Assembly: GCA_003014445.1 (NCBI GenBank)
Contig: PYGH01000007.1
Coordinates: 1 to 64,000, forward strand
From: Fusobacterium naviforme
Lineage (GTDB): Bacteria > Bacillota > Clostridia > Lachnospirales > Lachnospiraceae
Length of the DNA: 64,000 bases
Reading direction: 5' to 3'
The notes under the pieces are model-generated. The model saw only the letters and a program-made list of their open reading frames with translations, had not been told where the DNA came from and did no database searches. Shown piece after piece: positions 1-64,000 of this stretch; the first letter of the stretch is position 1; each line of letters opens with the position of its first letter. The position numbers were made by a program, and so were the translations under genes.

Positions 1-227
1 GGGACGTGAAGGGTGACGTCGCCCGAAGAAGTCGTAAAGTTTCGATCATAATGGCCGGAACGGTATCCCTGGCGCTCAGCAGAGCGCTGGTACTTATCAG
101 CCCTGACCAGTTCATCAGCCTCATGATCCAGCAGAGCGTTGAGTGTCTCCTCAACACTGTTTCTGACCAGATCCTTAAGATTGTTCTTTATGAGATCTTC
201 GTTTAACTGTATAATGTTACCAGACAT
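1..227 (-). CDS. IS256-family (Mutator-type) transposase, N-terminal part, cut by window edge
   Basis: Reading the minus strand from ATG at 227 gives about 75 residues that continue past the left edge. The start is MSGNIIQLNEDLIKNNLKD, followed by ETLNALLDHEADELV and YRSGHYDRNFTTSSGD. This order (short N-terminal helix, 'LN.LLD.E..E', then 'R.GYRSGHY.R...T..G') is the typical N-terminus of IS256/Mutator transposases, which move DNA by a DDE mechanism. The catalytic residues lie outside the window, so activity cannot be judged. A Shine-Dalgarno GGAGG lies just upstream on the minus strand (about 236-240). The plus-strand ORF over the same bases is only its antisense shadow. Confidence 0.85.
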   Translation of the reverse strand, partial: MSGNIIQLNEDLIKNNLKDLVRNSVEETLNALLDHEADELVRADKYQRSAERQGYRSGHYDRNFTTSSGDVTLHV

Positions 228-297
228 AGTTTATTGCCTCCTTCGGATTATTTTGTGTGGTAGCTTAATTTTACCGATGGCAATAGACTGTGTCTAT
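1..297 (-). mobile_element. IS256-type insertion sequence, transposase-proximal end (right limit approximate)
   Basis: The transposase start at 227 lies about 60-70 bases inside the probable element end. At 283-297 there is a short palindrome, ATAGAC-TGT-GTCTAT, of a kind often seen near IS256-family termini. Sequence to the right of about 298 changes to a coding-like plus-strand frame unrelated to the transposase. The other end is outside the window, so the inverted repeat pair and the 8-9 bp target duplication typical of this family cannot be confirmed. The exact right boundary is an estimate. Confidence 0.55.
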
Positions 298-741
298 TTT
301 GTTATTCAATTGAATTTGCGAAACTTATTTTACCTTATCTTTGAAACCTATAAAAATGTGTCGAGCCTCTTTAAAGAAGCTGAAAAAGAAGTCCGGCAAG
401 AGATCGGGTTTTATTTGGAAGATTTGAAATCGGGTAACAGAAGCGATGTACACAATGAGTATGGTGTGGATCCGGAGCATCCTTTTGACGGGCTTTTTCA
501 GAAAAGCGCAAGACGCTTCAAATACACCGTGAATCATACGAAGAAGGTTTATTATTCGCTTGATGAGACTGACCTCCTGTTTCAGGACAATACAAAAAAC
601 GACTTCTCAGATCCATTGCCGCTCCTAATGGGATATGGAAGAGTGGCAGACCCGGGCGAGTGGCTCGGAGATATCATTGGCGTCTCAGATATCAGGCCAG
701 AGGGGTATTCTCTTTTGCCGAAGCTGTATGTGGATTGGTGA
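298..741 (+). pseudogene. Orphan C-terminal fragment of an unidentified protein next to the IS end
   Basis: An open plus-strand frame continues from the IS-like end to TGA at 739-741, giving about 147 residues rich in charged and aromatic amino acids (for example SSLFKEAEKEVRQEIGFYLE and PEGYSLLPKLYVDW). There is no start codon with a ribosome binding site at its left side; upstream, the same frame runs into antisense of the transposase. The simplest reading is the 3' end of a gene whose 5' part was separated by the IS insertion. I do not recognise the family. No signal peptide or membrane segment is visible. AT content is higher than in the core genes to the right, consistent with acquired DNA. 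Confidence 0.4.
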
Positions 742-791
742 CCTAAAAAAACGTCTTATTGCATGTGTAAATCAGGATTTGTGAGGGCAAA

Positions 792-899
792 ATGAATCTG
801 AAGATATATGACAATACGTGTGTCAGAATCGTCGATACAGATGGAAATGCTTTTGATGGACTCCCACAGCTCGTGAGCATGGAGGTTACACCCTGGTAG
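792..899 (+). pseudogene. Short 35-codon ORF, possible remnant of a small LSM/SH3-like protein
   Basis: ATG at 792 follows GAGGG (783-787) and encodes 35 residues ending EVTPW and TAG. The first half, with VRIVDTDGNAFDG, resembles the beta-rich start of small LSM-like proteins of Clostridia that begin with a 'k.V.i.D.DG..f.G' pattern. The expected continuation (a short tyrosine-rich segment) is not present in this frame, although the +2 frame reads LVEYNHRK just before the next gene. This suggests a frameshifted remnant. The family link is an impression from the motif only. Confidence 0.3.
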
Positions 900-916
900 A
901 ATATAATCACAGAAAA

Positions 917-1387
917 ATGAATATTCGAAGAGCAAAGGAAAAAGACATAGAAAAAATTCTTGAATTGCTGATTCAGGTAAATATGGTTCATCATCATGCA
1001 AGACCGGATTTATTTAAGGGGCCGGCTACCAAATATACAGAAGAACAGCTGAAAAAAATGCTGGCTGCTGATGAAGATCCGGTATTTGTGGCTGTGGACG
1101 ATTCAGATCTTGTACTGGGATATGCATTTTGCTGGACAGAGCAGATCATAGACAGTAAACTGCGGACAGATGTCAGAACACTCTATCTGGATGATCTGTG
1201 TGTCGATGAAAACAGCAGAGGTCTTCATGTAGGTGGCGCTCTCTACAGATATGTTCTTGCCTTTGCCCGTGCGCATGGATATTATAATCTGACCCTTCAT
1301 GTATGGGCGGGAAATGATGCCGCCGAAAAATTTTATGCCTCGCAGGGAATGAAGGCGCAGTTCACCTGCTTGGAACAGATTCTCTGA
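917..1387 (+). CDS. GNAT-family N-acetyltransferase
   Basis: 156 residues, the normal size for a single GNAT domain. The N-terminus MNIRRAKEKDIEKILEL is the usual beta1-alpha1 of the fold. Central strands carry DPVFVAVDDSDLVLGYAF. The acetyl-CoA pyrophosphate loop is LCVDENSRGLHVGGALYRYV (R-G-x-x-x-G-G/A pattern), and the C-terminal part LTLHVWAGNDAAEKFYASQGM matches the beta5-alpha4 'N..A..fY...GF' motif. GNAT enzymes transfer acetyl from acetyl-CoA to an amine; the substrate (small molecule or protein N-terminus) cannot be told. The Shine-Dalgarno is weak. It lies alone between accessory remnants and an EamA transporter, 26 bases upstream of the latter. Confidence 0.85.
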   Translation: MNIRRAKEKDIEKILELLIQVNMVHHHARPDLFKGPATKYTEEQLKKMLAADEDPVFVAVDDSDLVLGYAFCWTEQIIDSKLRTDVRTLYLDDLCVDENSRGLHVGGALYRYVLAFARAHGYYNLTLHVWAGNDAAEKFYASQGMKAQFTCLEQIL

Positions 1388-1413
1388 CAGATATCAGCCG
1401 AGGTAGAGTAAAA

Positions 1414-2346
1414 ATGGTAAGTGTGAAGACAGCAGAACAGGACAGGACAACAATCTTTCAGAATCCCGGAGCAGTACCGTTTCTGGCGCTGATTGCAGTG
1501 TGTGTCTGGGGAGCCGCATATCCTTTTATAAAGCTGGGATTGCTTGGTTTTGGCATAGCTTCAGCGGATACTGCAGCAAAAACTCTCTTTGCAGGCCTGC
1601 GCTTCACGATTGCAGGGGGAGTGCTGCTGATGATTGCCGCTGTGAGAGGCCTACGTCTTGGTATGAGCCGGGCAGTTGCCCCCTGGGTGCTTCTGTATGC
1701 GCTGGTGAATACTGCCCTGCACTACTTTTTCTTTTATATCGGTGTATCCAACAGCGCAGGCTCCCGGGCGGCTGTGCTGAATTCTCTTGGAACCTTTATG
1801 CTGGTATTTCTTTCCTGTGCCATATTTCCCGAGGAGCATCTGACACGGGCCAGAGTGCTGGGCTGTATCGTTGGCTTCAGTGGCCTGCTCTGTCTGAATC
1901 TGGATTTTGGGGGCGGCGGTTCCTTCACACTCTCCGGAGACGGAATGATTGTGCTGAACGCAGTCTGCTCAGCCTTTGGCGGGATATTGACCCGGATCGT
2001 CGGCAAAAAGACACAGGTCTTCGTTATGACGGGTTATGGTTTGCTGCTCGGCGGGCTTATGCTGGTCGCTGCGGGTCTCGGAATGGGCGGCCATATTCGG
2101 AGTGTCACAGCGGAGGGGGTTTTTGACCTGCTCATACTGGTGCTTATCTCAGCAGTAGGCTTCTCTGTGTATAATCAGCTTCTGCAGTATCACCCGGTCG
2201 GAAGGGTGGCGATATTCTCCTCTCTGATTCCGGTGTTTGGCATTGTGTTTTCCTGTCTTCTGTTGCGGGAAGCCTTCACCTTGAGATACGTATTCGCGGC
2301 GCTGCTTGTGACCTCCGGAATTTTTATTATTAACAGAGAAAAGTAA
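1414..2346 (+). CDS. EamA/DMT-family membrane transporter
   Basis: 310 residues with about ten hydrophobic segments arranged as two five-helix halves, as in the drug/metabolite transporter superfamily. The first half contains WGAAYPFIKLGL (the EamA 'WG.....K' signature after helix 1) and the second half ILTRIVGKK; the tail ends in FTLRYVFAALLVTSGIFIIN followed by REK. These proteins export or import small metabolites across the cytoplasmic membrane; the cargo is unknown. A strong rho-independent terminator follows at 2411, so the gene ends its own transcription unit, possibly together with the GNAT gene just upstream. Confidence 0.85.
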   Translation: MVSVKTAEQDRTTIFQNPGAVPFLALIAVCVWGAAYPFIKLGLLGFGIASADTAAKTLFAGLRFTIAGGVLLMIAAVRGLRLGMSRAVAPWVLLYALVNTALHYFFFYIGVSNSAGSRAAVLNSLGTFMLVFLSCAIFPEEHLTRARVLGCIVGFSGLLCLNLDFGGGGSFTLSGDGMIVLNAVCSAFGGILTRIVGKKTQVFVMTGYGLLLGGLMLVAAGLGMGGHIRSVTAEGVFDLLILVLISAVGFSVYNQLLQYHPVGRVAIFSSLIPVFGIVFSCLLLREAFTLRYVFAALLVTSGIFIINREK

Positions 2347-2410
2347 ATTATGAGTGGGTAGCGGTGCTTGCCGGCGTTTCACGGGAGAGAAGATTCTGGA
2401 ATCTGGATTG

Positions 2411-2455
2411 ATCGGATGGTAGCCTCAGGATACCATCCGATGTTGTGTTTTCCCC
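2411..2455 (+). terminator. Rho-independent terminator after the EamA gene
   Basis: An 11 bp perfect stem (ATCGGATGGTA at 2411-2421 with TACCATCCGAT at 2431-2441) with a 9-base loop is followed by GTTGTGTTTTCC. Confidence 0.75.
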
Positions 2456-2622
2456 ATAGAATCGTAAAAAATAGACAAAAAGTATACCTGGTACCATAGC
2501 TTTCTTGGATCACCCCCGTTAAACTGGAGGCAACAATATGGCAGAACGGTTGGATAATCAATTGCTGTTTTGCTGCAGTTGTTACAAAATCCAGAATATC
2601 TGGTACAGGAAGGAGTATGGAT

Positions 2623-3555
2623 ATGAAGAAGAGTATGACAGGTCAGAGAATTTTATCGGTACTGCTGGTGGCATTGCTGCTGCTCACCCTGATCGGCTGT
2701 GGCAAGGGCGGCGGGGCAAGCAAGGAGGACTTCAGCAAAGGATTTGTGAAGACCTGGAATGCGGTGGAGATCACCTCCGGGAATTCCGATTCCGCGGTGA
2801 GCCGGGATCTCATGAAGGAGATGAATGAGCTTGGCATGTATATGACACTGGAGCTGAAGGGTGACGGAAGCTTCATCATGGATATGATGGGAGATAAAGA
2901 GGAAGGCAAGTGGGAGACCAAAAGTGCGACAGAGGCAAAGCTTCACGACACAGAGAGCGGTGATTCTGTGGATCTCAAGCTCGAGGGCTCGACGCTGACT
3001 ATGGATCTCGATGGTGATAAGGTGATATTTGAGGAGTTCACCGGAGAGAAGCCCACTGAGGCGGCAGAGGAGAGCGAAGAGGAGCAGGAGGCTGAGGCAG
3101 ATACTGCGGAAGCCGGTGCGGCGGCAGCATTTACCGGGGATGTGGGACGCTTCAATTATCTGGATGAGCTTTTCATTGACTATCCCGCAGATACTTTCTT
3201 TCAGGATGAGAGCGCCATTCTTGATACAATCAAGGCGAAGGATGAGAGTGTTGCGATCGGCATCGTTCCGCAGATCAGTGAGCAGGATCATGAACGGTCC
3301 ATGGAGTACTTTGACAGCTATGCAGAGTATGAGGACTATACCACGGAGGACACCACCATTGCCGGCTACGAGGCGCGCATCATCAGCTACAGGGACGACT
3401 GGGGGGATTATAATGCTGAAGTCCATGTATACTTTGGCGGGGAGATCAATCGCCTCTACGGTGTGAACTTCGCCATTACCGCGGATCACTCCATGAAGGG
3501 CGGACTGGATCCGGTCGTGCTGGAAATCCTGAACACCATTCAGGTTGTGGAGTAA
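2623..3555 (+). CDS. Predicted lipoprotein, two-domain, unknown function
   Basis: 310 residues with a lipoprotein signal peptide: KK, a long leucine-rich core, and lipobox LIGC with the lipidated Cys at residue 26. Two in-frame ATGs exist (2617 and 2623); AGGAAGGAG at 2607-2615 sits only 1 base from the first but 7 from the second, so 2623 is chosen. Residues about 35-130 look like a small lipocalin-like beta domain ('L.L..DGSF.MDMMGD.EEGKWE' pattern). An acidic linker (EEAEESEEEQEAEADTAE type) leads to a second, aromatic-rich domain with FNYLDELFIDYPADTFFQDE. It is presumably anchored on the outer face of the membrane. Transcribed alone, followed by a terminator at 3611. Confidence 0.75.
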   Translation: MKKSMTGQRILSVLLVALLLLTLIGCGKGGGASKEDFSKGFVKTWNAVEITSGNSDSAVSRDLMKEMNELGMYMTLELKGDGSFIMDMMGDKEEGKWETKSATEAKLHDTESGDSVDLKLEGSTLTMDLDGDKVIFEEFTGEKPTEAAEESEEEQEAEADTAEAGAAAAFTGDVGRFNYLDELFIDYPADTFFQDESAILDTIKAKDESVAIGIVPQISEQDHERSMEYFDSYAEYEDYTTEDTTIAGYEARIISYRDDWGDYNAEVHVYFGGEINRLYGVNFAITADHSMKGGLDPVVLEILNTIQVVE

Positions 3556-3610
3556 GCGACGGAGCGATACTCTCTAAGAAGAGCTTAGAATAAAATAAGC
3601 CCTGCAATAT

Positions 3611-3644
3611 AGCCTGGCTGCGCGATCATGCAGCCGGGCTTTTA
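3611..3644 (+). terminator. Rho-independent terminator after the lipoprotein gene
   Basis: Stem AGCCTGGCTGC (3611-3621) pairs with GCAGCCGGGCT (3630-3640) and is followed by TTTA. Confidence 0.85.
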
Positions 3645-3716
3645 GCTGTCTGAAATAGCTGTATAAAGGCCTGTCAATTTTGCGAGAAACGCCCTTCGTG
3701 TAAGCTGGGAGCATCG

Positions 3717-3745
3717 TTTCAAAAAGAGTTTATTTATGTTACAAT
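3717..3745 (+). promoter_or_regulatory. Probable extended -10 sigma-A promoter for the rhodanese gene
   Basis: TACAAT at 3740-3745 is preceded by TG one base upstream (extended -10). At 17 bases upstream lies TTTCAA, a poor -35. The distance to the TTG start at 3842 leaves a leader of about 90 bases with no structure I recognise. Confidence 0.45.
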
Positions 3746-3841
3746 GCTAGCACCAAAGATCACGACAGATTGTGAGGGAGTAGATCCGCATGGGCTCTGC
3801 CCTCACAGTGGTATTTTGGGTTCTATTATGGAGGTGAAGCA

Positions 3842-4261
3842 TTGAAGAAAATCTGGACGGGTGTGCTGCTACTTTCTGCGCTGCTATGCGTATGGTTCTC
3901 AGGCTGCGGACACAGGAAAGGCGAGACAAAAGAGGCAGAGGGGGAGATGGGGTACACGAAGATATCACAGAAGGAAGCAAAGGAGCTTATGGACAGCGGG
4001 GAGGAGATCGTCATTCTCGATGTCCGCACAGAGGAGGAGTACGCCATGGGGCATATTCCTCGGGCTATATGCATTTCCCACGAGAGCATTGATGAGAGCG
4101 TGGAGCAGAAGCTTCCGGATAAGGAGATGAAGATACTGGTTTACTGCCGGAGCGGGCACCGCAGCGCGATTGCGGCGGAGAAGCTTGCGGAGCTGGGGTA
4201 CAGGAAGGTACTGGATTTTGGTGGTATCATGAGCTGGAGCTACGAGGTGGTGAAGGACTGA
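3842..4261 (+). CDS. Rhodanese-domain lipoprotein
   Basis: 139 residues. The start is TTG, 5 bases after GGAGGTG, and gives a lipoprotein signal with FSGC (Cys22). The rest is a single rhodanese domain: ISQKEAKELMDSGEEIVILD, then VRTEEEYAMGHIPRA (the CH2A-like 'DVR...Ey..GHIp.A' motif), and the active-site loop YCRSGHRSAIAA containing the catalytic cysteine of the CRxGxR type. The C-terminus has LDFGGIMSW, matching the usual 'l.GG...W'. Single-domain rhodaneses carry sulfane sulfur as a cysteine persulfide; an extracytoplasmic lipid-anchored form may handle sulfur or thiol chemistry at the membrane. Monocistronic; the substrate is unknown. Confidence 0.88.
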   Translation: MKKIWTGVLLLSALLCVWFSGCGHRKGETKEAEGEMGYTKISQKEAKELMDSGEEIVILDVRTEEEYAMGHIPRAICISHESIDESVEQKLPDKEMKILVYCRSGHRSAIAAEKLAELGYRKVLDFGGIMSWSYEVVKD

Positions 4262-4336
4262 AGCTTTTGGTTTTTTTGTTGTAATATATAAAAATGAGTT
4301 TGAGGGTATAAACAGGGAGCAGATGGAGGATGTCAT

Positions 4337-4936
4337 ATGAATATCGTGTGTCTTGATCTTGAGGGAGTTTTGGTACCTGAAATCTGGATTGCCTTTGCGG
4401 AGGCCAGCGGCATTCCTGAACTGAAGCGCACCACGCGCGATGAGCCGGACTATGATAAGCTGATGCGCTGGAGACTTGGCATACTGAAGGAGCATGGTCT
4501 GGGGCTTAAGGAGATACAGGAGACGATCGCGAAGATCGATCCGCTTCCGGGTGCGAGGGAGTTTCTGGATGAGCTTCGCTCCATAACCCAGGTCATCATC
4601 ATCAGTGATACCTTTACGCAGTTTGCAACTCCGCTCATGAAGAAACTTGGCTGGCCGACGATATTCTGCAATTCACTCGAGGTTGCAGAGAGCGGTGAGA
4701 TCACCGGTTTCCGCATGAGAATTGAGAACTCTAAGCTCACGACAGTGAAGGCTCTGCAGTCCATCGGTTATGAGACCATCGCCAGTGGAGACAGCTACAA
4801 TGATCTGGGGATGATTCAGGCAAGCAAGGCGGGCTTTTTGTTCCGCAGCACGGAGCAGATCAAGAAGGATCATCCGGAGCTTCCGGCATATGAGAGCTAT
4901 GCAGACCTCATGGAGGGAATTCGAAGGGCGCTGTGA
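4337..4936 (+). CDS. thrH: ThrH-type phosphoserine phosphatase / homoserine phosphotransferase (HAD family)
   Basis: 199 residues, close to the ThrH length. The N-terminus MNIVCLDLEGVLVPEIWIAF has the HAD nucleophile motif DLEGVL with the distinctive ThrH 'LVPEIWIAFAE' continuation. HAD motif II is IIISDTF, motif III lysine lies in ENSKLTTVKAL, and motif IV is ASGDSYNDLGM. ThrH enzymes hydrolyse phosphoserine to serine and can transfer the phosphate to homoserine, linking serine and threonine synthesis. No ser or thr genes are adjacent. It ends just before the tRNA-Gly gene, which is convergent; the hairpin at 4957-4982 separates them. Confidence 0.88.
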   Translation: MNIVCLDLEGVLVPEIWIAFAEASGIPELKRTTRDEPDYDKLMRWRLGILKEHGLGLKEIQETIAKIDPLPGAREFLDELRSITQVIIISDTFTQFATPLMKKLGWPTIFCNSLEVAESGEITGFRMRIENSKLTTVKALQSIGYETIASGDSYNDLGMIQASKAGFLFRSTEQIKKDHPELPAYESYADLMEGIRRAL

Positions 4937-4949
4937 GGCGCCTTTTGAA

Positions 4950-4982
4950 TTAAAAAAGAAGTCCTGTAAAATCAGGACTTCT
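4950..4982 (-). terminator. Terminator of tRNA-Gly (minus strand), probably also stops thrH
   Basis: A perfect 10 bp stem, AGAAGTCCTG with CAGGACTTCT (4957-4966 and 4973-4982). Read on the minus strand it is followed by a run of six T. The plus-strand side has only a loose T tract, so it works mainly for the tRNA. Confidence 0.8.
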
Positions 4983-4995
4983 ATCTGTTTAAGAG

Positions 4996-5066
4996 AGCAA
5001 GTGACGGGAATCGAACCCGCGTCCCAAGCTTGGGAAGCTTGTGTTCTACCATTGAACCACACCTGC
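4996..5066 (-). tRNA. tRNA-Gly (anticodon CCC)
   Basis: 71 bases fold as a full cloverleaf on the minus strand: acceptor GCAGGTG with CACTTGC (one G-T pair), D arm GTTC/GAAC, anticodon stem CAAGC/GCTTG with loop TTCCCAA giving anticodon CCC, and a T arm with TTCGATT in the loop. It decodes GGG. CCA is not encoded. A near-consensus promoter and a terminator flank it, so it is an independent transcription unit. Confidence 0.93.
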
Positions 5067-5075
5067 AACATTGAT

Positions 5076-5104
5076 ATTATATCCGAAAATTCCGGGTTTG
5101 TAAA
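5076..5104 (-). promoter_or_regulatory. Sigma-A promoter of tRNA-Gly
   Basis: On the minus strand TTTACA (5104-5099) and a perfect TATAAT (5081-5076) are separated by exactly 17 bases. The predicted transcript begins a few bases before the mature tRNA 5' end at 5066. Confidence 0.85.
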
Positions 5105-5261
5105 GCAAAAGTGATGGCGAGATGAGAGCATATATAAAAACAGTCCAACGCGTATTCTGCCGGGAAAGGGGTATCAGTGTTAGAAAGAAGCAGGAGAAAA
5201 ACAGGAGCAGAGTATAGCTGACCGGGATTATAGAAATCTTCTTAACAGCATGATCTTGTGC

Positions 5262-5290
5262 TTGAATTATGTGCTGCGGCATGATAACAT
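5262..5290 (+). promoter_or_regulatory. Probable sigma-A promoter of tRNA-Ala
   Basis: TTGAAT (5262-5267) and TAACAT (5285-5290) are spaced by 17 bases. Both hexamers match consensus at 4 of 6 positions. The tRNA begins 27 bases after the -10. Confidence 0.5.
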
Positions 5291-5316
5291 AAGCCTTGTC
5301 AGAGCGACAGACATAT

Positions 5317-5389
<73 letters not shown>

Positions 5390-5398
5390 CTACCTGAA

Positions 5399-5450
5399 AA
5401 TCCCGGAATCCGCCTGTTTATTCAGTAAGCAGGCGGATTCCGGGATTTTT
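5399..5450 (+). terminator. Terminator of tRNA-Ala
   Basis: A perfect 18 bp stem, AATCCCGGAATCCGCCTG with its complement, closes a 13-base loop and ends in a run of T at 5446-5450. Confidence 0.92.
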
Positions 5451-5539
5451 ACTTTGTGGAATGCAGAGCATTCTCTGTTTACTGTGGAAGCACAGCGGTG
5501 ACTGTACTATAATAGCTTCATGTGATTTAGGAGGTCATT

Positions 5540-5647
5540 ATGAGCAAGCTTGGGAAAAAGAAGAGTAACAGGGAAGGCAAGGCAAAGCAGCTGCAGCAGC
5601 AGCTTCAGGCGCTGGAGCGGAAGAACGCTGCAAAGGGGAAGAAGTAA
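5540..5647 (+). CDS. Small basic peptide (35 aa) translationally coupled to the AlaX gene
   Basis: ATG at 5540 lies five bases after AGGAGG (5529-5534), an excellent ribosome site. The 35 residues are very basic and Gln/Lys rich: MSKLGKKKSNREGKAK, a short QLQQQLQALE helix, then KNAAKGKK. The stop TAA overlaps the ATG of the next gene by one base (TAATG), a coupling arrangement. A TATAAT at 5508-5513 may be the -10 of its promoter. No family is recognised. The composition suggests RNA or ribosome contact, but that is only inference. It could also serve mainly as a leader that delivers ribosomes to the downstream enzyme. Confidence 0.65.
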   Translation: MSKLGKKKSNREGKAKQLQQQLQALERKNAAKGKK

Positions 5648-6822
5648 TGGCAGAGATGCAGAAGACGGAGGAGCTGTACTACATAGATGTGCGCCGGACG
5701 GAATTTACGGCGCGGGTGCTCTCCTGCACTGAAGATGAGAAGCGGAAGTGTTACAGGGTGATTCTGGACCGGAGCGCATTCTTTCCGGAGCAGGGCGGAC
5801 AGAATTCGGACCAGGGAATGCTCGGCGGGGCAAAGGTGCTGGAGGTGCACATCCGGGATGGAATCATCACCCACTTTGTCTCCGCACCGCTTCCGGAGGG
5901 AGAGGAGATAGAAGGGCAGGTTGACTGGGCGCGGCGATTTGAGTTTATGCAGCAGCACAGTGGAGAGCATATGCTCTCCGGGCTTGTGCACGCGCGCTTT
6001 GGTTATGATAACGTGGGTTTTCATCTGGGGGAGACAGAGACACAGCTTGATTTCAGCGGGCCTATTACGCAGTCGGAGCTTCAGGAGCTGGAAGAGCAGG
6101 TCAACGCCGCGCTGTGGCAGAATCTTCCGGTCCGCGTGTACTATCCGGATGCAGAGGAGCTTCAGAAGCTGGATTACAGGAGCAAGCTGGAGCTCACGGA
6201 GAATGTACGCCTTGTGGAGATTCCGGGAGTAGATCTCTGTGCCTGCTGTGCGCCGCATGTGGAGCGGACTGCGGAAATCGGCATTGTAAAAATCGTGGAC
6301 TGCATCAATTATAAGGGCGGTGTGCGCATACATATCGCCTGCGGTATCCGCGCGCTGCGGGACTATGCCCAAAAGCAGACGGCGGTGGAGGCGATCTCTC
6401 GCTGTCTCTCCGTGAAGCGGGGAGAGGTGTCGGAGGCCGTGCGGGATCTGAGGCAGAAGCTCGGCGAGACAGAGGCGGTCTGCGCGGGACTTGGCAGACA
6501 GCTGCTGGAGTGTAGGGCAAATGAATTGCCGGCAGCAGGGGAGAGCAGACACGCGCTGCTCTTTACAGAGCAGGCAGATCCAGGGGCGATGAGAAATATC
6601 GTAAATGCGAGGGCAGAGCAGTATGCGGGAGTTGTCGCCGTATTTTCCGGAGCAGACACGAGCGGCTGGAGCTTTGTTCTTGGAAGCGGTGCTCTGGACT
6701 GTGCAGAGCTTGCAAAGTTGCTTCGGACGAAAGGGTTTAAGTGCGGAGGAACGAAGAGTTATCTGCAGGGGAGCGCTCCGCTTACGGAGCAGGAGATACG
6801 GACACTCTTTCATGAGCTCTGA
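5647..6822 (+). CDS. AlaX-type alanyl-tRNA editing protein with DHHA1 domain
   Basis: 391 residues. The N-terminal half matches the editing part of alanyl-tRNA synthetase: DRSAFFPEQGGQNSDQG (the 'T.FypegGGQ..D.G' motif), zinc-site HSGEHMLSG (HxxxH) and CACCAPHVERTAEIG (CxxxH with its Cys). The C-terminal 150 residues, after a coiled linker, look like a DHHA1 domain, making this the long AlaX form. Such trans-editing enzymes hydrolyse Ser-tRNA(Ala) or Gly-tRNA(Ala) in the cytoplasm and protect translation accuracy. No aminoacylation domain is present, so it is not AlaS. It overlaps the stop of the small basic ORF before it. The tRNA-Ala gene immediately upstream is a notable neighbour, although separately transcribed. 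Confidence 0.88.
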   Translation: MAEMQKTEELYYIDVRRTEFTARVLSCTEDEKRKCYRVILDRSAFFPEQGGQNSDQGMLGGAKVLEVHIRDGIITHFVSAPLPEGEEIEGQVDWARRFEFMQQHSGEHMLSGLVHARFGYDNVGFHLGETETQLDFSGPITQSELQELEEQVNAALWQNLPVRVYYPDAEELQKLDYRSKLELTENVRLVEIPGVDLCACCAPHVERTAEIGIVKIVDCINYKGGVRIHIACGIRALRDYAQKQTAVEAISRCLSVKRGEVSEAVRDLRQKLGETEAVCAGLGRQLLECRANELPAAGESRHALLFTEQADPGAMRNIVNARAEQYAGVVAVFSGADTSGWSFVLGSGALDCAELAKLLRTKGFKCGGTKSYLQGSAPLTEQEIRTLFHEL

Positions 6823-6859
6823 GGGAGATGCGGGAAAGTATTCCTGTTTTTTAAAAGCT

Positions 6860-6888
6860 TTGTAATAATCTCTGCGCAAAAATATGAT
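6860..6888 (+). promoter_or_regulatory. Probable sigma-A promoter for the lipoprotein/dacA genes
   Basis: TTGTAA (6860-6865), 17-base spacer, TATGAT (6883-6888). The first start codon follows at 6932. Confidence 0.6.
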
Positions 6889-6931
6889 ACAGTAGCAGCG
6901 TATCAGAAGAAGAAAGAGGTGCGAGGATCAT

Positions 6932-7582
6932 ATGAAAAATACAATATGGATGAAGAAGGCAGCAGTGGTGTTCTGTGCAGCGGTGTGCGCGGCGGCATTT
7001 GCCGCGTGCGGCCAAAAGACGGTGAAGGAGTCCGGGGCGGCTGCGGAGAGCAAAACTGAGGCGGAGAGCAAGGGCTTTCAGGCAGAACTAAACTATGATT
7101 ATGCAAACACCGTAAACAATGACGCAGAGGCGGTGATCAAGTTGCTGGGAGAGCCGGAGAGCGACAGCGATGACGGCGTAATCCGTGCGATGAGCTTTGA
7201 CGGCGGAAAGAAAAAGGCGCTTCTCTACAATGAGAATGAAGATGTGAATTATGGGAGAAGTGATTCCTGCTGGGCACTGGAGGCGAGCGTTGGAGAGCTC
7301 TTCGTGCTGAGTGAGGAGCCGGAGAGCAGTGAGGCGTTCTTTGAGGCGCTGCGTCTTGAAGAGAAGCCGGAGAAGCAGAGCTCCAGGCTGGTGGACGGCT
7401 ATGCACTTGCGGAGGGCAAGGAGGTCTACCATTTCTTCTGTGACGGATATGAGATGGAAATACTTCCGGAGAGCGACGGCAGCATTCATAGGGATTCCCG
7501 CGCTGTGATCCTGGCTCCGCTTGAGAAGGAGGAGCCGGAGAGCGAGGAATCCGAGGAAGAGACAGAGACAGCAGCCAATTAA
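6932..7582 (+). CDS. Predicted lipoprotein, unknown function
   Basis: 216 residues with an alanine-rich signal peptide ending FAACG (Cys26 as the likely lipidation site). The mature part begins with a Glu/Lys/Ser/Ala linker and then a compact domain with YDYANTVNNDAEAVIKLLGE, followed by strand-rich sequence. The last 20 residues are almost all acidic (EEPESEESEEETE type). No enzyme motif is seen. The gene sits 27 bases before dacA and shares its promoter at 6860, suggesting an envelope role, but the function cannot be assigned. Confidence 0.7.
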   Translation: MKNTIWMKKAAVVFCAAVCAAAFAACGQKTVKESGAAAESKTEAESKGFQAELNYDYANTVNNDAEAVIKLLGEPESDSDDGVIRAMSFDGGKKKALLYNENEDVNYGRSDSCWALEASVGELFVLSEEPESSEAFFEALRLEEKPEKQSSRLVDGYALAEGKEVYHFFCDGYEMEILPESDGSIHRDSRAVILAPLEKEEPESEESEEETETAAN

Positions 7583-7609
7583 GCGACACAGAGTACGGAG
7601 GCATATCAG

Positions 7610-9004
7610 ATGAGAGAGCGTGCAGAGAGGCGGTTTGTGCTCGTCACAGTGCTGATAGCAGTGTGGATTTTTTCCTGTGCCCTCGGCATCCGCGTCCATG
7701 CGCTTGAAAAGCCGGATGTCGCGGCGGAGGGGGCGGCACTCTACAACGCGACGAGCGGTGAATTTATCTTTGAGAAAAATGCGAACCAGCAGTTTTATCC
7801 CGCGTCGATCACCAAGCTGATGACAGCACTGCTTGTTCTGGAGAACAGCGCGCAGAACGAGACGGTCTGTTTTACGGAGAGTGCGACTGCGCATCTGGAG
7901 TCCGGAGCGGTGAGTCTCGCGCTGAAGAGCGGAGATAAGCTGAGCGTAAAGGATGCGCTCTACGGGTTGCTCTTAAGGTCTGCAAATGAAGTGGCAAATG
8001 GGCTCGCGGAGCACGTCTCAGGCAGTGTGCCCGCCTTTGCGCAGCGCATGAATGCGCGCGCGGCAGAGCTCGGCTGTACGGGGACGCAGTTTCAGAATCC
8101 GAATGGACTGACAGACGCAAAGCATCTGACGACTGCACACGACATGGCACTGATCGCAAAGGCCTGCTTTGAGCGGGCGGATTTCAGGGAGATAGAGCGA
8201 TCAACCGTCTATCACATTCCGGCGACCGCGAATCGTCCGGAGGGAACGACCATTGTTATGGGACATAAGATGATCTCTCCGGGGAGCTCCCTCTACTATC
8301 CCGGGATACTGGGCGGAAAGACTGGTTATACCAGCGCAGCGGGAAATACACTTGTGACCTGCGCGGAGAGGGACGGAGTCCGCCTGATCGCGGTGGTCTT
8401 GAAGAGCCGTTCTACGCATTATAAAGACACGAAGGCCATGCTGGACTATGGCTTTGCACTCTGTCGGGGAGCGCAGCAGCCGCTTCCGGATGCACAGAAC
8501 AGCAGCGAGCGCTCTCCGGAACAGAACGCGGCAGCCGCTGTATTGAGAGAGAGCATCGGGCCGCAGGGCAGTGCGGCAGCTCCCTCTGTACCGGAGTCTG
8601 CTGCGGGAGATGTTTTTGAAGCACAGGAGAGGACTGGAAATGCCATGGTGCAGGCGGCCGGTACAGAGGACAGTGGTCCCGGAGCAGTAACTCCCGGCTG
8701 GCACGAGAAGGAAGGGCGCTGGCGCTACGGAAAGGCCAACGGAGTCTATGCGTGTGACGAGCGGCTGGTAATCGGTGCGTTCGAGTACTGGTTTGATGCG
8801 TCCGGGCTTATGATAACGGGATGGCATCAGGACGCAGCCGGTGCCTGGTATTATCTTCGCCCCAGCTTTGGCGGTATGAAGAAGGACTGCTGGCTTCAGG
8901 ATGGAGGCAAGTGGTATTATCTCGGGGCTGACGGGAGGATGCTCACGGACACCGTGACACCGGATGGCAGCCGGGTTGGCGCAGATGGCGTATGGACGGA
9001 GTAA
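7610..9004 (+). CDS. dacA: D-alanyl-D-alanine carboxypeptidase with C-terminal cell-wall-binding repeats
   Basis: 464 residues. An N-terminal signal segment (about residues 8-28) is followed by a serine DD-peptidase domain of the PBP5 type. All three active-site motifs are present: SITK in YPASITKLMTAL (SxxK), SAN in LRSANEVANG (SxN), and KTG in GGKTGYTSAAG. The enzyme trims the terminal D-Ala from peptidoglycan stem peptides outside the membrane. A low-complexity Ala/Pro linker (about residues 290-360) leads to WHEKEGRWRYGKANG, GLMITGWHQDAAGAWYYL and GGKWYYLGADGRM, which are choline-binding-type repeats. These replace the usual amphipathic membrane anchor, so wall attachment is inferred. The next gene starts 4 bases after its stop. 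Confidence 0.9.
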   Translation: MRERAERRFVLVTVLIAVWIFSCALGIRVHALEKPDVAAEGAALYNATSGEFIFEKNANQQFYPASITKLMTALLVLENSAQNETVCFTESATAHLESGAVSLALKSGDKLSVKDALYGLLLRSANEVANGLAEHVSGSVPAFAQRMNARAAELGCTGTQFQNPNGLTDAKHLTTAHDMALIAKACFERADFREIERSTVYHIPATANRPEGTTIVMGHKMISPGSSLYYPGILGGKTGYTSAAGNTLVTCAERDGVRLIAVVLKSRSTHYKDTKAMLDYGFALCRGAQQPLPDAQNSSERSPEQNAAAAVLRESIGPQGSAAAPSVPESAAGDVFEAQERTGNAMVQAAGTEDSGPGAVTPGWHEKEGRWRYGKANGVYACDERLVIGAFEYWFDASGLMITGWHQDAAGAWYYLRPSFGGMKKDCWLQDGGKWYYLGADGRMLTDTVTPDGSRVGADGVWTE

Positions 9005-9008
9005 AGGG

Positions 9009-9905
9009 ATGCGTATACAGGAAGCAGCGGCACTCGGAGTGCTTGCGGGCGCAGGACTTACGGCAGCATGTTTGAAGCGCTCTGCATGGGAACGGAGCTC
9101 GCTGCGCGTGACGGAGTACACGCTGCACAGCAATAAGCTTCGGGGAGGAGAGCGGGTTTTTGTCTTTCTCTCAGATCTGCATGATGCCTGCTTCGGAGCG
9201 GACAATGCTGCACTGATTCAAAAAATAGAGGATCTCCGGCCGGATGCAGTACTGATCGGCGGAGATATGATGACCGTCAAGAAAACGGCGGAAATCGGGC
9301 TGACGCTCTCACTTGCAAGACGGCTTGCGGAGCGCTGGCCTCTTTTCTATGCAGAGGGGAATCACGAGTCGAGGCTCAACCGGGACCGGGGGCGCTACGG
9401 GGCTCTCTATGATGAGCTTCGCGCGGAGCTCTCCCGCTATGGCGTCTGCTTCCTGCGGGATGAGAGTGTTCATTTCGGAGAGGATATCGAGATCTCAGGT
9501 CTCTTTATCACAGAAAATTATTACAGGCGCTTTCACTGTGATCGGATGAGAGGGGAGTATCTGAGCGCACATCTGGGCGTGGCGTCAGAAGGGCGTTACC
9601 ATATTCTTATGGCTCATTCCCCGCAGTTTTTTGAGGCCTATGCGGCCTGGGGAGCGGATCTCACTCTGGCAGGTCACTTTCATGGCGGGACGATACAGCT
9701 GCCTGGGCAGATTGGTCTTATGACCCCGCAGTTTCAGCTGTTTGAGCGTCGCGTCACAGGACTTCACAGGCTGGGGCATAGCAGCATGATTGTGAGCCCG
9801 GGACTTGGCACTCACAGCATTAGACTGCGAATCAATAATCCGCCGCAGATCGTTGCGGTACATTTAAAGGGTGCGGAGAAAGAATGGCAGAGGAAATTTC
9901 ACTGA
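9009..9905 (+). CDS. Membrane-associated calcineurin-like metallophosphoesterase
   Basis: 298 residues from ATG 9009, placed 7 bases after GGAG (8998-9001); an upstream in-frame start would lie inside dacA. A short hydrophobic N-terminal stretch (AAALGVLAGAGLTAACL) probably anchors it. Metal-binding motifs follow in family order: SDLHDACFG (D-x-H), LIGGDMM (GDxx), EGNHESR (GNHE), then LMAHSPQFF and LAGHFHGGTIQLPGQ (GHxH). This is the YkuE/YaeI-like branch, enzymes that cleave phosphodiesters or pyrophosphates, some on lipids. The substrate is unknown. The C-terminus overlaps scpA by 22 bases. Confidence 0.85.
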   Translation: MRIQEAAALGVLAGAGLTAACLKRSAWERSSLRVTEYTLHSNKLRGGERVFVFLSDLHDACFGADNAALIQKIEDLRPDAVLIGGDMMTVKKTAEIGLTLSLARRLAERWPLFYAEGNHESRLNRDRGRYGALYDELRAELSRYGVCFLRDESVHFGEDIEISGLFITENYYRRFHCDRMRGEYLSAHLGVASEGRYHILMAHSPQFFEAYAAWGADLTLAGHFHGGTIQLPGQIGLMTPQFQLFERRVTGLHRLGHSSMIVSPGLGTHSIRLRINNPPQIVAVHLKGAEKEWQRKFH

Positions 9906-10681
9906 AGCTGGAGAAATTTGAGGGTCCGCTGGATCTTTTGCTCCATCTCATAGAAAAAAATAAAATCAATATTTATGACATTCCCATCGCGGAGATCACA
10001 GACCAGTATATGGAGTATATGGCGGAGCTTGAGAGGGAGAATCTGGAGCTCATGTCCGAATTTCTTCTGATGGCGGCGACTCTCCTTGATATCAAGGCGC
10101 GCATGCTCCTGCCGCGGGAGGTGGATGAAGAAACCGGCGAAGAGCTGGATCCACGCACCGAGCTGGTGGAGCGCCTGCTCGCGCACAAGAAGTACAGACT
10201 GATGGCGGAAGAGCTTGCAGACAGAGAGTTTGAGGCAGCGCAGGTGTTGTACCGTGCACCTTCTATTCCGAAGGAAGTCGCCTGCTGGACCGCTCCCGTA
10301 GATCTGGATGCGCTCTTCAAAGATGTGACGCTCTTGAAGCTCCAGGAGATCTTTGAACAGGTGATGCGGCAGAGAGAGAAGCGAATTGATCCGGAGAGAA
10401 GTCAGTTTGGAACGATCAGGCGGGAGCCAGTCAGCCTGAAGACGCGGGTCGGAAGTCTTATGCGCTATGCAAAAAAGCACAGGCGATTTTCCTTTCGCTG
10501 TCTTTTAAAGAGGGAGAGCACAAAGACAGAGGTGGTTGTTACCTTTCTTGCTGTGTTGGAGCTCATGAAGGTCGGAAGAATCCGGGCAGTGCAGGATGGC
10601 TTCGGGGATGAGATCTCCATTGAGGTGCAGGAAGGAGCCTTTGATGAGGCTCTGGACCTCGACGAGATGGAGGAGCTGTAA
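9884..10681 (+). CDS. scpA: Segregation and condensation protein A
   Basis: 265 residues, the usual length for ScpA, the kleisin of the bacterial SMC complex that compacts and separates chromosomes. The N-terminus has the signature KLEKFEGPLDLLLHLIEKNK and IYDIPIAEITDQYMEYM, which binds the SMC head-proximal coiled coil. A middle stretch LLMAATLLDIKARMLLPRE is typical. The C-terminal winged helix with VVTFLAVLELMKVGRIRAVQ is the part that touches the other SMC head. ScpB follows 62 bases downstream, as expected. Confidence 0.96.
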   Translation: MAEEISLKLEKFEGPLDLLLHLIEKNKINIYDIPIAEITDQYMEYMAELERENLELMSEFLLMAATLLDIKARMLLPREVDEETGEELDPRTELVERLLAHKKYRLMAEELADREFEAAQVLYRAPSIPKEVACWTAPVDLDALFKDVTLLKLQEIFEQVMRQREKRIDPERSQFGTIRREPVSLKTRVGSLMRYAKKHRRFSFRCLLKRESTKTEVVVTFLAVLELMKVGRIRAVQDGFGDEISIEVQEGAFDEALDLDEMEEL

Positions 10682-10743
10682 GCTGGACAAGGAAGAACTC
10701 ATCACGATATAATGGGCAGGAAAAAGAGGGAGGCGCGCGGGAG

Positions 10744-11361
10744 ATGACGACAGAGGAAGCACGGAAGCAGGAGGCTATCGTGGAGGCAGTGCTCTTTACG
10801 ATGGGGAAGTCTGTGGAGAGCAGTGAGCTTGCGGCTGCGCTTCAATGTTCCCAGGAGGAGGCAGAGGAGGCCGTACAGCGTCTGCGCCGTCGCTGCGAGG
10901 AGGAAGAGCGGGGAGTACAGATTCTGAAGCTTGAGGGCAGCTGGCAGATGGCGACGCGCAGAGAGTACTATGATGCGCTGATACGCGTCGCAAAAGCGCC
11001 GAAGAAGCAGGTGTTAAGCCAGGTGGTGCTGGAGACGCTCTCGATTATCGCTTACCGCCAACCCGTGACAAAGACGGAAATATCAAAAATCCGCGGGGTC
11101 TCCTCGGATCATGCGGTCAACCGTCTTGTGGAATACGGGCTGGTATACGAGGCAGGCAGACTGGATGCGCCCGGACGCCCTGCGCTGTTTGCGACGACGG
11201 AGGAATTTTTGCGGCGCTTTGGCGTGGACTCAAAGACAGATCTTCCGGAAGTCACGCCGGATCAGGAGGCGGAGATCGCGGAGGAGGTTCAGAAGGAGCT
11301 GAAGTTTCGTTTTGATGCAGAGGAGGATGCAGGCAGTGGAGCCACGGAAGATAAAGATTAA
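10744..11361 (+). CDS. scpB: Segregation and condensation protein B
   Basis: 205 residues made of two winged-helix domains. Family marks are [17 protein letters not shown] at the N-terminus, [15 protein letters not shown], and the well-conserved [20 protein letters not shown] followed by [16 protein letters not shown] and [16 protein letters not shown]. ScpB dimers bind ScpA and regulate SMC loading. The N-terminal ATG follows GGGAG. The gene overlaps the start of dut. Confidence 0.96.
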
Positions 11362-11776
11362 GTATTTTACGGATGCGATTGAAAAACTGCGATACATTGA
11401 TGGAAAGAGTGACTGGATTGATCTTCGGGCATCCGAGCATATTATTATGAAGCAGGGAGAGTTTCGCCTGATTCCGCTGGGGATTGCGCTGGAGCTCCCG
11501 GAAGGCTGCGAGGCACATATCGTACCCAGAAGCTCCACCTTTAAGAATTTCGGCATTATCCAGGTGAATTCCATGGGCGTCGTCGATGAGAGCTATTGCG
11601 GAGATGGTGATCAGTGGTTTTTCCCTGCCTATGCCCTGAGAGATACAGAAATACAGCCAAATGACAGAATCTGTCAGTTCCGTATCATGGAGCATCAGCC
11701 GGCATTATCCTTTGAGACGGTAGAAAAACTGATGGGAAAGGACCGCGGGGGCTTTGGAAGCACCGGTGTGCAGTGA
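11336..11776 (+). CDS. dut: Deoxyuridine 5'-triphosphate nucleotidohydrolase (dUTPase)
   Basis: 146 residues starting [15 protein letters not shown] at 11336 lies 9 bases after AGGAGG (11321-11326); the in-frame ATG at 11327 touches that site, so it is too close to be used. The family motifs are [24 protein letters not shown] (phosphate binding), [19 protein letters not shown] (uracil pocket and catalytic Asp), RICQFRI and the C-terminal lid DRGGFGSTG. The enzyme makes dUMP and pyrophosphate from dUTP, limiting uracil in DNA. It overlaps scpB by 26 bases and lies in the same operon. Confidence 0.93.
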
Positions 11777-11793
11777 GGTGAGAGTTCGGTTTT

Positions 11794-12687
11794 ATGACGG
11801 AGAAGAAAATGTGGAAACATGAGGGGGGCAGGGTGCTGAAGCAAGGACTCTGCCTTGTGTTGTTTTTCTCCGTGCTGCTGTCCGGCTGCGGAGAGCGCGG
11901 GCGGACAATACGGCAGTACCGGGAGAGCGGGCTTGAGGCGATGGAGCGCGGAGATTACAGCGCGGCGGCAGAGGCCTTTCATCACGCGATGGATTATTAC
12001 GGGACAGCAAAGCAGGAGGGTACGGAGCTGGATATACTTCGTTATCTCGCAGAAGCGGAATTTCGCGGCGGGAATTACGAACAGGCGTCAGACTGCTATC
12101 AGGAGCTGCTGGAGCGGGACGGAAGGCGCCCGGAGTATCTGGATTTAAAGAGCAGCTGCATCGTAAAGGCCGGAGGGGATCTTAAGGAGGCCGGACTTCT
12201 GTATCAGGAGGCAACGGAGCTGCTCTCTTCCAAAAAAAAAGGAATGCCGGAGTATCATCTCTCTGCGCTCTATACTTTGGGAGAGGCGCTTGCGAAAAGC
12301 AGGGATCCCGGGCTCATAGAGGAGGCGGCTGCGTATTATAATGAGGCACAGGTCTCCGGGGGACAGAGTCCGGAGCTCTGCGCGCGCATTGGAAAGCTGT
12401 TTTTTGACTCCGGTGACCCGGAGCGTGCGGAGACATATTTTCAGGAGGGTCTCTCTCTCCTTGAGCAGCAGCTCCCGGAAGTGAAGGAAGCTGACCGGCG
12501 GGAGGAAGCTATGGAGAATCGCAGAGAGCTGCTTTTTAATGTCGCGGTGTGCGCGGAGTATGCGGGAGATTATGCCGGGGCGCTGAAGGGGTTTGAGGAT
12601 ATTGCGGCGGAGTACGGTGAGGATGAGGCGCTGACCCACGAGCTCATATTTCTGAGATCGAGAGTCAGCACAGAAGGAGTGGAGTGA
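11794..12687 (+). CDS. TPR-repeat lipoprotein
   Basis: 297 residues with a lipoprotein signal ending LLSGC (Cys32). The remainder is mostly helical with tetratricopeptide-like units: GLEAMERGDYSAAAEAFHHA, AEAEFRGGNYEQASDCYQEL, GKLFFDSGDPERAETYFQEG and AEYAGDYAGALKGFEDIA, each with the 'G.y..A...f..a' pattern. TPR stacks mediate protein contacts, so it is probably an assembly factor on the outer membrane face of the cytoplasmic membrane. The partner is unknown. It sits between dut and hflX, and its TGA overlaps the hflX ATG. Confidence 0.8.
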   Translation: MTEKKMWKHEGGRVLKQGLCLVLFFSVLLSGCGERGRTIRQYRESGLEAMERGDYSAAAEAFHHAMDYYGTAKQEGTELDILRYLAEAEFRGGNYEQASDCYQELLERDGRRPEYLDLKSSCIVKAGGDLKEAGLLYQEATELLSSKKKGMPEYHLSALYTLGEALAKSRDPGLIEEAAAYYNEAQVSGGQSPELCARIGKLFFDSGDPERAETYFQEGLSLLEQQLPEVKEADRREEAMENRRELLFNVAVCAEYAGDYAGALKGFEDIAAEYGEDEALTHELIFLRSRVSTEGVE

Positions 12688-13955
12688 TGGCGGAATTGGT
12701 CAGTACGGCTGAGGCCGCAGAGCGGGTTCTGGTGATTGCCGTGCGTCGTGCGGAGCAGGACGGGACCGAGGAGTCTCTTAGGGAGCTGGGAGAGCTTCTT
12801 CATACTGCGGGAGCGGAATGCGTCGGCACCATGATACAGAACCGGGACAGAGCGGACAATGCAGGCTACTTTGGAAAGGGAAAGACGGAGGAGCTGAAAC
12901 AGCTCATCTGGGAGACGGAAGCCACAGGCGTTGCGGCGGATGACGAGCTGAGTCCGGCACAGATGAAGAATCTGAAGGATGCGCTGGGGGTCAAGGTGAT
13001 GGATCGCACCATGATCATACTGGATATCTTTGCAAAGCACGCAGTGACCGCGGAGGGAAAGATACAGGTGGAGCTCGCGCAGCTGAAGTACACGGCGGCA
13101 CATCTCGAGGGGCTGCGCTCCTCCCTGTCCCGCCTTGGGGGCGGGATCGGCACGAGGGGACCGGGAGAGCAGAAGCTGGAGCTGGATCGCCGCGTGATTC
13201 ATGAGCGTATCACGCTTTTAAAGGAGCGGCTGCGTGAGATTGAGGGACATAGGAATGTGACCAGAAAAGCGAGGGAGCGCGCAGGCAGCTTTGTCGCGGC
13301 GATCGTCGGCTATACCAACGCGGGGAAATCAACGCTGTTAAATAAGCTGACGGATGCGGGGATACTCGCGGAGGATCAGCTCTTTGCGACTTTGGATCCC
13401 ACGACGAGAAAGCTGAAGCTCGACGGGGGAGAGGAAATACTGCTCACGGACACAGTCGGCTTCATACGCAAGCTCCCGCATCATCTCGTGGAAGCCTTCC
13501 GCTCGACCCTTGAGGAGGCAAAATATGCGGATATCATTCTCCATGTGGTCGATGCCTCAAATCCGGAGGCGGATACACAGATGGCAGTGGTCTATGAGAC
13601 CCTGAAGAGTCTCGATGCGATGGAAAACCGGGAGATCATCACCATATTTAATAAGATGGATCTTGTCGGAGAGAGCGCAATTCTGAGAGATTTCCATGCG
13701 GAGGCGACGGTACGGGTATCCGCGGGGACCGGTGAGGGGCTTCAGGAGCTGAAGCAGCTGCTCAGGGAGAGTCTTAAGCAGAGGAGGAGGTATCTGGAGC
13801 GCCTCTTCTCTTACGCAGATGCCGGGCTCATACAGCAGATACGACAGCGCGGAGAGCTGGTTTCCGAGGAGTACACAGAGGATGGGATTCTTGTAAAGGC
13901 ATATGTCCCGGCGGAGCTCTTCGGGAGATTCGCAGAGAAACAGGCTGAAGAATGA
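12687..13955 (+). CDS. hflX: GTPase HflX
   Basis: 422 residues. The N-terminal HflX domain contains NAGYFGKGKTEEL and ADDELSPAQMKNLKD, followed by VKVMDRTMIILDIFAKHA and the glycine-rich SLSRLGGGIGTRGPGEQKLE. The G domain has GYTNAGKSTLLN (G1), DPTTRKLKL (G2), LTDTVGFIRKLPH (G3) and IFNKMDL (G4). HflX binds the large ribosomal subunit and can split stalled or hibernating ribosomes. The ATG at 12687 is chosen over the GTG immediately before because it overlaps the previous stop (TGATG) and follows AAGGAG at good distance. Confidence 0.95.
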   Translation: MAELVSTAEAAERVLVIAVRRAEQDGTEESLRELGELLHTAGAECVGTMIQNRDRADNAGYFGKGKTEELKQLIWETEATGVAADDELSPAQMKNLKDALGVKVMDRTMIILDIFAKHAVTAEGKIQVELAQLKYTAAHLEGLRSSLSRLGGGIGTRGPGEQKLELDRRVIHERITLLKERLREIEGHRNVTRKARERAGSFVAAIVGYTNAGKSTLLNKLTDAGILAEDQLFATLDPTTRKLKLDGGEEILLTDTVGFIRKLPHHLVEAFRSTLEEAKYADIILHVVDASNPEADTQMAVVYETLKSLDAMENREIITIFNKMDLVGESAILRDFHAEATVRVSAGTGEGLQELKQLLRESLKQRRRYLERLFSYADAGLIQQIRQRGELVSEEYTEDGILVKAYVPAELFGRFAEKQAEE

Positions 13956-14020
13956 GAAAAAGGAAGAAACCGCAGAAAAGCTTCGGGGCAGAGTAAAGCG
14001 GTTTTCGGAGCTGGCGGAGT

Positions 14021-15508
14021 ATGAGAAAATTCAGAAAATTCTATGTTGCGGTGTTGCTGCTTCTTTTGCTTGGGGCCGGAGTTCTTTTTCTGCGGCACAG
14101 GGAAAACTCCGGCTCTGAGCCTGCCGTGACAGCGGGGGAGACCCAGGAGGAGAGCTCTGCCACTGTGGAAGAGAGTGGAACGCAGGAGGATGCGGCGCGC
14201 TGGGTGTATGGTCACCCGGAGGACAAGGGTACAGGGCGTTACAGCCGGCTGGGAAGACGGGGCCAGGCTGTGAGGGCTGAGACGGAAGCCGGGGATGCCG
14301 GGGAAGAAAGAAAAGCGCTGCACGAGGATATGGTATGGATTGCCTCGGATATTCACTACTACTCACCGGAACTTACGGATTACGGAGCTGCGTTCCGGGC
14401 GCGTCTGGACAGAGATGACGGCAAGGATATCACCGACATCGACCGCATTCTGGATCTGTGGATTGAGGAGGTCCTGAGAGAGCGGCCGGGGACGGTGGCG
14501 CTTCTCGGAGATCTCACACTGGACGGAGAATCCGTGAATCACAGAGTGCTGTCAGAGAAGCTGAAGCGTCTGACGGATGACGGCATACGCGTACTGGTGG
14601 TTCCGGGGAACCACGACATCGGCTGTGTGACCTGGGCCTCCACCTATTTTGGGGCGCATCAGGCTCTCACGGAGACGCCGCAGACCGCAGAGGGGTTTCT
14701 GGAGTTCTATCACAGCTTTGGCTACGATCAGGCGTCTGCATCCGATGCGAGTTCTCTGAGCTACGTCTGTAAATTTGATGAAAAGCACTGGTTTCTCATG
14801 CTGGACTCCGTCATCTATGAGCCGGTGAACCGGGTTGTGGGCCGCCTCAAGGATTCCACGCTGCACTGGATGGAGGGGGTGCTGAGAGAGGCGCAGGAGG
14901 AGCATGTTCAGGTTCTGGCCTTTGCACATCACAATCTGATGGATGAATCCCGACTCTACCGCAGCGATTGTACGCTGGAAAACAACAGGGAGGTGATCGC
15001 GCTGCTGGAGCGGTACGGTGTGCCGCTCTGGGGCTCCGGCCACCTGCACCTGCAGCGGCTTCACCAGTATCTTCCGGAGCCTGGGACGGAGCCCGGAAAG
15101 CAGATCACGGAGATCGTCTCAGGCTGCTTCTCCATGTATCCCTTTCCCTATGGTGTGCTGAAGCTCTCGGAGAATGGAGATATGGAGTACCGTCAGCGCA
15201 CAGTGGGGCTTCCGGAGGAGTTGAAACAGACCGGTCTGGAGGAATTCCGGGCGGTTATCACGCGTCAGACAGCAGCCCAGATCCGGGGGCTGCCGGGCTA
15301 TATTATCAACAATATGGCGGACAGCTATGCGGAACTGCTCAGCGCCTACGTGGCCGGAGAGGCAGTGGACGAGCAGGTCTTCCGCTCGGAGCTGGGGTAC
15401 CGCATGATGCTTCGCTACTTGGATGGAAGCGAGGTGCTGAGGCGGGTCGAGTGGATGCTTGCAGACACGAAAAAGGATCAGAGGAGCTGGAGCTATTCTG
15501 CGGAGTGA
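14021..15508 (+). CDS. Secreted or membrane-anchored calcineurin-like phosphoesterase
   Basis: 495 residues. A basic N-terminus (MRKFRKFYVAV) and a leucine-rich segment form a signal anchor, then a Ser/Glu-rich linker of about 80 residues. The phosphoesterase domain starts with WIASDIHYYSPEL (D-x-H), then LLGDLTLDGE (GD), VPGNHDIG (GNHD), LAFAHHNLM and GSGHLHLQRLH (GHxH). A helical C-terminal region follows with GYIINNMADSYAELLSAYV. It likely acts outside the membrane on an unknown phosphate ester. It is not closely similar to the other phosphoesterase at 9009. It precedes addB by 21 bases. Confidence 0.83.
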   Translation: MRKFRKFYVAVLLLLLLGAGVLFLRHRENSGSEPAVTAGETQEESSATVEESGTQEDAARWVYGHPEDKGTGRYSRLGRRGQAVRAETEAGDAGEERKALHEDMVWIASDIHYYSPELTDYGAAFRARLDRDDGKDITDIDRILDLWIEEVLRERPGTVALLGDLTLDGESVNHRVLSEKLKRLTDDGIRVLVVPGNHDIGCVTWASTYFGAHQALTETPQTAEGFLEFYHSFGYDQASASDASSLSYVCKFDEKHWFLMLDSVIYEPVNRVVGRLKDSTLHWMEGVLREAQEEHVQVLAFAHHNLMDESRLYRSDCTLENNREVIALLERYGVPLWGSGHLHLQRLHQYLPEPGTEPGKQITEIVSGCFSMYPFPYGVLKLSENGDMEYRQRTVGLPEELKQTGLEEFRAVITRQTAAQIRGLPGYIINNMADSYAELLSAYVAGEAVDEQVFRSELGYRMMLRYLDGSEVLRRVEWMLADTKKDQRSWSYSAE

Positions 15509-15529
15509 TGCGACAGGAGGGACGCTTTC

Positions 15530-18500
15530 ATGAATTATTCTTTTCTTTTTGGACCGTCTGGAAGCGGAAAGACGAGCTGTGCTTTTCGGGAGATGGCAGA
15601 GGACTCTCTGTCTGCTCCCGGAAAGCGCTTTTTTATTCTGGTTCCGGAGCAGCACGGGATGCTTGAGCAAAAGCGGCTTCTGATGCTGCATCCGCGGCAT
15701 GCCTCGGGCAATGTGGAGGTGATGAGCTTCAACCGCCTCGCATACCGTGTGTTCGCGGAGCTGAATATCCGAAATCCGGAGTTTATGGACGACAGCGGCA
15801 AGGCCATGGTGCTAAGGCGCGTGGCCTCGGAGAGGGCGGGAGCCCTGCTCCTCTGGAGAGACAGAATGAAGAAGGCGGGCTTCACGGAAAATGTAAAGTC
15901 CATGATATCCGAATGCTTTCAGTATGGCGTGCGTCCGGAGGATCTGCGCCGCGCGTCGGAGCAGGGACTTCCGCTTCCGCTCCGCAGAAAGCTTTCAGAT
16001 CTCTCCGTCCTGTATGAGGGATTTCGTCAGTTCATCGAGGGAAAGAGTCTCCCGAAGGAGGAACTGCTTCAGATTTTTGCAGATCACATCGAGGAGAGCA
16101 CGCTGCTCAGGGGAGCCGTGTTTCTTTTCGATGGATTTACCGGCTTCACACCGGTGCAGTATCGTATCATAGAGCGGCTGTTTGCCGTTGCGGAGCGGCT
16201 TCGCTTTGTCGTGACGATCGGGCGAGAGGCGGATCCTTATCACAGAACGGGAGAAGAGGCGCTCTTTCACATGAGCGCAGAGATGACCGCGAGGCTCATT
16301 GATCTCGGCTCGAAAAATGGAGCTGTGCACGATCGAGATGTGGTTTTGAAGACGGCGCTTCGCTTTCCCGAGGGGGGAGCGCTGGATTTTCTGGAGCGGC
16401 ACTTTCTGCGATATGACGGAGAGATTATGCGGGAGAGTCCGGCTGCGATTCGTCTGCTTGCAGCGGCAAACCCGGCGGGAGAGGTGTCGCGCTGTGCGGA
16501 GGAGATTCTGCGACTGGTGAAGCGGGAGGGCTGCCGCTATCGGGACATTGCGGTGGTGGCAGCAGATTTCGAGTCCTATGCCCCGCTGCTTCAGCATGAG
16601 CTTCGGCAGCAGGAGATTCCCTGCTATTTCGACAGACGCTTAAGCGTCGCCGCAAACCCGCTTCCTGAGCTGCTTCGCGCGGCGCTGTCCTGTGTGACGG
16701 AGAGCTTTTCCGGAAGAAGTTTTCTCCGCTTTATGAAGTCCGGGCTTGTGACGGAGGACAGGGAGGGGGCTGCGCTCTGTGACAGCTATATGTCTCTCTG
16801 TGGTATCCGCGGGTTTCAAAAGCTGTCCGCTCCCTGGGAGTATGTACCGCCGTCCATGCGTGAGGAGTCACTGTCGCAGCTGAATGCACTGAAAGATGAG
16901 GTGTTGTCGCTTCTGATTCCCCTGCGGGAGCTCTTTAAGGAGCGGGAGGCCACGGTCGGAGAGCTGGCGCGCTGCCTGCGGGAGCTGATGGAGAAGCTGA
17001 AGGTGCAGGAAAAGCTCGCCGCGATGCACCGGCATTTTGAGGAGACCCAGGACGCAGAGCACGCGAGGGAGTTTCAGGGCGTGTACGATGAGACAGTGCG
17101 CATTCTTCTGGAGATGGAGCTGCTGCTGGGAGAGGAGCGGCTGGGTCGGGAGGATATGAGCGGCGTTCTGGATGCAGGATTGAATGAGATACGCGTGGGA
17201 CAGATTCCCGCCTTTGCAGATCGCGTGGTGGTGGGAGATCTGATGCGCTCCCGCCTCGGAGAGATCCGCTATCTCTTTCTTTTGGGTGCAAATGACGGTG
17301 TGCTGCCGAAGCGGAAGCAGGAGGGGGGCGTGCTGACAGACCGCGAGAGGGAGAGCCTTAAGAGAGCCGGAATACAGCTTGCGCCAACTGCGAGAGAGGA
17401 TCTCGGAATGCAGCGCTACTACCTTTACCGGGTTCTGACTCAGCCTTCCAGAGGACTGTACCTCTCCTTCGCGGCACAGGATAGTGCCGGGCACGCGCAG
17501 AGTCCCTCCGGTATTGTGAATCATATTCAGAGTTTATTTCCGGAGCTTCAGCCTGAGACAGCGCGTGCGGAGGAACCGGAGCTGCTCTCTTCTCTGATGG
17601 CGGAGCGGCGACTGTTAAGAGAACTGCGCGCGCTCCGGGATCGGGAGCCGCAGGGGCGTGAGGAGGAGCTCTGCTTTTTTGAACGTTTCCTGCCGGCCTA
17701 CTGTGAGGAGAAGACGCAGCTTGACAGAGCCGAGACGCTGATCTCTGCCGCCTGTTTTCGCCATGAGGCAGAGCGTCTGGCTCCGGAAGCTGCGCGTGCG
17801 CTGTACGGAGAGCTGATTCAGGGCAGCGTCACAAGAATGGAGGAGTTCTGCCGCTGCCCTTACAGTCATTTTCTGAAGTATGGACTGAAGCTTCGCGAGC
17901 TGCAGAGCTTTTCGATCGAGAGCCAGGATATCGGAACGCTGGTGCATCGGGCGTTTGAGCTAGTGTTTCGGGCTGCCGGAAGGAGCGGCAGCTCTCTTCC
18001 GGAGCTCACGGCAGCAGAGAGAGAGGAGCTGGTAGAGCGCTGCATTGCGGAGGCGCTTTCAGAGGATAGGCGCGGGCTGTACAGGGACAGTGCGAGGAAT
18101 GTGTGGCTTATTCAGAAACTATCAAAGCTTGTGAAGCGGGGCGTCGCAGTGATGACGGCGCAGCTGTCACGCGGGGATTACAGACCGCTTGCGGCAGAGC
18201 TTACATTTTCCGCGGAAAAAAATGCGGCGCTGGAGCAGAGGCTCCCGCAGGGAATCCTGCGTCTCGGCGGCAAGGTGGACCGCGTGGATCTCTGCGAGGA
18301 CGGAGATCGAATCTATGTAAAAATTGTGGATTACAAGACAGGAAAAACGGGCTGGGAACCGTATCGTATTCTGAGCGGCTCACAGCTGCAGCTCCTCATC
18401 TATCTGGATGCCGTGACGGCGCTTCTTTCCGCAGAGCATCCGGAGAAAAGGATTGTTCCGGGCGCACTGTTCTATGCGCCGGTTGCGGACAGCTTCTGCC

Positions 18501-18979
18501 GGCGTGAGAAGGTGAGGGGCGCGGAGGAGGCTTTTCGGGAGAGTCTTAAGGATATGAAGCCTAGCGGTCTGCTGAACGTGGATGACAGTGCGATGCAGCA
18601 TCTTTCGCAGGTTTTGGAAGAGGCTTCGGACATTCTGCCTGTCAGGGTGAAGGACGGTGCGCTGGTTCCGACTGAGCAGACGGTCTCGGAGCGTCGCTTT
18701 GGGCTGCTGAGGGAGTATGCGAGGCGCAGGGTATCACTTGCAGGAAGCGAGATTCTCTCCGGTGCGGCAGAGGCGCTGCCGCTGGAGGAGGAGAGGCAGC
18801 AGGCCTGTGACTACTGTCCGTACGGAGCAGTGTGCGGTTTTGACCGGAAGCTTCCGGGCTACGGCTACCGCAGGAACCGGAAGCGGGCGGCACAGGAGGT
18901 CTGGGAGGAGATAGACAGGAAACTTTTGGCCGGGACAGCAGAGACGGAAAAGCAGGGGACAGAGGAGGGAGCAGTATGA
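15530..18979 (+). CDS. addB: ATP-dependent helicase/nuclease AddAB, subunit AddB
   Basis: 1149 residues, the usual AddB length. The N-terminus MNYSFLFGPSGSGKTSC contains a Walker A-like loop, as in the Firmicutes AddB. The C-terminal RecB-type nuclease has KIVDYKTGKTGW. Four cysteines of the iron-sulfur cluster are in place: one in EEFCRCPYSHFLKYG and three in CDYCPYGAVCGF. AddAB processes double-strand breaks to 3' tails for RecA and degrades foreign DNA; AddB recognises Chi sites. ATG follows AGGAGGG. The stop overlaps addA by 4 bases (ATGA). Confidence 0.95.
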   Translation: MNYSFLFGPSGSGKTSCAFREMAEDSLSAPGKRFFILVPEQHGMLEQKRLLMLHPRHASGNVEVMSFNRLAYRVFAELNIRNPEFMDDSGKAMVLRRVASERAGALLLWRDRMKKAGFTENVKSMISECFQYGVRPEDLRRASEQGLPLPLRRKLSDLSVLYEGFRQFIEGKSLPKEELLQIFADHIEESTLLRGAVFLFDGFTGFTPVQYRIIERLFAVAERLRFVVTIGREADPYHRTGEEALFHMSAEMTARLIDLGSKNGAVHDRDVVLKTALRFPEGGALDFLERHFLRYDGEIMRESPAAIRLLAAANPAGEVSRCAEEILRLVKREGCRYRDIAVVAADFESYAPLLQHELRQQEIPCYFDRRLSVAANPLPELLRAALSCVTESFSGRSFLRFMKSGLVTEDREGAALCDSYMSLCGIRGFQKLSAPWEYVPPSMREESLSQLNALKDEVLSLLIPLRELFKEREATVGELARCLRELMEKLKVQEKLAAMHRHFEETQDAEHAREFQGVYDETVRILLEMELLLGEERLGREDMSGVLDAGLNEIRVGQIPAFADRVVVGDLMRSRLGEIRYLFLLGANDGVLPKRKQEGGVLTDRERESLKRAGIQLAPTAREDLGMQRYYLYRVLTQPSRGLYLSFAAQDSAGHAQSPSGIVNHIQSLFPELQPETARAEEPELLSSLMAERRLLRELRALRDREPQGREEELCFFERFLPAYCEEKTQLDRAETLISAACFRHEAERLAPEAARALYGELIQGSVTRMEEFCRCPYSHFLKYGLKLRELQSFSIESQDIGTLVHRAFELVFRAAGRSGSSLPELTAAEREELVERCIAEALSEDRRGLYRDSARNVWLIQKLSKLVKRGVAVMTAQLSRGDYRPLAAELTFSAEKNAALEQRLPQGILRLGGKVDRVDLCEDGDRIYVKIVDYKTGKTGWEPYRILSGSQLQLLIYLDAVTALLSAEHPEKRIVPGALFYAPVADSFCRREKVRGAEEAFRESLKDMKPSGLLNVDDSAMQHLSQVLEEASDILPVRVKDGALVPTEQTVSERRFGLLREYARRRVSLAGSEILSGAAEALPLEEERQQACDYCPYGAVCGFDRKLPGYGYRRNRKRAAQEVWEEIDRKLLAGTAETEKQGTEEGAV

Positions 18980-21900
18980 CAGTCTGGACAGCGGAGCAGA
19001 CAAGTGCCATTGCGCTGCGACATCGTCGCCTTCTGGTGTCGGCGGCGGCAGGAAGCGGAAAGACCGCAGTGCTCACGGAGCGCATTGTGCAGAGAATCAG
19101 TGATCCCGCGGAAGCGGTGGATATTGATGAGCTTCTCATCATGACCTTCACGCGGGCTGCTGCCGCTGAGATGCGGGAGCGCATACGAAAAAAGCTCTCG
19201 GAGCGACTCTCCGGCGGCGAAGCGGAGGTGAGTCCGGGAGTGAAGCAGCGCCTAAAAAAACAGGTTGCGCTGCTGGAGCTTGCTCAAATTACGACGATAG
19301 ACAGCTTCTGTCTCTCTGTGATCCGGGAGCATGCGGATCTCACGGAGCTGGATCCGGCTTTTCGCGTCGGCGGAGAGGAGGAGCTTTCGCTTCTCAGGGC
19401 GGATGTGATGGAGGAGCTTCTGGAGGAGCGCTATGCGAAAGGAGAGGCGGAGTTCCTGCGCTTTGCAGAGGGCTTCTCTCAGGGTAAGAGCGATGCCGGG
19501 ATCGGAGAATATGTGCTGTCTGTCTATCGCTTTTCGGAGAGTGCAGCCTGGCCGGAGGAGTGGCTCGCAAGCTGTGTGCGAGAAGCGGAGGAGAGCGCAG
19601 CTTCCCGGGAGGCGGCAGCAGGAACAGCCTGGGCGCGAGACCTTGTCACAGAACTGAAGCGCTATGCCGCGGCCCTTCTGGAGCGCGCGGAGGAGGCGCT
19701 TAAGCTGTGCCGGGAGGAGGATGGTCCTTCGGGCTACGGGCCGGCGATACAGGGAGAGCAGCAGAGGCTTTTGAAGCTATCCGCTGCAGAGAATCTCACG
19801 GAGCTTCAGTCCGCGCTCGCTGCATTCGCTTCCTTTGAAAGGCTCGGCAGAAATCCGAAGGGTACGGATCCGGAGAAGGCCGCGAGGGCAAAGGAGCTCA
19901 GGGAATTTTGGAAGGGGGAGCTTAAGAAGCTGTATGAGAGCTTTGCAGAACAGGAGGAGATACAGAGCGCGGAGGACAGAAAGGCGGAGGCAGAGACTGT
20001 CAGAGTCATCTGTGAGCTGACGGAGGACTTCCGCGCGCGCTACAGGGCGAAGAAGCGGGCAAGAAACCTGCTTGATTTTTCGGATCTTGAGCATCTGGCG
20101 CTCTCACTGCTCTGGGAAAAAGCGGAGGACGGAAGCCGGAGGCCCTCTGCGCTCGCGCGGGAGTATGCAGAGCATTTCCGAGAGATCTACGTCGACGAGT
20201 ATCAGGATTCAAACGGTGTGCAGGAGGCTCTGCTTCAGGCGATTGAGCACGGCGAGATCTTTCTGGTGGGCGATGTGAAGCAGTCTGTTTACGGCTTCCG
20301 TCAGGCACGGCCGGAGCTCTTCATGGAGAAGTACGGACACTACCGGAAATATGACATCTCCGGACCGGACTCTGCGATGCCGCCGGAGGGCTGCGATACC
20401 CGTGTGGATCTCAGAAAGAATTTCCGGAGCCGAGCAGAGCTTCTGAACAGCGTGAACGCTGTCTTTCAAAAGCTGATGGACACACCGGTCGGCGGCATCC
20501 GCTATGATGCGGATGCGGCGCTTTATCCCGGCGCGGACTTTCCGGAGGGAAGCAAAGGCGGAGCCTATGAGAGTGAGCTGCTGCTCACGGAATTGACGGA
20601 TGATGCGGAGGAGACGAGGGAGGAAGCGGAGGCCCGGCTCATCGCAGGGAGGATCCGGGAGCTCATGGATGCAGAGACGGGTCTCCGGGTGACAGAGGAC
20701 GGAATTCTGCGTCCGCTTCAATACAGTGATATTGCGATTCTGCTCCGCTCGGCGCGGGGCAGCTCGGAGCGCTATGTCAATGTGCTGATGGGGGAGGGCA
20801 TCCCTGCGGAGGCAGAGCAGCATACGGGTTATTTCAGCGCACCGGAGGTGAAGACCGTGCTCAGTCTCCTCTCTGCGATTGACAATCCTTTTCAGGATAT
20901 TCCGCTCGCGGCGGTGCTGCACTCGCCGCTTTGCGGTCTCTCGGAGACAGAGCTCGCACTCCTCTCGGCAGAGGGAGAGACGCGCCTTCTTGCGCAGGGA
21001 AAGGAGAAGTCCGCGCTGTGGGAGCGTCTTGCAGCAGTGCGGGGCGCGGGGCGCTTCCCAGAGGCGGAGCAGAAGCTGGAGCACATACTTCAGTTTCTCG
21101 ACGGGGCGGCGCAGAGGGCGAGCTACTTAAGTCTCCCGGCGCTGCTTCGGGAGCTCCTCTCGGAGAGCGGGTATCTAAGCTATGCGGCGGCGCTTCCCGG
21201 CGGCGAGGTGCGGAAGGCCAATCTGGATATGCTGGTCACGAAGGCCGGGGAGTTCGAGCGAACCGGCTATCGGGGACTCTATGACTTTGTGCGTTACATC
21301 GAGCTCCTGAAAAAATACAATACGGACTACGGCGAGGCCCAGACAGGAGAGAGCCGGGGGGATGCAGTGCGCATCATGACGATACATAAGTCAAAGGGGC
21401 TGGAGTTTCCGCTCGTCTTTCTTGCAGGAACCGGGAAGCGATTCAATCTCCGGGACAGCAGTGCCGGGATTATTGTGGATCAGGATTTCGGCATCGCTGC
21501 GGACTGTGTGGATCTTAAGCTTCGCACGAAGGGAAGCACGCTGAAGAAACGGGCGCTCGCATGGCACATGAGGACACAGTTTCTGGGAGAGGAGCTGCGG
21601 GTGCTCTATGTTGCGATGACGCGGGCGAAGGAGAAGCTCATTGTCACAGCCACAGTACAGAATGCGGAGAAAAGACTCTCAGAGCTGGAGACCGCGTCAG
21701 ATTTCCGTCCGGACAGCGCGGATGTGCGGGCAGCGGGCTGCTGCCTCGACTGGCTCCTGCTTGCGATGCGGGGGGATCCGGCACGCTGCTGCTTTCGCGT
21801 GACGCTGAGAGCGCAGGAAGCGCTCGCCGCGGAAATGGAACAGAGCGGCGCAGAGGCGGAGGCGCTGGAACAGCGCCTCCGGGCGCTCATAGTTCTTCCG

Positions 21901-22650
21901 GCCTCGGAGGAGGGCAGGGAACAGCTTGCGGCGCTCCGTTTTTCTTACCCGCATGAGGCGGATACGACACTCTATGGCAAGCGCTCTGTCTCAGAGCTGA
22001 AATACCTGGGGCAGGATGAGGATGATGCCGATGCCTGGCGGCCGGACTTCACGGCGCAGAAAGAGACGGAGGCAGAATCTGCGGAGAGCGGAGCAGAGCG
22101 CGTGCAGAGAGGCAGTCTTCGCGGCGCTCAGCGCGGCACAGCTTATCACAGAGTGATGGAACACTTCGACTACAGTCTGCTCACAGGAGACGGGGGAGCG
22201 CCCTCTGAAACCCAGATTCGGGCTGCACTCTCAGAGCTCATCGACTCGGAGCTCTTCACAGAGGAGGAGAGAGCTGCGCTGAAAACAGAGGATTTTGTGT
22301 GCTTCTTCTGCTCGGAGCTGGGACAGCGCATGGCGCACGCCATGCAGCGCGGGGTGCTCCGGAGAGAGGCGCAGTTCGTCATGGCAGTTGCCGCTTCAGA
22401 GCTTGATCCGGGCACGGCCTCTGAGGAGCCGGTGCTTGTGCAGGGCGTGATCGATGCGTGGTTTGAGGAGGAGGGCGAGCTGGTGGTCGTCGACTACAAG
22501 ACAGATCATATCGCTGCAGAGGAGGAACTGAAGCGGCGCTATCGCGTACAGCTTGGACTCTACGCGCGGGCGCTCCAGATGATGGAGGGGAAGAAGCCAT
22601 CGGAGCTGCTGCTCTGGTCCTTTGCTCTGGGCAGGGCAATCCGCTTGTGA
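18976..22650 (+). CDS. addA: ATP-dependent helicase/nuclease AddAB, subunit AddA
   Basis: 1224 residues. UvrD-type helicase motifs run in order: WTAEQTSAI (Q motif), SAAAGSGKTAVLTERIV (Walker A), LLIMTFTRAAAAEMRERI (Ia), YVDEYQDSNGVQEALL (Walker B), GDVKQSVYGFRQARPELF (III), RIMTIHKSKGLEFPLVF (V) and LRVLYVAMTRAKEKL (VI). The C-terminal nuclease domain shows AYHRVMEHFDY and VVVDYKTDHI. It is the motor and one nuclease of the break-processing complex with AddB. The promoter of the next operon overlaps its 3' end. Confidence 0.96.
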   Translation: MTVWTAEQTSAIALRHRRLLVSAAAGSGKTAVLTERIVQRISDPAEAVDIDELLIMTFTRAAAAEMRERIRKKLSERLSGGEAEVSPGVKQRLKKQVALLELAQITTIDSFCLSVIREHADLTELDPAFRVGGEEELSLLRADVMEELLEERYAKGEAEFLRFAEGFSQGKSDAGIGEYVLSVYRFSESAAWPEEWLASCVREAEESAASREAAAGTAWARDLVTELKRYAAALLERAEEALKLCREEDGPSGYGPAIQGEQQRLLKLSAAENLTELQSALAAFASFERLGRNPKGTDPEKAARAKELREFWKGELKKLYESFAEQEEIQSAEDRKAEAETVRVICELTEDFRARYRAKKRARNLLDFSDLEHLALSLLWEKAEDGSRRPSALAREYAEHFREIYVDEYQDSNGVQEALLQAIEHGEIFLVGDVKQSVYGFRQARPELFMEKYGHYRKYDISGPDSAMPPEGCDTRVDLRKNFRSRAELLNSVNAVFQKLMDTPVGGIRYDADAALYPGADFPEGSKGGAYESELLLTELTDDAEETREEAEARLIAGRIRELMDAETGLRVTEDGILRPLQYSDIAILLRSARGSSERYVNVLMGEGIPAEAEQHTGYFSAPEVKTVLSLLSAIDNPFQDIPLAAVLHSPLCGLSETELALLSAEGETRLLAQGKEKSALWERLAAVRGAGRFPEAEQKLEHILQFLDGAAQRASYLSLPALLRELLSESGYLSYAAALPGGEVRKANLDMLVTKAGEFERTGYRGLYDFVRYIELLKKYNTDYGEAQTGESRGDAVRIMTIHKSKGLEFPLVFLAGTGKRFNLRDSSAGIIVDQDFGIAADCVDLKLRTKGSTLKKRALAWHMRTQFLGEELRVLYVAMTRAKEKLIVTATVQNAEKRLSELETASDFRPDSADVRAAGCCLDWLLLAMRGDPARCCFRVTLRAQEALAAEMEQSGAEAEALEQRLRALIVLPASEEGREQLAALRFSYPHEADTTLYGKRSVSELKYLGQDEDDADAWRPDFTAQKETEAESAESGAERVQRGSLRGAQRGTAYHRVMEHFDYSLLTGDGGAPSETQIRAALSELIDSELFTEEERAALKTEDFVCFFCSELGQRMAHAMQRGVLRREAQFVMAVAASELDPGTASEEPVLVQGVIDAWFEEEGELVVVDYKTDHIAAEEELKRRYRVQLGLYARALQMMEGKKPSELLLWSFALGRAIRL

Positions 22651-22673
22651 AGCAAGGGAATTTGCTGTATACT
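22645..22673 (+). promoter_or_regulatory. Sigma-A promoter for the nusB operon
   Basis: TTGTGA (22645-22650) and TATACT (22668-22673) are separated by 17 bases. The -35 hexamer lies within the last codons of addA. The predicted leader to the nusB ATG is about 65 bases. Confidence 0.65.
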
Positions 22674-22743
22674 GCGCTAAGGAAGCACTGCTTTAATCAG
22701 TATGCTTCAAAAGGATTCACTTTTATTTCAGAAAGGATGCAGC

Positions 22744-23187
22744 ATGACGAGACGAACGCTCAGAGAGCATTGTTTTAAGATGCTCTTCTGCACGGATTTT
22801 TACCCTCCGGAGGAAGCGGAGGAACAGATCGAGGATTATTTTCGTTCCCGCGAGGAGGAGGAGACAGACACTGAGGGGCGGACAGAGCTCGTGCACCGGG
22901 TTCAGCTCTCCCCCGAGGAAGAGGCAGAGTGTCATGAAAAGGTAGATGCCTGCCTTCAGAGACTTCCGGAAATCGACAGGGCGCTGGAGGAAGCCTCCGA
23001 GGGCTGGAGCTTAAAGCGCATGGGGCGCGTGGAGCTCACAATCCTTCGCCTTGCTCTCTATGAGCTTCGCTATGACGAGAGTGTACCGGAGAAGGTCGCG
23101 ATCAACGAGGCGATAGAGCTCGCAAAGAGATTTGGCGGGGAGGAAGCTCCGTCCTTTGTAAACGGAATTCTGGCGAAGCTGGTCTGA
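22744..23187 (+). CDS. nusB: Transcription antitermination factor NusB
   Basis: 147 residues from ATG 22744, after GAAAGGA; an upstream in-frame ATG at 22702 lacks a ribosome site. All-helical NusB features are seen: [18 protein letters not shown] at the N-terminus, [20 protein letters not shown], and [20 protein letters not shown] with [10 protein letters not shown] at the end. The middle has an acidic insert ([12 protein letters not shown]). NusB with NusE/S10 binds boxA RNA and prevents early termination in rRNA operons. It opens a long operon reaching at least recN. Confidence 0.95.
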
Positions 23188-23188
23188 G

Positions 23189-24391
23189 ATGGCTGGAATT
23201 TATACAGTCACAGCGGTGAATTCTTACCTTGGGAATCTGTTTCGTGAGGATTTCCTTTTGCGGAGAATACGCGTTCGCGGCGAGGTTTCCAATGTAAAGT
23301 ACCACAGCTCAGGGCATCTTTACTTCACATTGAAGGATGCGGGAGGGACTCTTTCGGCCGTTATGTTTGCGAGTCAGAGGAAGGGTCTCTCTTTTCGGAT
23401 GCGGGAAGGTCAGAAGGTCATTGCGGATGGCTCGGTGGAGGTCTATGAACGCGGTGGGGTATATCAGCTCTATGCGACGAAAATAGAGGAGGAGGGACGC
23501 GGAGATCTGTATGCGGCCTTTTTAAAGCGCAAGGCAGAGCTTGAGGAGATGGGAATGTTCTCCGGGGTGTATAAGCAGGAGATCCCTGCGCTCGTGAATA
23601 CCCTTGGCATTGTTACCGCGCCGACCGGCGCGGCCATACAGGATATCATCAATGTCTCCACCAGAAGAAACCCTTACATCCGTCTGGTGCTGTACCCCGC
23701 ACTGGTGCAGGGGGAGCACGCGGCAGAGAGTATCGTCCGCGGCATACAGGCGCTTGATGCATACGGGGTGGACGCTATGATTGTAGGGCGCGGCGGCGGC
23801 TCGATCGAGGATCTCTGGGCCTTCAATGAGGAAGCTGTGGCGCGGGCCATCTTTGCATGCCGGACACCGCTTATCTCCGCTGTGGGACATGAGACAGATT
23901 TTACGATTGCAGATTTTGTTGCGGATTTGCGCGCGCCGACGCCGAGTGCGGCGGCAGAGCTCGCGGTGACAGATATGGGACGCTTTCTGTCAGAGCTCAG
24001 GCAGTATCGCGAGCGACTCCTAGGGGCGCTGCGGCAGAAGCTTGATTCGGAGCGGACTGCAGTGCGGGAGGCGGAGCTGAGACTCAGGGTCAGGACTCCC
24101 GGACACAGGATACGGGAGAGACGCTCGGAGACCGAGGCTCTGCGCCTGAGATTGTTGAATGTGATGCAGGAGAAGCAGAGCGCGGTACGGCATCGCTTCC
24201 AGAGGAATACAGACCGGCTGGAGGCACTGTCTCCGCTGCGGCGGCTTACAGGCGGTTTCGCCTATATTCAGGACAGTAGTTCGCGCGCAGTGCAGGCGGC
24301 AGCGGAGCTGCACAGGGGCGAACACATCTCCCTGCGCTTCTCAGATGGAAGCATAGAGGCAGTGACCGCATCGGATCCAAAGCCATTGTGA
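23189..24391 (+). CDS. xseA: Exodeoxyribonuclease VII large subunit
   Basis: 400 residues. An N-terminal OB fold (YTVTAVNSYLGNLFRED, VRGEVSNVKYHSSGHLYFTL) is followed by the catalytic core with VTAPTGAAIQDIINVSTRRN, the glycine-rich GRGGGSIEDLWAFNEE and SAVGHETDFTIADFVADLRA. A long charged helix (about residues 260-350) is where the small subunits bind. ExoVII degrades single-stranded DNA from both ends. Starts one base after the nusB stop. Confidence 0.96.
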   Translation: MAGIYTVTAVNSYLGNLFREDFLLRRIRVRGEVSNVKYHSSGHLYFTLKDAGGTLSAVMFASQRKGLSFRMREGQKVIADGSVEVYERGGVYQLYATKIEEEGRGDLYAAFLKRKAELEEMGMFSGVYKQEIPALVNTLGIVTAPTGAAIQDIINVSTRRNPYIRLVLYPALVQGEHAAESIVRGIQALDAYGVDAMIVGRGGGSIEDLWAFNEEAVARAIFACRTPLISAVGHETDFTIADFVADLRAPTPSAAAELAVTDMGRFLSELRQYRERLLGALRQKLDSERTAVREAELRLRVRTPGHRIRERRSETEALRLRLLNVMQEKQSAVRHRFQRNTDRLEALSPLRRLTGGFAYIQDSSSRAVQAAAELHRGEHISLRFSDGSIEAVTASDPKPL

Positions 24392-24492
24392 TAAAAGCGG
24401 ACAGCCAAGCGGACTGTATACTGCAGTGCGGCATCAGAAATAAGAAAAAACATACAGACAGCTCAGCTGAGCGGGAGGACAGGTAAGCAAAA

Positions 24493-24720
24493 ATGGAAGG
24501 CACAACAGGAGACAAACGACCGGGAGGAAGAAAAAACACGGTTGAAGCATCCCTCAAAAAACTGGAAGCAGTTCTTGAAAAGCTGGAGGATCGGGGCACG
24601 CCGCTCGAGCGGTCTTTTTCCCTCTATGCACAGGGAATGGAACTGGTGAAAGATATCAACGCAAAGATTGATAAGGTAGAAAAGCAGATGCTGATACTCG
24701 AGGGAGAAGGCCATGAGTGA
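24493..24720 (+). CDS. xseB: Exodeoxyribonuclease VII small subunit
   Basis: 75 residues. Family marks are LKKLEAVLEKLEDRGTPLER and SFSLYAQGMELVKDINAKID, forming the helix hairpin that binds XseA. It follows xseA after about 100 bases and overlaps ispA by 8 bases. Confidence 0.93.
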   Translation: MEGTTGDKRPGGRKNTVEASLKKLEAVLEKLEDRGTPLERSFSLYAQGMELVKDINAKIDKVEKQMLILEGEGHE

Positions 24721-25615
24721 ATTTCATTATGACAGTACGGAAGTGAATGGAATCCTGCGGGAATTTCTTCCCGAGGTCAGAGGATTGCAGAAGACGGTGA
24801 TCCAGGCCATGGACGAGGCTGTGGAGAACGGCGGAAAGCGGGTGCGGCCCATCTTGATGTATGAGACCTGCCGCTGCTTTGCCGAGGCCTGCGGCGAGGA
24901 GAAGGAGCAGTGGATTGGAGATATCGCCCCTTTTATGGCAGCAATCGAGATGATACACAGCTTTTCGCTGGTGCATGATGATCTGCCCTGCATGGACAAC
25001 GATACCCTGCGGCGCGGAAGGCCCACAACCTGGTACAGCTACGGTGAGGCCATGGGGACGCTCGCGGGAGACGGGCTGGTGCTGGAGGCGATGTACATCG
25101 CCGGGAAGAGCGCCGCAGAATCAAAGGAACCCGGACGAGCGGCGGAGGCGCTGCGTATTCTGGGAGAGAAGAGCGGCATACGCGGAATGCTGGGCGGACA
25201 GTCCGTGGATGTGGAGGAGACAGGAAATCCGCTTGATGAGGATCAGCTGAATTTTATCTATCGTCTGAAGACCGCTGCGCTGATCGAGGCCTCTCTGATG
25301 ATAGGAGCGGTGATCGGCGGGGCCACGGCGAGAGAGACGGACACGATAGAGAAAATCGGAAAAAACATTGGCATCGCCTTTCAGATCCGCGACGATATTC
25401 TCGATGAGATTTCGACGGAGGAGGAGCTGGGAAAGCCGATCCATTCGGATGAGAGAAACAATAAGACGACCTATGTCACGCTGTACGGTCTTGAGAGGGC
25501 TGAGGCCGAGGTGCGCCGACTCTCTTCCGAGGCGAGGGAGCTGCTCGAGGAGCTTCCGGGAGATAAGGAGACTCTGCTTTCTCTGATAGAAATGCTGACG
25601 GAGCGGACACACTGA
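24713..25615 (+). CDS. ispA: Polyprenyl (farnesyl) diphosphate synthase
   Basis: 300 residues. The first aspartate-rich motif is LVHDDLPCMDNDTLRRGRPT and the second is FQIRDDILDE, both binding Mg-diphosphate. GGKRVRP near the N-terminus binds isopentenyl diphosphate, and GGQSVDVE is the usual loop between them. The enzyme condenses isopentenyl and dimethylallyl diphosphates to geranyl and then farnesyl diphosphate, feeding undecaprenyl phosphate and quinone synthesis. The dxs gene for precursor supply follows 28 bases downstream. Confidence 0.94.
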   Translation: MSEFHYDSTEVNGILREFLPEVRGLQKTVIQAMDEAVENGGKRVRPILMYETCRCFAEACGEEKEQWIGDIAPFMAAIEMIHSFSLVHDDLPCMDNDTLRRGRPTTWYSYGEAMGTLAGDGLVLEAMYIAGKSAAESKEPGRAAEALRILGEKSGIRGMLGGQSVDVEETGNPLDEDQLNFIYRLKTAALIEASLMIGAVIGGATARETDTIEKIGKNIGIAFQIRDDILDEISTEEELGKPIHSDERNNKTTYVTLYGLERAEAEVRRLSSEARELLEELPGDKETLLSLIEMLTERTH

Positions 25616-25643
25616 GGCTTTCGGAGGCGGGAAGAGGATAGGA

Positions 25644-27506
25644 ATGGTACTGGAACGGATCAACGGACCGGAGGATATACGAAAAATACCAAAAAATGAG
25701 CTGCCAAGGCTGGCGCAGGAGATCAGAAGCTTTCTGATCGAGAGCACCAGCGTTACCGGAGGTCATCTCGCCAGTAACCTCGGCGTCGTGGAACTCACGA
25801 TGGCGATGTACCTTGCGTTTCAGCCCCCGAAGGACAAAATCATCTGGGATGTGGGACATCAGTCCTATACGCATAAGATACTGAGCGGCAGAAAGAATGC
25901 CTTTGCAGAGCTGCGCCGTTTCGGGGGAATTGCGGGCTTCCCGAAGCGCGGGGAGAGCCCCTGCGACGCCTTCAATACGGGCCACTCCTCGACCTCCATT
26001 TCTGCGGGAGTGGGAATGGCGGCGGCACGGGATCTGCGCGGAGAGCATTATCATATTGTCTCCGTGATAGGAGACGGTGCGCTGACCGGCGGTATGGCCT
26101 ATGAGGCGCTGAATAATGCCGGACGTCTCAGGAAGAATTTTATCATCGTTCTGAACGATAACCGCATGTCCATCTCAGAAAATGTCGGGGGAATGTCGCA
26201 GTATCTGAACTCCATCCGGACCTCGGCGGGCTACAACCGTCTGAAGGAGCAGGTCGCGGGTACGCTGGGAAATCTACCTGGCATCGGCCCGAATATCGTG
26301 GAACATCTCAAAAACACCAAGAACGGGATCAAGCAGATGTTGCTTCCGGGCATGCTCTTTGAAAATCTCGGGATCACCTATCTGGGACCGGTGGACGGAC
26401 ATGATATCCGCACGCTGGTGCGTACCTTTGAGGAGGCAAAGCGCCTGAACCACGCGGTGATCGTTCATGTTCTGACAAAAAAGGGGAAGGGCTACAGGCC
26501 GGCGGAGCTAAGACCCGATCAGTTTCACGGCGTGGGGCCCTTTGATCTCGCGACGGGCAGGGCAAAGAAACAGAAGGAGTTTCCGGACTACACGGATGTG
26601 TTTTCCAGAAAGCTTATCTCCATGGCAGAGCGCGATCCGCGCATCGTCGCGGTCACGGCCGCCATGCCGGATGGAACAGGGCTTGCTGCCTTCGGAAAGA
26701 AGTTGCCGGAGCGCTTCTTTGATGTGGGAATCGCCGAGCAGCATGCGGTGACGAGCGCCGCAGGTCTCGCGGCAGGAGGAATGAAGCCGGTGGTCGCGGT
26801 CTACTCCTCCTTTTTGCAGAGAGGCTTTGATCAGATTCTGCATGATGTCTGCATTCAGAATCTGCCGGTGGTTTTTGCGATTGACCGGGCGGGACTTGTC
26901 GGAGCGGACGGAGAGACGCATCAGGGCATATTCGATCTCTCTTTTCTTGGCTGCATCCCGAATATGACCATACTTGCGCCGAAGAATCTCTGGGAGCTGG
27001 AGGATGAGCTGGAATTTGCCTGTTCCTACGGCGGGCCCATTGCCCTGCGCTATCCGAGAGGACAGGCTTATCGCGGCCTTCCGGAGTTCCGCAGTCCGAT
27101 CCGGTTTGGCCGGGGAGAGCTGCTCTATGAGGAGGAGGAGACAGCGATCGTCGCGGTCGGAAGCATGGTCAGCACGGGGGAGCACGTCAGAAGCAAGCTG
27201 AAGGCAATGGGACATCCATGTACGCTTGCAAATGCCCGCTTTATAAAGCCGATTGACACAGAACTCCTCGCACATCTGGCGGAGCATCACAGCCGCATCG
27301 TGACAATGGAGGAAAATGTTTTAAACGGGGGATTCGGCATGCGCGTTGCGGACTGGTACCGGGAGCACCATCCGGAGATCTCCGTCACGCATATTGCGCT
27401 TCCGGACGCCTATGTGGAGCACGGGGATGTCTCTGTACTCAGAGAGCATCTCGGCATAGATTCGGATTCGATACTTAAGAAGTTGAAGGAACTGTACAGA
27501 TTATGA
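25644..27506 (+). CDS. dxs: 1-deoxy-D-xylulose-5-phosphate synthase
   Basis: 620 residues, full length. The thiamine diphosphate motif is VIGDGALTGGMAYEALNNAG with NDNRMSISENVGGMSQYL. The N-terminus has SVTGGHLASNLGVVELTMA and WDVGHQSYTHKILSGR. The pyrimidine domain has DVGIAEQHAVTSAAGLAAGG and DRAGLVGADGETHQGIFD. It joins pyruvate and glyceraldehyde 3-phosphate to give DXP, first step of the MEP isoprenoid route. The stop overlaps tlyA by 4 bases. ispH of the same route lies at 42926. Confidence 0.97.
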   Translation: MVLERINGPEDIRKIPKNELPRLAQEIRSFLIESTSVTGGHLASNLGVVELTMAMYLAFQPPKDKIIWDVGHQSYTHKILSGRKNAFAELRRFGGIAGFPKRGESPCDAFNTGHSSTSISAGVGMAAARDLRGEHYHIVSVIGDGALTGGMAYEALNNAGRLRKNFIIVLNDNRMSISENVGGMSQYLNSIRTSAGYNRLKEQVAGTLGNLPGIGPNIVEHLKNTKNGIKQMLLPGMLFENLGITYLGPVDGHDIRTLVRTFEEAKRLNHAVIVHVLTKKGKGYRPAELRPDQFHGVGPFDLATGRAKKQKEFPDYTDVFSRKLISMAERDPRIVAVTAAMPDGTGLAAFGKKLPERFFDVGIAEQHAVTSAAGLAAGGMKPVVAVYSSFLQRGFDQILHDVCIQNLPVVFAIDRAGLVGADGETHQGIFDLSFLGCIPNMTILAPKNLWELEDELEFACSYGGPIALRYPRGQAYRGLPEFRSPIRFGRGELLYEEEETAIVAVGSMVSTGEHVRSKLKAMGHPCTLANARFIKPIDTELLAHLAEHHSRIVTMEENVLNGGFGMRVADWYREHHPEISVTHIALPDAYVEHGDVSVLREHLGIDSDSILKKLKELYRL

Positions 27507-28351
27507 AAGAGAGACTGGATGTGCTTCTGACCGCACGTGGTCTTGCCCCCAGCAGGGAGAAGGCGAAGGCCCTGATCATGTCTGGAATCGTGTATGTCAA
27601 CGGGCAGAAGGAGGACAAGGCGGGAACAGGCTTTCCGGAGGATGCAGAGATAGAGCTCCGTGGAAGCACGCTGCGCTATGTGAGCCGCGGCGGTCTGAAG
27701 CTTGAGAAGGCGGTCGCGGAGTTCGGTGTGCGGCCGGAGGGAAAGATCTGCATGGATGTCGGCGCGTCCACTGGCGGATTTACGGACTGTATGCTTCAGA
27801 ATGGAGCGGTGAAGGTCTACGCGGTCGATGTCGGCCACGGGCAGCTGGACTGGAAGCTCCGGAACGATGCGCGCGTCGTCTGCCTTGAGAAGACCAATAT
27901 ACGCTATGCGACGAGAGAGCAGGTTCCGGATGAGATTGCGCTCTCCTCGATTGATGTCTCCTTTATTTCTCTCTCAAAGGTGCTTCCCGCAGTGCGAAAG
28001 CTCCTGCAAACAGAGGGAGAGGTGGTCGCGCTCATCAAGCCGCAGTTTGAGGCGGGGAGGGAGAAGGTCGGAAAGCACGGCGTCGTCAGGGATCCGGAGG
28101 TCCACAGAGAGGTGATTTCTTCCTGCGTGCGCTATGCTGAGGAGAACGGCTTCCGGGTGCGCGGCCTCACATTTTCCCCGATACGGGGACCGGAGGGGAA
28201 TATTGAGTATCTCTACGATCTTGTTCTGCGAGATCCGGCTGATGCAAAGCACATGGCACAGGAGGTTCTGAGCGGCGCCGTCGAGGCACAGATCGCTGCT
28301 GTCGTGGCAGAGGCACACGCGGCGCTGGACCGTCCGAAGGAGCAGAAATGA
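27503..28351 (+). CDS. tlyA: TlyA-family rRNA 2'-O-methyltransferase
   Basis: 282 residues. An N-terminal S4 RNA-binding domain (MKERLDVLLTARGLAPSREK, IVYVNGQKEDKAGT) precedes an FtsJ-type fold: YVSRGGLKLEKAV, MDVGASTGGFTDCMLQNGA (SAM site), VYAVDVGHGQLDWKL and ALIKPQFEAGREKVGKHGVV. TlyA enzymes methylate ribose in 16S and/or 23S rRNA using S-adenosylmethionine; they were once called hemolysins, but the methylase role is the established one. Coupled by 4-base overlaps to dxs and nadK. Confidence 0.94.
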   Translation: MKERLDVLLTARGLAPSREKAKALIMSGIVYVNGQKEDKAGTGFPEDAEIELRGSTLRYVSRGGLKLEKAVAEFGVRPEGKICMDVGASTGGFTDCMLQNGAVKVYAVDVGHGQLDWKLRNDARVVCLEKTNIRYATREQVPDEIALSSIDVSFISLSKVLPAVRKLLQTEGEVVALIKPQFEAGREKVGKHGVVRDPEVHREVISSCVRYAEENGFRVRGLTFSPIRGPEGNIEYLYDLVLRDPADAKHMAQEVLSGAVEAQIAAVVAEAHAALDRPKEQK

Positions 28352-29223
28352 AGCGATTCTGGCTGTTTGTAAATACGGAGAAGCCGCAGGCGGAGCGTGT
28401 CGCAAAGGACATTCGCGCGCAGCTCTTTGCGATGGGCGCATATTCCGTGGAGATCACAGGAAGCGTGCTGGGGGAGGAGATCGCCGGCGCGACGGACTGC
28501 GTGATATCGCTTGGCGGGGATGGAACCATTATCCGTGCCTCTCACTGTATTGCAGGAAGCGGAATCCCGATTGTCGGCGTCAATCTTGGGCACATGGGAT
28601 ATCTCACAGCTGTGAGTCAGGAGAACGAAATTCCGGGTATGCTCACGGCGCTTCTTGGCGGAGATTTTAAGATCGAGGAGCGGATGATGCTGGAGGGATG
28701 CATCGTTCCGGCGGGCGAGAAGGAAAGTGTGGAGGGAAGTCCTCTGCGTGCGCTGCCGGGAGAAGCGGCGGAGCGGAGGAGGCTTGCGCTGAATGAAATT
28801 GTCGTATCCCGGAAAACGAATGCAGGGCCCGCACATTTTCGCGTCTCGGCCAACGGGGTTTTCTTGAATGAATATAAGGCGGATGGTATAATTATTTCTA
28901 CACCTACCGGCTCCACGGCCTATAATCTGAGCGCCGGAGGGCCAATTGTGGATCCGGTTGCGAGAATGAAGATTCTGACTCCCATATGTCCGCACGCTTT
29001 GAATCGATCGAGCATCGTGCTGAAGGCGGAGGACAGGCTGGACATCGAGATTCCGGGAGAGGAAGGCGGAGTGCAGAGTGTGAGCTATGACGGAGCCGTG
29101 GTTGAGGAGCTTTTTGCGGGGAGCACAGTAAGGGTTGTCGAATCCCAGCTGACGACGCGGCTTATACGTCTGAACGGAGATACCTTTCTCACGCAGCTAC
29201 GAAGGAAGATGAGCGCACTGTAG
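28348..29223 (+). CDS. nadK: NAD kinase
   Basis: 291 residues. The kinase signatures are CVISLGGDGTIIRASH (GGDG) and IVGVNLGHMGYLTAV. The C-terminal beta part has DGIIISTPTGSTAYNLSAGG and PICPHALNRSSIVL. It phosphorylates NAD to NADP using ATP or polyphosphate in the cytoplasm. Located between tlyA and argR as in many Clostridia. Confidence 0.96.
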   Translation: MKRFWLFVNTEKPQAERVAKDIRAQLFAMGAYSVEITGSVLGEEIAGATDCVISLGGDGTIIRASHCIAGSGIPIVGVNLGHMGYLTAVSQENEIPGMLTALLGGDFKIEERMMLEGCIVPAGEKESVEGSPLRALPGEAAERRRLALNEIVVSRKTNAGPAHFRVSANGVFLNEYKADGIIISTPTGSTAYNLSAGGPIVDPVARMKILTPICPHALNRSSIVLKAEDRLDIEIPGEEGGVQSVSYDGAVVEELFAGSTVRVVESQLTTRLIRLNGDTFLTQLRRKMSAL

Positions 29224-29233
29224 GAGAGAAGAG

Positions 29234-29707
29234 ATGAAGCTTGAACGACACTCAAAGATTGTGGAGCTGATCGGGAAATATGAGATTGATACGCAGGAGG
29301 AGCTCGCAGAGAAGCTAAGAGAGGCGGGCTTTCGCGTGACGCAGGCCACTGTCTCCCGAGACATACGGGAGCTGAAGCTCACGAAGGTTGCCATGGACAA
29401 CGGGAGACAGCGCTACACGGTGATGCAGCCTCGGGACTCCTATTCCGAGAAATATATCCGCATCATGCGGGATGGCTTTGTTTCCATGGACCGGGCGCAG
29501 AATATCCTTGTGATCAAGACGGTCGCGGGTATGGCCATGGCAGTCGCGGCCTCTCTGGACGCGCTGCATATGCATGAACTGGTTGGCTGCATCGCGGGGG
29601 ATGATACCATCATGTGTGCAGTGCGCTCGGTGGACGATACGATTCAGCTTATGGAAAAGCTGAAGAGAATCACGGGTACTCGTCCAGAGGGGGAGCGCGC
29701 CCGATAA
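29234..29707 (+). CDS. argR: Arginine repressor
   Basis: 157 residues. The N-terminal winged helix has RHSKIVELIGKYEIDTQEEL and VTQATVSRDIRELKLTKV (recognition helix). The C-terminal hexamerisation and arginine-binding part has NILVIKTVAGMAMAVAASLD and GCIAGDDTIMCAV, with the conserved GDDT. It represses arginine synthesis and activates catabolism when arginine binds. No arg genes lie in the window, so the targets are elsewhere. Position before recN is conserved in Firmicutes. Confidence 0.96.
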   Translation: MKLERHSKIVELIGKYEIDTQEELAEKLREAGFRVTQATVSRDIRELKLTKVAMDNGRQRYTVMQPRDSYSEKYIRIMRDGFVSMDRAQNILVIKTVAGMAMAVAASLDALHMHELVGCIAGDDTIMCAVRSVDDTIQLMEKLKRITGTRPEGERAR

Positions 29708-29731
29708 TCTATTTTTGAACAGGAGAGGAAG

Positions 29732-31402
29732 ATGCTTCTAGAGCTGCATATCAGAAATTTCGCGCTGATTGAGCGTGCCGACCTCACATTTCAGGAGGGC
29801 CTTACTGTGCTCTCGGGAGAGACCGGAGCGGGAAAGTCGATTCTGATCGATTCGATTTCAGCGGCTCTCGGCGGAAAAACAGGCGGGGCTTCTATACGGA
29901 CAGGGGCGGAATATGCCTATATTGAGCTGCTTTTTTCTGTTGAAGAAGAGGAGCTTCTGCACCGTATCCGCGCCCTCGGTGTTCAGCCCGAGGCAGATGG
30001 AACCCTGATACTCACGAGGAAGATCATGCCGGCGAGAAGTGTGTTCCGTGTGAACGATGAAACTGTGACCGCGGCGCTCCTTAAAAAGCTGACAGCTCTT
30101 CTCATAGATATTCATGGTCAGCATGAGGTGCAGACGCTCTTTGATCCCGGGCGTCACCTGGAGCTCGTCGATCTGATGGCGGCGGATGAGCTTGCCACAC
30201 AAAAGGCTGCTTACAGCACACGTTTCCAGCGCTATGCGGAGCTTAAGAGTCTGCTCAGGAGAGAGGCGGATCAAGAGTTTCGGGAGAGAGAGAGGGAGCT
30301 TCTCGCCTATGAGGTACAGGAGATAGAGCGGGCGGAGCTCACGCCCGGCGAGGAGGAGGCAATCCGTGCGGAGTTCATAAAGATCAGAAATTCCGCACGG
30401 ATACAGGAGGCGCTCGCTTCCTGCACGGAGCTCCTCTCCACAGACGCCGTGTCGGAGGCGCTCAGAAAGCTCTCGACGGTGGAGCAGTACGCGCCGGAGC
30501 TCCGTGTGTTGTCGGAGCAGCTCTCAGAGCTTGACGGACTGCTGGGGGATGCCCTTTATGCAGTGCGGGAGCAAATGGAGGCAGCGGAATTTGATGAGGA
30601 GAGGCTTCAGCAGCTCTCGGAGCGTCTGGATTTGATCCACGGACTTCAGGATAAGTATGGAGAGGATGTGTCCGGCATCCTTGCAGGGCTTGAAAAAAAG
30701 CGGGAGAGGCTTGATTTTCTGCTTGGTTTTGAAGAAAAACAGGCAGAGCTTAAAAAAGAGGAGCAGATGCTTGCCGAAGAGCTGAAGATTCTGGCGGAGA
30801 GCATCCGTGCGCTGCGGATTCAGAGTGCCGGACAGCTTAAGGAGCAGGTGTCCGGGGAGCTTCGCTCTCTGAATTTTCCCGGCGCGGATTTCTCCGTGCA
30901 GTTTTCCAGACAGGAGCTCGGAGCAAACGGCTGTGACGGCGCAGAATTTTATATCAGCACAAATCCGGGAGAGCCCTTGAAGCCCCTGAGAACTGTGGCG
31001 AGCGGAGGCGAGCTCTCCAGAATTATGCTTGCGCTGAAGACAGTGCTGGCGGACAGAGACGAGATTCCCACGCAGATTTTTGATGAAATTGACGCCGGAA
31101 TCAGCGGAAGGACGGCGCAGAAGGTCTCTGAGAAGCTGTTTCGCATCGGCGGCACGCGTCAGGTGCTCTGCATCACCCATCTCCCGCAGATCGCGGCGAT
31201 GGCGGATCACCATTATCTCATCGAGAAAGAGAGCGATGCTGATAGTACCAGAACTGCGGTGCGGGAGATCTCCGGAGCGGAGATCACCGCGGAGCTCGGA
31301 CGTCTGATCGGTGGCAGTGAAATTACAGCGGGCGTATTGAAAACTGCGGAGGAGATGAAGCTTCTGGCAGAGCGCGGGAAGCAGAGTCTTCGGCAGGTCT
31401 AG
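29732..31402 (+). CDS. recN: DNA repair protein RecN
   Basis: 556 residues. Walker A is LSGETGAGKSILIDSISAAL near the N-terminus, the signature TVASGGELSRIMLALKT, and Walker B QIFDEIDAGISGRTAQKV, split by long coiled coils as in SMC proteins. RecN binds DNA ends and supports double-strand break repair. It works in the same process as addAB upstream. Last gene of the nusB-started run; the next gene follows 39 bases later with its own strong ribosome site. Confidence 0.96.
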   Translation: MLLELHIRNFALIERADLTFQEGLTVLSGETGAGKSILIDSISAALGGKTGGASIRTGAEYAYIELLFSVEEEELLHRIRALGVQPEADGTLILTRKIMPARSVFRVNDETVTAALLKKLTALLIDIHGQHEVQTLFDPGRHLELVDLMAADELATQKAAYSTRFQRYAELKSLLRREADQEFRERERELLAYEVQEIERAELTPGEEEAIRAEFIKIRNSARIQEALASCTELLSTDAVSEALRKLSTVEQYAPELRVLSEQLSELDGLLGDALYAVREQMEAAEFDEERLQQLSERLDLIHGLQDKYGEDVSGILAGLEKKRERLDFLLGFEEKQAELKKEEQMLAEELKILAESIRALRIQSAGQLKEQVSGELRSLNFPGADFSVQFSRQELGANGCDGAEFYISTNPGEPLKPLRTVASGGELSRIMLALKTVLADRDEIPTQIFDEIDAGISGRTAQKVSEKLFRIGGTRQVLCITHLPQIAAMADHHYLIEKESDADSTRTAVREISGAEITAELGRLIGGSEITAGVLKTAEEMKLLAERGKQSLRQV

Positions 31403-31441
31403 GAGCGGAGAGTACAGCAGTATGCTTTGGAGGGAAAAAGC

Positions 31442-32887
31442 ATGAAAAATATACTTTTTGTGGCTTCGGAGGCAGTACCTTTTATCAAGACGGGAGGGCT
31501 CGCGGATGTTGCGGGTTCTCTGCCGAAGTGCTTCGACAGGAGATATTTTGACGTACGCGTCATGATTCCGAAGTATCTCTGCATCTCGGAGGAGCTGCGG
31601 TCCCGGTTTGAGTATGTCAGCCACTTTTATCTCTACTACAACGGACAGAATCGCTATGTTGGAATATTGAAGTATGTGGAGGACGGCATCACCTTTTACT
31701 TTATTGATAATGAGGGGTATTTTGGAGGCTTTAGCCCCTATGGTGACTGGCTGTATGATCTTGAAAAATTTGCGTTTTTCTCTCAGGCGGCGCTGTCTGC
31801 GCTTCCTGTGATCGGCTTTCAGCCGGATGTTATACACTGTCACGACTGGCAGACGGGGCTGATTCCGGTCTATCTCAAGGATCGTTTTCGCGGCGGAGAG
31901 TTTTTCAGGGACATCAAATCTGTGCTCACGATACATAATCTGAAATTCCAGGGCGTGTGGGATGTGAAGACGATACAGCGGCTCAGCGGTCTGCCGGACT
32001 ATTATTTTGCTCCCGACAAGCTGGAAGCATATAAGAATGGAAATTATCTGAAGGGCGGCATCGTCTATGCAGATGCAGTGACAACAGTCAGTGAGAGTTA
32101 CGCGAGAGAGATACAGCTTCCCTTCTACGGAGAGGGACTTGACGGACTGATGCGTGCGCGATCCAATTCCCTTCGCGGCATTGTAAACGGAATTGATTAT
32201 GAGGAATTCAATCCGGAGACAGATGCACTGATTGTACAGAATTACAGCCTGAAGACTTTCCGCAAGGAAAAGAAAAAAAACAAGCGGGATCTGCAGCGTC
32301 AGCTTGGACTTTCAGAGGACGAGCACAGGTTCATGGTGGGGATTGTCTCCCGCCTGACAGACCAGAAGGGACTGGATCTCATCAGCAGTGTGATGGATGA
32401 GCTATGTTCGGAGGATATTCAGTTTGTGGTGCTCGGAACGGGAGAAGAGCGCTATGAGAATATGTTTCGCTACTACGACTGGAAGTATCAGGACAGAGTT
32501 TCCGCACAGATCTACTACTCCAACGAGATTGCGCATAAGATCTATGCGGCCTGTGACGCCTATCTCATGCCCTCGCTCTTTGAGCCCTGCGGCCTGTCGC
32601 AGCTGATCGCGCTGCGCTATGGAACCCTGCCCATCGTGCGGGAGACCGGAGGACTGAAGGACACGGTGATTCCCTACAACGAGTACGAGAACAGCGGGAC
32701 CGGCTTCAGCTTTGCAAATTACAATGCGCAGGAGATGCTGAACACACTGAATTATGCAAAGATGATATACTACAGCCGCAGACGTGACTGGAACAGGATC
32801 GTAGACCGCGCCATGCAGGAGGACTACTCGTGGCATACCTCGGCGCTCAAATATCAGGAACTTTATGACTGGTTGATCGGTTACTGA
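31442..32887 (+). CDS. glgA: Glycogen synthase (ADP-glucose type, GT5)
   Basis: 481 residues from ATG 31442, chosen because GGAGGG lies 9 bases before and the protein then starts MKNILFVASEAVPFIKTGGL, the exact family start. KTGGLADVAG binds ADP-glucose. Other marks are VIHCHDWQTGLIPVYL, LTIHNLKFQGVW, GIVSRLTDQKGLDLI and the C-terminal FEPCGLSQLIALRYGTLPIV. It extends alpha-1,4-glucan. No other glg genes adjoin it, which is less usual than a glgBCDA cluster. Confidence 0.95.
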   Translation: MKNILFVASEAVPFIKTGGLADVAGSLPKCFDRRYFDVRVMIPKYLCISEELRSRFEYVSHFYLYYNGQNRYVGILKYVEDGITFYFIDNEGYFGGFSPYGDWLYDLEKFAFFSQAALSALPVIGFQPDVIHCHDWQTGLIPVYLKDRFRGGEFFRDIKSVLTIHNLKFQGVWDVKTIQRLSGLPDYYFAPDKLEAYKNGNYLKGGIVYADAVTTVSESYAREIQLPFYGEGLDGLMRARSNSLRGIVNGIDYEEFNPETDALIVQNYSLKTFRKEKKKNKRDLQRQLGLSEDEHRFMVGIVSRLTDQKGLDLISSVMDELCSEDIQFVVLGTGEERYENMFRYYDWKYQDRVSAQIYYSNEIAHKIYAACDAYLMPSLFEPCGLSQLIALRYGTLPIVRETGGLKDTVIPYNEYENSGTGFSFANYNAQEMLNTLNYAKMIYYSRRRDWNRIVDRAMQEDYSWHTSALKYQELYDWLIGY

Positions 32888-32919
32888 AGATTAAGAGAAA
32901 AAGAGAAGAGCAGAGCTTA

Positions 32920-33384
32920 ATGAGTATATTTAATCAGATTCTTTCCAATCAGGTTTTGATGAGTGCAGTCATGAGCTGGTTCGTGGCGCAGGTACTGAAG
33001 GCGCTCCTGGATCTCTGGACCACCGGAAGCTTCACAGTGGAGCGTCTCTATGGAAACGGCGGAATGCCGAGCTCTCACAGTGCAACTGTCTGTGGGCTCG
33101 CTGCCGGGGCAGCCTTTGCCCGCGGCTTCGGCTCCTTTGAATTTGCGATCAGCTTTGTGTTGGCTATGGTCGTGATGATTGACGCGATGGGAGTGCGCAG
33201 GGAGACCGGAAAGCAGTCACAGCTCCTGAACCTGATGATGGAGGAGAATTTCTGGAATTTTGACGACCTCGCGGAGTTTCAGATCAAGTTAAAAGAATTC
33301 ATCGGTCATACGCCGCTTCAGGTATTCTGCGGCGCGGTTTTGGGTATCATGGTTGCAGCAGTGGCGGAATACGCCTTTTATTAA
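32920..33384 (+). CDS. Divergent PAP2-family (YuiD-like) membrane protein
   Basis: 154 residues with three to four hydrophobic segments. Family marks are YGNGGMPSSHSATVCGLAAG, DAMGVRRETGKQSQLLN and the C-terminal IGHTPLQVFCGAVLGI. These are the positions of the phosphatase-like PxSH..H motifs in the divergent PAP2 (DUF212) group, whose biochemical role is not settled. It follows glgA by 32 bases and ends with a terminator at 33394. Confidence 0.88.
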   Translation: MSIFNQILSNQVLMSAVMSWFVAQVLKALLDLWTTGSFTVERLYGNGGMPSSHSATVCGLAAGAAFARGFGSFEFAISFVLAMVVMIDAMGVRRETGKQSQLLNLMMEENFWNFDDLAEFQIKLKEFIGHTPLQVFCGAVLGIMVAAVAEYAFY

Positions 33385-33393
33385 AGATCTGCG

Positions 33394-33432
33394 GGCATCG
33401 GAAGGCGTGCGTTTATCCGGTGCCTGTTTTTA
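33394..33432 (+). terminator. Rho-independent terminator after the PAP2-like gene
   Basis: GGCATCGG (33394-33401) pairs with CCGGTGCC (33417-33424), with one G-T pair, and is followed by TGTTTTTAT. Confidence 0.8.
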
Positions 33433-33447
33433 TGCGGAGGAGGAAGG

Positions 33448-34413
33448 ATGAAACAAAGGTGGTTCGTGCGGCATTTTGCCGTCCTCTGCCTTGCAGCGCT
33501 TTTACTGTCCGGCTGTGCCGCGGCGGAACCAAAGGAAGAGACTGTTTTACTGCCCTACAGTGAGCAGCAGATGCTTATGCTTGTACTGTCTGCCAGACAG
33601 GAGACGGAGCAGCTGTATACAAATGAAATCTGGAAGGTGACACTTGGCAGCGGGGAGAGCTATAAGACGCGTTATCTTCGTGAGCTCAGGAATTTTTTCC
33701 TGGAGCTCTGTGCGCTGAATGGAATGGCGGAGGAGCGCGGCATACGGCTGGACACGGAGGAGAAAAAGCAGCTTTCCGCGGCTGCTCAGATTTTTTATGA
33801 GAGCTCTGTCCGCGGACAGGAAGCGCTCTCCGGGCTGAAGCCGGAGGAGACGGAGGATATGTTTTATCAGTACGCGCTCACGCTGAAGCTGAAGGAGTCC
33901 ATGCTGAGTGACCGGAAGACTGAGATCAGTGAGAGCGAGGCGAGAGTGGTGCGCCTGGAGGAGCTTCAGGCCGAGAGCAAAGAGGCGGCAGAACAGCTCA
34001 GGACAAAGGCGGGGAACGGAGAGGAGCTGAAGCTCCTTGCTAAGAACAACCCTGCGCGACAGGTACGTCTTCGTGTACTTGTGCGCGGAGAGCTTCCGAA
34101 GGATGCGGAGGATGCGCTTTTTGCGCTGGAGGACGGCGCAGTCAGTGAGGTGCTTTCGCTGGAGGGACGTTACTCCTTCTTTCGCTGTATCAGCAGCTAT
34201 GATGAGGAAGCGACAGCGGCGCATCGCGCGGAGCTTCAGGCGGAGCGGCTCAGGACGGTGGTGAAGGAGGCATATGAGGACTACATCACGGCGCACAGGA
34301 TCGAGATGAATGCTTCCCGCTGGCAGAGTGTGGAGCGCGCAGCGGACCAGGATTACAGCGGTGAGAACTTTTTTTCCGCAGTCAGAGGAGGGTTTGCGCA
34401 TGAGGGCGCTTAA
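33448..34413 (+). CDS. PrsA/SurA-like lipoprotein with a degenerate parvulin region
   Basis: 321 residues with lipobox LLSGC (Cys23). The helical N-terminal part (TEQLYTNEIWKVTL, MAEERGIRLDTEEKKQLSAA) resembles the chaperone region of SurA/PrsA foldases. The later part keeps only the end of a parvulin domain: ALEDGAVSEVLSLEGRYSFF ('l..GevS.v....g.y.i'). The usual early parvulin strand with HIL and the GG segment are not apparent, so peptidyl-prolyl isomerase activity is doubtful. It probably helps fold exported proteins. Its 3' end overlaps the next gene by 14 bases. Confidence 0.65.
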   Translation: MKQRWFVRHFAVLCLAALLLSGCAAAEPKEETVLLPYSEQQMLMLVLSARQETEQLYTNEIWKVTLGSGESYKTRYLRELRNFFLELCALNGMAEERGIRLDTEEKKQLSAAAQIFYESSVRGQEALSGLKPEETEDMFYQYALTLKLKESMLSDRKTEISESEARVVRLEELQAESKEAAEQLRTKAGNGEELKLLAKNNPARQVRLRVLVRGELPKDAEDALFALEDGAVSEVLSLEGRYSFFRCISSYDEEATAAHRAELQAERLRTVVKEAYEDYITAHRIEMNASRWQSVERAADQDYSGENFFSAVRGGFAHEGA

Positions 34414-34897
34414 GGTCGAGGATATCCGGAGCTTTACGAGAGCACTTTTTATGCAGGACTGCTTTGATGGTTTTTTACTCGGAGAGGCGGAATTCAGTAC
34501 CTTTTGCAGTTTTTCTGTGGATGGACGGGTTGAGCGCAGCTGGTTTACAGATGAGGAGCTGGAGAAGGAACAGATTGAAGCCTATGTGCGCTGGGGAAGA
34601 GTGCGCGAGCTGTGTTTTCAGCTGATACGGGGCAGGAAAACACCGTCCTCCTTCCGCATCACCCTCCGTCTTGCGCCGGGGGAGCGCGAGCGCTTCCTGA
34701 GGGAGGCGGGCTATGCTGTGGATGCGGAGCAGATTGGCAGTTTTCTTCTGAATCTCCGCTTTGAGAAGGGGGAGCTGAGCTGTGTCAGCCTGGCCTCTCT
34801 CAACTGCTTTCCGCCCGAGCGCTCTCTGGAGGAGGCCTGGGATCAATGGGCGCAGCGCTTCTTCCGGGAGTATAAGCTGGCGGTCTCTGTGCTGTAG
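34400..34897 (+). CDS. DUF5721-like protein, unknown function
   Basis: 165 residues with no signal or membrane segment. It begins MRALKVEDIRSFTRALFMQD, then a stretch of strands with FDGFLLGEAEFSTFCSFSVD and LRLAPGERERFLREAG. I recall this layout for DUF5721, a family largely confined to Lachnospiraceae and relatives; the assignment is from memory of the N-terminal pattern. ATG lies 8 bases after GAGGAGGG and overlaps the lipoprotein gene, so the two are co-translated. No function is known. Confidence 0.6.
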   Translation: MRALKVEDIRSFTRALFMQDCFDGFLLGEAEFSTFCSFSVDGRVERSWFTDEELEKEQIEAYVRWGRVRELCFQLIRGRKTPSSFRITLRLAPGERERFLREAGYAVDAEQIGSFLLNLRFEKGELSCVSLASLNCFPPERSLEEAWDQWAQRFFREYKLAVSVL

Positions 34898-34971
34898 CTG
34901 TGTAACAACTGTTTCTCTGCAAATCAGATAAAAGTAAAAAATGGCGGTGCAGGCCATAGGCAGGAGGTGCC

Positions 34972-35613
34972 ATGAGACGTTTTGGAGATCAGAAGAAGCA
35001 GCCGGAGGAGCTATTCGGAGCCTGGGAGACGACTGAATCCGGTGCGGCAGATACATCTGGAGAAGAGGAGGCAGGTCTGGATCTTCTGGAGCTTTATCTG
35101 GAGGAGCTCAGAGCGGTTCCACAGCTCTCTGTTCAGGAGGAGGCAGAGCTCACAGGGCGCGCTGCTATGGGAGAGGAGCATGCGAAGCAGCGCCTCACGG
35201 AGGGCTATCTCATGTATGCGCTTACGCTTGTGAAGGACTATATGGGAGGGCCGCTTTCCGTTTCTGAGCTGATCGCTGTCGCAAATCTCGCCCTGGTGCA
35301 GGCAGTCAGCCGCTATCTTGCGAATGCTGTGACATCTGCAAAAAACACGGAAGGGGAATTGGAAAGCGCTGTGCTTCGTGATACGATAACCGCAGAAGTA
35401 GAGGCTGCGTTGAAGCATTCCTGTGAGGAGGCGCAAAGCAGCGGTCAGGAAGAGCAGGCGATTGCAGAGCGCTTGAACCGCCTCACAGAGATATCCCGCG
35501 TGATGGCGACGGAGCTCGGGCGACAGGCCACAGAGAGTGAGCTCGCCGAGCGGATGAGAAGCACAGAGGAGGAGATACGGGAGCTTGTCAAAATGAGCAT
35601 GCAGGCACTTTGA
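34972..35613 (+). CDS. Truncated/degenerate sigma-70-like protein lacking promoter-recognition regions
   Basis: 213 residues. Residues about 36-55 (LDLLELYLEELRAVPQLSVQ) match sigma region 1.2, and residues 56-110 (EEAELTGRAAMGEEHAKQRL ... SELIAVANLALVQAV) match region 2.1-2.2 including the 'dLiq.gnlgL..Av' core-polymerase contact. The next segment, where regions 2.3-2.4 should carry aromatic and basic residues for -10 melting (KFSTYATWWIRQAI type), is instead a generic helix (SRYLANAVTSAKNTEGELES). Region 3.1 is recognisable (ERLNRLTEISRVMATELGRQ, ESELAERMRSTEEEIRELVK). The protein stops there: no 3.2 or region 4. It therefore could bind RNA polymerase but not read a promoter. AGGAGG lies just before ATG. 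See findings. Confidence 0.7.
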   Translation: MRRFGDQKKQPEELFGAWETTESGAADTSGEEEAGLDLLELYLEELRAVPQLSVQEEAELTGRAAMGEEHAKQRLTEGYLMYALTLVKDYMGGPLSVSELIAVANLALVQAVSRYLANAVTSAKNTEGELESAVLRDTITAEVEAALKHSCEEAQSSGQEEQAIAERLNRLTEISRVMATELGRQATESELAERMRSTEEEIRELVKMSMQAL

Positions 35614-35620
35614 ATTATGG

Positions 35621-35650
35621 ATGACAAATTCAGAGAATTTCCGATATGAT
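35621..35650 (+). promoter_or_regulatory. Probable sigma-A promoter for purL
   Basis: ATGACA (35621-35626), an 18-base spacer, and TATGAT (35645-35650). The purL ATG follows at 35691. I see no PurR box or guanine riboswitch in the short leader. Confidence 0.5.
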
Positions 35651-35690
35651 AAGGCACAGGAGAACAGTCGTAAGCTTTGAAAGGAGTACT

Positions 35691-38600
35691 ATGGGCGTTA
35701 GAAGAGTCTATGTGGAGAAGAAGCCGGACTATGCCGTTCGCGCAAGAGAGCTCGCGGAGAATATCCGGAGTTATCTCGGCATAAGCAGCATAAGCCGCGT
35801 GCGGGTTCTGGTGCGCTATGACATCGAAAATATGACGGATGAGAGCTATGCGCTGGCGAGAGGAACCATCTTTTCTGAGCCGCCGCTGGACAGCTGCTAT
35901 GAGGAGAGCTTTCCGAAGAATGCGGATGATGCTGTCTTTTCCGTAGAGTTTCTTCCGGGCCAGTTCGATCAGCGCGCAGATTCGGCAGAACAGTGTGTGA
36001 AGCTTCTGGACGAAAAGGCCAGCCCGGTGATACGCTCTGCGACGACCTATGTGCTGAGCGGAACCCCGACGGAGGAGGAGCTTGCCGCTGTGAAGAGCTT
36101 CTGCATCAACCCGGTGGACTCCAGAGAGACCTCGGAGGAGAAGCCGGACACTCTGCATATAGACTATCCTGCGCCGGAGGATGTGAAGAGCTTTGAAGGC
36201 TTCTGCAGCATGGATGAGAAGGCGTTTCATGCGCTCTATTTCTCGCTGAATCTTGCAATGACCTACGATGATTTTTCCTTCATCCGCAGCTATTTTGAGA
36301 AAGAGCAGCGGGATCCGACTGTGACCGAGATCCGGATGCTGGATACTTACTGGTCGGATCACTGCCGTCATACGACCTTCCAGACAGAGCTCACAGATAT
36401 TCGTTTTCTGGAGGGAGACTACAGAGAGCGGCTGGTGAAGAGCTATGAGCGCTACTTATGCGACCGCGAGGATGTGTTCCATGGAAGAAAGGACAAGTTT
36501 GTCTGTCTCATGGATCTTGCGCTTATGGGAATGCGAAAGCTCAGGAAGGAGGGCAAGCTCACTGATCAGGAGGAAACAGACGAGATTAATGCCTGCTCCG
36601 TGATTGTTCCGGTTGAGATCGACGGTGTCACAGAGGAGTGGCTTGTAAATTTTAAGAACGAGACGCACAACCATCCGACGGAAATCGAGCCGTTCGGAGG
36701 CGCAGCGACCTGTCTCGGTGGCGCAATAAGGGATCCGCTCTCCGGAAGAACCTATGTCTATCAGGCCATGCGCATCACAGGTGCGGCAGATCCCACCGTC
36801 CCGCTTGGAGAGACCCTCCCGGGCAAGCTCCCGCAGAGGAAGCTGGTCACGGAGGCCGCCCGCGGATATTCCTCCTACGGAAATCAGATCGGCTTGGCAA
36901 CAGGCTATGTGAAGGAGATTTATCATCCGGACTATGTTGCGAAGCGCATGGAGCTCGGTGCAGTTATGGCAGCGGCGCCGCGGAAAAATGTGCGCCGTCT
37001 CACGTCCGATCCGGGAGATGTCATCGTACTGCTCGGCGGTGAGACCGGGCGCGACGGAATCGGAGGCGCGACGGGCTCCTCCAAGGTTCATACGACCGAT
37101 TCCATTGAGATCTGCGGCGCAGAGGTGCAGAAGGGCAATGCGCCCACAGAGCGGAAGCTTCAGCGTCTGTTCCGTCGCCCTGAGGCGAGTACGCTGATCA
37201 AGAAGTGCAATGATTTTGGGGCGGGCGGCGTCTCCGTGGCGATCGGAGAGCTTGCGGCGGGGCTTGATATCGACCTCGACAAGGTTCCGAAGAAGTACGC
37301 GGGACTGGACGGGACGGAGCTTGCGATATCGGAGTCGCAGGAGCGCATGGCCTGCGTCATCGACCCGAAGGATGTAGAGCAGTTCCTCGCATATGCACAG
37401 GAAGAGAATCTCGGCGCTGTTCCGGTCGCTGTGGTCACGGAGAGCCCGCGCTTAAGGATGCGCTGGAGAGGCAAAACCATAGTAGATATCAGCAGAGAGT
37501 TCATCGACACCAATGGTGCGCATCTTAAGGCACAGGTTGAGGTGGAGATGCCGGTGAAGGCAGAGAGCCCGCTGACAGTGCAGCCGGTCACTGACATTCG
37601 CTCCCACTGGCTTAAGACGCTTGCAGATCTGAATGTCTGCTCTCAGAAGGGTCTGGTCGAGATGTTTGACAGCTCGATCGGCGCCGGTACAGTCACAATG
37701 CCCTACGGCGGTCTCTACCAGATGTCAGAAATTCAGACTATGGTCGCGAAGCTTCCCGTGCTGAAGGGGAGCTGCGATGCAGTGACTATGATGAGCTACG
37801 GCTTTGATCCTTACCTCTCGAAGTGGAGCCCCTATCACGGCGCTGTATATGCAGTTGCGGATTCAGTCGCGAAGATTGCCGCAGCAGGAGGAGACTGGAG
37901 AAAGATTCACTTCACCTTCCAAGAATATTTCCGGCGTATGGATGATGAGAAGCCGCGCCGCTGGAGTCAGCCCTTTGCCGCACTGCTCGGGGCCTATGAG
38001 GCGCAGAGGGAGCTGGAGCTCGCAAGCATAGGCGGCAAGGACTCCATGTCCGGAACCTTTAACGAGATTGATGTTCCCCCCACGCTGGTGAGCTTTGCGG
38101 TGGATATCGCCAGTGCCAAAAATGTGGTCACGCCGGAGCTGAAGAAGGCCGGAAACCGTATTCTTTTGCTGCGTGTGCAGCGAGATGCGGATGCGCTTCC
38201 GGATTTTGCAGACCTGAAGGCGCAGTATTCCGCGCTCTTTGAGGATGTTCTGGCGGGGCGTGTTGTGAGCTCCTATGCGCTGTCCCGCCACGGCATTGCG
38301 GAGGGCCTTGCAAAGATGGCCTTCGGCAACAGACTGGGTGTCAGGGTATCGGATGCGGTGCGCGCGGAGGAGCTTTTTGCACCGGCCTGGTGCGATCTGC
38401 TTCTGGAGGTTCCTGCGGAGCACTGCGCTGCGCTCAAGGCTCGCTGCACCCTGCTCGGAGAGGTGACGGAGCGCGCCGTACTGGCGTTTCAGAGCATGGA
38501 GCTGCCACTTTCTGAGGCCGAACGCGCCTGGACGGGTACGCTGGAGAAGATATTCCCGACTGCTGCGGGTGCAGAAGGAAAGGCGCTCGATACGCCGCTG

Positions 38601-39440
38601 TACCGCACAGAGGCAGCAGCTGTCTGCACGCATAAGCTCGGCATACCGCGCGTCTTCATTCCGGTATTTCCGGGTACAAACTGTGAGATCGATTCTCTCC
38701 GTTCCTTTGAGCGGGCGGGAGCAGAGGTATATGCTCCCGTATTCAGAAATCGCAGTGCGCAGGACATACTGGATTCTGTCGAAGCATACAGAAAGGGGAT
38801 CTCAGAGGCGCAGATTGTCATGTTCCCCGGCGGATTCTCCGCGGGAGATGAACCGGAGGGAAGCGCAAAGTTCTTTGCGACGGCCTTCCGCAATCAAAAG
38901 ATCCGCGAGGAGGTGCTGAAGCTTCTGAATGAGAGAGACGGACTGATGCTCGGCATCTGCAACGGCTTTCAGGCGCTGATTAAGCTCGGGCTGGTTCCAT
39001 ATGCGGACATCAGGGAGCAGGCGGCGGATGCACCGACACTTGCCATGAACACGATAGGAAGACATATCAGCCGCATGGTAAATATGAAGGTCGTATCCAA
39101 CAAGTCACCGTGGCTCATGGGCGCGGAGCTCGGCGGAGTGTATGCGAACGCGGCTTCCCACGGTGAGGGACGCTTTGTCGCACCGCAGGGGACCATAGAG
39201 GCACTCTTTCAGAACGGACAGGTCGCGACGCAGTATTGCGCGCCGGACGGCTCCGTCACGATGGAGGAGGAGTGGAATCCGAACGGTTCCTACTATGCAA
39301 TAGAGGGAATCACCAGTGCAGACGGCAGAATTTATGGAAAAATGGCGCATCCGGAGCGCATCGGAGCTTATGTTAACATCAATATTCCTGTGCGTCAGGA
39401 TATGAAAATTTTTGAATCGGGTGTTGCCTATTTTAAGTGA
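35691..39440 (+). CDS. purL: Phosphoribosylformylglycinamidine synthase, single-chain
   Basis: 1249 residues. ATG 35691 is chosen for AAAGGAG 6 bases before; an upstream frame extension to 35646 has no ribosome site. The synthetase part contains NETHNHPTEIEPFGGAATCL, GGAIRDPLSGRTYVYQAMR, GGETGRDGIGGATGSSKVHT and a second half with SWKxPYHGA-like repeat folds. The C-terminal glutaminase has VFPGTNCEIDS, FPGGFSAGDE, GICNGFQALIKLG with the nucleophile Cys, and ASHGEGRF. The enzyme converts FGAR, ATP and glutamine to FGAM in purine synthesis. Many Bacilli split it into PurS/Q/L; the fused form is common in Clostridia. Likely monocistronic. Confidence 0.95.
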   Translation: MGVRRVYVEKKPDYAVRARELAENIRSYLGISSISRVRVLVRYDIENMTDESYALARGTIFSEPPLDSCYEESFPKNADDAVFSVEFLPGQFDQRADSAEQCVKLLDEKASPVIRSATTYVLSGTPTEEELAAVKSFCINPVDSRETSEEKPDTLHIDYPAPEDVKSFEGFCSMDEKAFHALYFSLNLAMTYDDFSFIRSYFEKEQRDPTVTEIRMLDTYWSDHCRHTTFQTELTDIRFLEGDYRERLVKSYERYLCDREDVFHGRKDKFVCLMDLALMGMRKLRKEGKLTDQEETDEINACSVIVPVEIDGVTEEWLVNFKNETHNHPTEIEPFGGAATCLGGAIRDPLSGRTYVYQAMRITGAADPTVPLGETLPGKLPQRKLVTEAARGYSSYGNQIGLATGYVKEIYHPDYVAKRMELGAVMAAAPRKNVRRLTSDPGDVIVLLGGETGRDGIGGATGSSKVHTTDSIEICGAEVQKGNAPTERKLQRLFRRPEASTLIKKCNDFGAGGVSVAIGELAAGLDIDLDKVPKKYAGLDGTELAISESQERMACVIDPKDVEQFLAYAQEENLGAVPVAVVTESPRLRMRWRGKTIVDISREFIDTNGAHLKAQVEVEMPVKAESPLTVQPVTDIRSHWLKTLADLNVCSQKGLVEMFDSSIGAGTVTMPYGGLYQMSEIQTMVAKLPVLKGSCDAVTMMSYGFDPYLSKWSPYHGAVYAVADSVAKIAAAGGDWRKIHFTFQEYFRRMDDEKPRRWSQPFAALLGAYEAQRELELASIGGKDSMSGTFNEIDVPPTLVSFAVDIASAKNVVTPELKKAGNRILLLRVQRDADALPDFADLKAQYSALFEDVLAGRVVSSYALSRHGIAEGLAKMAFGNRLGVRVSDAVRAEELFAPAWCDLLLEVPAEHCAALKARCTLLGEVTERAVLAFQSMELPLSEAERAWTGTLEKIFPTAAGAEGKALDTPLYRTEAAAVCTHKLGIPRVFIPVFPGTNCEIDSLRSFERAGAEVYAPVFRNRSAQDILDSVEAYRKGISEAQIVMFPGGFSAGDEPEGSAKFFATAFRNQKIREEVLKLLNERDGLMLGICNGFQALIKLGLVPYADIREQAADAPTLAMNTIGRHISRMVNMKVVSNKSPWLMGAELGGVYANAASHGEGRFVAPQGTIEALFQNGQVATQYCAPDGSVTMEEEWNPNGSYYAIEGITSADGRIYGKMAHPERIGAYVNINIPVRQDMKIFESGVAYFK

Positions 39441-39448
39441 TTCGAGTA

Positions 39449-39520
39449 TGATAAACGCGCAGTAGTTTATCGGAGCCCTGGCTTCCGCACTGCTGGGATT
39501 ATCGGTATGGGCGTTTATCA
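39449..39520 (+). ncRNA. Structured leader element of unknown class upstream of lysC
   Basis: A perfect 10 bp outer stem pairs TGATAAACGC (39449-39458) with GCGTTTATCA (39511-39520). Inside it GCAGT pairs with ACTGC, and CGGAGCC pairs with GGCTTCCG with one bulge, followed by an unpaired segment of about 15 bases (GGATTATCGGTATGG). A separate terminator-like hairpin follows at 39536. The layout (structured element, then terminator, then start codon) resembles a riboswitch or attenuator. It is much shorter than a lysine riboswitch and lacks its core. It may alternatively be the purL terminator region. Confidence 0.4.
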
Positions 39521-39535
39521 CAGCGAAGAGATAAG

Positions 39536-39573
39536 GGGCAAGATCGACCTGACCGGTCGGTCTTGCCTTCATT
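39536..39573 (+). terminator. Terminator-like hairpin directly before lysC (possible attenuator)
   Basis: GGCAAGATCGACC pairs with GGTCGGTCTTGCC (one T-G pair and a 5-base loop) and is followed by TTCATTT, only 17 bases before the lysC ATG. It could end purL transcription or, with the structure upstream, control lysC. Confidence 0.65.
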
Positions 39574-39589
39574 TATGAGAGGTAAGGCT

Positions 39590-40909
39590 ATGAAGAAGGT
39601 TGTAAAGTTCGGGGGAAGCTCCCTCGCGAGCGCAAAGCAGTTTAAGAAGGCCGGGGAGATCATCCGCTCGGACAAGTCCAGGCGCTATGTAGTTCCGTCT
39701 GCCCCGGGGAAGCGAAGCCCGGAAGACATCAAGGTGACGGATCTGCTGTATCGGATGTATGATGCCGCAGGCGATCAGGTCGCCTATGGAAAGATATTTA
39801 CGCAGATACGCGCGCGCTACGAGGAGATCATAGAGGGTCTGGGGCTGAATCTGAATCTTGAGGATGCCTACAGAAGAATGGAAGAGGGCTTTGTGCATCA
39901 GATCGGCAGAGATTACGCCGCAAGCCGCGGAGAATATCTGAATGGTCTGGTCATGGCGGCTTATCTCGGCTATGAGTTTATAGATCCGGCAGAGATTATC
40001 GTGTTTCATGACGACAGCACACTGGATCGGGAGGCGACGGAAAAGGCGGTTTCCGAGCGCCTCTGCGACGTTGATTATGCGGTGATTCCGGGCTTTTACG
40101 GCGCAAAGCGGGACGGAAGCATTACTACCTTCTCACGCGGCGGCTCCGACGTGACCGGCTCCGTGATTGCCGGAGCGATTCATGCGGATCTCTATGAGAA
40201 CTGGACCGATGTGTCCGGCTTCCTCTGTGCAGATCCCCATATTGTCGATAACCCGGAGGTGATCGATACCATCACCTACCATGAGCTGAGGGAGCTTTCC
40301 TACATGGGGGCAGGGGTCATGCACGAGGACGCAATCTTCCCCGTGAGAAAAGAGGGAATTCCGATCAATATCCGGAACACGAACCGCCCGAACGACAAGG
40401 GAACCATGATCGTCGAGAGCACCTGCAGAAAGCCGCGCTTTACCATCACCGGTGTGGCTGGTAAGAAAGGCTTCTGCTCCGTGACCATCGACAAGGATAT
40501 GATGAATTCCGAGATCGGCTTCTGTCGCAAGGTGCTGCAGGTCTTTGAGGACAATGGCATCTGTCTGGAGCACATGCCCTCTGGGATAGACACGATGACG
40601 ATCGTTGTGCATCAGACAGAGTTTCTGGACAATGAGCAGAGGATCGTTGCGGGCATCCATCGCGCCGTGCATCCGGATCAGATCATACTTGAGGATGATC
40701 TCGCGCTGATCGCGGTAGTGGGGCGCGGGATGAAGGATCAGAGAGGAACAGCGGCGCGCGTTTTTGCGGCGCTGAGCCATGAGCACGTGAATGTCAAGAT
40801 GATAGATCAGGGCTCCAGTGAGTTCAATATCATCGTGGGCGTGAAGAGCCGGGATTTTGAGGTGGCGATCCGCGCGATATACCGCATTTTTGTAGAGACA
40901 CAGCTGTAA
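39590..40909 (+). CDS. lysC: Aspartate kinase
   Basis: 439 residues. ATG 39590 follows GAGAGGTAAGG. The kinase part begins KKVVKFGGSSLASAKQFKKA and contains VIPGFYGAKRDGSITTFSRG and GSDVTGSVIAGAIHADLYEN, with WTDVSGFLCADP. The tail has two ACT domains (FTITGVAGKKGFCSVTIDKD; IAVVGRGMKDQRGTAARVFA), where lysine or threonine would inhibit. It phosphorylates aspartate, opening the lysine/DAP, threonine and methionine routes. asd, dapA and dapB of the same route lie at 48603-55989. A structured leader precedes it. Confidence 0.95.
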   Translation: MKKVVKFGGSSLASAKQFKKAGEIIRSDKSRRYVVPSAPGKRSPEDIKVTDLLYRMYDAAGDQVAYGKIFTQIRARYEEIIEGLGLNLNLEDAYRRMEEGFVHQIGRDYAASRGEYLNGLVMAAYLGYEFIDPAEIIVFHDDSTLDREATEKAVSERLCDVDYAVIPGFYGAKRDGSITTFSRGGSDVTGSVIAGAIHADLYENWTDVSGFLCADPHIVDNPEVIDTITYHELRELSYMGAGVMHEDAIFPVRKEGIPINIRNTNRPNDKGTMIVESTCRKPRFTITGVAGKKGFCSVTIDKDMMNSEIGFCRKVLQVFEDNGICLEHMPSGIDTMTIVVHQTEFLDNEQRIVAGIHRAVHPDQIILEDDLALIAVVGRGMKDQRGTAARVFAALSHEHVNVKMIDQGSSEFNIIVGVKSRDFEVAIRAIYRIFVETQL

Positions 40910-40917
40910 GAGAAGAG

Positions 40918-40959
40918 GCATTCCGGCGCGGCATCATTTCTGGTGCCGCGCCAAAATGC
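40918..40959 (+). repeat. Intercistronic hairpin between lysC and the flavoprotein gene
   Basis: GGCGCGGCA (40925-40933) pairs with TGCCGCGCC (40944-40952), and GCATT/AATGC extend it outside a small internal loop. No T tract follows, so it is not a classical terminator. It may stabilise the lysC mRNA end or act as a weak stop. Confidence 0.55.
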
Positions 40960-40985
40960 AGTGAGCTGAAAGCAGGAGGATACCA

Positions 40986-42242
40986 GTGCATCAGGTGATT
41001 GTGATCGGCGGCGGTGCCGCGGGAATGCTCGCAGCCATTGCCGCGGCGGGAGCGGGCGCGAAGGTGCTGCTTCTCGAGAAGAATGAAAAGCTCGGCAAGA
41101 AGCTTTTTATCACCGGAAAGGGACGCTGCAATCTGACGAATGCGGCAGATATGAAGGAGGTGCAGGAGAGCGTGGTCAGTAATCCGCGCTTTCTCTTCAG
41201 CGCATTTCGGGAATATACGAATGCAGACATCATGCGTCTGATAGAGGAGAACGGGTGTCCGCTGAAAACAGAGCGCGGTCAGCGCGTATTTCCGGTGAGC
41301 GATCACAGCTATGATGTTATCAATGCGCTGGAGCGCGCGCTGAAGCGCGTGGGCGTCAGCTGGCGCCTCCATACAGAAGTGTCAGGCATCGAAACAGATG
41401 TGGCGGCGGGCGGCACAGCAGCTGTCAGCGGCGTACGGTTCTGCGATGGTGCGCTGCTGCCTGCGGACAGAGTGGTTCTTGCAACGGGCGGACTCTCTTA
41501 CCCGGCGACAGGCTCTGACGGCGCCGGACTTCGTTTTGCAGAGCGGCTGGGACACCGCATCACGCCGGCTCTGCCCTCTCTTGTCCCACTGCTGATCCGG
41601 GAGCAGAGCATAGCCGCAGATCTCATGGGACTCTCGCTGAAGAATGTTTCCATTTCCATACGGGAGGGAAATAAAGAGCGCTACAGTGATTTTGGGGAGC
41701 TGCTCTTTACACACTTCGGACTGAGCGGCCCCGTGATACTCTCTGCGAGCGCGGTGGTTGGTCCGCTCCTGAAAAAGAAGGAGCTTGCGCTGTTCATAGA
41801 TCTGAAACCGGCACTTTCCGGAGAACAGCTCGACCAGCGCCTGCTCAGGGATTTTTCGGATCTGCAGAACCGCGCGCTGAAGAATGCACTCTCCGGATTA
41901 TTTCCCTCAAGACTCATTTCCGAGGTGATACGGCAGTCAGGGGTATCTCCGGAGCGAAGGATTCATGATCTGACGAGGGAAGAGCGGGCTGCGCTCGTTG
42001 GCGCGACCAAGGGGCTTCATTATACGCTGACCGGACTTCGGGGCTTCAATGAAGCGATTATCACAAAGGGCGGCGTCAGTGTGAAGGAGGTGAATCCCTC
42101 CACAATGGAATCGAAAAGGATTTCCGGACTGTATTTTGCAGGAGAGCTCCTGGATCTTGACGCACTGACAGGCGGTTTTAATCTTCAGATTGCGTGGTCA
42201 ACAGGCTGGCTTGCCGGAAAAAGTGCGGCGGAGGAGAGATAA
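40986..42242 (+). CDS. BaiN/HI0933-family NAD(P)/FAD-dependent oxidoreductase
   Basis: 418 residues from GTG 40986, 8 bases after AGGAGG. The FAD-binding start is VIVIGGGAAGMLAAIAAAGA with LLLEKNEKLGKKLFITGKGR, then CNLTNAAD, the HI0933 signature. Later marks are LATGGLSYPATGSDGAGLRF, LFTHFGLSGPVILSAS, TKGGVSVKEVNPSTMESKRI and GLYFAGELLDLDALTGGFNL. The family includes BaiN, implicated in bile acid 7-dehydroxylation, but most members have no known substrate; I would not infer bile acid use here. The stop is one base before cmk. Confidence 0.9.
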   Translation: MHQVIVIGGGAAGMLAAIAAAGAGAKVLLLEKNEKLGKKLFITGKGRCNLTNAADMKEVQESVVSNPRFLFSAFREYTNADIMRLIEENGCPLKTERGQRVFPVSDHSYDVINALERALKRVGVSWRLHTEVSGIETDVAAGGTAAVSGVRFCDGALLPADRVVLATGGLSYPATGSDGAGLRFAERLGHRITPALPSLVPLLIREQSIAADLMGLSLKNVSISIREGNKERYSDFGELLFTHFGLSGPVILSASAVVGPLLKKKELALFIDLKPALSGEQLDQRLLRDFSDLQNRALKNALSGLFPSRLISEVIRQSGVSPERRIHDLTREERAALVGATKGLHYTLTGLRGFNEAIITKGGVSVKEVNPSTMESKRISGLYFAGELLDLDALTGGFNLQIAWSTGWLAGKSAAEER

Positions 42243-42243
42243 A

Positions 42244-42921
42244 ATGGAGAAGATCAGAGCGCTTGCGATCGATGGCCCTGCGGGAGCAGGAAAATCGACA
42301 ATTGCAAAGGCAGTGAGCAGAGAGCTGAACTGGATCTATGTGGACACGGGTGCGATGTTTCGCGCGATTGCCCTGTTCCTGACAGAGAGAGGCACGGACA
42401 CGGATTCGGAGGAGGCTGTCGCAGCCGCACTGGACGGGGTGGATATTGCGCTCCGCCATGAGAACGGAGAGCAGAGAATCTTTTTAAACGGCAGGGATGT
42501 TTCTGCGGAAATTCGCGAGGAGGCCGTCGGAAATATGGCGAGTCGGGTGAGCGTCTATCCCGCGGTGCGAAACAAGCTTCTGCTCCTTCAGCGTCAGCTT
42601 GCGGCAGCGCAGCCGGTCGTGATGGACGGACGTGACATCGGGACCGTCGTGCTTCCGAACGCGGATACAAAGATATATCTCACTGCCAGTGCAGAGGTGC
42701 GCGCAAAAAGACGGCTCAGAGAGCTGCTTCTGAAGGGGCAGAGCGCAGAGCTCGCCGAGGTTCAGAGAGATATTGAGGCGCGTGACTACAGAGATATGCA
42801 CAGAGAGACGGCGCCGCTCCGGCAGGCAGAGGACGCTGTGCTTCTGGACAGCTCGGATATGAGTGCGGCGGAGGTGCAGCAGAAGATTCTTTCAATTGTT
42901 CGGAACAGCCTGGAGAGGTGA
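42244..42921 (+). CDS. cmk: Cytidylate kinase
   Basis: 225 residues. The P-loop is AIDGPAGAGKSTIAKAVSRE and the following WIYVDTGAMFRAIAL is the family NMP-binding signature. Later motifs are VVMDGRDIGTVVLPNADTKI and YLTASAEVRAKRRLREL, with RDYRDMHRETAPLRQAEDAV. It phosphorylates CMP and dCMP. Directly followed by ispH and the S1-domain gene, an order typical of Clostridia. Confidence 0.96.
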   Translation: MEKIRALAIDGPAGAGKSTIAKAVSRELNWIYVDTGAMFRAIALFLTERGTDTDSEEAVAAALDGVDIALRHENGEQRIFLNGRDVSAEIREEAVGNMASRVSVYPAVRNKLLLLQRQLAAAQPVVMDGRDIGTVVLPNADTKIYLTASAEVRAKRRLRELLLKGQSAELAEVQRDIEARDYRDMHRETAPLRQAEDAVLLDSSDMSAAEVQQKILSIVRNSLER

Positions 42922-42925
42922 AGCT

Positions 42926-43780
42926 TTGGCCAGTATAAAAATTGCGGAAAAGGCGGGATTCTGCTTCGGTGTGCGCAAGGCGGTGGAGACAGTGTACCGC
43001 GAGGCGGAGGAAGCAAGAGGGGAGGTCTATACCTACGGTCCCATCATTCACAACGAGGAGGTCGTGAAGGATCTGGAACGGAAAGGAGTCCGGGTTCTTG
43101 ACGGGCCGGAGGCGCTCAGAGCACTTCGCGGGGGAACCGTCATCATTCGCTCTCACGGGATCGGCCGGGAGATCTATGAGATCTGTGAGAAGAAGCAGCT
43201 CCGTGTGGTGGACGCGACCTGTCCCTTTGTCGCAAAAATTCACCGCATTGTGCAGGAAGAGAATGCAAAGGGGCGCCAGGTCATTATTGTCGGAGATCCC
43301 GCACATCCGGAGGTCATGGGGATCCGGGGGTGGGGGAGGAAGGACACAGAGGTGATCGAATCTGCTGAAGATTTTGAAGCTCTGGGCCTGGAAAAGGGAA
43401 AAAGTATCAGTATTGTCGCGCAGACTACCTATAATCTGACAAAGTTTAAAAAGATTCTTGATAAAATTACGGATTTGGGTTATGATATAGCGTGTTTTAA
43501 TACGATTTGCAATGCCACGCAGGAGAGACAGACCGAGGCCGGAAGGATCGCCTCAGAGGTCGATGCCATGATTGTCATCGGCGGACAGAGCAGCTCCAAC
43601 ACGCGAAAGCTCGCGGAGATCTGCAGTGCCGCCTGTGAGAATACGTTTTTTGTGCAGACGGCGGATGATCTTGACCCGAAGGTCCTGGCGTCTTTTGAGC
43701 GTATAGGCATTACAGCGGGGGCATCAACCCCCAAACATATCATTGAGGAGGTTCAAACAATTGTCAGATCAGAGTTTTGA
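42926..43780 (+). CDS. ispH: 4-hydroxy-3-methylbut-2-enyl diphosphate reductase
   Basis: 284 residues from a TTG start at 42926, 7 bases after GGAGAGG; no ATG or GTG lies nearby in frame. It begins ASIKIAEKAGFCFGVRKAVE. Three conserved cysteines for the iron-sulfur cluster are present: GFCFGV, ATCPFVAK and NTICNATQERQ. Other marks are GPIIHNEEVVKDLERKGV, IIVGDPAHPEVMGIRGW, and GGQSSSNTRKL and GASTPKHIIEEV near the end. Last step of the MEP route, giving IPP and DMAPP. It overlaps the S1 protein gene by 20 bases; in some Clostridia these two are fused into one protein. Confidence 0.95.
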   Translation: MASIKIAEKAGFCFGVRKAVETVYREAEEARGEVYTYGPIIHNEEVVKDLERKGVRVLDGPEALRALRGGTVIIRSHGIGREIYEICEKKQLRVVDATCPFVAKIHRIVQEENAKGRQVIIVGDPAHPEVMGIRGWGRKDTEVIESAEDFEALGLEKGKSISIVAQTTYNLTKFKKILDKITDLGYDIACFNTICNATQERQTEAGRIASEVDAMIVIGGQSSSNTRKLAEICSAACENTFFVQTADDLDPKVLASFERIGITAGASTPKHIIEEVQTIVRSEF

Positions 43781-44873
43781 ACAGATGCTTGAGGAGTCTT
43801 TTAAGACAATTCACAACGGGGAAGTCGTAAAGGGAACAGTTCTTGATGTCAAAGAGGATCAGATCATCTTAAACATCGGCTATAAGTCGGATGGCATCAT
43901 CACCAGGAATGAGTACACGAACAACAACAGCCTCGACCTCCGGACTGTCGTGCAGATTGGTGAGGAACTGGAAGCAAAGGTCATGAAGGTAAATGACGGC
44001 GATGGCCAGGTATCCCTTTCCTACAGAAGACTTGCCGCGGACAGAGGAAACAAGCGTCTTGAGGAGGCCTACAACAATCACGAGGTTCTCAAGGCGAAGG
44101 TTGTTCAGGTTCTGAACGGCGGGCTCAGTGTCATGGTCGAGGAGGCGAGAGTCTTCATTCCGGCCAGCCTTGTGTCCGATTCCTATGAGAGAGATCTCAC
44201 CAAGTATGCGGATCAGGAAATCGAGTTTGTCATCACCGAGTTCAACCCGCGCAGAAGACGCATCATCGGTGACCGCAAGCAGCTCATGCTGGCTGCGAAG
44301 GCTGAGATGCAGAAGGAGCTCTTTGCCCGCATTAAGCCGGGAGACGTTGTCGAGGGTGTCGTGAAGAATGTCACCAATTTCGGCGCGTTTATCGACCTTG
44401 GCGGTGCGGATGGCCTGCTTCACATCTCCGAGATGAGCTGGGGCAGAATTGAGAACCCGAAGAAGGTCTTCAAGTCCGGAGACCAGGTCACAGTTCTTAT
44501 CAAGGATATTGTGGGAACCAAGATCGCACTCAGCCTGAAATTCCCGGAGCAGAATCCGTGGATTGATGCGGCGGAGAAGTATGCGCCGGGCAATGTTGTG
44601 ACAGGAAGAGTTGCCCGCATGACCGATTTCGGCGCGTTTGTTGAGCTTGAGCCGGGCGTGGACGCGCTGCTTCACGTCTCTCAGATTGCGCGCAGACACA
44701 TCGACAAGCCGGCGGATGTTCTTCAGATCGGTGACGAGATCGAGGCGCAGATCGTTGATTTCAATGAGGCTGACAGAAAGATCTCCCTCAGCATGAAGGC
44801 GCTTGAGATGCAGCCGCAGGGCGATGAGCTCGTGTACAGTGAGGAGGTTCAGCCGGAGGAGCAGCCGGAGTAG
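43761..44873 (+). CDS. S1-domain RNA-binding protein (ribosomal protein S1 homolog)
   Basis: 370 residues from TTG 43761, 9 bases after AGGAGG (43746-43751). Four S1 domains in tandem: residues about 18-88 (GEVVKGTVLDVKEDQIILNI), 104-170 (EVLKAKVVQVLNGGLSVMVE), 190-260 (GDVVEGVVKNVTNFGAFIDL, HISEMSW) and 275-345 (GNVVTGRVARMTDFGAFVEL, HVSQIARRHI). The acidic tail is Gln/Glu-rich. Such proteins bind mRNA and help initiation or stability; the Firmicutes forms are shorter than the six-domain E. coli S1. Terminator at 44921. Confidence 0.9.
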   Translation: MSDQSFEQMLEESFKTIHNGEVVKGTVLDVKEDQIILNIGYKSDGIITRNEYTNNNSLDLRTVVQIGEELEAKVMKVNDGDGQVSLSYRRLAADRGNKRLEEAYNNHEVLKAKVVQVLNGGLSVMVEEARVFIPASLVSDSYERDLTKYADQEIEFVITEFNPRRRRIIGDRKQLMLAAKAEMQKELFARIKPGDVVEGVVKNVTNFGAFIDLGGADGLLHISEMSWGRIENPKKVFKSGDQVTVLIKDIVGTKIALSLKFPEQNPWIDAAEKYAPGNVVTGRVARMTDFGAFVELEPGVDALLHVSQIARRHIDKPADVLQIGDEIEAQIVDFNEADRKISLSMKALEMQPQGDELVYSEEVQPEEQPE

Positions 44874-44920
44874 CAGCAGTAATACTGCTCTCTTCAGCTC
44901 TGAGACAGTTCGAGTTTACA

Positions 44921-44963
44921 GAGGGTCAAGGTGCGGAGCGTTCCGCGCTTTGGCCCTCTTTCT
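44921..44963 (+). terminator. Terminator after the S1-domain gene
   Basis: GAGGGTCAA pairs with TTTGGCCCTC with inner GGA/TCC pairing and is followed by TTTCT. Confidence 0.75.
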
Positions 44964-44986
44964 GACTGCGCCGAAGGAGGTGCATA

Positions 44987-46426
44987 TTGAGAATTGTGCT
45001 GTATGCTTATACGGGCCGCGGGAGAGAGCTGAAAGCCCGTCTCCAGTCCATGCTGGAGAAGCAGGGGGAGCTTGTCTTAGAGCTGGCGGTCGAGGAGGCG
45101 TTTTCCTGCTGTGATGCGCTGATCTTTATCGGGGCGACCGGAATCGCGGTGAGGAGGATCGCCCCCCTTGTGCGGGATAAATTTCAGGATCCGGCGGTGC
45201 TCTCGATGGATGAGCTTGGGAGGCACTGTATTTCTCTGCTCTCAGGTCATGTGGGCGGTGCAAATCTGATGGCGGAGCGCATAGCCGGCATGATCGGCGC
45301 AGAGGCTGTTATCTCTACTGCGACAGATCTGTATCATCTCTTTGCTGTGGATCTTTTTGCAAAGGAAAATGCTCTGTGGATCACGGACCGCGTGCTTGCG
45401 CGGAAGATCAGTGCGGCACTGCTTCGCGGTGTAAGCATCGGCTTTTGCAGTGATTTTCCTGTGGAGGGAGAGCTTCCGGGTGAGCTGTATCGGGCGGAGA
45501 AGCGGGAGATCGCAGCGGGACAGAAGGCACTCTCAATCGCGGTGACGCTCTCGGATGCAGAGCTGGGGGGGAGCTGTCTTCGCCTCATTCCGCGCTGCCT
45601 CTCTCTCGGAGTCGGGTGCAGGCGGGGGATTGCCCCTGAGACGCTGCGGGAGGCCCTTCAGCAGTTTCTGAGCGAGCGGGGAATATGTGCTGAGGCAATC
45701 TCAGCTGTTGCAAGCATAGAGCTTAAGAAGAATGAGCCGGCAATCCTTGCCTTGGCGGAGGAGCTTCGGGCAGAGTTTCGCGTGTATACGGCAGAGGAGC
45801 TGCTGGAGCAGCCGGGGGAGTATGAGGACTCTGCCTTTGTGCGGAGGACAACAGGGGTGGGAAATGTCTGTGAGCGGGCTGCAGCCGCAGTTTTCCCGGA
45901 AATTCTTGTGCATAAGACGCGTTATAGGGGGGTGACCCTGGCACTCAGCATGAAGCGGCCACGTCTTCGCTTCCCGGAGCGCTCCTCCTTCCTTCTGATC
46001 ACCGGCGGTGCCTGGCAGGGCAAGCGCCGCTTTGCGGAGCGCCTCATCGCCGGGGGAAGGCTCTCCGCAGAAGGCGTGCTTTATGTCGAAGAGAAGAGGC
46101 TGCAGCGCTGGACAGAGCCTGTGCTCTCCGGAGCGCGCAGCGCGGAGCAGGCTGCGGCAGATGCCGCGGAGGAGCTGCTTGGGGAGCTTGCCGGCATTAA
46201 GCGCGCCGGGAGGAGCAGCGCTGCGGTGCAGATGTCGGGTGAGGCTGTAGAGGCACGACCCTTCTGTGCTGCGATTATACTGGACAGCATCGGGAATGGT
46301 GTTGTTCCCCTCAGAGCGGAGGACCGCGCCATGCGGGAGCTTGGCGGGAGACTTGCCTGTGTTCTTGCGGCGCAGGCGGCTGAGGTCTGGAAGCTCGAAT
46401 GCGGTATTGCAGAGAGACTCAAATAG
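44987..46426 (+). CDS. CbiG - CobU-like fusion protein (cobalamin biosynthesis)
   Basis: 479 residues from TTG 44987, 6 bases after AAGGAGG. Residues 1-325 match CbiG: DALIFIGATGIAVRRIAPLV, the conserved LLSGHVGGANLMAERIA, and a C-terminal half SLGVGCRRGIAPETLREAL ... AVASIELKKNEPAILALAEE and FVRRTTGVGNVCERAA. CbiG opens the lactone ring in the anaerobic route. Residues about 335-479 look like CobU (adenosylcobinamide kinase): FLLITGGAWQGKRRFAERLI and DSIGNGVVPLRAEDRAMREL, then AAQAAEVWKLECGIAERLK. The P-loop ends GKR rather than GKS/T, and the middle of CobU is shortened, so kinase activity is uncertain. No other cbi genes are adjacent. Confidence 0.8.
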   Translation: MRIVLYAYTGRGRELKARLQSMLEKQGELVLELAVEEAFSCCDALIFIGATGIAVRRIAPLVRDKFQDPAVLSMDELGRHCISLLSGHVGGANLMAERIAGMIGAEAVISTATDLYHLFAVDLFAKENALWITDRVLARKISAALLRGVSIGFCSDFPVEGELPGELYRAEKREIAAGQKALSIAVTLSDAELGGSCLRLIPRCLSLGVGCRRGIAPETLREALQQFLSERGICAEAISAVASIELKKNEPAILALAEELRAEFRVYTAEELLEQPGEYEDSAFVRRTTGVGNVCERAAAAVFPEILVHKTRYRGVTLALSMKRPRLRFPERSSFLLITGGAWQGKRRFAERLIAGGRLSAEGVLYVEEKRLQRWTEPVLSGARSAEQAAADAAEELLGELAGIKRAGRSSAAVQMSGEAVEARPFCAAIILDSIGNGVVPLRAEDRAMRELGGRLACVLAAQAAEVWKLECGIAERLK

Positions 46427-46513
46427 GCTTCATAAATCCTTAAGCAAAGTTAAGGGCAAAGCGGTGGAGAATTTCACGGTTTATGTCTACACTGATTACA
46501 GCGTTTTATTTTT

Positions 46514-46568
46514 TATTCAGAGCGGCGGCGCGGCTCATGCAGCAATCTATAGCGCGGCGCCCTGAATA
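46514..46568 (+). repeat. Imperfect inverted repeat in the leader of the DUF5722-like gene
   Basis: TATTCAG (46514-46520) pairs with CTGAATA (46562-46568), and an inner GGCGGCGCG pairs with CGCGGCGCC (with one mismatch), leaving a loop of about 20 bases. It has no T tract and ends 22 bases before the start codon of the secreted protein, so it could mask or present that ribosome site. Confidence 0.45.
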
Positions 46569-46590
46569 GCTTGGGAGAGGAGTGAAGTGA

Positions 46591-48387
46591 ATGAATTTAA
46601 TGCATTTCAGGAGTGTACAGCGCATTACTGCGGCAGCACTGCTGCTCTCAATGTCTGTGCTGAGCTTCAGTCCGGCACTTGGCGCAACCGTGGTGGGCAT
46701 AGGACCGGACGGGAAGCCCTTTCAGCCGGAGCAGCAGAGTGGTGCAGAGCTTCAGAAGACCGGGGAGCGGGGCAATGCAGCAGGTGCCGGGACGGATCAG
46801 GCAGAGGAAAGCAGTACTGCGACAGAGACTGCCGAGCTCAGCGCTGTCATTGCGAACGGGAGAGTGGAGCTTAAGGGAAGCGTGAGCGGAAGCTACTCCG
46901 CGGAGGATGGAAAGCTCTATCTCTTTGCCATGGCGCCGTATCAGGATAGTCTCTTCGGAGAACCGATCGCAAATACTGCGGAGAGCGGGCAGTTCAGCTT
47001 CAGCACAGAGCTGCGTGCCGGCAGTGCGGATACCAGACTCTATGATGGTTTTGCCGTCGCGGTATGGAAGGACGGGCGCTATCAGGAGATCAGCAATCGC
47101 GCCTATATCACCAATCCAGAGACAGTGGCCGGGAGCAGACTTCCCTATCAGGCTCCGCTCACCAAAAAGGGACTGCTCGTGCAGCTGGATATGCTGAGCG
47201 ATGCCTTTGATCTCGGGGTGAAGCATGTCAATGTCAATTTTAATCTCGCACAGATCACTGCGGGAAGCGGAGTGGATTACAGCTACAGGGGCAAGACCTA
47301 TCACTTTGATGCCGCACAGATTGCGGAATATGACAAGAATATCAGCGCCTACTCAGGAAAGAGCATGCTGGTGACCGGGATTGTTCTGAACGGCTGGAAT
47401 GAGCGTATGCCGGAGCTCATCTATCCCGGTGTGAAGAAATCCGGAGACGCCTTCTACTATGGTTTTAACGCATCTACAAAGGAGGGCTATGAGACAACCA
47501 GAGCGCTGATGTCCTTTCTCGCAGAGCGCTACTCCGGAGAAAACGCAAGCTGCGGTCGCGTGACCAACTGGATCATCGGGAATGAAATCAATAACAATAA
47601 GAACTGGAATTACATGGGGGCGATGGATATGGATCGCTACGTGGAGGAGTATGTCCGCGCCTTTCGTGTGAGCTATACCGCAATTAAGAGCGCTTCTGCG
47701 AACGCAAGGGTGTTTTTCTCAATCGATGAGAACTGGAACGATCCAAATGCGGACGAAAAACTGAAGTATTCCGGAAAAAAGATTCTGGATGCGGTGAATG
47801 CTGCCATACTTCGCGGCGGAAACATCAGCTGGAATCTGGCGTATCACCCCTATCCCTATCCCATGGTGGAGCCGGAGTTCTGGGATGACCACAGCACCGG
47901 AGCCATCGTGCAGAACGAGAGCACACAGATCATAGACTTTGAGAACCTGAACGTGCTGACGGACTATCTCTGTGGCTCGGCCTTCCGGGATCCGTCGAAC
48001 AATGTGCGGCGCGTGATACTCTCCGAGCAGGGGTTCACTGCGACGAGCGCGAGCCGCGGAAATGTGGAGGAGGCTCAGGCGGCGGCCTTTGCCTACGCTT
48101 ACTATATTGCAGATTCCAATCCGTACATTGACGCGCTGATTCTGAGTCGGCAGGTGGACGCGCCTGCAGAGGTGAGAACCTCCTGCGCCTTCGGTCTCTG
48201 GGCCTGCCGCATGGATGTGGGCGATGCGATCGTCGCGACGAGAAGACGCAGGATATGGTCTGTCTTCCGGGATATAGACAAGAAGGCAAAGACTCTGGAA
48301 GCGACCGAATTTGCAAAGTCGGTGATCGGTATCAGCAAGTGGTCAGAGGTCGTTCCCTCCTTCCGCTGGAGGGCGCTGGAAAAATAA
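46591..48387 (+). CDS. Secreted DUF5722-like protein, glycosidase-like
   Basis: 598 residues with a signal peptide (RITAAALLLSMSVLSF, then PALGA). Residues about 30-75 form an acidic linker, 75-190 a beta domain with VELKGSVSGSY. From about 190 onward the sequence resembles a TIM-barrel glycoside hydrolase: KKGLLVQLDMLSDAFDLGVK, VNWIIGNEINNNKNW-like (precisely NWIIGNEINNNKNWNY), and VILSEQGFTATSAS. The NE in GNEIN and the E in LSEQGF are placed as acid/base and nucleophile Glu in clan A enzymes. I recall this as DUF5722, whose substrate is unknown. Transcribed alone after the CbiG-CobU gene, with a leader hairpin. Confidence 0.7.
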   Translation: MNLMHFRSVQRITAAALLLSMSVLSFSPALGATVVGIGPDGKPFQPEQQSGAELQKTGERGNAAGAGTDQAEESSTATETAELSAVIANGRVELKGSVSGSYSAEDGKLYLFAMAPYQDSLFGEPIANTAESGQFSFSTELRAGSADTRLYDGFAVAVWKDGRYQEISNRAYITNPETVAGSRLPYQAPLTKKGLLVQLDMLSDAFDLGVKHVNVNFNLAQITAGSGVDYSYRGKTYHFDAAQIAEYDKNISAYSGKSMLVTGIVLNGWNERMPELIYPGVKKSGDAFYYGFNASTKEGYETTRALMSFLAERYSGENASCGRVTNWIIGNEINNNKNWNYMGAMDMDRYVEEYVRAFRVSYTAIKSASANARVFFSIDENWNDPNADEKLKYSGKKILDAVNAAILRGGNISWNLAYHPYPYPMVEPEFWDDHSTGAIVQNESTQIIDFENLNVLTDYLCGSAFRDPSNNVRRVILSEQGFTATSASRGNVEEAQAAAFAYAYYIADSNPYIDALILSRQVDAPAEVRTSCAFGLWACRMDVGDAIVATRRRRIWSVFRDIDKKAKTLEATEFAKSVIGISKWSEVVPSFRWRALEK

Positions 48388-48464
48388 GAATGCACAAAAA
48401 TGCTTCCTAAAAGGAGCAGAGTCTCTCTGAAACGTACATTTGTGCGCCTCACGCGAAAAAACGC

Positions 48465-48493
48465 TTGAATTCGGGAAAGTGAAGGGGTATGAT
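48465..48493 (+). promoter_or_regulatory. Probable sigma-A promoter for asd
   Basis: TTGAAT (48465-48470), 17-base spacer, TATGAT (48488-48493). This leaves a leader of about 100 bases before the ATG at 48603; it has short self-complementary pieces but no riboswitch I recognise. Confidence 0.55.
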
Positions 48494-48602
48494 GAGCGAG
48501 TCATAATAGCTTTCCTTCACTGCTGTGCAGCTATGGTGCGCATGGTGTGTGGCGCTATTTGGCCCTGCTATCATATAAATACAGCTCACAGGAGGCATAC
48601 AG

Positions 48603-49697
48603 ATGAAGCTTGAGAGAAAACTTAGGGTTGCAGTGCTCGGAGCAACGGGCATGGTGGGACAGCGTTTCCTCACAATACTGGAGAATCATCCCTGGTATGA
48701 GGTCACTGTGCTTGCGGCAAGTGAGAGAAGCGCGGGAAAGACCTATGAGGAGGCGATCGGCGGGCGCTGGAAGCTTGACATTCCGATGCCGGAGAAATAT
48801 AAGAAGATGGTTGTCATGAATGTCAATGAGGTGGATGCGGTTGCAGCTCAGGTTGATTTCTGCTTCTCCGCCGTAGACATGACGAAGGAGGAGATACGCG
48901 CGATCGAGGATGATTATGCGAAGCATGAGACTCCGGTCGTCTCCAATAACAGCGCACATCGCTGGACTCCGGATGTTCCCATGGTGATTCCGGAGATCAA
49001 TCCGGAGCATTTTGAGATCATCAGGGCGCAGAGGAAGCGTCTTGGAACCGTGAGAGGTTTCGTCGCGGTGAAGCCAAACTGCTCGATTCAGAGCTATGCG
49101 CCGGTGCTCGCTGCATGGAAGGAGTTTGAGCCCTACGAGGTGATTGCAACTACCTATCAGGCCATCTCCGGAGCCGGTAAGAATTTTACGGACTGGCCGG
49201 AGATGCAGGGGAATATCATTCCTTACATCGGCGGTGAGGAGGAGAAGAGCGAGAAGGAACCGCTGAAGATATACGGACGAATCGAGGGTGATGAGATAGT
49301 CCCGGCTGCCGGGCCGAAGATCAGCTGTCAGTGCATACGGGTACCGGTGCTGAACGGGCACACGGCTGCAGTGTTTGTGAAGCTCAGAAGGAAGGCGGCA
49401 AAGGAGCAGCTCATTCAGAAGCTCAGAGACTATGCGGGACTTCCGCAGCAGCTCAGGCTTCCGAGCGCTCCGGAGCACTTTATCTGCTACATGGAGGAGG
49501 ACAATCGTCCCCAGGTCAGTCTGGATGTCAATTATGAGGGCGGAATGGGCATCTCGATCGGCCGTCTGAGAGAGGACAGCATCTATGACTGGAAGTTTGT
49601 GGGACTCTCCCACAACACACTGCGCGGCGCAGCAGGCGGCGCAGTGGAGTGCGCGGAGTGCCTGACTGCACTTGAGTACATCACGGCGAAGGACTGA
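48603..49697 (+). CDS. asd: Aspartate-semialdehyde dehydrogenase
   Basis: 364 residues. NADP site VAVLGATGMVGQRFLTILEN, then SAVDMTKEEIRAIE. The active-site Cys is in VKPNCSIQSYAPVL, and the His site in ISCQCIRVPVLNGHTAAVFV. The type (length and KPNCS motif) is the archaeal/fungal-like Asd found in many Clostridia rather than the E. coli type. It reduces aspartyl phosphate to the semialdehyde, feeding lysine, DAP, threonine and methionine. Monocistronic with its own promoter and terminator. Confidence 0.95.
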   Translation: MKLERKLRVAVLGATGMVGQRFLTILENHPWYEVTVLAASERSAGKTYEEAIGGRWKLDIPMPEKYKKMVVMNVNEVDAVAAQVDFCFSAVDMTKEEIRAIEDDYAKHETPVVSNNSAHRWTPDVPMVIPEINPEHFEIIRAQRKRLGTVRGFVAVKPNCSIQSYAPVLAAWKEFEPYEVIATTYQAISGAGKNFTDWPEMQGNIIPYIGGEEEKSEKEPLKIYGRIEGDEIVPAAGPKISCQCIRVPVLNGHTAAVFVKLRRKAAKEQLIQKLRDYAGLPQQLRLPSAPEHFICYMEEDNRPQVSLDVNYEGGMGISIGRLREDSIYDWKFVGLSHNTLRGAAGGAVECAECLTALEYITAKD

Positions 49698-49736
49698 GAC
49701 GCGTCGGGTCAGACAGTGAAAACAGAAGACACTTGC

Positions 49737-49774
49737 AGGACCGGGAGTACCCATATGGGCCCCGGTCCTTTTTA
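49737..49774 (+). terminator. Terminator after asd
   Basis: AGGACCGGG pairs with CCCGGTCCT around a self-complementary loop (CCCATATGGG) and is followed by TTTTT. Confidence 0.9.
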
Positions 49775-49881
49775 AGCGGTCAGGGGCAGCTGATTTTTCG
49801 CCTCAGACGGATTTTGCGGGATACGCGGTTGTGCAGCAAAAAATGAAAGGGAAAAGCCGGCGCACAACAGTCAGGCTTCCG

Positions 49882-49890
49882 TGTTATAAT
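49882..49890 (+). promoter_or_regulatory. Extended -10 promoter for galM-topB
   Basis: TGTTATAAT: a perfect -10 hexamer (49885-49890) with the extended TG. No good -35 is present. Confidence 0.55.
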
Positions 49891-49926
49891 GACGTATACA
49901 GATCAATGACAGCGGAGGTAGAAGGT

Positions 49927-51018
49927 ATGAGTGCAGAGGTGAGAGAGTTCGGGACGCTTGCGGACGGACGCAGCACACAGCTTTTTGTCCTGACAAACGG
50001 AAATGGCACGGAAGCTGTATTTACAGATCTTGGAGCTGCCTGGGTCAGCATGAAGGTGCAGGACAGGGAGGGGGAGCCGGGAGATGTGCTCCTCGGTTAT
50101 GATGATCCTGAGACCTACAACCAGAATCCGACCGCTATGGGGGAGTGTGTCGGGCGCTCGGCAAATCGGATCGGCAACGGGAAGTTCACGCTGGAGGGAG
50201 TGGAGTACCAGCTCGCAAGGAATAATCACGGGAAGAACAATCTGCACTCCGGACCTGAGCTCTGGTGCAGCAGGCTCTTCGCGGCAGAGACTGAACAGAC
50301 AAAGCTCGGGAGCAGGGTTTCTTTCCGGCTGAATTCCCCGGACGGAGATCAGGGCTTTCCGGGCGCGCTTGCTTTTTCTGTGTCCTATACGCTCACAGAG
50401 GACGATTCAGTCATCATTGAGTACAGCGGAATATCGGATCGCACGACCATCATCAATCCGACGAACCACGCCTATTTCAACCTTCGAGGCCATGATGCCG
50501 GGGATATTCTTGAGCAGGAGGTCTGGATCAACGCAGATTACTTTACGCCGGTGGATGCGTGGTCACTGCCGACTGGAGAGCTGCGCCCGGTCGACGGCAC
50601 ACCCATGGATTTCACCATGCAGAAGCCAATTGGACAGGACATTGATGCAGACGATGAGCAGCTCAGATTCGGGAGCGGCTATGATCATAATTTTGTCCTG
50701 AACAACCAGGATGGAAAGCTGCGTCTCGTCGCAAAGGCGAAGGACAGGGAGAGCGGCAGAAAGCTGAAGATCTACACAGACCTGCCCGGCCTTCAGTTCT
50801 ACACAGGCAATGCGCTTCGCGCGGAGCAGGCAGAGGGCAAGGGCGGTGCAGTCTATGATCACCGTGCGGGCTACTGCTTTGAGACACAGTTCTATCCCGA
50901 CGCCGTGAATCATGCGGAATGGCCGCAGCCCGTATTCCGGGCGGGGGAGGAATACCATCACTTCACAATCTATAAATTTGTGACGCGGCTTGATGAGGAA
51001 GAGGAGGAGACGGACTGA
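49927..51018 (+). CDS. galM: Aldose 1-epimerase
   Basis: 363 residues. ATG 49927 follows GGAGGT by 7 bases; an ATG seven codons upstream is before that site. Marks are FTDLGAAWVSMKVQD, GECVGRSANRIGNGKFTLEG, NGKNNLHSG-like (NNHGKNNLHSGPE), TNPTNHAYFNLRGH with catalytic His, and PGLQFYTGNAL, GYCFETQFYPDAVNH with catalytic Glu. It interconverts alpha and beta anomers of galactose and related sugars. No gal genes are near. Its stop overlaps the start of topB. Confidence 0.93.
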   Translation: MSAEVREFGTLADGRSTQLFVLTNGNGTEAVFTDLGAAWVSMKVQDREGEPGDVLLGYDDPETYNQNPTAMGECVGRSANRIGNGKFTLEGVEYQLARNNHGKNNLHSGPELWCSRLFAAETEQTKLGSRVSFRLNSPDGDQGFPGALAFSVSYTLTEDDSVIIEYSGISDRTTIINPTNHAYFNLRGHDAGDILEQEVWINADYFTPVDAWSLPTGELRPVDGTPMDFTMQKPIGQDIDADDEQLRFGSGYDHNFVLNNQDGKLRLVAKAKDRESGRKLKIYTDLPGLQFYTGNALRAEQAEGKGGAVYDHRAGYCFETQFYPDAVNHAEWPQPVFRAGEEYHHFTIYKFVTRLDEEEEETD

Positions 51019-53069
51019 AGCGCCTATTCATAGCTGAGAAGCCGAGCGTCGCGCAGGAGTTTGCGCGGGTACTCGGAGTGAGCGGCAGGAGACAGAACGG
51101 ATATCTGGAGAGCACAGATACTGTCGTGACCTGGTGTGTGGGGCATCTCATCACGATGAGCTACCCTGAGAAGTATGATCCGCGGCTGAAGCGCTGGGAT
51201 CTGGAGATGCTTCCCTTTCTTCCGGAGCAGTTTCTCTATGAGGTGATCGGAGATGTGAAGCCCCAGTTTGAGATTGTGAAGGGGCTCCTGAACCGGGAAG
51301 ATATAGACACCATCTATATCTGTACGGACTCCGGGAGAGAGGGAGAGTATATCTATCGCCTGGTGGACCGCATGGCCGGAGTGCAGGGGAAGACAAGGAA
51401 GCGTGTCTGGATCGACTCGCAGACAGAGGAGGAGATTCAGAGAGGTATACGTGAGGCGAAGGACTGGAGTGCCTATGACGGACTGAGCGCGGCTGCTTAT
51501 CTTAGGGCGCAGGAGGATTACCTCATGGGAATCAATTTTTCCCGCGCGCTGACGCTTCGCTACGGGGGAACATTATCCGCATTCTTAAAGAGGAATCACA
51601 CGGTCGTGAGCGTCGGGCGGGTTATGACCTGTGTGCTCGGCATGGTTGTGCGGCGCGAGCGAGAGATACGCGCCTTTGTAAAGACGCCCTTTTACCGCGT
51701 GCTCGCCGAGTTTTCAAAGGATGGAACCTCGTTTGAGGGAGAGTGGCGTGCGGTGGAGGGTTCCGCGTACTTTCAGTCACCGAAGCTCTATAAGGAGAAT
51801 GGCTTCAGGAGGCGGGAGGACGCAGATGCACTGATACGCCTGCTCAGTCAGGACGGCAGAGAGGCACAGGTTGTGAAGTCGGAGAAAAAGCGGGAAATAC
51901 GGAACGCCCCGCTGCTCTATAACCTCGCTGAGCTCCAGAACGACTGCGCGAAGCGCTTTAAGATAAGCCCGGATGAGACGTTAAAGCTTGTGCAGGAGCT
52001 CTACGAGAAGAAGCTGGTGACCTATCCCAGAACGGACGCGCGTGTGCTGTCCACGGCGGTCGCGAAGGAAATAAGCAGGAATCTTTCCGGACTTCAGAGG
52101 CTCACAGCAGAGCTTCCGGAGGTCGCAGGCTTTGCTGCGGAGGTACTCGACGGAGAGAGCTTCAAAAAGATAGGCAGGACGCGCTACACGAATGACGCGC
52201 AGATCACAGATCACTATGCGATCATTCCCACGGGGCAGGGCTTTCCGGCGCTGCGATCACTGAGGCAGCTCCAGCGTGAGGTCTATGAGATGATATGCCG
52301 GCGATTCCTAGCTGTCTTCTATCCCCCAGCAGTTTATGAGAAGCGATCCGTGGAGACTGCGCTCGGCAGAGAACACTTTTTCTCGAACTTTCGCATCTGT
52401 ACGGAGGAGGGATGGCAGAAGCTGTCCGTCTTCCGGCAGCAGGCGAAGAACGGAGAGGAGCATGAAGACATGGCGGAGGGACGCGGTGAGGATCCGGCCT
52501 TCCGCGCCATGCTTGCGGGTCTTAAGAAGGGCAGCGAATGCGGAGCGGGGAACTATTCTGTGAAGGAGGGAGGGACCTCGCCGCCAAAGCGCTACAGCTC
52601 CGGTTCCATGATACTTGCCATGGAGAATGCGGGACAGCTTATTGAGGATGAGGAGCTTCGAAGCCAGATCAGGGGCTCCGGGATTGGAACCAGCGCGACG
52701 CGGGCGGAGATCCTTAAGAAGCTCGTGAGCAACAGCTATCTCGCATTGAACGGAAAGACGCAGATTATCACACCGACCCTGCTCGGTGAGATGATCTACG
52801 AGGCGGTGCTGCTCTCCATGCGGCAGCTTCTGAATCCGGAGCTCACAGCCAGCTGGGAGAAGGGACTGGGCTACGTGGCGGAGGGAGCCATAAGCCCGGA
52901 GGAGTATATGCAGAAGCTCAGGGAATTTGTGAGCCGCCGCACAGAACAGGTAAAGCAGAGCAATGCGGGCTACCTTCTGCGGGATGCTTTTGAGAAGATG
53001 AGGAGCTACTATCCGCCTCCAAAGGCAGTGGCGGCTAGAACTTACAGAAAAAAGAGGAGAGATCAGTGA
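51015..53069 (+). CDS. topB: DNA topoisomerase III, apparently initiated at CTG
   Basis: 684 residues if started at CTG 51015. The first residues KRLFIAEKPSVAQEFARVLG are the TOPRIM start of TopB, including the catalytic Glu of AEKPS. No ATG, GTG or TTG precedes them: an in-frame stop lies at 50994-50996. GAGGAGGAG (51001-51009) sits 5-6 bases before CTG, and CTGA overlaps the galM stop. A GTG at 51078 would cut off this motif. Downstream marks are TVVTWCVGHLITM, CTDSGREGEYIYRLV (second TOPRIM Asp pair), GRVMTCVLGMVVRREREI, LVTYPRTDARVLS with the active Tyr, and GIGTSATRAEILKKL. It decatenates DNA. No C-terminal zinc fingers are seen. Confidence 0.88.
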   Translation: MKRLFIAEKPSVAQEFARVLGVSGRRQNGYLESTDTVVTWCVGHLITMSYPEKYDPRLKRWDLEMLPFLPEQFLYEVIGDVKPQFEIVKGLLNREDIDTIYICTDSGREGEYIYRLVDRMAGVQGKTRKRVWIDSQTEEEIQRGIREAKDWSAYDGLSAAAYLRAQEDYLMGINFSRALTLRYGGTLSAFLKRNHTVVSVGRVMTCVLGMVVRREREIRAFVKTPFYRVLAEFSKDGTSFEGEWRAVEGSAYFQSPKLYKENGFRRREDADALIRLLSQDGREAQVVKSEKKREIRNAPLLYNLAELQNDCAKRFKISPDETLKLVQELYEKKLVTYPRTDARVLSTAVAKEISRNLSGLQRLTAELPEVAGFAAEVLDGESFKKIGRTRYTNDAQITDHYAIIPTGQGFPALRSLRQLQREVYEMICRRFLAVFYPPAVYEKRSVETALGREHFFSNFRICTEEGWQKLSVFRQQAKNGEEHEDMAEGRGEDPAFRAMLAGLKKGSECGAGNYSVKEGGTSPPKRYSSGSMILAMENAGQLIEDEELRSQIRGSGIGTSATRAEILKKLVSNSYLALNGKTQIITPTLLGEMIYEAVLLSMRQLLNPELTASWEKGLGYVAEGAISPEEYMQKLREFVSRRTEQVKQSNAGYLLRDAFEKMRSYYPPPKAVAARTYRKKRRDQ

Positions 53070-53740
53070 TGAAAAAAGAGGATCTGCGCATTGAGGCGCT
53101 GTTTGATCTGAACAGAACCATAGCGGCATCGCTGTTTCAGCGCTTCAGCTATCCCTGGGAGCTGCTGCCGGAGATCGGCAGCTTTCTTATGGAACTCGGT
53201 CAGACGCTTCCGGAGTCGGAGTATGAGAAGTTTGGGGACTGCATCTGGGTACACCGTTCTGTTAAGATCGCGAAGACTGTAAGCCTGAAGGGGCCGCTGA
53301 TTGTCTGCGAGGGCGCGGAGTTGCGGCAGTGTGCCTTTGTGAGGGGGAATGTCCTGATCGGGCGGAATTCCGTTGCGGGCAATTCCTGCGAGTTCAAGAA
53401 CAGCATACTCTTTGATCACGTGGAGACGCCGCACTACAACTATATCGGCGATTCAGTCCTTGGCTATCGCAGTCACATGGGGGCGGGAGCCATTACGAGC
53501 AATATTAAGAGCGACAGAAAGAATGTTGTGATTCACTGCGGGAATGAGAAAATTGAGACCGGCCTCAGGAAGATCGGAGGGATACTCGGCGACGGCGTTG
53601 AGGTGGGCTGCGGTTCGGTTCTGAATCCGGGGGTCGTGATCGGAAAGAATACGACTGTGTATCCGCTCTCCAGCGTGCGCGGCGTGCTTCCTGCAGACAC
53701 GATCTACAAGCGGGAGGGTGAGCTGGTTCGGAAGCGCTGA
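53069..53740 (+). CDS. Left-handed beta-helix (hexapeptide) protein, GlmU-like nucleotidyltransferase/acyltransferase tail
   Basis: 223 residues. ATG 53069 overlaps the topB stop (TGATG). An N-terminal helix pair leads to hexapeptide repeats: IWVHRSVKIAKTVSLKGPLI, AELRQCAFVRGNVLIGRNSV, KNSILFDHVETPHYNYIGDS, and VLGYRSHMGAGAITSNIKSD, which match the acetyltransferase half of GlmU and UDP-sugar pyrophosphorylases. No nucleotidyltransferase domain (GGxGTRM) is present. It might acylate a sugar, but the substrate is unknown. In Clostridia it is often annotated as a UDP-N-acetylglucosamine pyrophosphorylase by similarity only. Confidence 0.75.
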   Translation: MKKEDLRIEALFDLNRTIAASLFQRFSYPWELLPEIGSFLMELGQTLPESEYEKFGDCIWVHRSVKIAKTVSLKGPLIVCEGAELRQCAFVRGNVLIGRNSVAGNSCEFKNSILFDHVETPHYNYIGDSVLGYRSHMGAGAITSNIKSDRKNVVIHCGNEKIETGLRKIGGILGDGVEVGCGSVLNPGVVIGKNTTVYPLSSVRGVLPADTIYKREGELVRKR

Positions 53741-53763
53741 GACTGCTGTGCATTCTTTGTTCA

Positions 53764-53792
53764 TTGCAATTCTGTTTTTTCTGTGTTACGAT
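53764..53792 (+). promoter_or_regulatory. Possible promoter before the cobalamin adenosyltransferase-like gene
   Basis: TTGCAA (53764-53769), 17-base spacer, and TACGAT (53787-53792) preceded by TG (extended -10). Confidence 0.45.
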
Positions 53793-53820
53793 TAGCTGAT
53801 TGAAGGGAGCTAATATTCCG

Positions 53821-54321
53821 ATGGGAAGGTGCAGAGGGAAGGTCTTTGTGATCTGCGGCAGCGGTGCCGGAAAGACAAACGCCGCGATCGGCAAGGGCAT
53901 CAAGTCCCTTGCGGAGGGCAAGACAGTGACCGTGATTCAGTTTCTGAAGGGAAAGGCCAACGAGGGACTTATGTCTGTCCTGAAGAAACTGGAGCCGGAG
54001 ATGAAAGCCTTCAGCTTTGAGAAGTATGAGGGCCTGTTTGAGAATCTCTCGGAGGAGGAAAAACAGGAAGATCTCATGAATCTTAAGAATGGCATCAGCT
54101 TTGCGCGGAAGGTCATGACGACAGCGGGGAGCGATGTGCTGATTCTGGATGAGCTTCTGGGACTCGTGGATCTCGGTGTGCTGAGCACCGAGGAACTGAA
54201 ACGGCTCATTCAGGCAAAGCCGGAGGAGATGGAGCTCGTCATCACCGGGAAGGTGTTTCCGGCGGAGTTAAAGAAGGATGTAGACTGCATCTCGTATATC
54301 GAAAGTATGATTAATACCTGA
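53821..54321 (+). CDS. CobO/BtuR-type cobalamin adenosyltransferase-like ATPase
   Basis: 166 residues from ATG 53821 (GAAGGGAG lies 11 bases before). The fold is that of the CobA/CobO group: VFVICGSGAGKTNAAIGKGI, VTVIQFLKGKANEGLMSVLK, VLILDELLGLVDLGVLSTEE (Walker B) and MELVITGKVFPAELKKDVDC. CobO transfers adenosyl from ATP to cob(I)alamin or its precursors. The P-loop GSGAGKTNA differs from the usual GxGKGKTTA, and the usual 'TGR' loop reads TGK, so I call it adenosyltransferase-like. The only other cobalamin-linked gene in the window is the CbiG-CobU fusion at 44987. Confidence 0.75.
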   Translation: MGRCRGKVFVICGSGAGKTNAAIGKGIKSLAEGKTVTVIQFLKGKANEGLMSVLKKLEPEMKAFSFEKYEGLFENLSEEEKQEDLMNLKNGISFARKVMTTAGSDVLILDELLGLVDLGVLSTEELKRLIQAKPEEMELVITGKVFPAELKKDVDCISYIESMINT

Positions 54322-54334
54322 CGGAGGTAGTGCC

Positions 54335-55222
54335 TTGGCTATATTTGAAGGCTCCGGTGTGGCCCTTATCACACCGATGAACAGGGATTTCAGTGTAAAC
54401 TACGATAAGCTGGAGGAGATTATCGAGGAGCAGATCGCAGGCGGAACAGATGCGATCATCGCCTGCGGAACCACGGGAGAGTCCTCAACGCTCACACATG
54501 AGGAGCATATTGAGGTCATCAAGCGCAGCTGTGAGATCGTGAGAGGCAGAATTCCGGTTGTTGCGGGGACGGGGAGCAATGCTACGGACACGGCGATCTA
54601 TCTCTCTGTCGAGGCGCAGCGCTGCGGCGCAGACGCGCTGCTGCTGGTGTCTCCCTACTACAACAAGACGACACAGAGTGGACTCATTCGCCACTACACA
54701 GAGGTGGCGCACGCGGTCACGCTTCCGATTCTGCTCTATAATATTCCCGGGCGCACCGGCATGACCATACAGCCGGAGACAATTGCCCATCTGGTAAAAA
54801 ATGTCGACAATATTGTGGGACTGAAGGAGGCAAGCGGAAACTTTACCGCGATCCTCCGCACACTCTCGCTGATGGACGGCGCGCCGATCGAGATTTACTC
54901 GGGAAATGACGATCAGATTGTGCCGCTGATGGCACTGGGAGGCAAGGGAGTGATCTCGGTGCTTGCCAATGTTGCACCGCAGCAGACGCATGATTTATGT
55001 ATGGCGGCGCTGCATGGAGATATGGCGAAGGCAGCCGCCATGCAGATAGAGGCGGCAGAGCTGGTTCGTCAGCTCTTTGTCGAGGTGAATCCGATCCCGG
55101 TGAAAACAGCCATGAATCTCATGGGCAGAGAGGTGGGGCCGCTTCGTCTTCCGCTCTGTGAGATGGAGGAGGAGAATCTCCGAACCCTGAGAGCGGCCAT
55201 GAAGGAGTATGGTATTCTGTGA
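54335..55222 (+). CDS. dapA: 4-hydroxy-tetrahydrodipicolinate synthase
   Basis: 295 residues from TTG 54335, 6 bases after ACGGAGGT. Marks are SGVALITPMNRDFSVNYDKL, IIACGTTGESSTLTHEEHIE, VSPYYNKTTQSGLIRHYTEV, LYNIPGRTGMTIQPET with catalytic Tyr, and IVGLKEASGNF with the Schiff-base Lys. It condenses pyruvate with aspartate semialdehyde, committing to lysine/DAP. The stop overlaps dapB by 4 bases (GTGA). Confidence 0.96.
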   Translation: MAIFEGSGVALITPMNRDFSVNYDKLEEIIEEQIAGGTDAIIACGTTGESSTLTHEEHIEVIKRSCEIVRGRIPVVAGTGSNATDTAIYLSVEAQRCGADALLLVSPYYNKTTQSGLIRHYTEVAHAVTLPILLYNIPGRTGMTIQPETIAHLVKNVDNIVGLKEASGNFTAILRTLSLMDGAPIEIYSGNDDQIVPLMALGGKGVISVLANVAPQQTHDLCMAALHGDMAKAAAMQIEAAELVRQLFVEVNPIPVKTAMNLMGREVGPLRLPLCEMEEENLRTLRAAMKEYGIL

Positions 55223-55989
55223 TTAATATCATTTTGCATGGCTGCAACGGCCATATGGGAAGAATGATCTGTGATACGGCTGCGGAGGAGACAGGTATTC
55301 GCATCGCAGCGGGTGTCGATGTTGATACTGCAGTACACTATGATTTTCCGGTCTTTGAGCATATGTCTGATATTTCGGGTGTCGAGGCGGATGTGATCAT
55401 TGACTTTTCGGTGGCGCGCGCAGTGGATGAACTGATCTCCTATGTTGAGAAAACACAGATCCCCGCCATCATCTGTACGACTGGGCTCACGATGGAGCAG
55501 CAGATCCGACTGGAGGAGGCATCCAAGAAGACGGCTCTGCTTCGCAGTGCCAATATGGCGCTGGGGGTGAATCTGCTGATCAGGCTTGCGGCGGACGCCG
55601 CAAAAATTCTTGCGGCGAATGGCTATGACATTGAGATCGTGGAGAAGCATCACAGACGCAAGGTGGATGCGCCGAGCGGAACTGCACTTGCCATTGCGGA
55701 TTCCATTAATGATGCCTGCGACGGACAGTTTCGCTATGTCTACGGGCGTTCCGAGCGCCATGAGGCCAGGGATCCACATGAGATCGGTATTTCAGCGGTG
55801 CGCGGCGGAACAATTCCCGGGGATCATGATGTGATCTTTGCCGGAGAGGACGAGCTCATTACGCTGAGCCACACCGCCTACAGCCGGAAGATCTGGGCAA
55901 AAGGCGCCTTTACTGCGGCGCGCTTCCTCGCCGGAAAGCCCGCTGGTTACTATACCATGGCGGATGTGATCGGAGATGTGCTGAAGTGA
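55219..55989 (+). CDS. dapB: 4-hydroxy-tetrahydrodipicolinate reductase
   Basis: 256 residues from GTG 55219. The NAD(P) site is IILHGCNGHMGRMICDTAAE. The substrate loop is EKHHRRKVDAPSGTALAIAD, and GTIPGDHDVIFAGEDELITL is the usual later motif. It reduces the DapA product. Coupled to dapA by overlap. Confidence 0.96.
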   Translation: MINIILHGCNGHMGRMICDTAAEETGIRIAAGVDVDTAVHYDFPVFEHMSDISGVEADVIIDFSVARAVDELISYVEKTQIPAIICTTGLTMEQQIRLEEASKKTALLRSANMALGVNLLIRLAADAAKILAANGYDIEIVEKHHRRKVDAPSGTALAIADSINDACDGQFRYVYGRSERHEARDPHEIGISAVRGGTIPGDHDVIFAGEDELITLSHTAYSRKIWAKGAFTAARFLAGKPAGYYTMADVIGDVLK

Positions 55990-56064
55990 CAGCAGTAGCA
56001 CTGCACCTCGGGCGGCGTGTTTCACTCCGCATACTTTGAGTAAAACTGGAAAGGAACTTCGCGT

Positions 56065-56787
56065 ATGGAAAAACGGGAGATGATTTCCGACGGCAGTACA
56101 GCGAGCGTGTATCGCACGGATGATCCGTCTCTTATGCTGGTTTCCCGCAAGGATACACTGACAGATCTGCGCTCCGGTCGCAGCGGGAATTTCCCCGGGA
56201 AAGGGGCGCTGTGCAGCAGGATGAGCGCACACGTCTTCCGCTATCTGGAGACGCAGGGCCTTCGCACGGCTTTTGTGGAGGAAACCACAGACACAGACTG
56301 CCTCTTCCGTGAGACAGAGCGCATTCCCCTGCGCATCCGGGTGAGGAGTTACAGCGCGGGCGCTTTTGCGGAGCGCACAGGGCTCGCTGAAGGGACGGCC
56401 CTCCCGCAGCCCACAGCAGAATTCCGCTACTGCAAAGAGGGACTCGGAGAACCGATGATCAACGGCTATGATGCACTGGCTCTGAAGCTCGTCACAGAGA
56501 CGGAGATCGAGAAAATTGTAAAGACGGCCTTTCGTGTCAATGAGTTGCTGAGCGTCTATTTCGCGAAGCGGAAGCTGGATCTCGTCGATCTCAGCGTGGA
56601 GTTTGGAAGATATAAGGAGGAGCTGCTGATCACAGGGGAATATTCTCCGGATACCATGCGCCTCTGGGACAGTGAAACACATGAAAGACTTGACAGCGAG
56701 CGTTTCCTGAAGAATCTGGGAAACGTTCAGGATGCGTACGCAGAACTCGGCAGACGGCTGGGCCTTAGCGGGCACAGCTCATCCTGA
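56065..56787 (+). CDS. purC: Phosphoribosylaminoimidazole-succinocarboxamide synthase
   Basis: 240 residues, standard length. Marks are MISDGSTASVYRTDDPSLML (normally 'eGKtK.vy.t'; here the N-terminal loop reads SDGSTASVY), then RDKLTDL-like (RKDTLTDLRSG), IPLRIRVRSYSAGAFAERTG, DLSVEFGRYKEELLITGEYS and SPDTMRLWDSE. It ligates aspartate to CAIR in purine synthesis. The first ATP loop departs from the usual EGKTK, which is worth noting. A terminator follows at 56798. Confidence 0.85.
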   Translation: MEKREMISDGSTASVYRTDDPSLMLVSRKDTLTDLRSGRSGNFPGKGALCSRMSAHVFRYLETQGLRTAFVEETTDTDCLFRETERIPLRIRVRSYSAGAFAERTGLAEGTALPQPTAEFRYCKEGLGEPMINGYDALALKLVTETEIEKIVKTAFRVNELLSVYFAKRKLDLVDLSVEFGRYKEELLITGEYSPDTMRLWDSETHERLDSERFLKNLGNVQDAYAELGRRLGLSGHSSS

Positions 56788-56797
56788 GAAAACTATA

Positions 56798-56847
56798 AGC
56801 CCCGGCTTTCCTCACCGACAGAGTGTGAGGAGGGTCGAGGCTTCTCT
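56798..56847 (+). terminator. Terminator after purC
   Basis: AAGCCCCGGCTTTCCTCAC pairs imperfectly with GTGAGGAGGGTCGAGGCTT and is followed by CTCTC; the T content is low but the stem is long. Confidence 0.6.
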
Positions 56848-56922
56848 CATGTGGTGCGAAACACCTTTTGCGTTCATTCTGCATGAGTGAGAATCAATTG
56901 CTGAAAGTGGAGGAGAGAAGTG

Positions 56923-58362
56923 ATGTCAAAGAATTACAGCGCTTACACCAGCCCTCTTTCTGAGCGCTATGCGTCAAAGGAGATGCAGTACATTTTTTCG
57001 CAGGAGAAGAAATTCAGAACCTGGCGCAGACTCTGGATCGCTCTGGCGGAGACAGAGCGTGAGCTCGGACTGAATATCAGCGAGGAACAGATTGCAGAGC
57101 TGAAGAGCTACGCGGAGAATATCAATTATGAGGTGGCGGAGGCGCAGGAGAAGCTCGTGCGTCACGACGTGATGAGTCATGTCTATGCCTACGGCGTGCA
57201 GTGTCCGAAGGCGAAGGGGATCATTCATCTTGGTGCGACCAGTTGTTATGTCGGAGACAACACGGATATCATCCTCATGACTGAGGGGCTGAGGCTTTTG
57301 AGAGAGCGCCTCGTGAATGTGATTGCGGAGCTGTCCGTCTTTGCGGAGCGCTACAGAGAGCTTCCGACACTTGCCTTCACACATTTTCAGCCAGCACAGC
57401 CGACTACGGTCGGAAAGCGCGCGACGCTCTGGATCAATGAGCTGCTGCTGGATCTTGAGGATCTGAACTATGTACTGAGCGGCATGAAACTGTTGGGGTG
57501 CAAGGGCACCACCGGAACGCAGGCAAGCTTCAAGGAGCTCTTTGAGGGGGATGAGGAGAAGATACGCCGCATTGACCCGATGATCGCAGAAAAGATGGGC
57601 TTTGCCTCCTGTGTTGCAGTCTCCGGGCAGACCTACTCGAGGAAGGTGGATGCCAGAGTTCTGAATGTTCTCGCGGGTATTGCGCAGAGTGCCCATAAGT
57701 TCTCCAATGATATCCGGCTTCTTCAGCACCTGAAGGAGGTGGAGGAGCCCTTTGAGAAGACGCAGATCGGATCCTCTGCCATGGCCTATAAACGGAATCC
57801 CATGCGCTGTGAGCGCATGGCCTCTCTCGCGGATTACGTGCTGAGCGATGTTCTGAATCCGATGATAGTCTCGAGCACACAGTGGTTTGAGCGCACGCTG
57901 GACGATTCCGCCAATAAGCGCATTTCCGTCCCGGAGGCCTTTCTTGCAGTGGACGGCATCCTTTTGCTGTACTTAAATGTGGTGGATGGGCTTGTTGTAT
58001 ATCCTAAGGTGATTGAGAAGCATCTCATGGCGGAGCTTCCCTTCATGGCCACTGAAAACATTATGATGGATGCGGTAAAGGCAGGCGGCGACCGTCAGGA
58101 GCTGCACGAGCGGATACGGCAGCTGTCCATGGAGGCGGGGCGCCACGTAAAGGAAGAGGGAAGGGACAATGATCTTCTGGAGCTGATCGCCGCCGATCCG
58201 GCCTTTAAGCTGAATCTTGAGGATCTTGAGAGGACAATGGAACCGAGGCGCTATGTAGGAAGAAGTCCGGAGCAGGTCACGGATTTTCTTGCCGCCGAGG
58301 TGGCGCCTGTCCTAAGGGAGTACAGTGCGCTGCTCGGAGAGAAGGCGGAGATCAGTATCTGA
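56923..58362 (+). CDS. purB: Adenylosuccinate lyase
   Basis: 479 residues from ATG 56923, about 7 bases after GGAGGAG; the GTG one codon before is too close. Marks are SPLSERYASKEMQYIFSQEK, KGIIHLGATSCYVGDNTDII, FTHFQPAQPTTVGKRATLWI and the fumarase-family signature GSSAMAYKRNPMRCERMASL. It cleaves SAICAR and adenylosuccinate, both releasing fumarate. It stands next to purC (the step before), but with a terminator between them. Confidence 0.95.
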   Translation: MSKNYSAYTSPLSERYASKEMQYIFSQEKKFRTWRRLWIALAETERELGLNISEEQIAELKSYAENINYEVAEAQEKLVRHDVMSHVYAYGVQCPKAKGIIHLGATSCYVGDNTDIILMTEGLRLLRERLVNVIAELSVFAERYRELPTLAFTHFQPAQPTTVGKRATLWINELLLDLEDLNYVLSGMKLLGCKGTTGTQASFKELFEGDEEKIRRIDPMIAEKMGFASCVAVSGQTYSRKVDARVLNVLAGIAQSAHKFSNDIRLLQHLKEVEEPFEKTQIGSSAMAYKRNPMRCERMASLADYVLSDVLNPMIVSSTQWFERTLDDSANKRISVPEAFLAVDGILLLYLNVVDGLVVYPKVIEKHLMAELPFMATENIMMDAVKAGGDRQELHERIRQLSMEAGRHVKEEGRDNDLLELIAADPAFKLNLEDLERTMEPRRYVGRSPEQVTDFLAAEVAPVLREYSALLGEKAEISI

Positions 58363-58396
58363 AAGCAGATCTCCAATGGACCGGGCAGAGAGGAGA

Positions 58397-58609
58397 TTAT
58401 CTATCGCGGCCGGAATGCCGGATGATCAGAAGATAGCCGTAGATCACTGCCGGGATGACGACATCGGAGAAGATGAGAACCCGGAGCAGCGGAAGAGAGG
58501 AGCTGCCGCCAAAGATACCGACAAGGAGAGTGGCTGCAAACAGGATCAGGATGAGCAGAGCGAGCAGCAGTGCCGCGATGCGCCGGAATGCGGAACGTTC
58601 AGGCTTCAT
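58397..58609 (-). CDS. Small two-helix membrane protein (70 aa)
   Basis: Minus strand ATG at 58609 lies 6 bases after AAAGGAG. After MKPERSAFRRI there is a strongly hydrophobic helix (AALLLALLILILFAATLLVG), a short loop with GGSSSLPLLR, and a second helix VLIFSDVVIPAVIYGYLLII ending RHSGRDR. The topology would place both termini inside. Its family is unknown to me, though short two-helix proteins of this layout occur in Lachnospiraceae. It is convergent with purB and downstream of the ABC-F gene on the same strand, with a terminator between. Confidence 0.7.
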   Translation of the reverse strand: MKPERSAFRRIAALLLALLILILFAATLLVGIFGGSSSLPLLRVLIFSDVVIPAVIYGYLLIIRHSGRDR

Positions 58610-58680
58610 AAAAGCTCCTTTCTGTTGAGAGCTCAGGGATGAGACTTCTCGCCTGAGCCTGTGTCTTGCAATGTTCAGTG

Positions 58681-58706
58681 AAAGAAATAAAGTCCGCAGG
58701 CGGACC
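58681..58706 (-). terminator. Possible terminator after the ABC-F gene (minus strand)
   Basis: On the minus strand GTCCG pairs with CGGAC over a 4-base loop (58692-58705) and is followed by TTTATTTCTTT. A second hairpin with AAGCGCCG/CGGCGCTT at 58775-58798 overlaps the ABC-F stop and may contribute. Confidence 0.5.
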
Positions 58707-58797
58707 TCAGCTCCTCTCACTCATGGGGGGAGCTTGTCAGATCGGGGGGGTTCTATATGACTATATGATGAGAGAAGCGCCGTGTGTCTGCGGCGCT

Positions 58798-60753
58798 TTA
58801 TGCGTCCTCCGCCAGCTCCTCCCACTCTGCATAGAGCTGCTCAAGCTCAGCCTCGTTTGCTTCCTTTCGCCGCTGAATCTCAAGTAGCGCGGCAGCATCG
58901 CGCTGGTTTTCGGGGAGAAGAAATTCCGCCTCAATCGTCCTCAGTGTCTCCTCCAGCGTGTGGATGCGCTGCTCGCACTGCGAGAGTGCATTTTTTCTCT
59001 TCTTTTCGAGCGCCTTCTGCGCTTTCGCGTGCTCCCAGTCAGCGCGGGCGCTGTCTGTGCTTCCGGCTTCACTGCTGCGCGCGGCATAAGCTGCGGAGAC
59101 AGATACACCGGAACCTGCGGGGCCGCTCAGCGCGGCGGCGCGCTCCACATCTGCTTTCTTCTCCAGATAGTAGTCGTAATTCCCGATGTAATTTAAGAGC
59201 TGTCCGCTGGTCAGATTCAGAATTCTGGTCGCGGTGCGGTTGATGAAGTAGCGGTCGTGTGAGACGTAGAGTACCGTGCCTGGAAAGGCGCGGAGCGCGG
59301 TTTCCAGCACCTCCTTGCTCACCATATCAAGATGATTCGTCGGCTCGTCAAGAATCAGAAAATTGGCGTGGGACAGCATGAGCTTTGCGAGGGATACTCT
59401 GCCGCGCTCGCCGCCGGAGAGCTCCGAGATCCGCTTGAAGACCTCGTCCCCGGTGAAGAGGAAGGCGGCGAGCATATTCCGGACCTCTGTGTTATTCATA
59501 TCCGGCCAGCTGTCCTGAAGCTCCTCAAAAAGCGTCTTCTCGGGGTGCAGTACCTGGTGCTCCTGATCGTAATAGGCGACCATGACGCGTGCGCCGAGCG
59601 TCACAGAGCCTTCATCCGGCGAGAGCAGCCCGTTGATGATTTTCAGTATCGTCGTCTTTCCGCTGCCGTTGTCTCCGAGAATTGCCACATGCTCCCCACG
59701 CTTCAGGGAGAAAGAGAGGTCTGTAAAGAGCGGTTCCGCTCCAAAGGCCTTTGCGATATGCTCCACCTGAAGCACATCGTTGCCGCTGGCCTCCTCCATG
59801 GAAAAACGAAGCTCCATGTCGGCCTTTTCCTCATCAGGACGCTTCAGACGTTCTACCTTTCCAAGAAGTTTCTCCCGACTCTCGGCCCGCTTTATGGACT
59901 TCTCGCGGTTGAAGGAGCGAAGTTTTAAGATGACCTCCTCCTGATGCTTCAGCTCCTGCTGCTGATTGAGGTAGGCCTTTCGTGCCGCCTCGCGCACAGC
60001 AGCCTTTTTCTCCGCATAGGCTGTGTAATTTCCACTGTAGCTGGATACATGTCCCGCATCAATATCGATGACCTTCGTCACAATGCGATCCAGAAAAAAG
60101 CGGTCGTGCGAGACGATCAGCACGGTGCCGGGATAGTTCATGAGATAGGTCTCAAGCCACTCGATGCTAGAGAGATCCAGATGGTTGGTCGGCTCGTCAA
60201 GAAGGATGAGCTCCGGCGCCTCCAGAAGGAGCTTTCCCAGAAAGACGCGTGTCTTCTGCCCGCCGGAGAGTGTGTGCATGGGCCGCTCCGCATCCTCCTC
60301 CGAGAAGCCGAGACCGTTCAATATGCCGTTTACGCGGCTCTCCGCGGAGTAGCCGTCTGCGAGCTCATAGCTATGCTCCAGCGCGGTATATTCTCTGTAC
60401 AGTGTCTCCAGCTCCGTGCCGGAGGTGTTTTTCATCTGCTCCCGCAGAAAAGCCATGCGTGCCTCCATATCGCGTATGGGCTGAATGACCTGTGTCAGCT
60501 CCTCGCGCACGCTGAGCTCGGAGTCGATTGTGTTGTTCTGCTTCAGATAACCCATGCGGCAGTCCCGCCTCAGGGAGATATTTCCCTCGTCAGCCGTCAG
60601 CTCTCCGGTGATGAGGTTTAAAAGTGTCGTCTTACCCGCGCCATTCAGCCCCACGATGGCTGCTCTGTCGCGCTCATTCAGAAAAAAGGAGGCATCCTCT
60701 ATGATACGCTCACCTGCGAAGGCCTTGGAGATGTGTGCTACATTTAAAATCAT
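58798..60753 (-). CDS. ABC-F family ATPase (ribosome-associated type)
   Basis: 651 residues from ATG 60753, after AAAGGAGC on the minus strand; a longer frame to 60870 has no ribosome site. Two ABC domains without membrane segments: IVGLNGAGKTTLLN, LSGGQKTRVFLGKLL and ELILLDEPTNHLDLSS in the first; ILGDNGSGKTTILK, LSGGERGRVSLAKL and LILDEPTNHLDMVS in the second. The linker (about 240-310) is charged, and a C-terminal coiled coil (about 560-650) ends the protein, as in the Uup/YkpA-like group. ABC-F proteins act on the ribosome; some give antibiotic resistance, but nothing here points to that. Divergent from rex. Confidence 0.93.
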   Translation of the reverse strand: MILNVAHISKAFAGERIIEDASFFLNERDRAAIVGLNGAGKTTLLNLITGELTADEGNISLRRDCRMGYLKQNNTIDSELSVREELTQVIQPIRDMEARMAFLREQMKNTSGTELETLYREYTALEHSYELADGYSAESRVNGILNGLGFSEEDAERPMHTLSGGQKTRVFLGKLLLEAPELILLDEPTNHLDLSSIEWLETYLMNYPGTVLIVSHDRFFLDRIVTKVIDIDAGHVSSYSGNYTAYAEKKAAVREAARKAYLNQQQELKHQEEVILKLRSFNREKSIKRAESREKLLGKVERLKRPDEEKADMELRFSMEEASGNDVLQVEHIAKAFGAEPLFTDLSFSLKRGEHVAILGDNGSGKTTILKIINGLLSPDEGSVTLGARVMVAYYDQEHQVLHPEKTLFEELQDSWPDMNNTEVRNMLAAFLFTGDEVFKRISELSGGERGRVSLAKLMLSHANFLILDEPTNHLDMVSKEVLETALRAFPGTVLYVSHDRYFINRTATRILNLTSGQLLNYIGNYDYYLEKKADVERAAALSGPAGSGVSVSAAYAARSSEAGSTDSARADWEHAKAQKALEKKRKNALSQCEQRIHTLEETLRTIEAEFLLPENQRDAAALLEIQRRKEANEAELEQLYAEWEELAEDA

Positions 60754-60836
60754 TTCCGCTCCTTTGAATCCGGCTCCGAACGCTGTTTCCTGCTGTTGAA
60801 AATGCCGGATTTCAGTACTGAAACCAGTATACCCGA

Positions 60837-60854
60837 ATGTGAAATGATTGACAA
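60837..60854 (+). promoter_or_regulatory. Probable Rex operator in the rex promoter
   Basis: The bases ATGTGAA-ATGA-TTGACAA match the Rex box TTGTGAA-N4-TTCACAA at 12 of 14 positions. The right half-site contains the -35 hexamer of the rex promoter, so binding would block polymerase. Autoregulation is established for Rex in several Firmicutes. Confidence 0.6.
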
Positions 60855-60876
60855 GGACTGTAAAAATCACTATACT
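60848..60876 (+). promoter_or_regulatory. Sigma-A promoter of the rex-acpS-nnrD-alr operon
   Basis: A perfect TTGACA (60848-60853), 17-base spacer, and TATACT (60871-60876). Transcription would start near 60883. Confidence 0.88.
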
Positions 60877-60941
60877 GATTTTGTATTATGCCATCGGGAA
60901 GGTATATTTTGCCCGGGCCAGAGCAGGAGAGCATTGACAGA

Positions 60942-61670
60942 GTGAAAGAAAAAATTTCGAAGGCAGTTATATCCAGACTTCCGCGATATTACAGGTATCT
61001 TGCAGATCTGAAGGAGGAAAATGTTGACAGGATTTCTTCCAACGATCTGGCAAAGCGCATGCATGTGACAGCCTCACAGATTCGTCAGGATCTGAACAAT
61101 TTCGGCGGCTTCGGTCAACAGGGCTACGGCTACAATGTGAGTTATCTGCACGGTGAGATCGGGAAGCTTCTGGGGATAGATCGTCAGAATAAGGTGATTA
61201 TTATCGGTGCCGGCCATATTGGACAGGCACTGGCAAATTATCAGAACTTCAGCAGAAGGGGCTTTCTTGTCAAGGCCCTCTTTGATATTGATCCCGAGGT
61301 GATAGGCAGGAATATACGGGGAGCCGAGGTATATAGTCTGGACAGACTGGAGGAGTATCTCGCGGAGAATGAAGTTGATATTGCGACGCTCACCCTCCCG
61401 CGGGATCGGGCGCTGGAGGTCGCAAACCGCCTCTGCGCCTGCGGAATCAAGGCGATATGGAACTTTGCGCACACAGATCTTAATGTGGGAGAGGATGTTC
61501 TGGTGGAGAATGTACACCTCTCCGAGAGTCTGATGCAGCTCTCCTATCGCATGCTGGCGGCACGCGAGGCGGAGGAGGAGAGGATGAAGCACGCGGAACA
61601 GCTGAAGCTGGATCACAGGAGAAGATCTGAGAAGGCAAGCGGGCTGCGGAAGGAGCTTCCGGGAGCATGA
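60942..61670 (+). CDS. rex: Redox-sensing transcriptional repressor Rex
   Basis: 242 residues from GTG 60942. An in-frame ATG at 60888 lies only about 5 bases after the expected transcript start and has no ribosome site, while AGGAG (60925-60929) precedes GTG by 12 bases, and Rex proteins normally start close to KEKISKAVISRLPRYYRYL. The winged helix has NDLAKRMHVTASQIRQDLNN and FGGFGQQGYGYNV. The Rossmann fold has KVIIIGAGHIGQALANY and LFDIDPEVIG, with IWNFAHTDLNV later. Rex senses NADH/NAD and represses fermentation and respiration genes when NADH is low. Confidence 0.92.
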   Translation: MKEKISKAVISRLPRYYRYLADLKEENVDRISSNDLAKRMHVTASQIRQDLNNFGGFGQQGYGYNVSYLHGEIGKLLGIDRQNKVIIIGAGHIGQALANYQNFSRRGFLVKALFDIDPEVIGRNIRGAEVYSLDRLEEYLAENEVDIATLTLPRDRALEVANRLCACGIKAIWNFAHTDLNVGEDVLVENVHLSESLMQLSYRMLAAREAEEERMKHAEQLKLDHRRRSEKASGLRKELPGA

Positions 61671-62056
61671 TCATCGGCGTCGGGACAGACATTACCGAAA
61701 TCGAACGAATGGAACAGGCCCTTAGAAGTGAGGGTTTTTTGAGACGCGTCTTTACTGAGGAAGAACGCCGGCAGTCGAAGGGGAGGGCTCCCTTTCTCGC
61801 CGGCTGTTTTGCTGTTAAGGAAGCAGTGGTAAAATGTTTCGGAACCGGCTTCTCAGGACTGGAGCCCGCAGAAATTGAGGTTCTGCGGGATGAGAGAGGC
61901 AAGCCTGTTGTGCAGCTTTATGGAGCTGCAGCGGCCTGCTTCTCAGAAAAGAAGGGGAGCCGCATTGAGGTCTCCATCAGCAATACGAAGGAGCTGGCTG
62001 TCGCCTTTGCAGTGCTGGAGGGAGAGGAAGGCGAGGTGCGCTGTGACAGAGCTTGA
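61667..62056 (+). CDS. acpS: Holo-[acyl-carrier-protein] synthase
   Basis: 129 residues. Marks are IIGVGTDITEIERMEQAL (Mg-binding Asp), VFTEEERRQSKGR and AGCFAVKEAVVKCFGTGF (FxxKEA motif), then VSISNTKELAVAFAVLE. It moves 4'-phosphopantetheine from CoA to ACP. ATGA overlap with rex; its 3' end contains the start of nnrD. Confidence 0.95.
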   Translation: MIIGVGTDITEIERMEQALRSEGFLRRVFTEEERRQSKGRAPFLAGCFAVKEAVVKCFGTGFSGLEPAEIEVLRDERGKPVVQLYGAAAACFSEKKGSRIEVSISNTKELAVAFAVLEGEEGEVRCDRA

Positions 62057-62939
62057 TGGTGTGCTGCAGTATGAGACAGAGGATCTCTCCCGGATTCCGC
62101 CGCGAAGACAGGGAGCCAATAAGGGAAGCTACGGACAGGTGCTGATCATCGCCGGCTCCGTGGGCATGAGCGGCGCGGCCTATCTCTCCGCGCTTGCCGC
62201 CTACCGAACCGGGGCAGGGCTGGTGCGAATCCTCACGCCGGAGGCGAACAGAAGCATACTTCAGATTCAGCTTCCCGAGGCCATCATCAGCAGCTATCAC
62301 CCGGAGGACATCACGGAGAAGCGGGACAGCTGGATGAAGCAGCTCTCGGAGCTCATGGAATGGAGCAGTGTCGTCGTGCTGGGGCCGGGGCTTGGCAGAG
62401 CAGGCTATGTAAAGTCTCTCGTCGAGGATGTGCTTCAGACCGCCTTTGTACCGCTTATCGTGGATGCCGATGGACTCAATACCATTGCGGAGTACCCGTA
62501 TCTCACGGGCTTCTACACGGAGAATTTTATTCTGACCCCGCATATCAGGGAGATGTCGCGGCTCACGGGAAAGCCTGAGGAGGAGCTTCTTTGCGACAGC
62601 CTGCGGGCGGCGACGGAATATCGCGATACCTATGGCGTGAGCTGCTGTCTGAAGTCTGAGCATTCCGTGATCGCAGCTGTGGACGGAAAGCTGTATCGCA
62701 CAGTCTCCGGCACGCCTGCACTTGCGAAGGCGGGAAGCGGAGATGTGCTGACAGGGATTATAGCGGGGCTCTATTGTCTCGGCATGGAGGAATCGGAGGC
62801 CGCGGCTTTCGGCTCCTTTCTTCACGGGCTTGCGGGGCGCAGGGCGGCGGAGCGCTGCTCTGCCCATGGCGTACTGGCGAGGGAGATTGCAGACGCCGTT
62901 CCGGCAGTGATGCGCGCTGTGCCGGGAATCAGCATATAG
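62043..62939 (+). CDS. nnrD: ADP-dependent (S)-NAD(P)H-hydrate dehydratase
   Basis: 298 residues from GTG 62043, 6 bases after GCGAGG; a longer frame to 61875 is the acpS gene in another frame. The ribokinase-like fold has GANKGSYGQVLIIAGSVGMS, LSALAAYRTGAGLVRILTPE, VVLGPGLGR, VDADGLNTIAEYP and AGSGDVLTGIIAGL (the catalytic GSGDVLTG). It repairs hydrated NADH and NADPH using ADP. The epimerase domain (NnrE) is not fused here. Overlaps acpS by 14 bases. Confidence 0.9.
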   Translation: MTELDGVLQYETEDLSRIPPRRQGANKGSYGQVLIIAGSVGMSGAAYLSALAAYRTGAGLVRILTPEANRSILQIQLPEAIISSYHPEDITEKRDSWMKQLSELMEWSSVVVLGPGLGRAGYVKSLVEDVLQTAFVPLIVDADGLNTIAEYPYLTGFYTENFILTPHIREMSRLTGKPEEELLCDSLRAATEYRDTYGVSCCLKSEHSVIAAVDGKLYRTVSGTPALAKAGSGDVLTGIIAGLYCLGMEESEAAAFGSFLHGLAGRRAAERCSAHGVLAREIADAVPAVMRAVPGISI

Positions 62940-62955
62940 GAGTGTGCACAGAGAT

Positions 62956-64000
62956 ATGGAGAATCCATACAGAAGGACTTGGGCAGAGATCGATCTGGAC
63001 GCTCTGGTTCAGAATGTAAAGAGAATGCGGGCCATGTTGCCGGCGGGCTGCCGTTTGGCTGCGGTTGTGAAGACGGACGGCTATGGTCACGGCGCGGTTC
63101 CAGTGGCGCTTGCGCTGGAGAAATATGCGGCGTTCTACTGCGTGGCCTCTGCAGAGGAGGCGCTGAATCTGCGTCTCCACGGCATAGAGAAGCCGGTGCT
63201 GGTGCTGAGTTCTGTGATCGGTGCGGACTATGAGCGCCTGATTGCAGAGGATATCCGTCTCACAGTCTTCACCATGGCAGAAGCGGAGGCGGTGAGCAGA
63301 GCAGCGCAGCGCAGCGGGGCTGTGGCGAAGCTGCATCTCGCGCTGGACACCGGAATGCACAGGATCGGAATGCGTCCTGATGCGGAGGGGCTTTTGCTTG
63401 CACAGCGCATCGCGGCCCTGCCGGGGGTTCAGATCGAGGGACTTTTCACCCATTTTTACCGCGCAGATGAGGCGGATCTGAGCCCGGTGAGAGAGCAGCT
63501 CCGGCGCTACAGAGAATTCCGGACAGAGCTCATGAGGCGGGGCATCACCCCGCAGCTCTGCCATGTTGCAAATTCCGCCGGGATCATGGAGCAGCTCGGA
63601 ACGGAGCTCGATATGGTGCGCGCGGGCATCACCATGTATGGCATCTATCCCTCGAAGGAGGTGAACCGGTCGAGGCTCCCGCTCTGTCCGGTGCTCTCAT
63701 GGCGAAGCAGCGTCAGCTACGTGAAGGAGATAGAGGCCGGGGATGAGGTGAGCTACGGCGGGACGTTCCGGGCAGATCGGCGGCTTCGCATCGCGACTGT
63801 CTCCGTCGGCTACGGAGACGGCTATCCGCGCATGCTCGGAGGGAGGGCAGATGTGCTGATCGCCGGGAAGCGTGCCGCAATTCTGGGGCGGGTCTGTATG
63901 GATCAGCTCATGGTCGATGTCAGTGATATTCCGGAGGCGGAGCCCGGGAGCAGGGTGACGCTTATCGGGCGGGATGGAGAGGAGCAGATACAGGTGGAGG
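62956..64000 (+). CDS. alr: Alanine racemase, cut by window edge
   Basis: About 348 residues are present; the C-terminus is outside. It begins MENPYRRTWAEIDLDALVQN. The PLP lysine is in AAVVKTDGYGHGAVPVAL (normally VVKADAYGHG; the KTDGYGHG form is seen in Clostridia). LALDTGMHRIGMRP and LFTHFYRADEAD follow, with catalytic Tyr in VSVGYGDGYPRML and CMDQLMVDVSD. It makes D-Ala for peptidoglycan, the substrate later removed by DacA at 7610. Last visible gene of the rex operon. Confidence 0.95.
   Translation, partial: MENPYRRTWAEIDLDALVQNVKRMRAMLPAGCRLAAVVKTDGYGHGAVPVALALEKYAAFYCVASAEEALNLRLHGIEKPVLVLSSVIGADYERLIAEDIRLTVFTMAEAEAVSRAAQRSGAVAKLHLALDTGMHRIGMRPDAEGLLLAQRIAALPGVQIEGLFTHFYRADEADLSPVREQLRRYREFRTELMRRGITPQLCHVANSAGIMEQLGTELDMVRAGITMYGIYPSKEVNRSRLPLCPVLSWRSSVSYVKEIEAGDEVSYGGTFRADRRLRIATVSVGYGDGYPRMLGGRADVLIAGKRAAILGRVCMDQLMVDVSDIPEAEPGSRVTLIGRDGEEQIQVE

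Follow-up and report, generated by a model that had tools for sequence, protein, structure and literature searches.

The closest described systems are of three kinds. In Listeria, infC starts with ATT and rnhC with ATC, as reported in passages of PMC13068326, which also cite a study of start codon efficiency in saying that E. coli initiates on CTG at a reduced rate. Switches of canonical starts to CUG were counted in 36 triplets of close genomes; according to text from PMC5622118, there were two from 61,358 AUG starts, one from 5,080 GUG starts and one from 2,468 UUG starts. Finally, the 4-base overlap is given in part of PMC10666635 as the commonest arrangement of same-strand gene pairs and is described there as ATGA or GTGA. 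In our literature search of titles and abstracts, with most subscription journals lying outside it, topB was not found described with a CTG start, and the search yielded no plasmid repA with a CUG start.

The window analyzed here comprises 64,000 nucleotides of Fusobacterium naviforme, a member of Lachnospiraceae (assembly GCA_003014445.1, contig PYGH01000007.1, positions 1 to 64,000 of the forward strand), and the features of the locus are collected in Table 1. The upstream gene, galM, scored 314.3 with the NCBIfam model NF008277, above the cut-off of 240, and 321.2 with TIGR02636, below the cut-off of 397.65. Its start is likely the ATG given in the table, and its frame is open from GTG 49831. 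The protein of the following gene, read from CTG, matched Topoisom_bac (323.3 bits, cut-off 35.1) and Toprim (38.2 bits, cut-off 23.1) in Pfam. The NCBIfam topB models were its best two matches, yet their scores stayed below the curated cut-offs (NF005829, 547.9 against 597; TIGR01056, 495.4 against 515.75), and for this reason the gene is named topB-type by best match. The best matches among solved structures were topoisomerase III chains, structure 1D6M being presumably the E. coli enzyme. A single topB-type copy was found in the source genome, where the sole further match was a 29% homolog.

Table 1. Features of the galM–topB locus in the window
Feature	Position	Strand	Remark
Hairpin resembling a terminator, with a U run, in the asd–galM interval	49737..49773	+	-23.5 kcal/mol for 49730-49780, z -3.37
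galM (aldose 1-epimerase)	49927..51018	+	Pfam Aldose_epim, 282.9 bits
TGA closing the topB frame upstream of CTG	50994..50996	+	
Shine-Dalgarno AGGAGG	51002..51007	+	7 bases before CTG
topB-type gene (type IA topoisomerase; best match, topoisomerase III)	51015..53069	+	684 aa
Proposed CTG start codon	51015..51017	+	overlaps the galM stop as CTGA (4-base overlap)
galM stop TGA	51016-51018	+	
GTG, codon 22, first canonical in-frame start	51078..51080	+	would remove residues 1-21
Next gene (glucosamine-1-phosphate acetyltransferase-like)	53069..53740	+	ATG 53069 overlaps the topB stop as TGATG

The initial annotation had stated that the topB frame lacks ATG, GTG and TTG between the stop at 50994 and the conserved TopB start. 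Direct reading of the window confirmed this, and none of the three occurs before codon 22. The six codons separating that stop from CTG 51015 are GGA AGA GGA GGA GAC GGA, and none of ATG, GTG, TTG, CTG, ATT, ATC and ATA is among them. From the CTG onward, the gene reads CTG AAG CGC CTA TTC ATA GCT GAG AAG CCG in the -1 frame of galM. The ribosome-binding site placed ahead of CTG was also there: GAGGAGGAG occupies 51001-51009 and is followed by five bases and then CTG. The conserved TopB N-terminus LKRLFIAEKPSVAQEF, said to be in frame with CTG, indeed aligns with the N-terminus of the solved topoisomerase III chains, so that residue 3 here corresponds to residue 2 there. The aligned Glu (E8 in the window protein and E7 in those chains) is what we take to be the catalytic residue. 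The further claim that CTGA overlaps the galM stop holds in the window and in five other species but fails in one, G006, which has CTG all the same.

The genus comparison included the source genome and six other species (G001–G006); the gene was present in all six, with 68–83% identity over the matched stretches. At the identical codon, CTG was found in all seven species, in each case with AA next, and none of the six relatives has ATG at the position corresponding to 51015. An alignment of the seven regions showed CTGAA to be invariant, as is GGnGG in the Shine-Dalgarno sequence, with poorly conserved upstream DNA around them. GGAGG at a spacing of 7 occurs in five species, and GAGG at a spacing of 10 in G004 and G002; the Shine-Dalgarno energies range from -9.5 to -13.4 kcal/mol, versus a median of -9.8 for 46 genes of the window's own contig. 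Judged by eye, the seven single folds of the start region are unlike each other, and Rfam gave no match at the gathering score in 48300-55500.

The exceptional species, G006, has the same region as L020 (MAG RUG13900, uncultured Lachnospiraceae), and the two were counted once. Its galM stops 70 bases short of CTG, and the topB frame is interrupted by a TAA in this interval. The retention of CTG without the overlap indicates that CTG is not merely a by-product of the overlap, and re-initiation from galM cannot explain everything in this species. In the same region (L020 2996-3004), a frame of two codons, ATG CAC TGA, has its stop exactly at the topB CTGA; its ATG stands just two bases after GGAGG, and CTG stands seven bases after the same GGAGG. 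The TopB of G006 (L020 3055-5196) also carries an Asn/Gly/Ala-rich low-complexity insert, GAENGAENGMTNGAANGAG, which is absent from the window TopB and at which tblastn splits the gene.

Pairwise identity of TopB among the seven species is 0.66-0.90. When the close pair G003/G001 is excluded, agreement is 0.32-0.53 at four-fold sites and 0.40-0.73 for codons ending in C or T; the synonymous sites of the genus are near saturation. Given such saturation, finding CTG in seven of seven species points to clear conservation of the codon, beyond chance.

To set the genus against its relatives, 130 loci were taken, a sample composed of the best-matching loci and 20 of the next-ranked rows. They represent 123 distinct loci, namely 6 from the genus, each with CTG and not counting the window, and 117 from outside it. 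A canonical start was found in all 117 non-genus loci of this best-matching sample (ATG in 104, TTG in 9 and GTG in 4), located at the CTG position or one or two codons upstream, most with one extra residue after Met. A fixed CTG-plus-motif pattern, which detects only copies without that extra residue, hit 3 of 397 family genomes, and these are the three genus genomes in the draw. The interpretation of CTG as the topB start in the initial annotation thus gained support, the codon being conserved in the genus and the start canonical in every sampled outside locus.

In a tree of 104 TopB proteins (quick method, midpoint root), the genus forms one clade with a support of 99. Its sister is a Johnsonella MAG (L057), with a support of 95 for the pair, in which 21 bases separate the end of galM from a topB that starts with ATG. 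The simplest history is a single origin of CTG in the ancestor of the genus. In Cuneatibacter caecimuris (L026), there seems to be an 8-base overlap between galM and a topB starting with ATG, which suggests that a galM–topB overlap arose elsewhere with a canonical start. A second TopB homolog, 34-38% identical, was observed in G002, G005 and G001 (L010, L011 and L012) with ATG beside the motif, possibly on mobile elements. The homologs L010 and L012 (mobile-looking, with ATG), as well as L011 and L019, were excluded as paralogs.

A survey of starts covered 46 frames of the window's own contig with homologs in the compared stretches of the relatives. Twenty of them, including topB, were flagged because no canonical codon stands at the point where homology begins or ahead of it. 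Among the other 19, 13 are matched in at least one relative by a canonical codon at that position, and inspection by eye assigned a canonical start to the remaining six. The 26 unflagged frames passed a weak test only, namely that a canonical codon was available. Of all 46 frames, topB alone combines the lack of a usable canonical start with a protein sequence strongly conserved upstream of its first canonical codon, and a genus-wide relaxation of start codon choice is not supported within this set. A tRNA-Met with the arm GGG-CTCATAA-CCC is present in six of the seven genomes; the best match in G005, whose genome is 82% complete, is no tRNA. Neither this arm nor the survey suggests a changed initiation system.

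Based on the above results, CTG 51015 is very probably the true start of topB, a CUG at which fMet would initiate with the help of re-initiation from galM, and which would have a single origin. The facts behind this proposal are the absence of another usable start, the conservation of the codon, the Shine-Dalgarno sequence, the overlap in six of seven species and the single clade; from them we infer that initiation occurs at CTG and involves re-initiation, as well as any reason why a weak codon was kept. The initiator tRNA (fMet, anticodon CAU) would pair with CUG despite the mismatch at the first position, assisted by the well-spaced Shine-Dalgarno sequence. In the window and five other species, a ribosome ending galM at the overlapping UGA would re-initiate on CUG. 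The arrangement would have originated once at the genus base, from a canonical-start topB located slightly downstream of galM, and been retained since. A good Shine-Dalgarno sequence together with the ribosomes from galM would offset the weak codon, and low TopB output would be a consequence.

Literature bearing on these steps is as follows. In sections of PMC11497404, CUG initiation is inefficient with either the wild-type or a variant initiator tRNA and pairing at the first position is poor; the structures presented there use the M1 variant of the initiator tRNA. Re-initiation is aided by a Shine-Dalgarno sequence and a short distance, and can use non-AUG codons if the initiator anticodon is altered to match, as stated in parts of PMC2268962. 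PMC4648390, which deals with eukaryotic cells, was set aside.

Why CTG was retained is a separate matter. In the six species with the overlap, the last galM codon is GAC, AAC, GCC, GAC, AAC and AAC, the third base always being C. A change of this C to T would be silent for galM and would yield the canonical TTG, one base away. It is conceivable that the genus keeps a poor topB start on purpose, so that CTG would shut out most free initiation and little topoisomerase III would be made, in most species by ribosomes handed over from galM, and that selection removes the C-to-T change. We put this forward as a tentative hypothesis, which we doubt somewhat more than we believe. Nothing on TopB abundance was found in the available portion of PMC7140829, and the low-dose idea is therefore without support from print.

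Alternatively, the same CTG start may have been fixed once and never replaced, its retention being historical or incidental and owing nothing to useful weak initiation; this explanation falls just short of being probable. Since the genus is one clade, one origin suffices for it. Moreover, when only codons ending in C or T are allowed throughout a column, all-C arises by itself in 7 of 72 cases in topB and 3 of 52 in galM, which makes the presence of C rather than T only modest evidence. Against it, all-C is rare in columns that resemble the last galM codon in containing three or more different pairs of first two bases (2/174 in topB for seven species and 1/138 in galM for six species); with at least four such pairs, the counts are 0/78 and 1/66, respectively. 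The nearness of the silent change to TTG, and the persistence of C in G006 even though the galM overlap is gone there, also speak against purely incidental retention. Support for a preference for C as against T alone, and hence for CTG as against TTG, is only moderate.

Other explanations deny that CTG is the start. If the true start were GTG 51078 or another downstream codon, the upstream conservation would be meaningless. It is true that, in the window, no canonical start precedes this GTG in the topB frame. However, the first canonical codon is number 22, 19, 12, 5, 22, 38 and 19 in the seven species, and codon 22 reads GTG, GTG, GTC, GTA, GTG, GTT and GTG, being GTG in four only. In G002, codon 5 is TTG, though it lies approximately 22 bases from its Shine-Dalgarno sequence. 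Starting at codon 22 would also drop the first Toprim strand, which is conserved as protein, and would lower the Toprim score to 26.1 bits. Counted from codon 2, the protein identities ahead of the first canonical topB codon in the window are 20/21, 22/26, 23/25, 23/27, 22/25 and 24/26. An internal start was consequently rejected, the GTG codon being unconserved among the seven species, and we regard it as very improbable. An upstream start was not adopted either. No start-like codon lies between the in-frame stop and CTG in five of the seven species. The exceptions are G003 and G001, whose topB frame extends upstream for 42 open codons, with a GTG 40 codons up; the candidates there (GTG, ATT and CTG, with two ATT in G001) lie 11 to 40 codons up, in a stretch without counterpart in the others.

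A programmed -1 frameshift producing a GalM–TopB fusion, in which CTG is an ordinary Leu codon, would agree with the position of topB in the -1 frame of galM and with the overlap of the frames in six of seven species. It is contradicted by G006, with the 70-base separation and the intervening TAA, and by the absence of an X_XXY_YYZ slippery heptamer from the open zone in all seven species, and is even harder to credit than an internal start. A sequencing or assembly error at 51015 can be practically dismissed, as the same CTG is shared by seven species, one of which (G003) is a single contig of 2,151,431 bases.

The hairpin between asd and galM has 9 or more pairs followed by the U run and is probably an intrinsic terminator; it was missed by the terminator scan because of the loop limit of the scan, and the yield of the promoter and terminator scan did not exceed that from shuffled sequences. 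The sequence GTGATG at the topB stop (53066-53071) allows the next gene to start at GTG 53066 or at ATG 53069, both overlapping the stop. Based on the hairpin before galM and the TGATG overlap after topB, galM and topB may belong to a single unit together with the following gene.

A genus-wide CTG start offers a natural test case for the retention of weak starts in bacteria, with TTG one small change away. It also has a practical side: software that accepts only ATG, GTG and TTG would trim the conserved N-terminus of TopB, and would do so differently per species, as the first canonical codon ranges from codon 5 to codon 38.

In comparison with the known systems, the genus-fixed CTG of topB is a variant of conserved non-canonical starts and not a new kind of system. 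As described in the passages of PMC13068326, infC and rnhC of Listeria likewise show a fixed start other than ATG, GTG or TTG in one core gene, nearly all other genes being canonical. Unlike them, topB has CTG, encodes a topoisomerase and has a 4-base stop–start overlap in six of seven species, and its start is deduced from sequence. As in the ATGA and GTGA coupled pairs treated in part of PMC10666635, the stop and start share four bases and the Shine-Dalgarno sequence lies inside the upstream gene; in the galM–topB pair, however, the start is CTG, the coupling is putative, and CTG is kept in G006, where the overlap either disappeared or never existed. With the switches tabulated in the text from PMC5622118, topB shares the replacement of a canonical start by CUG, but here the CUG persists across seven species whose synonymous sites are nearly saturated.
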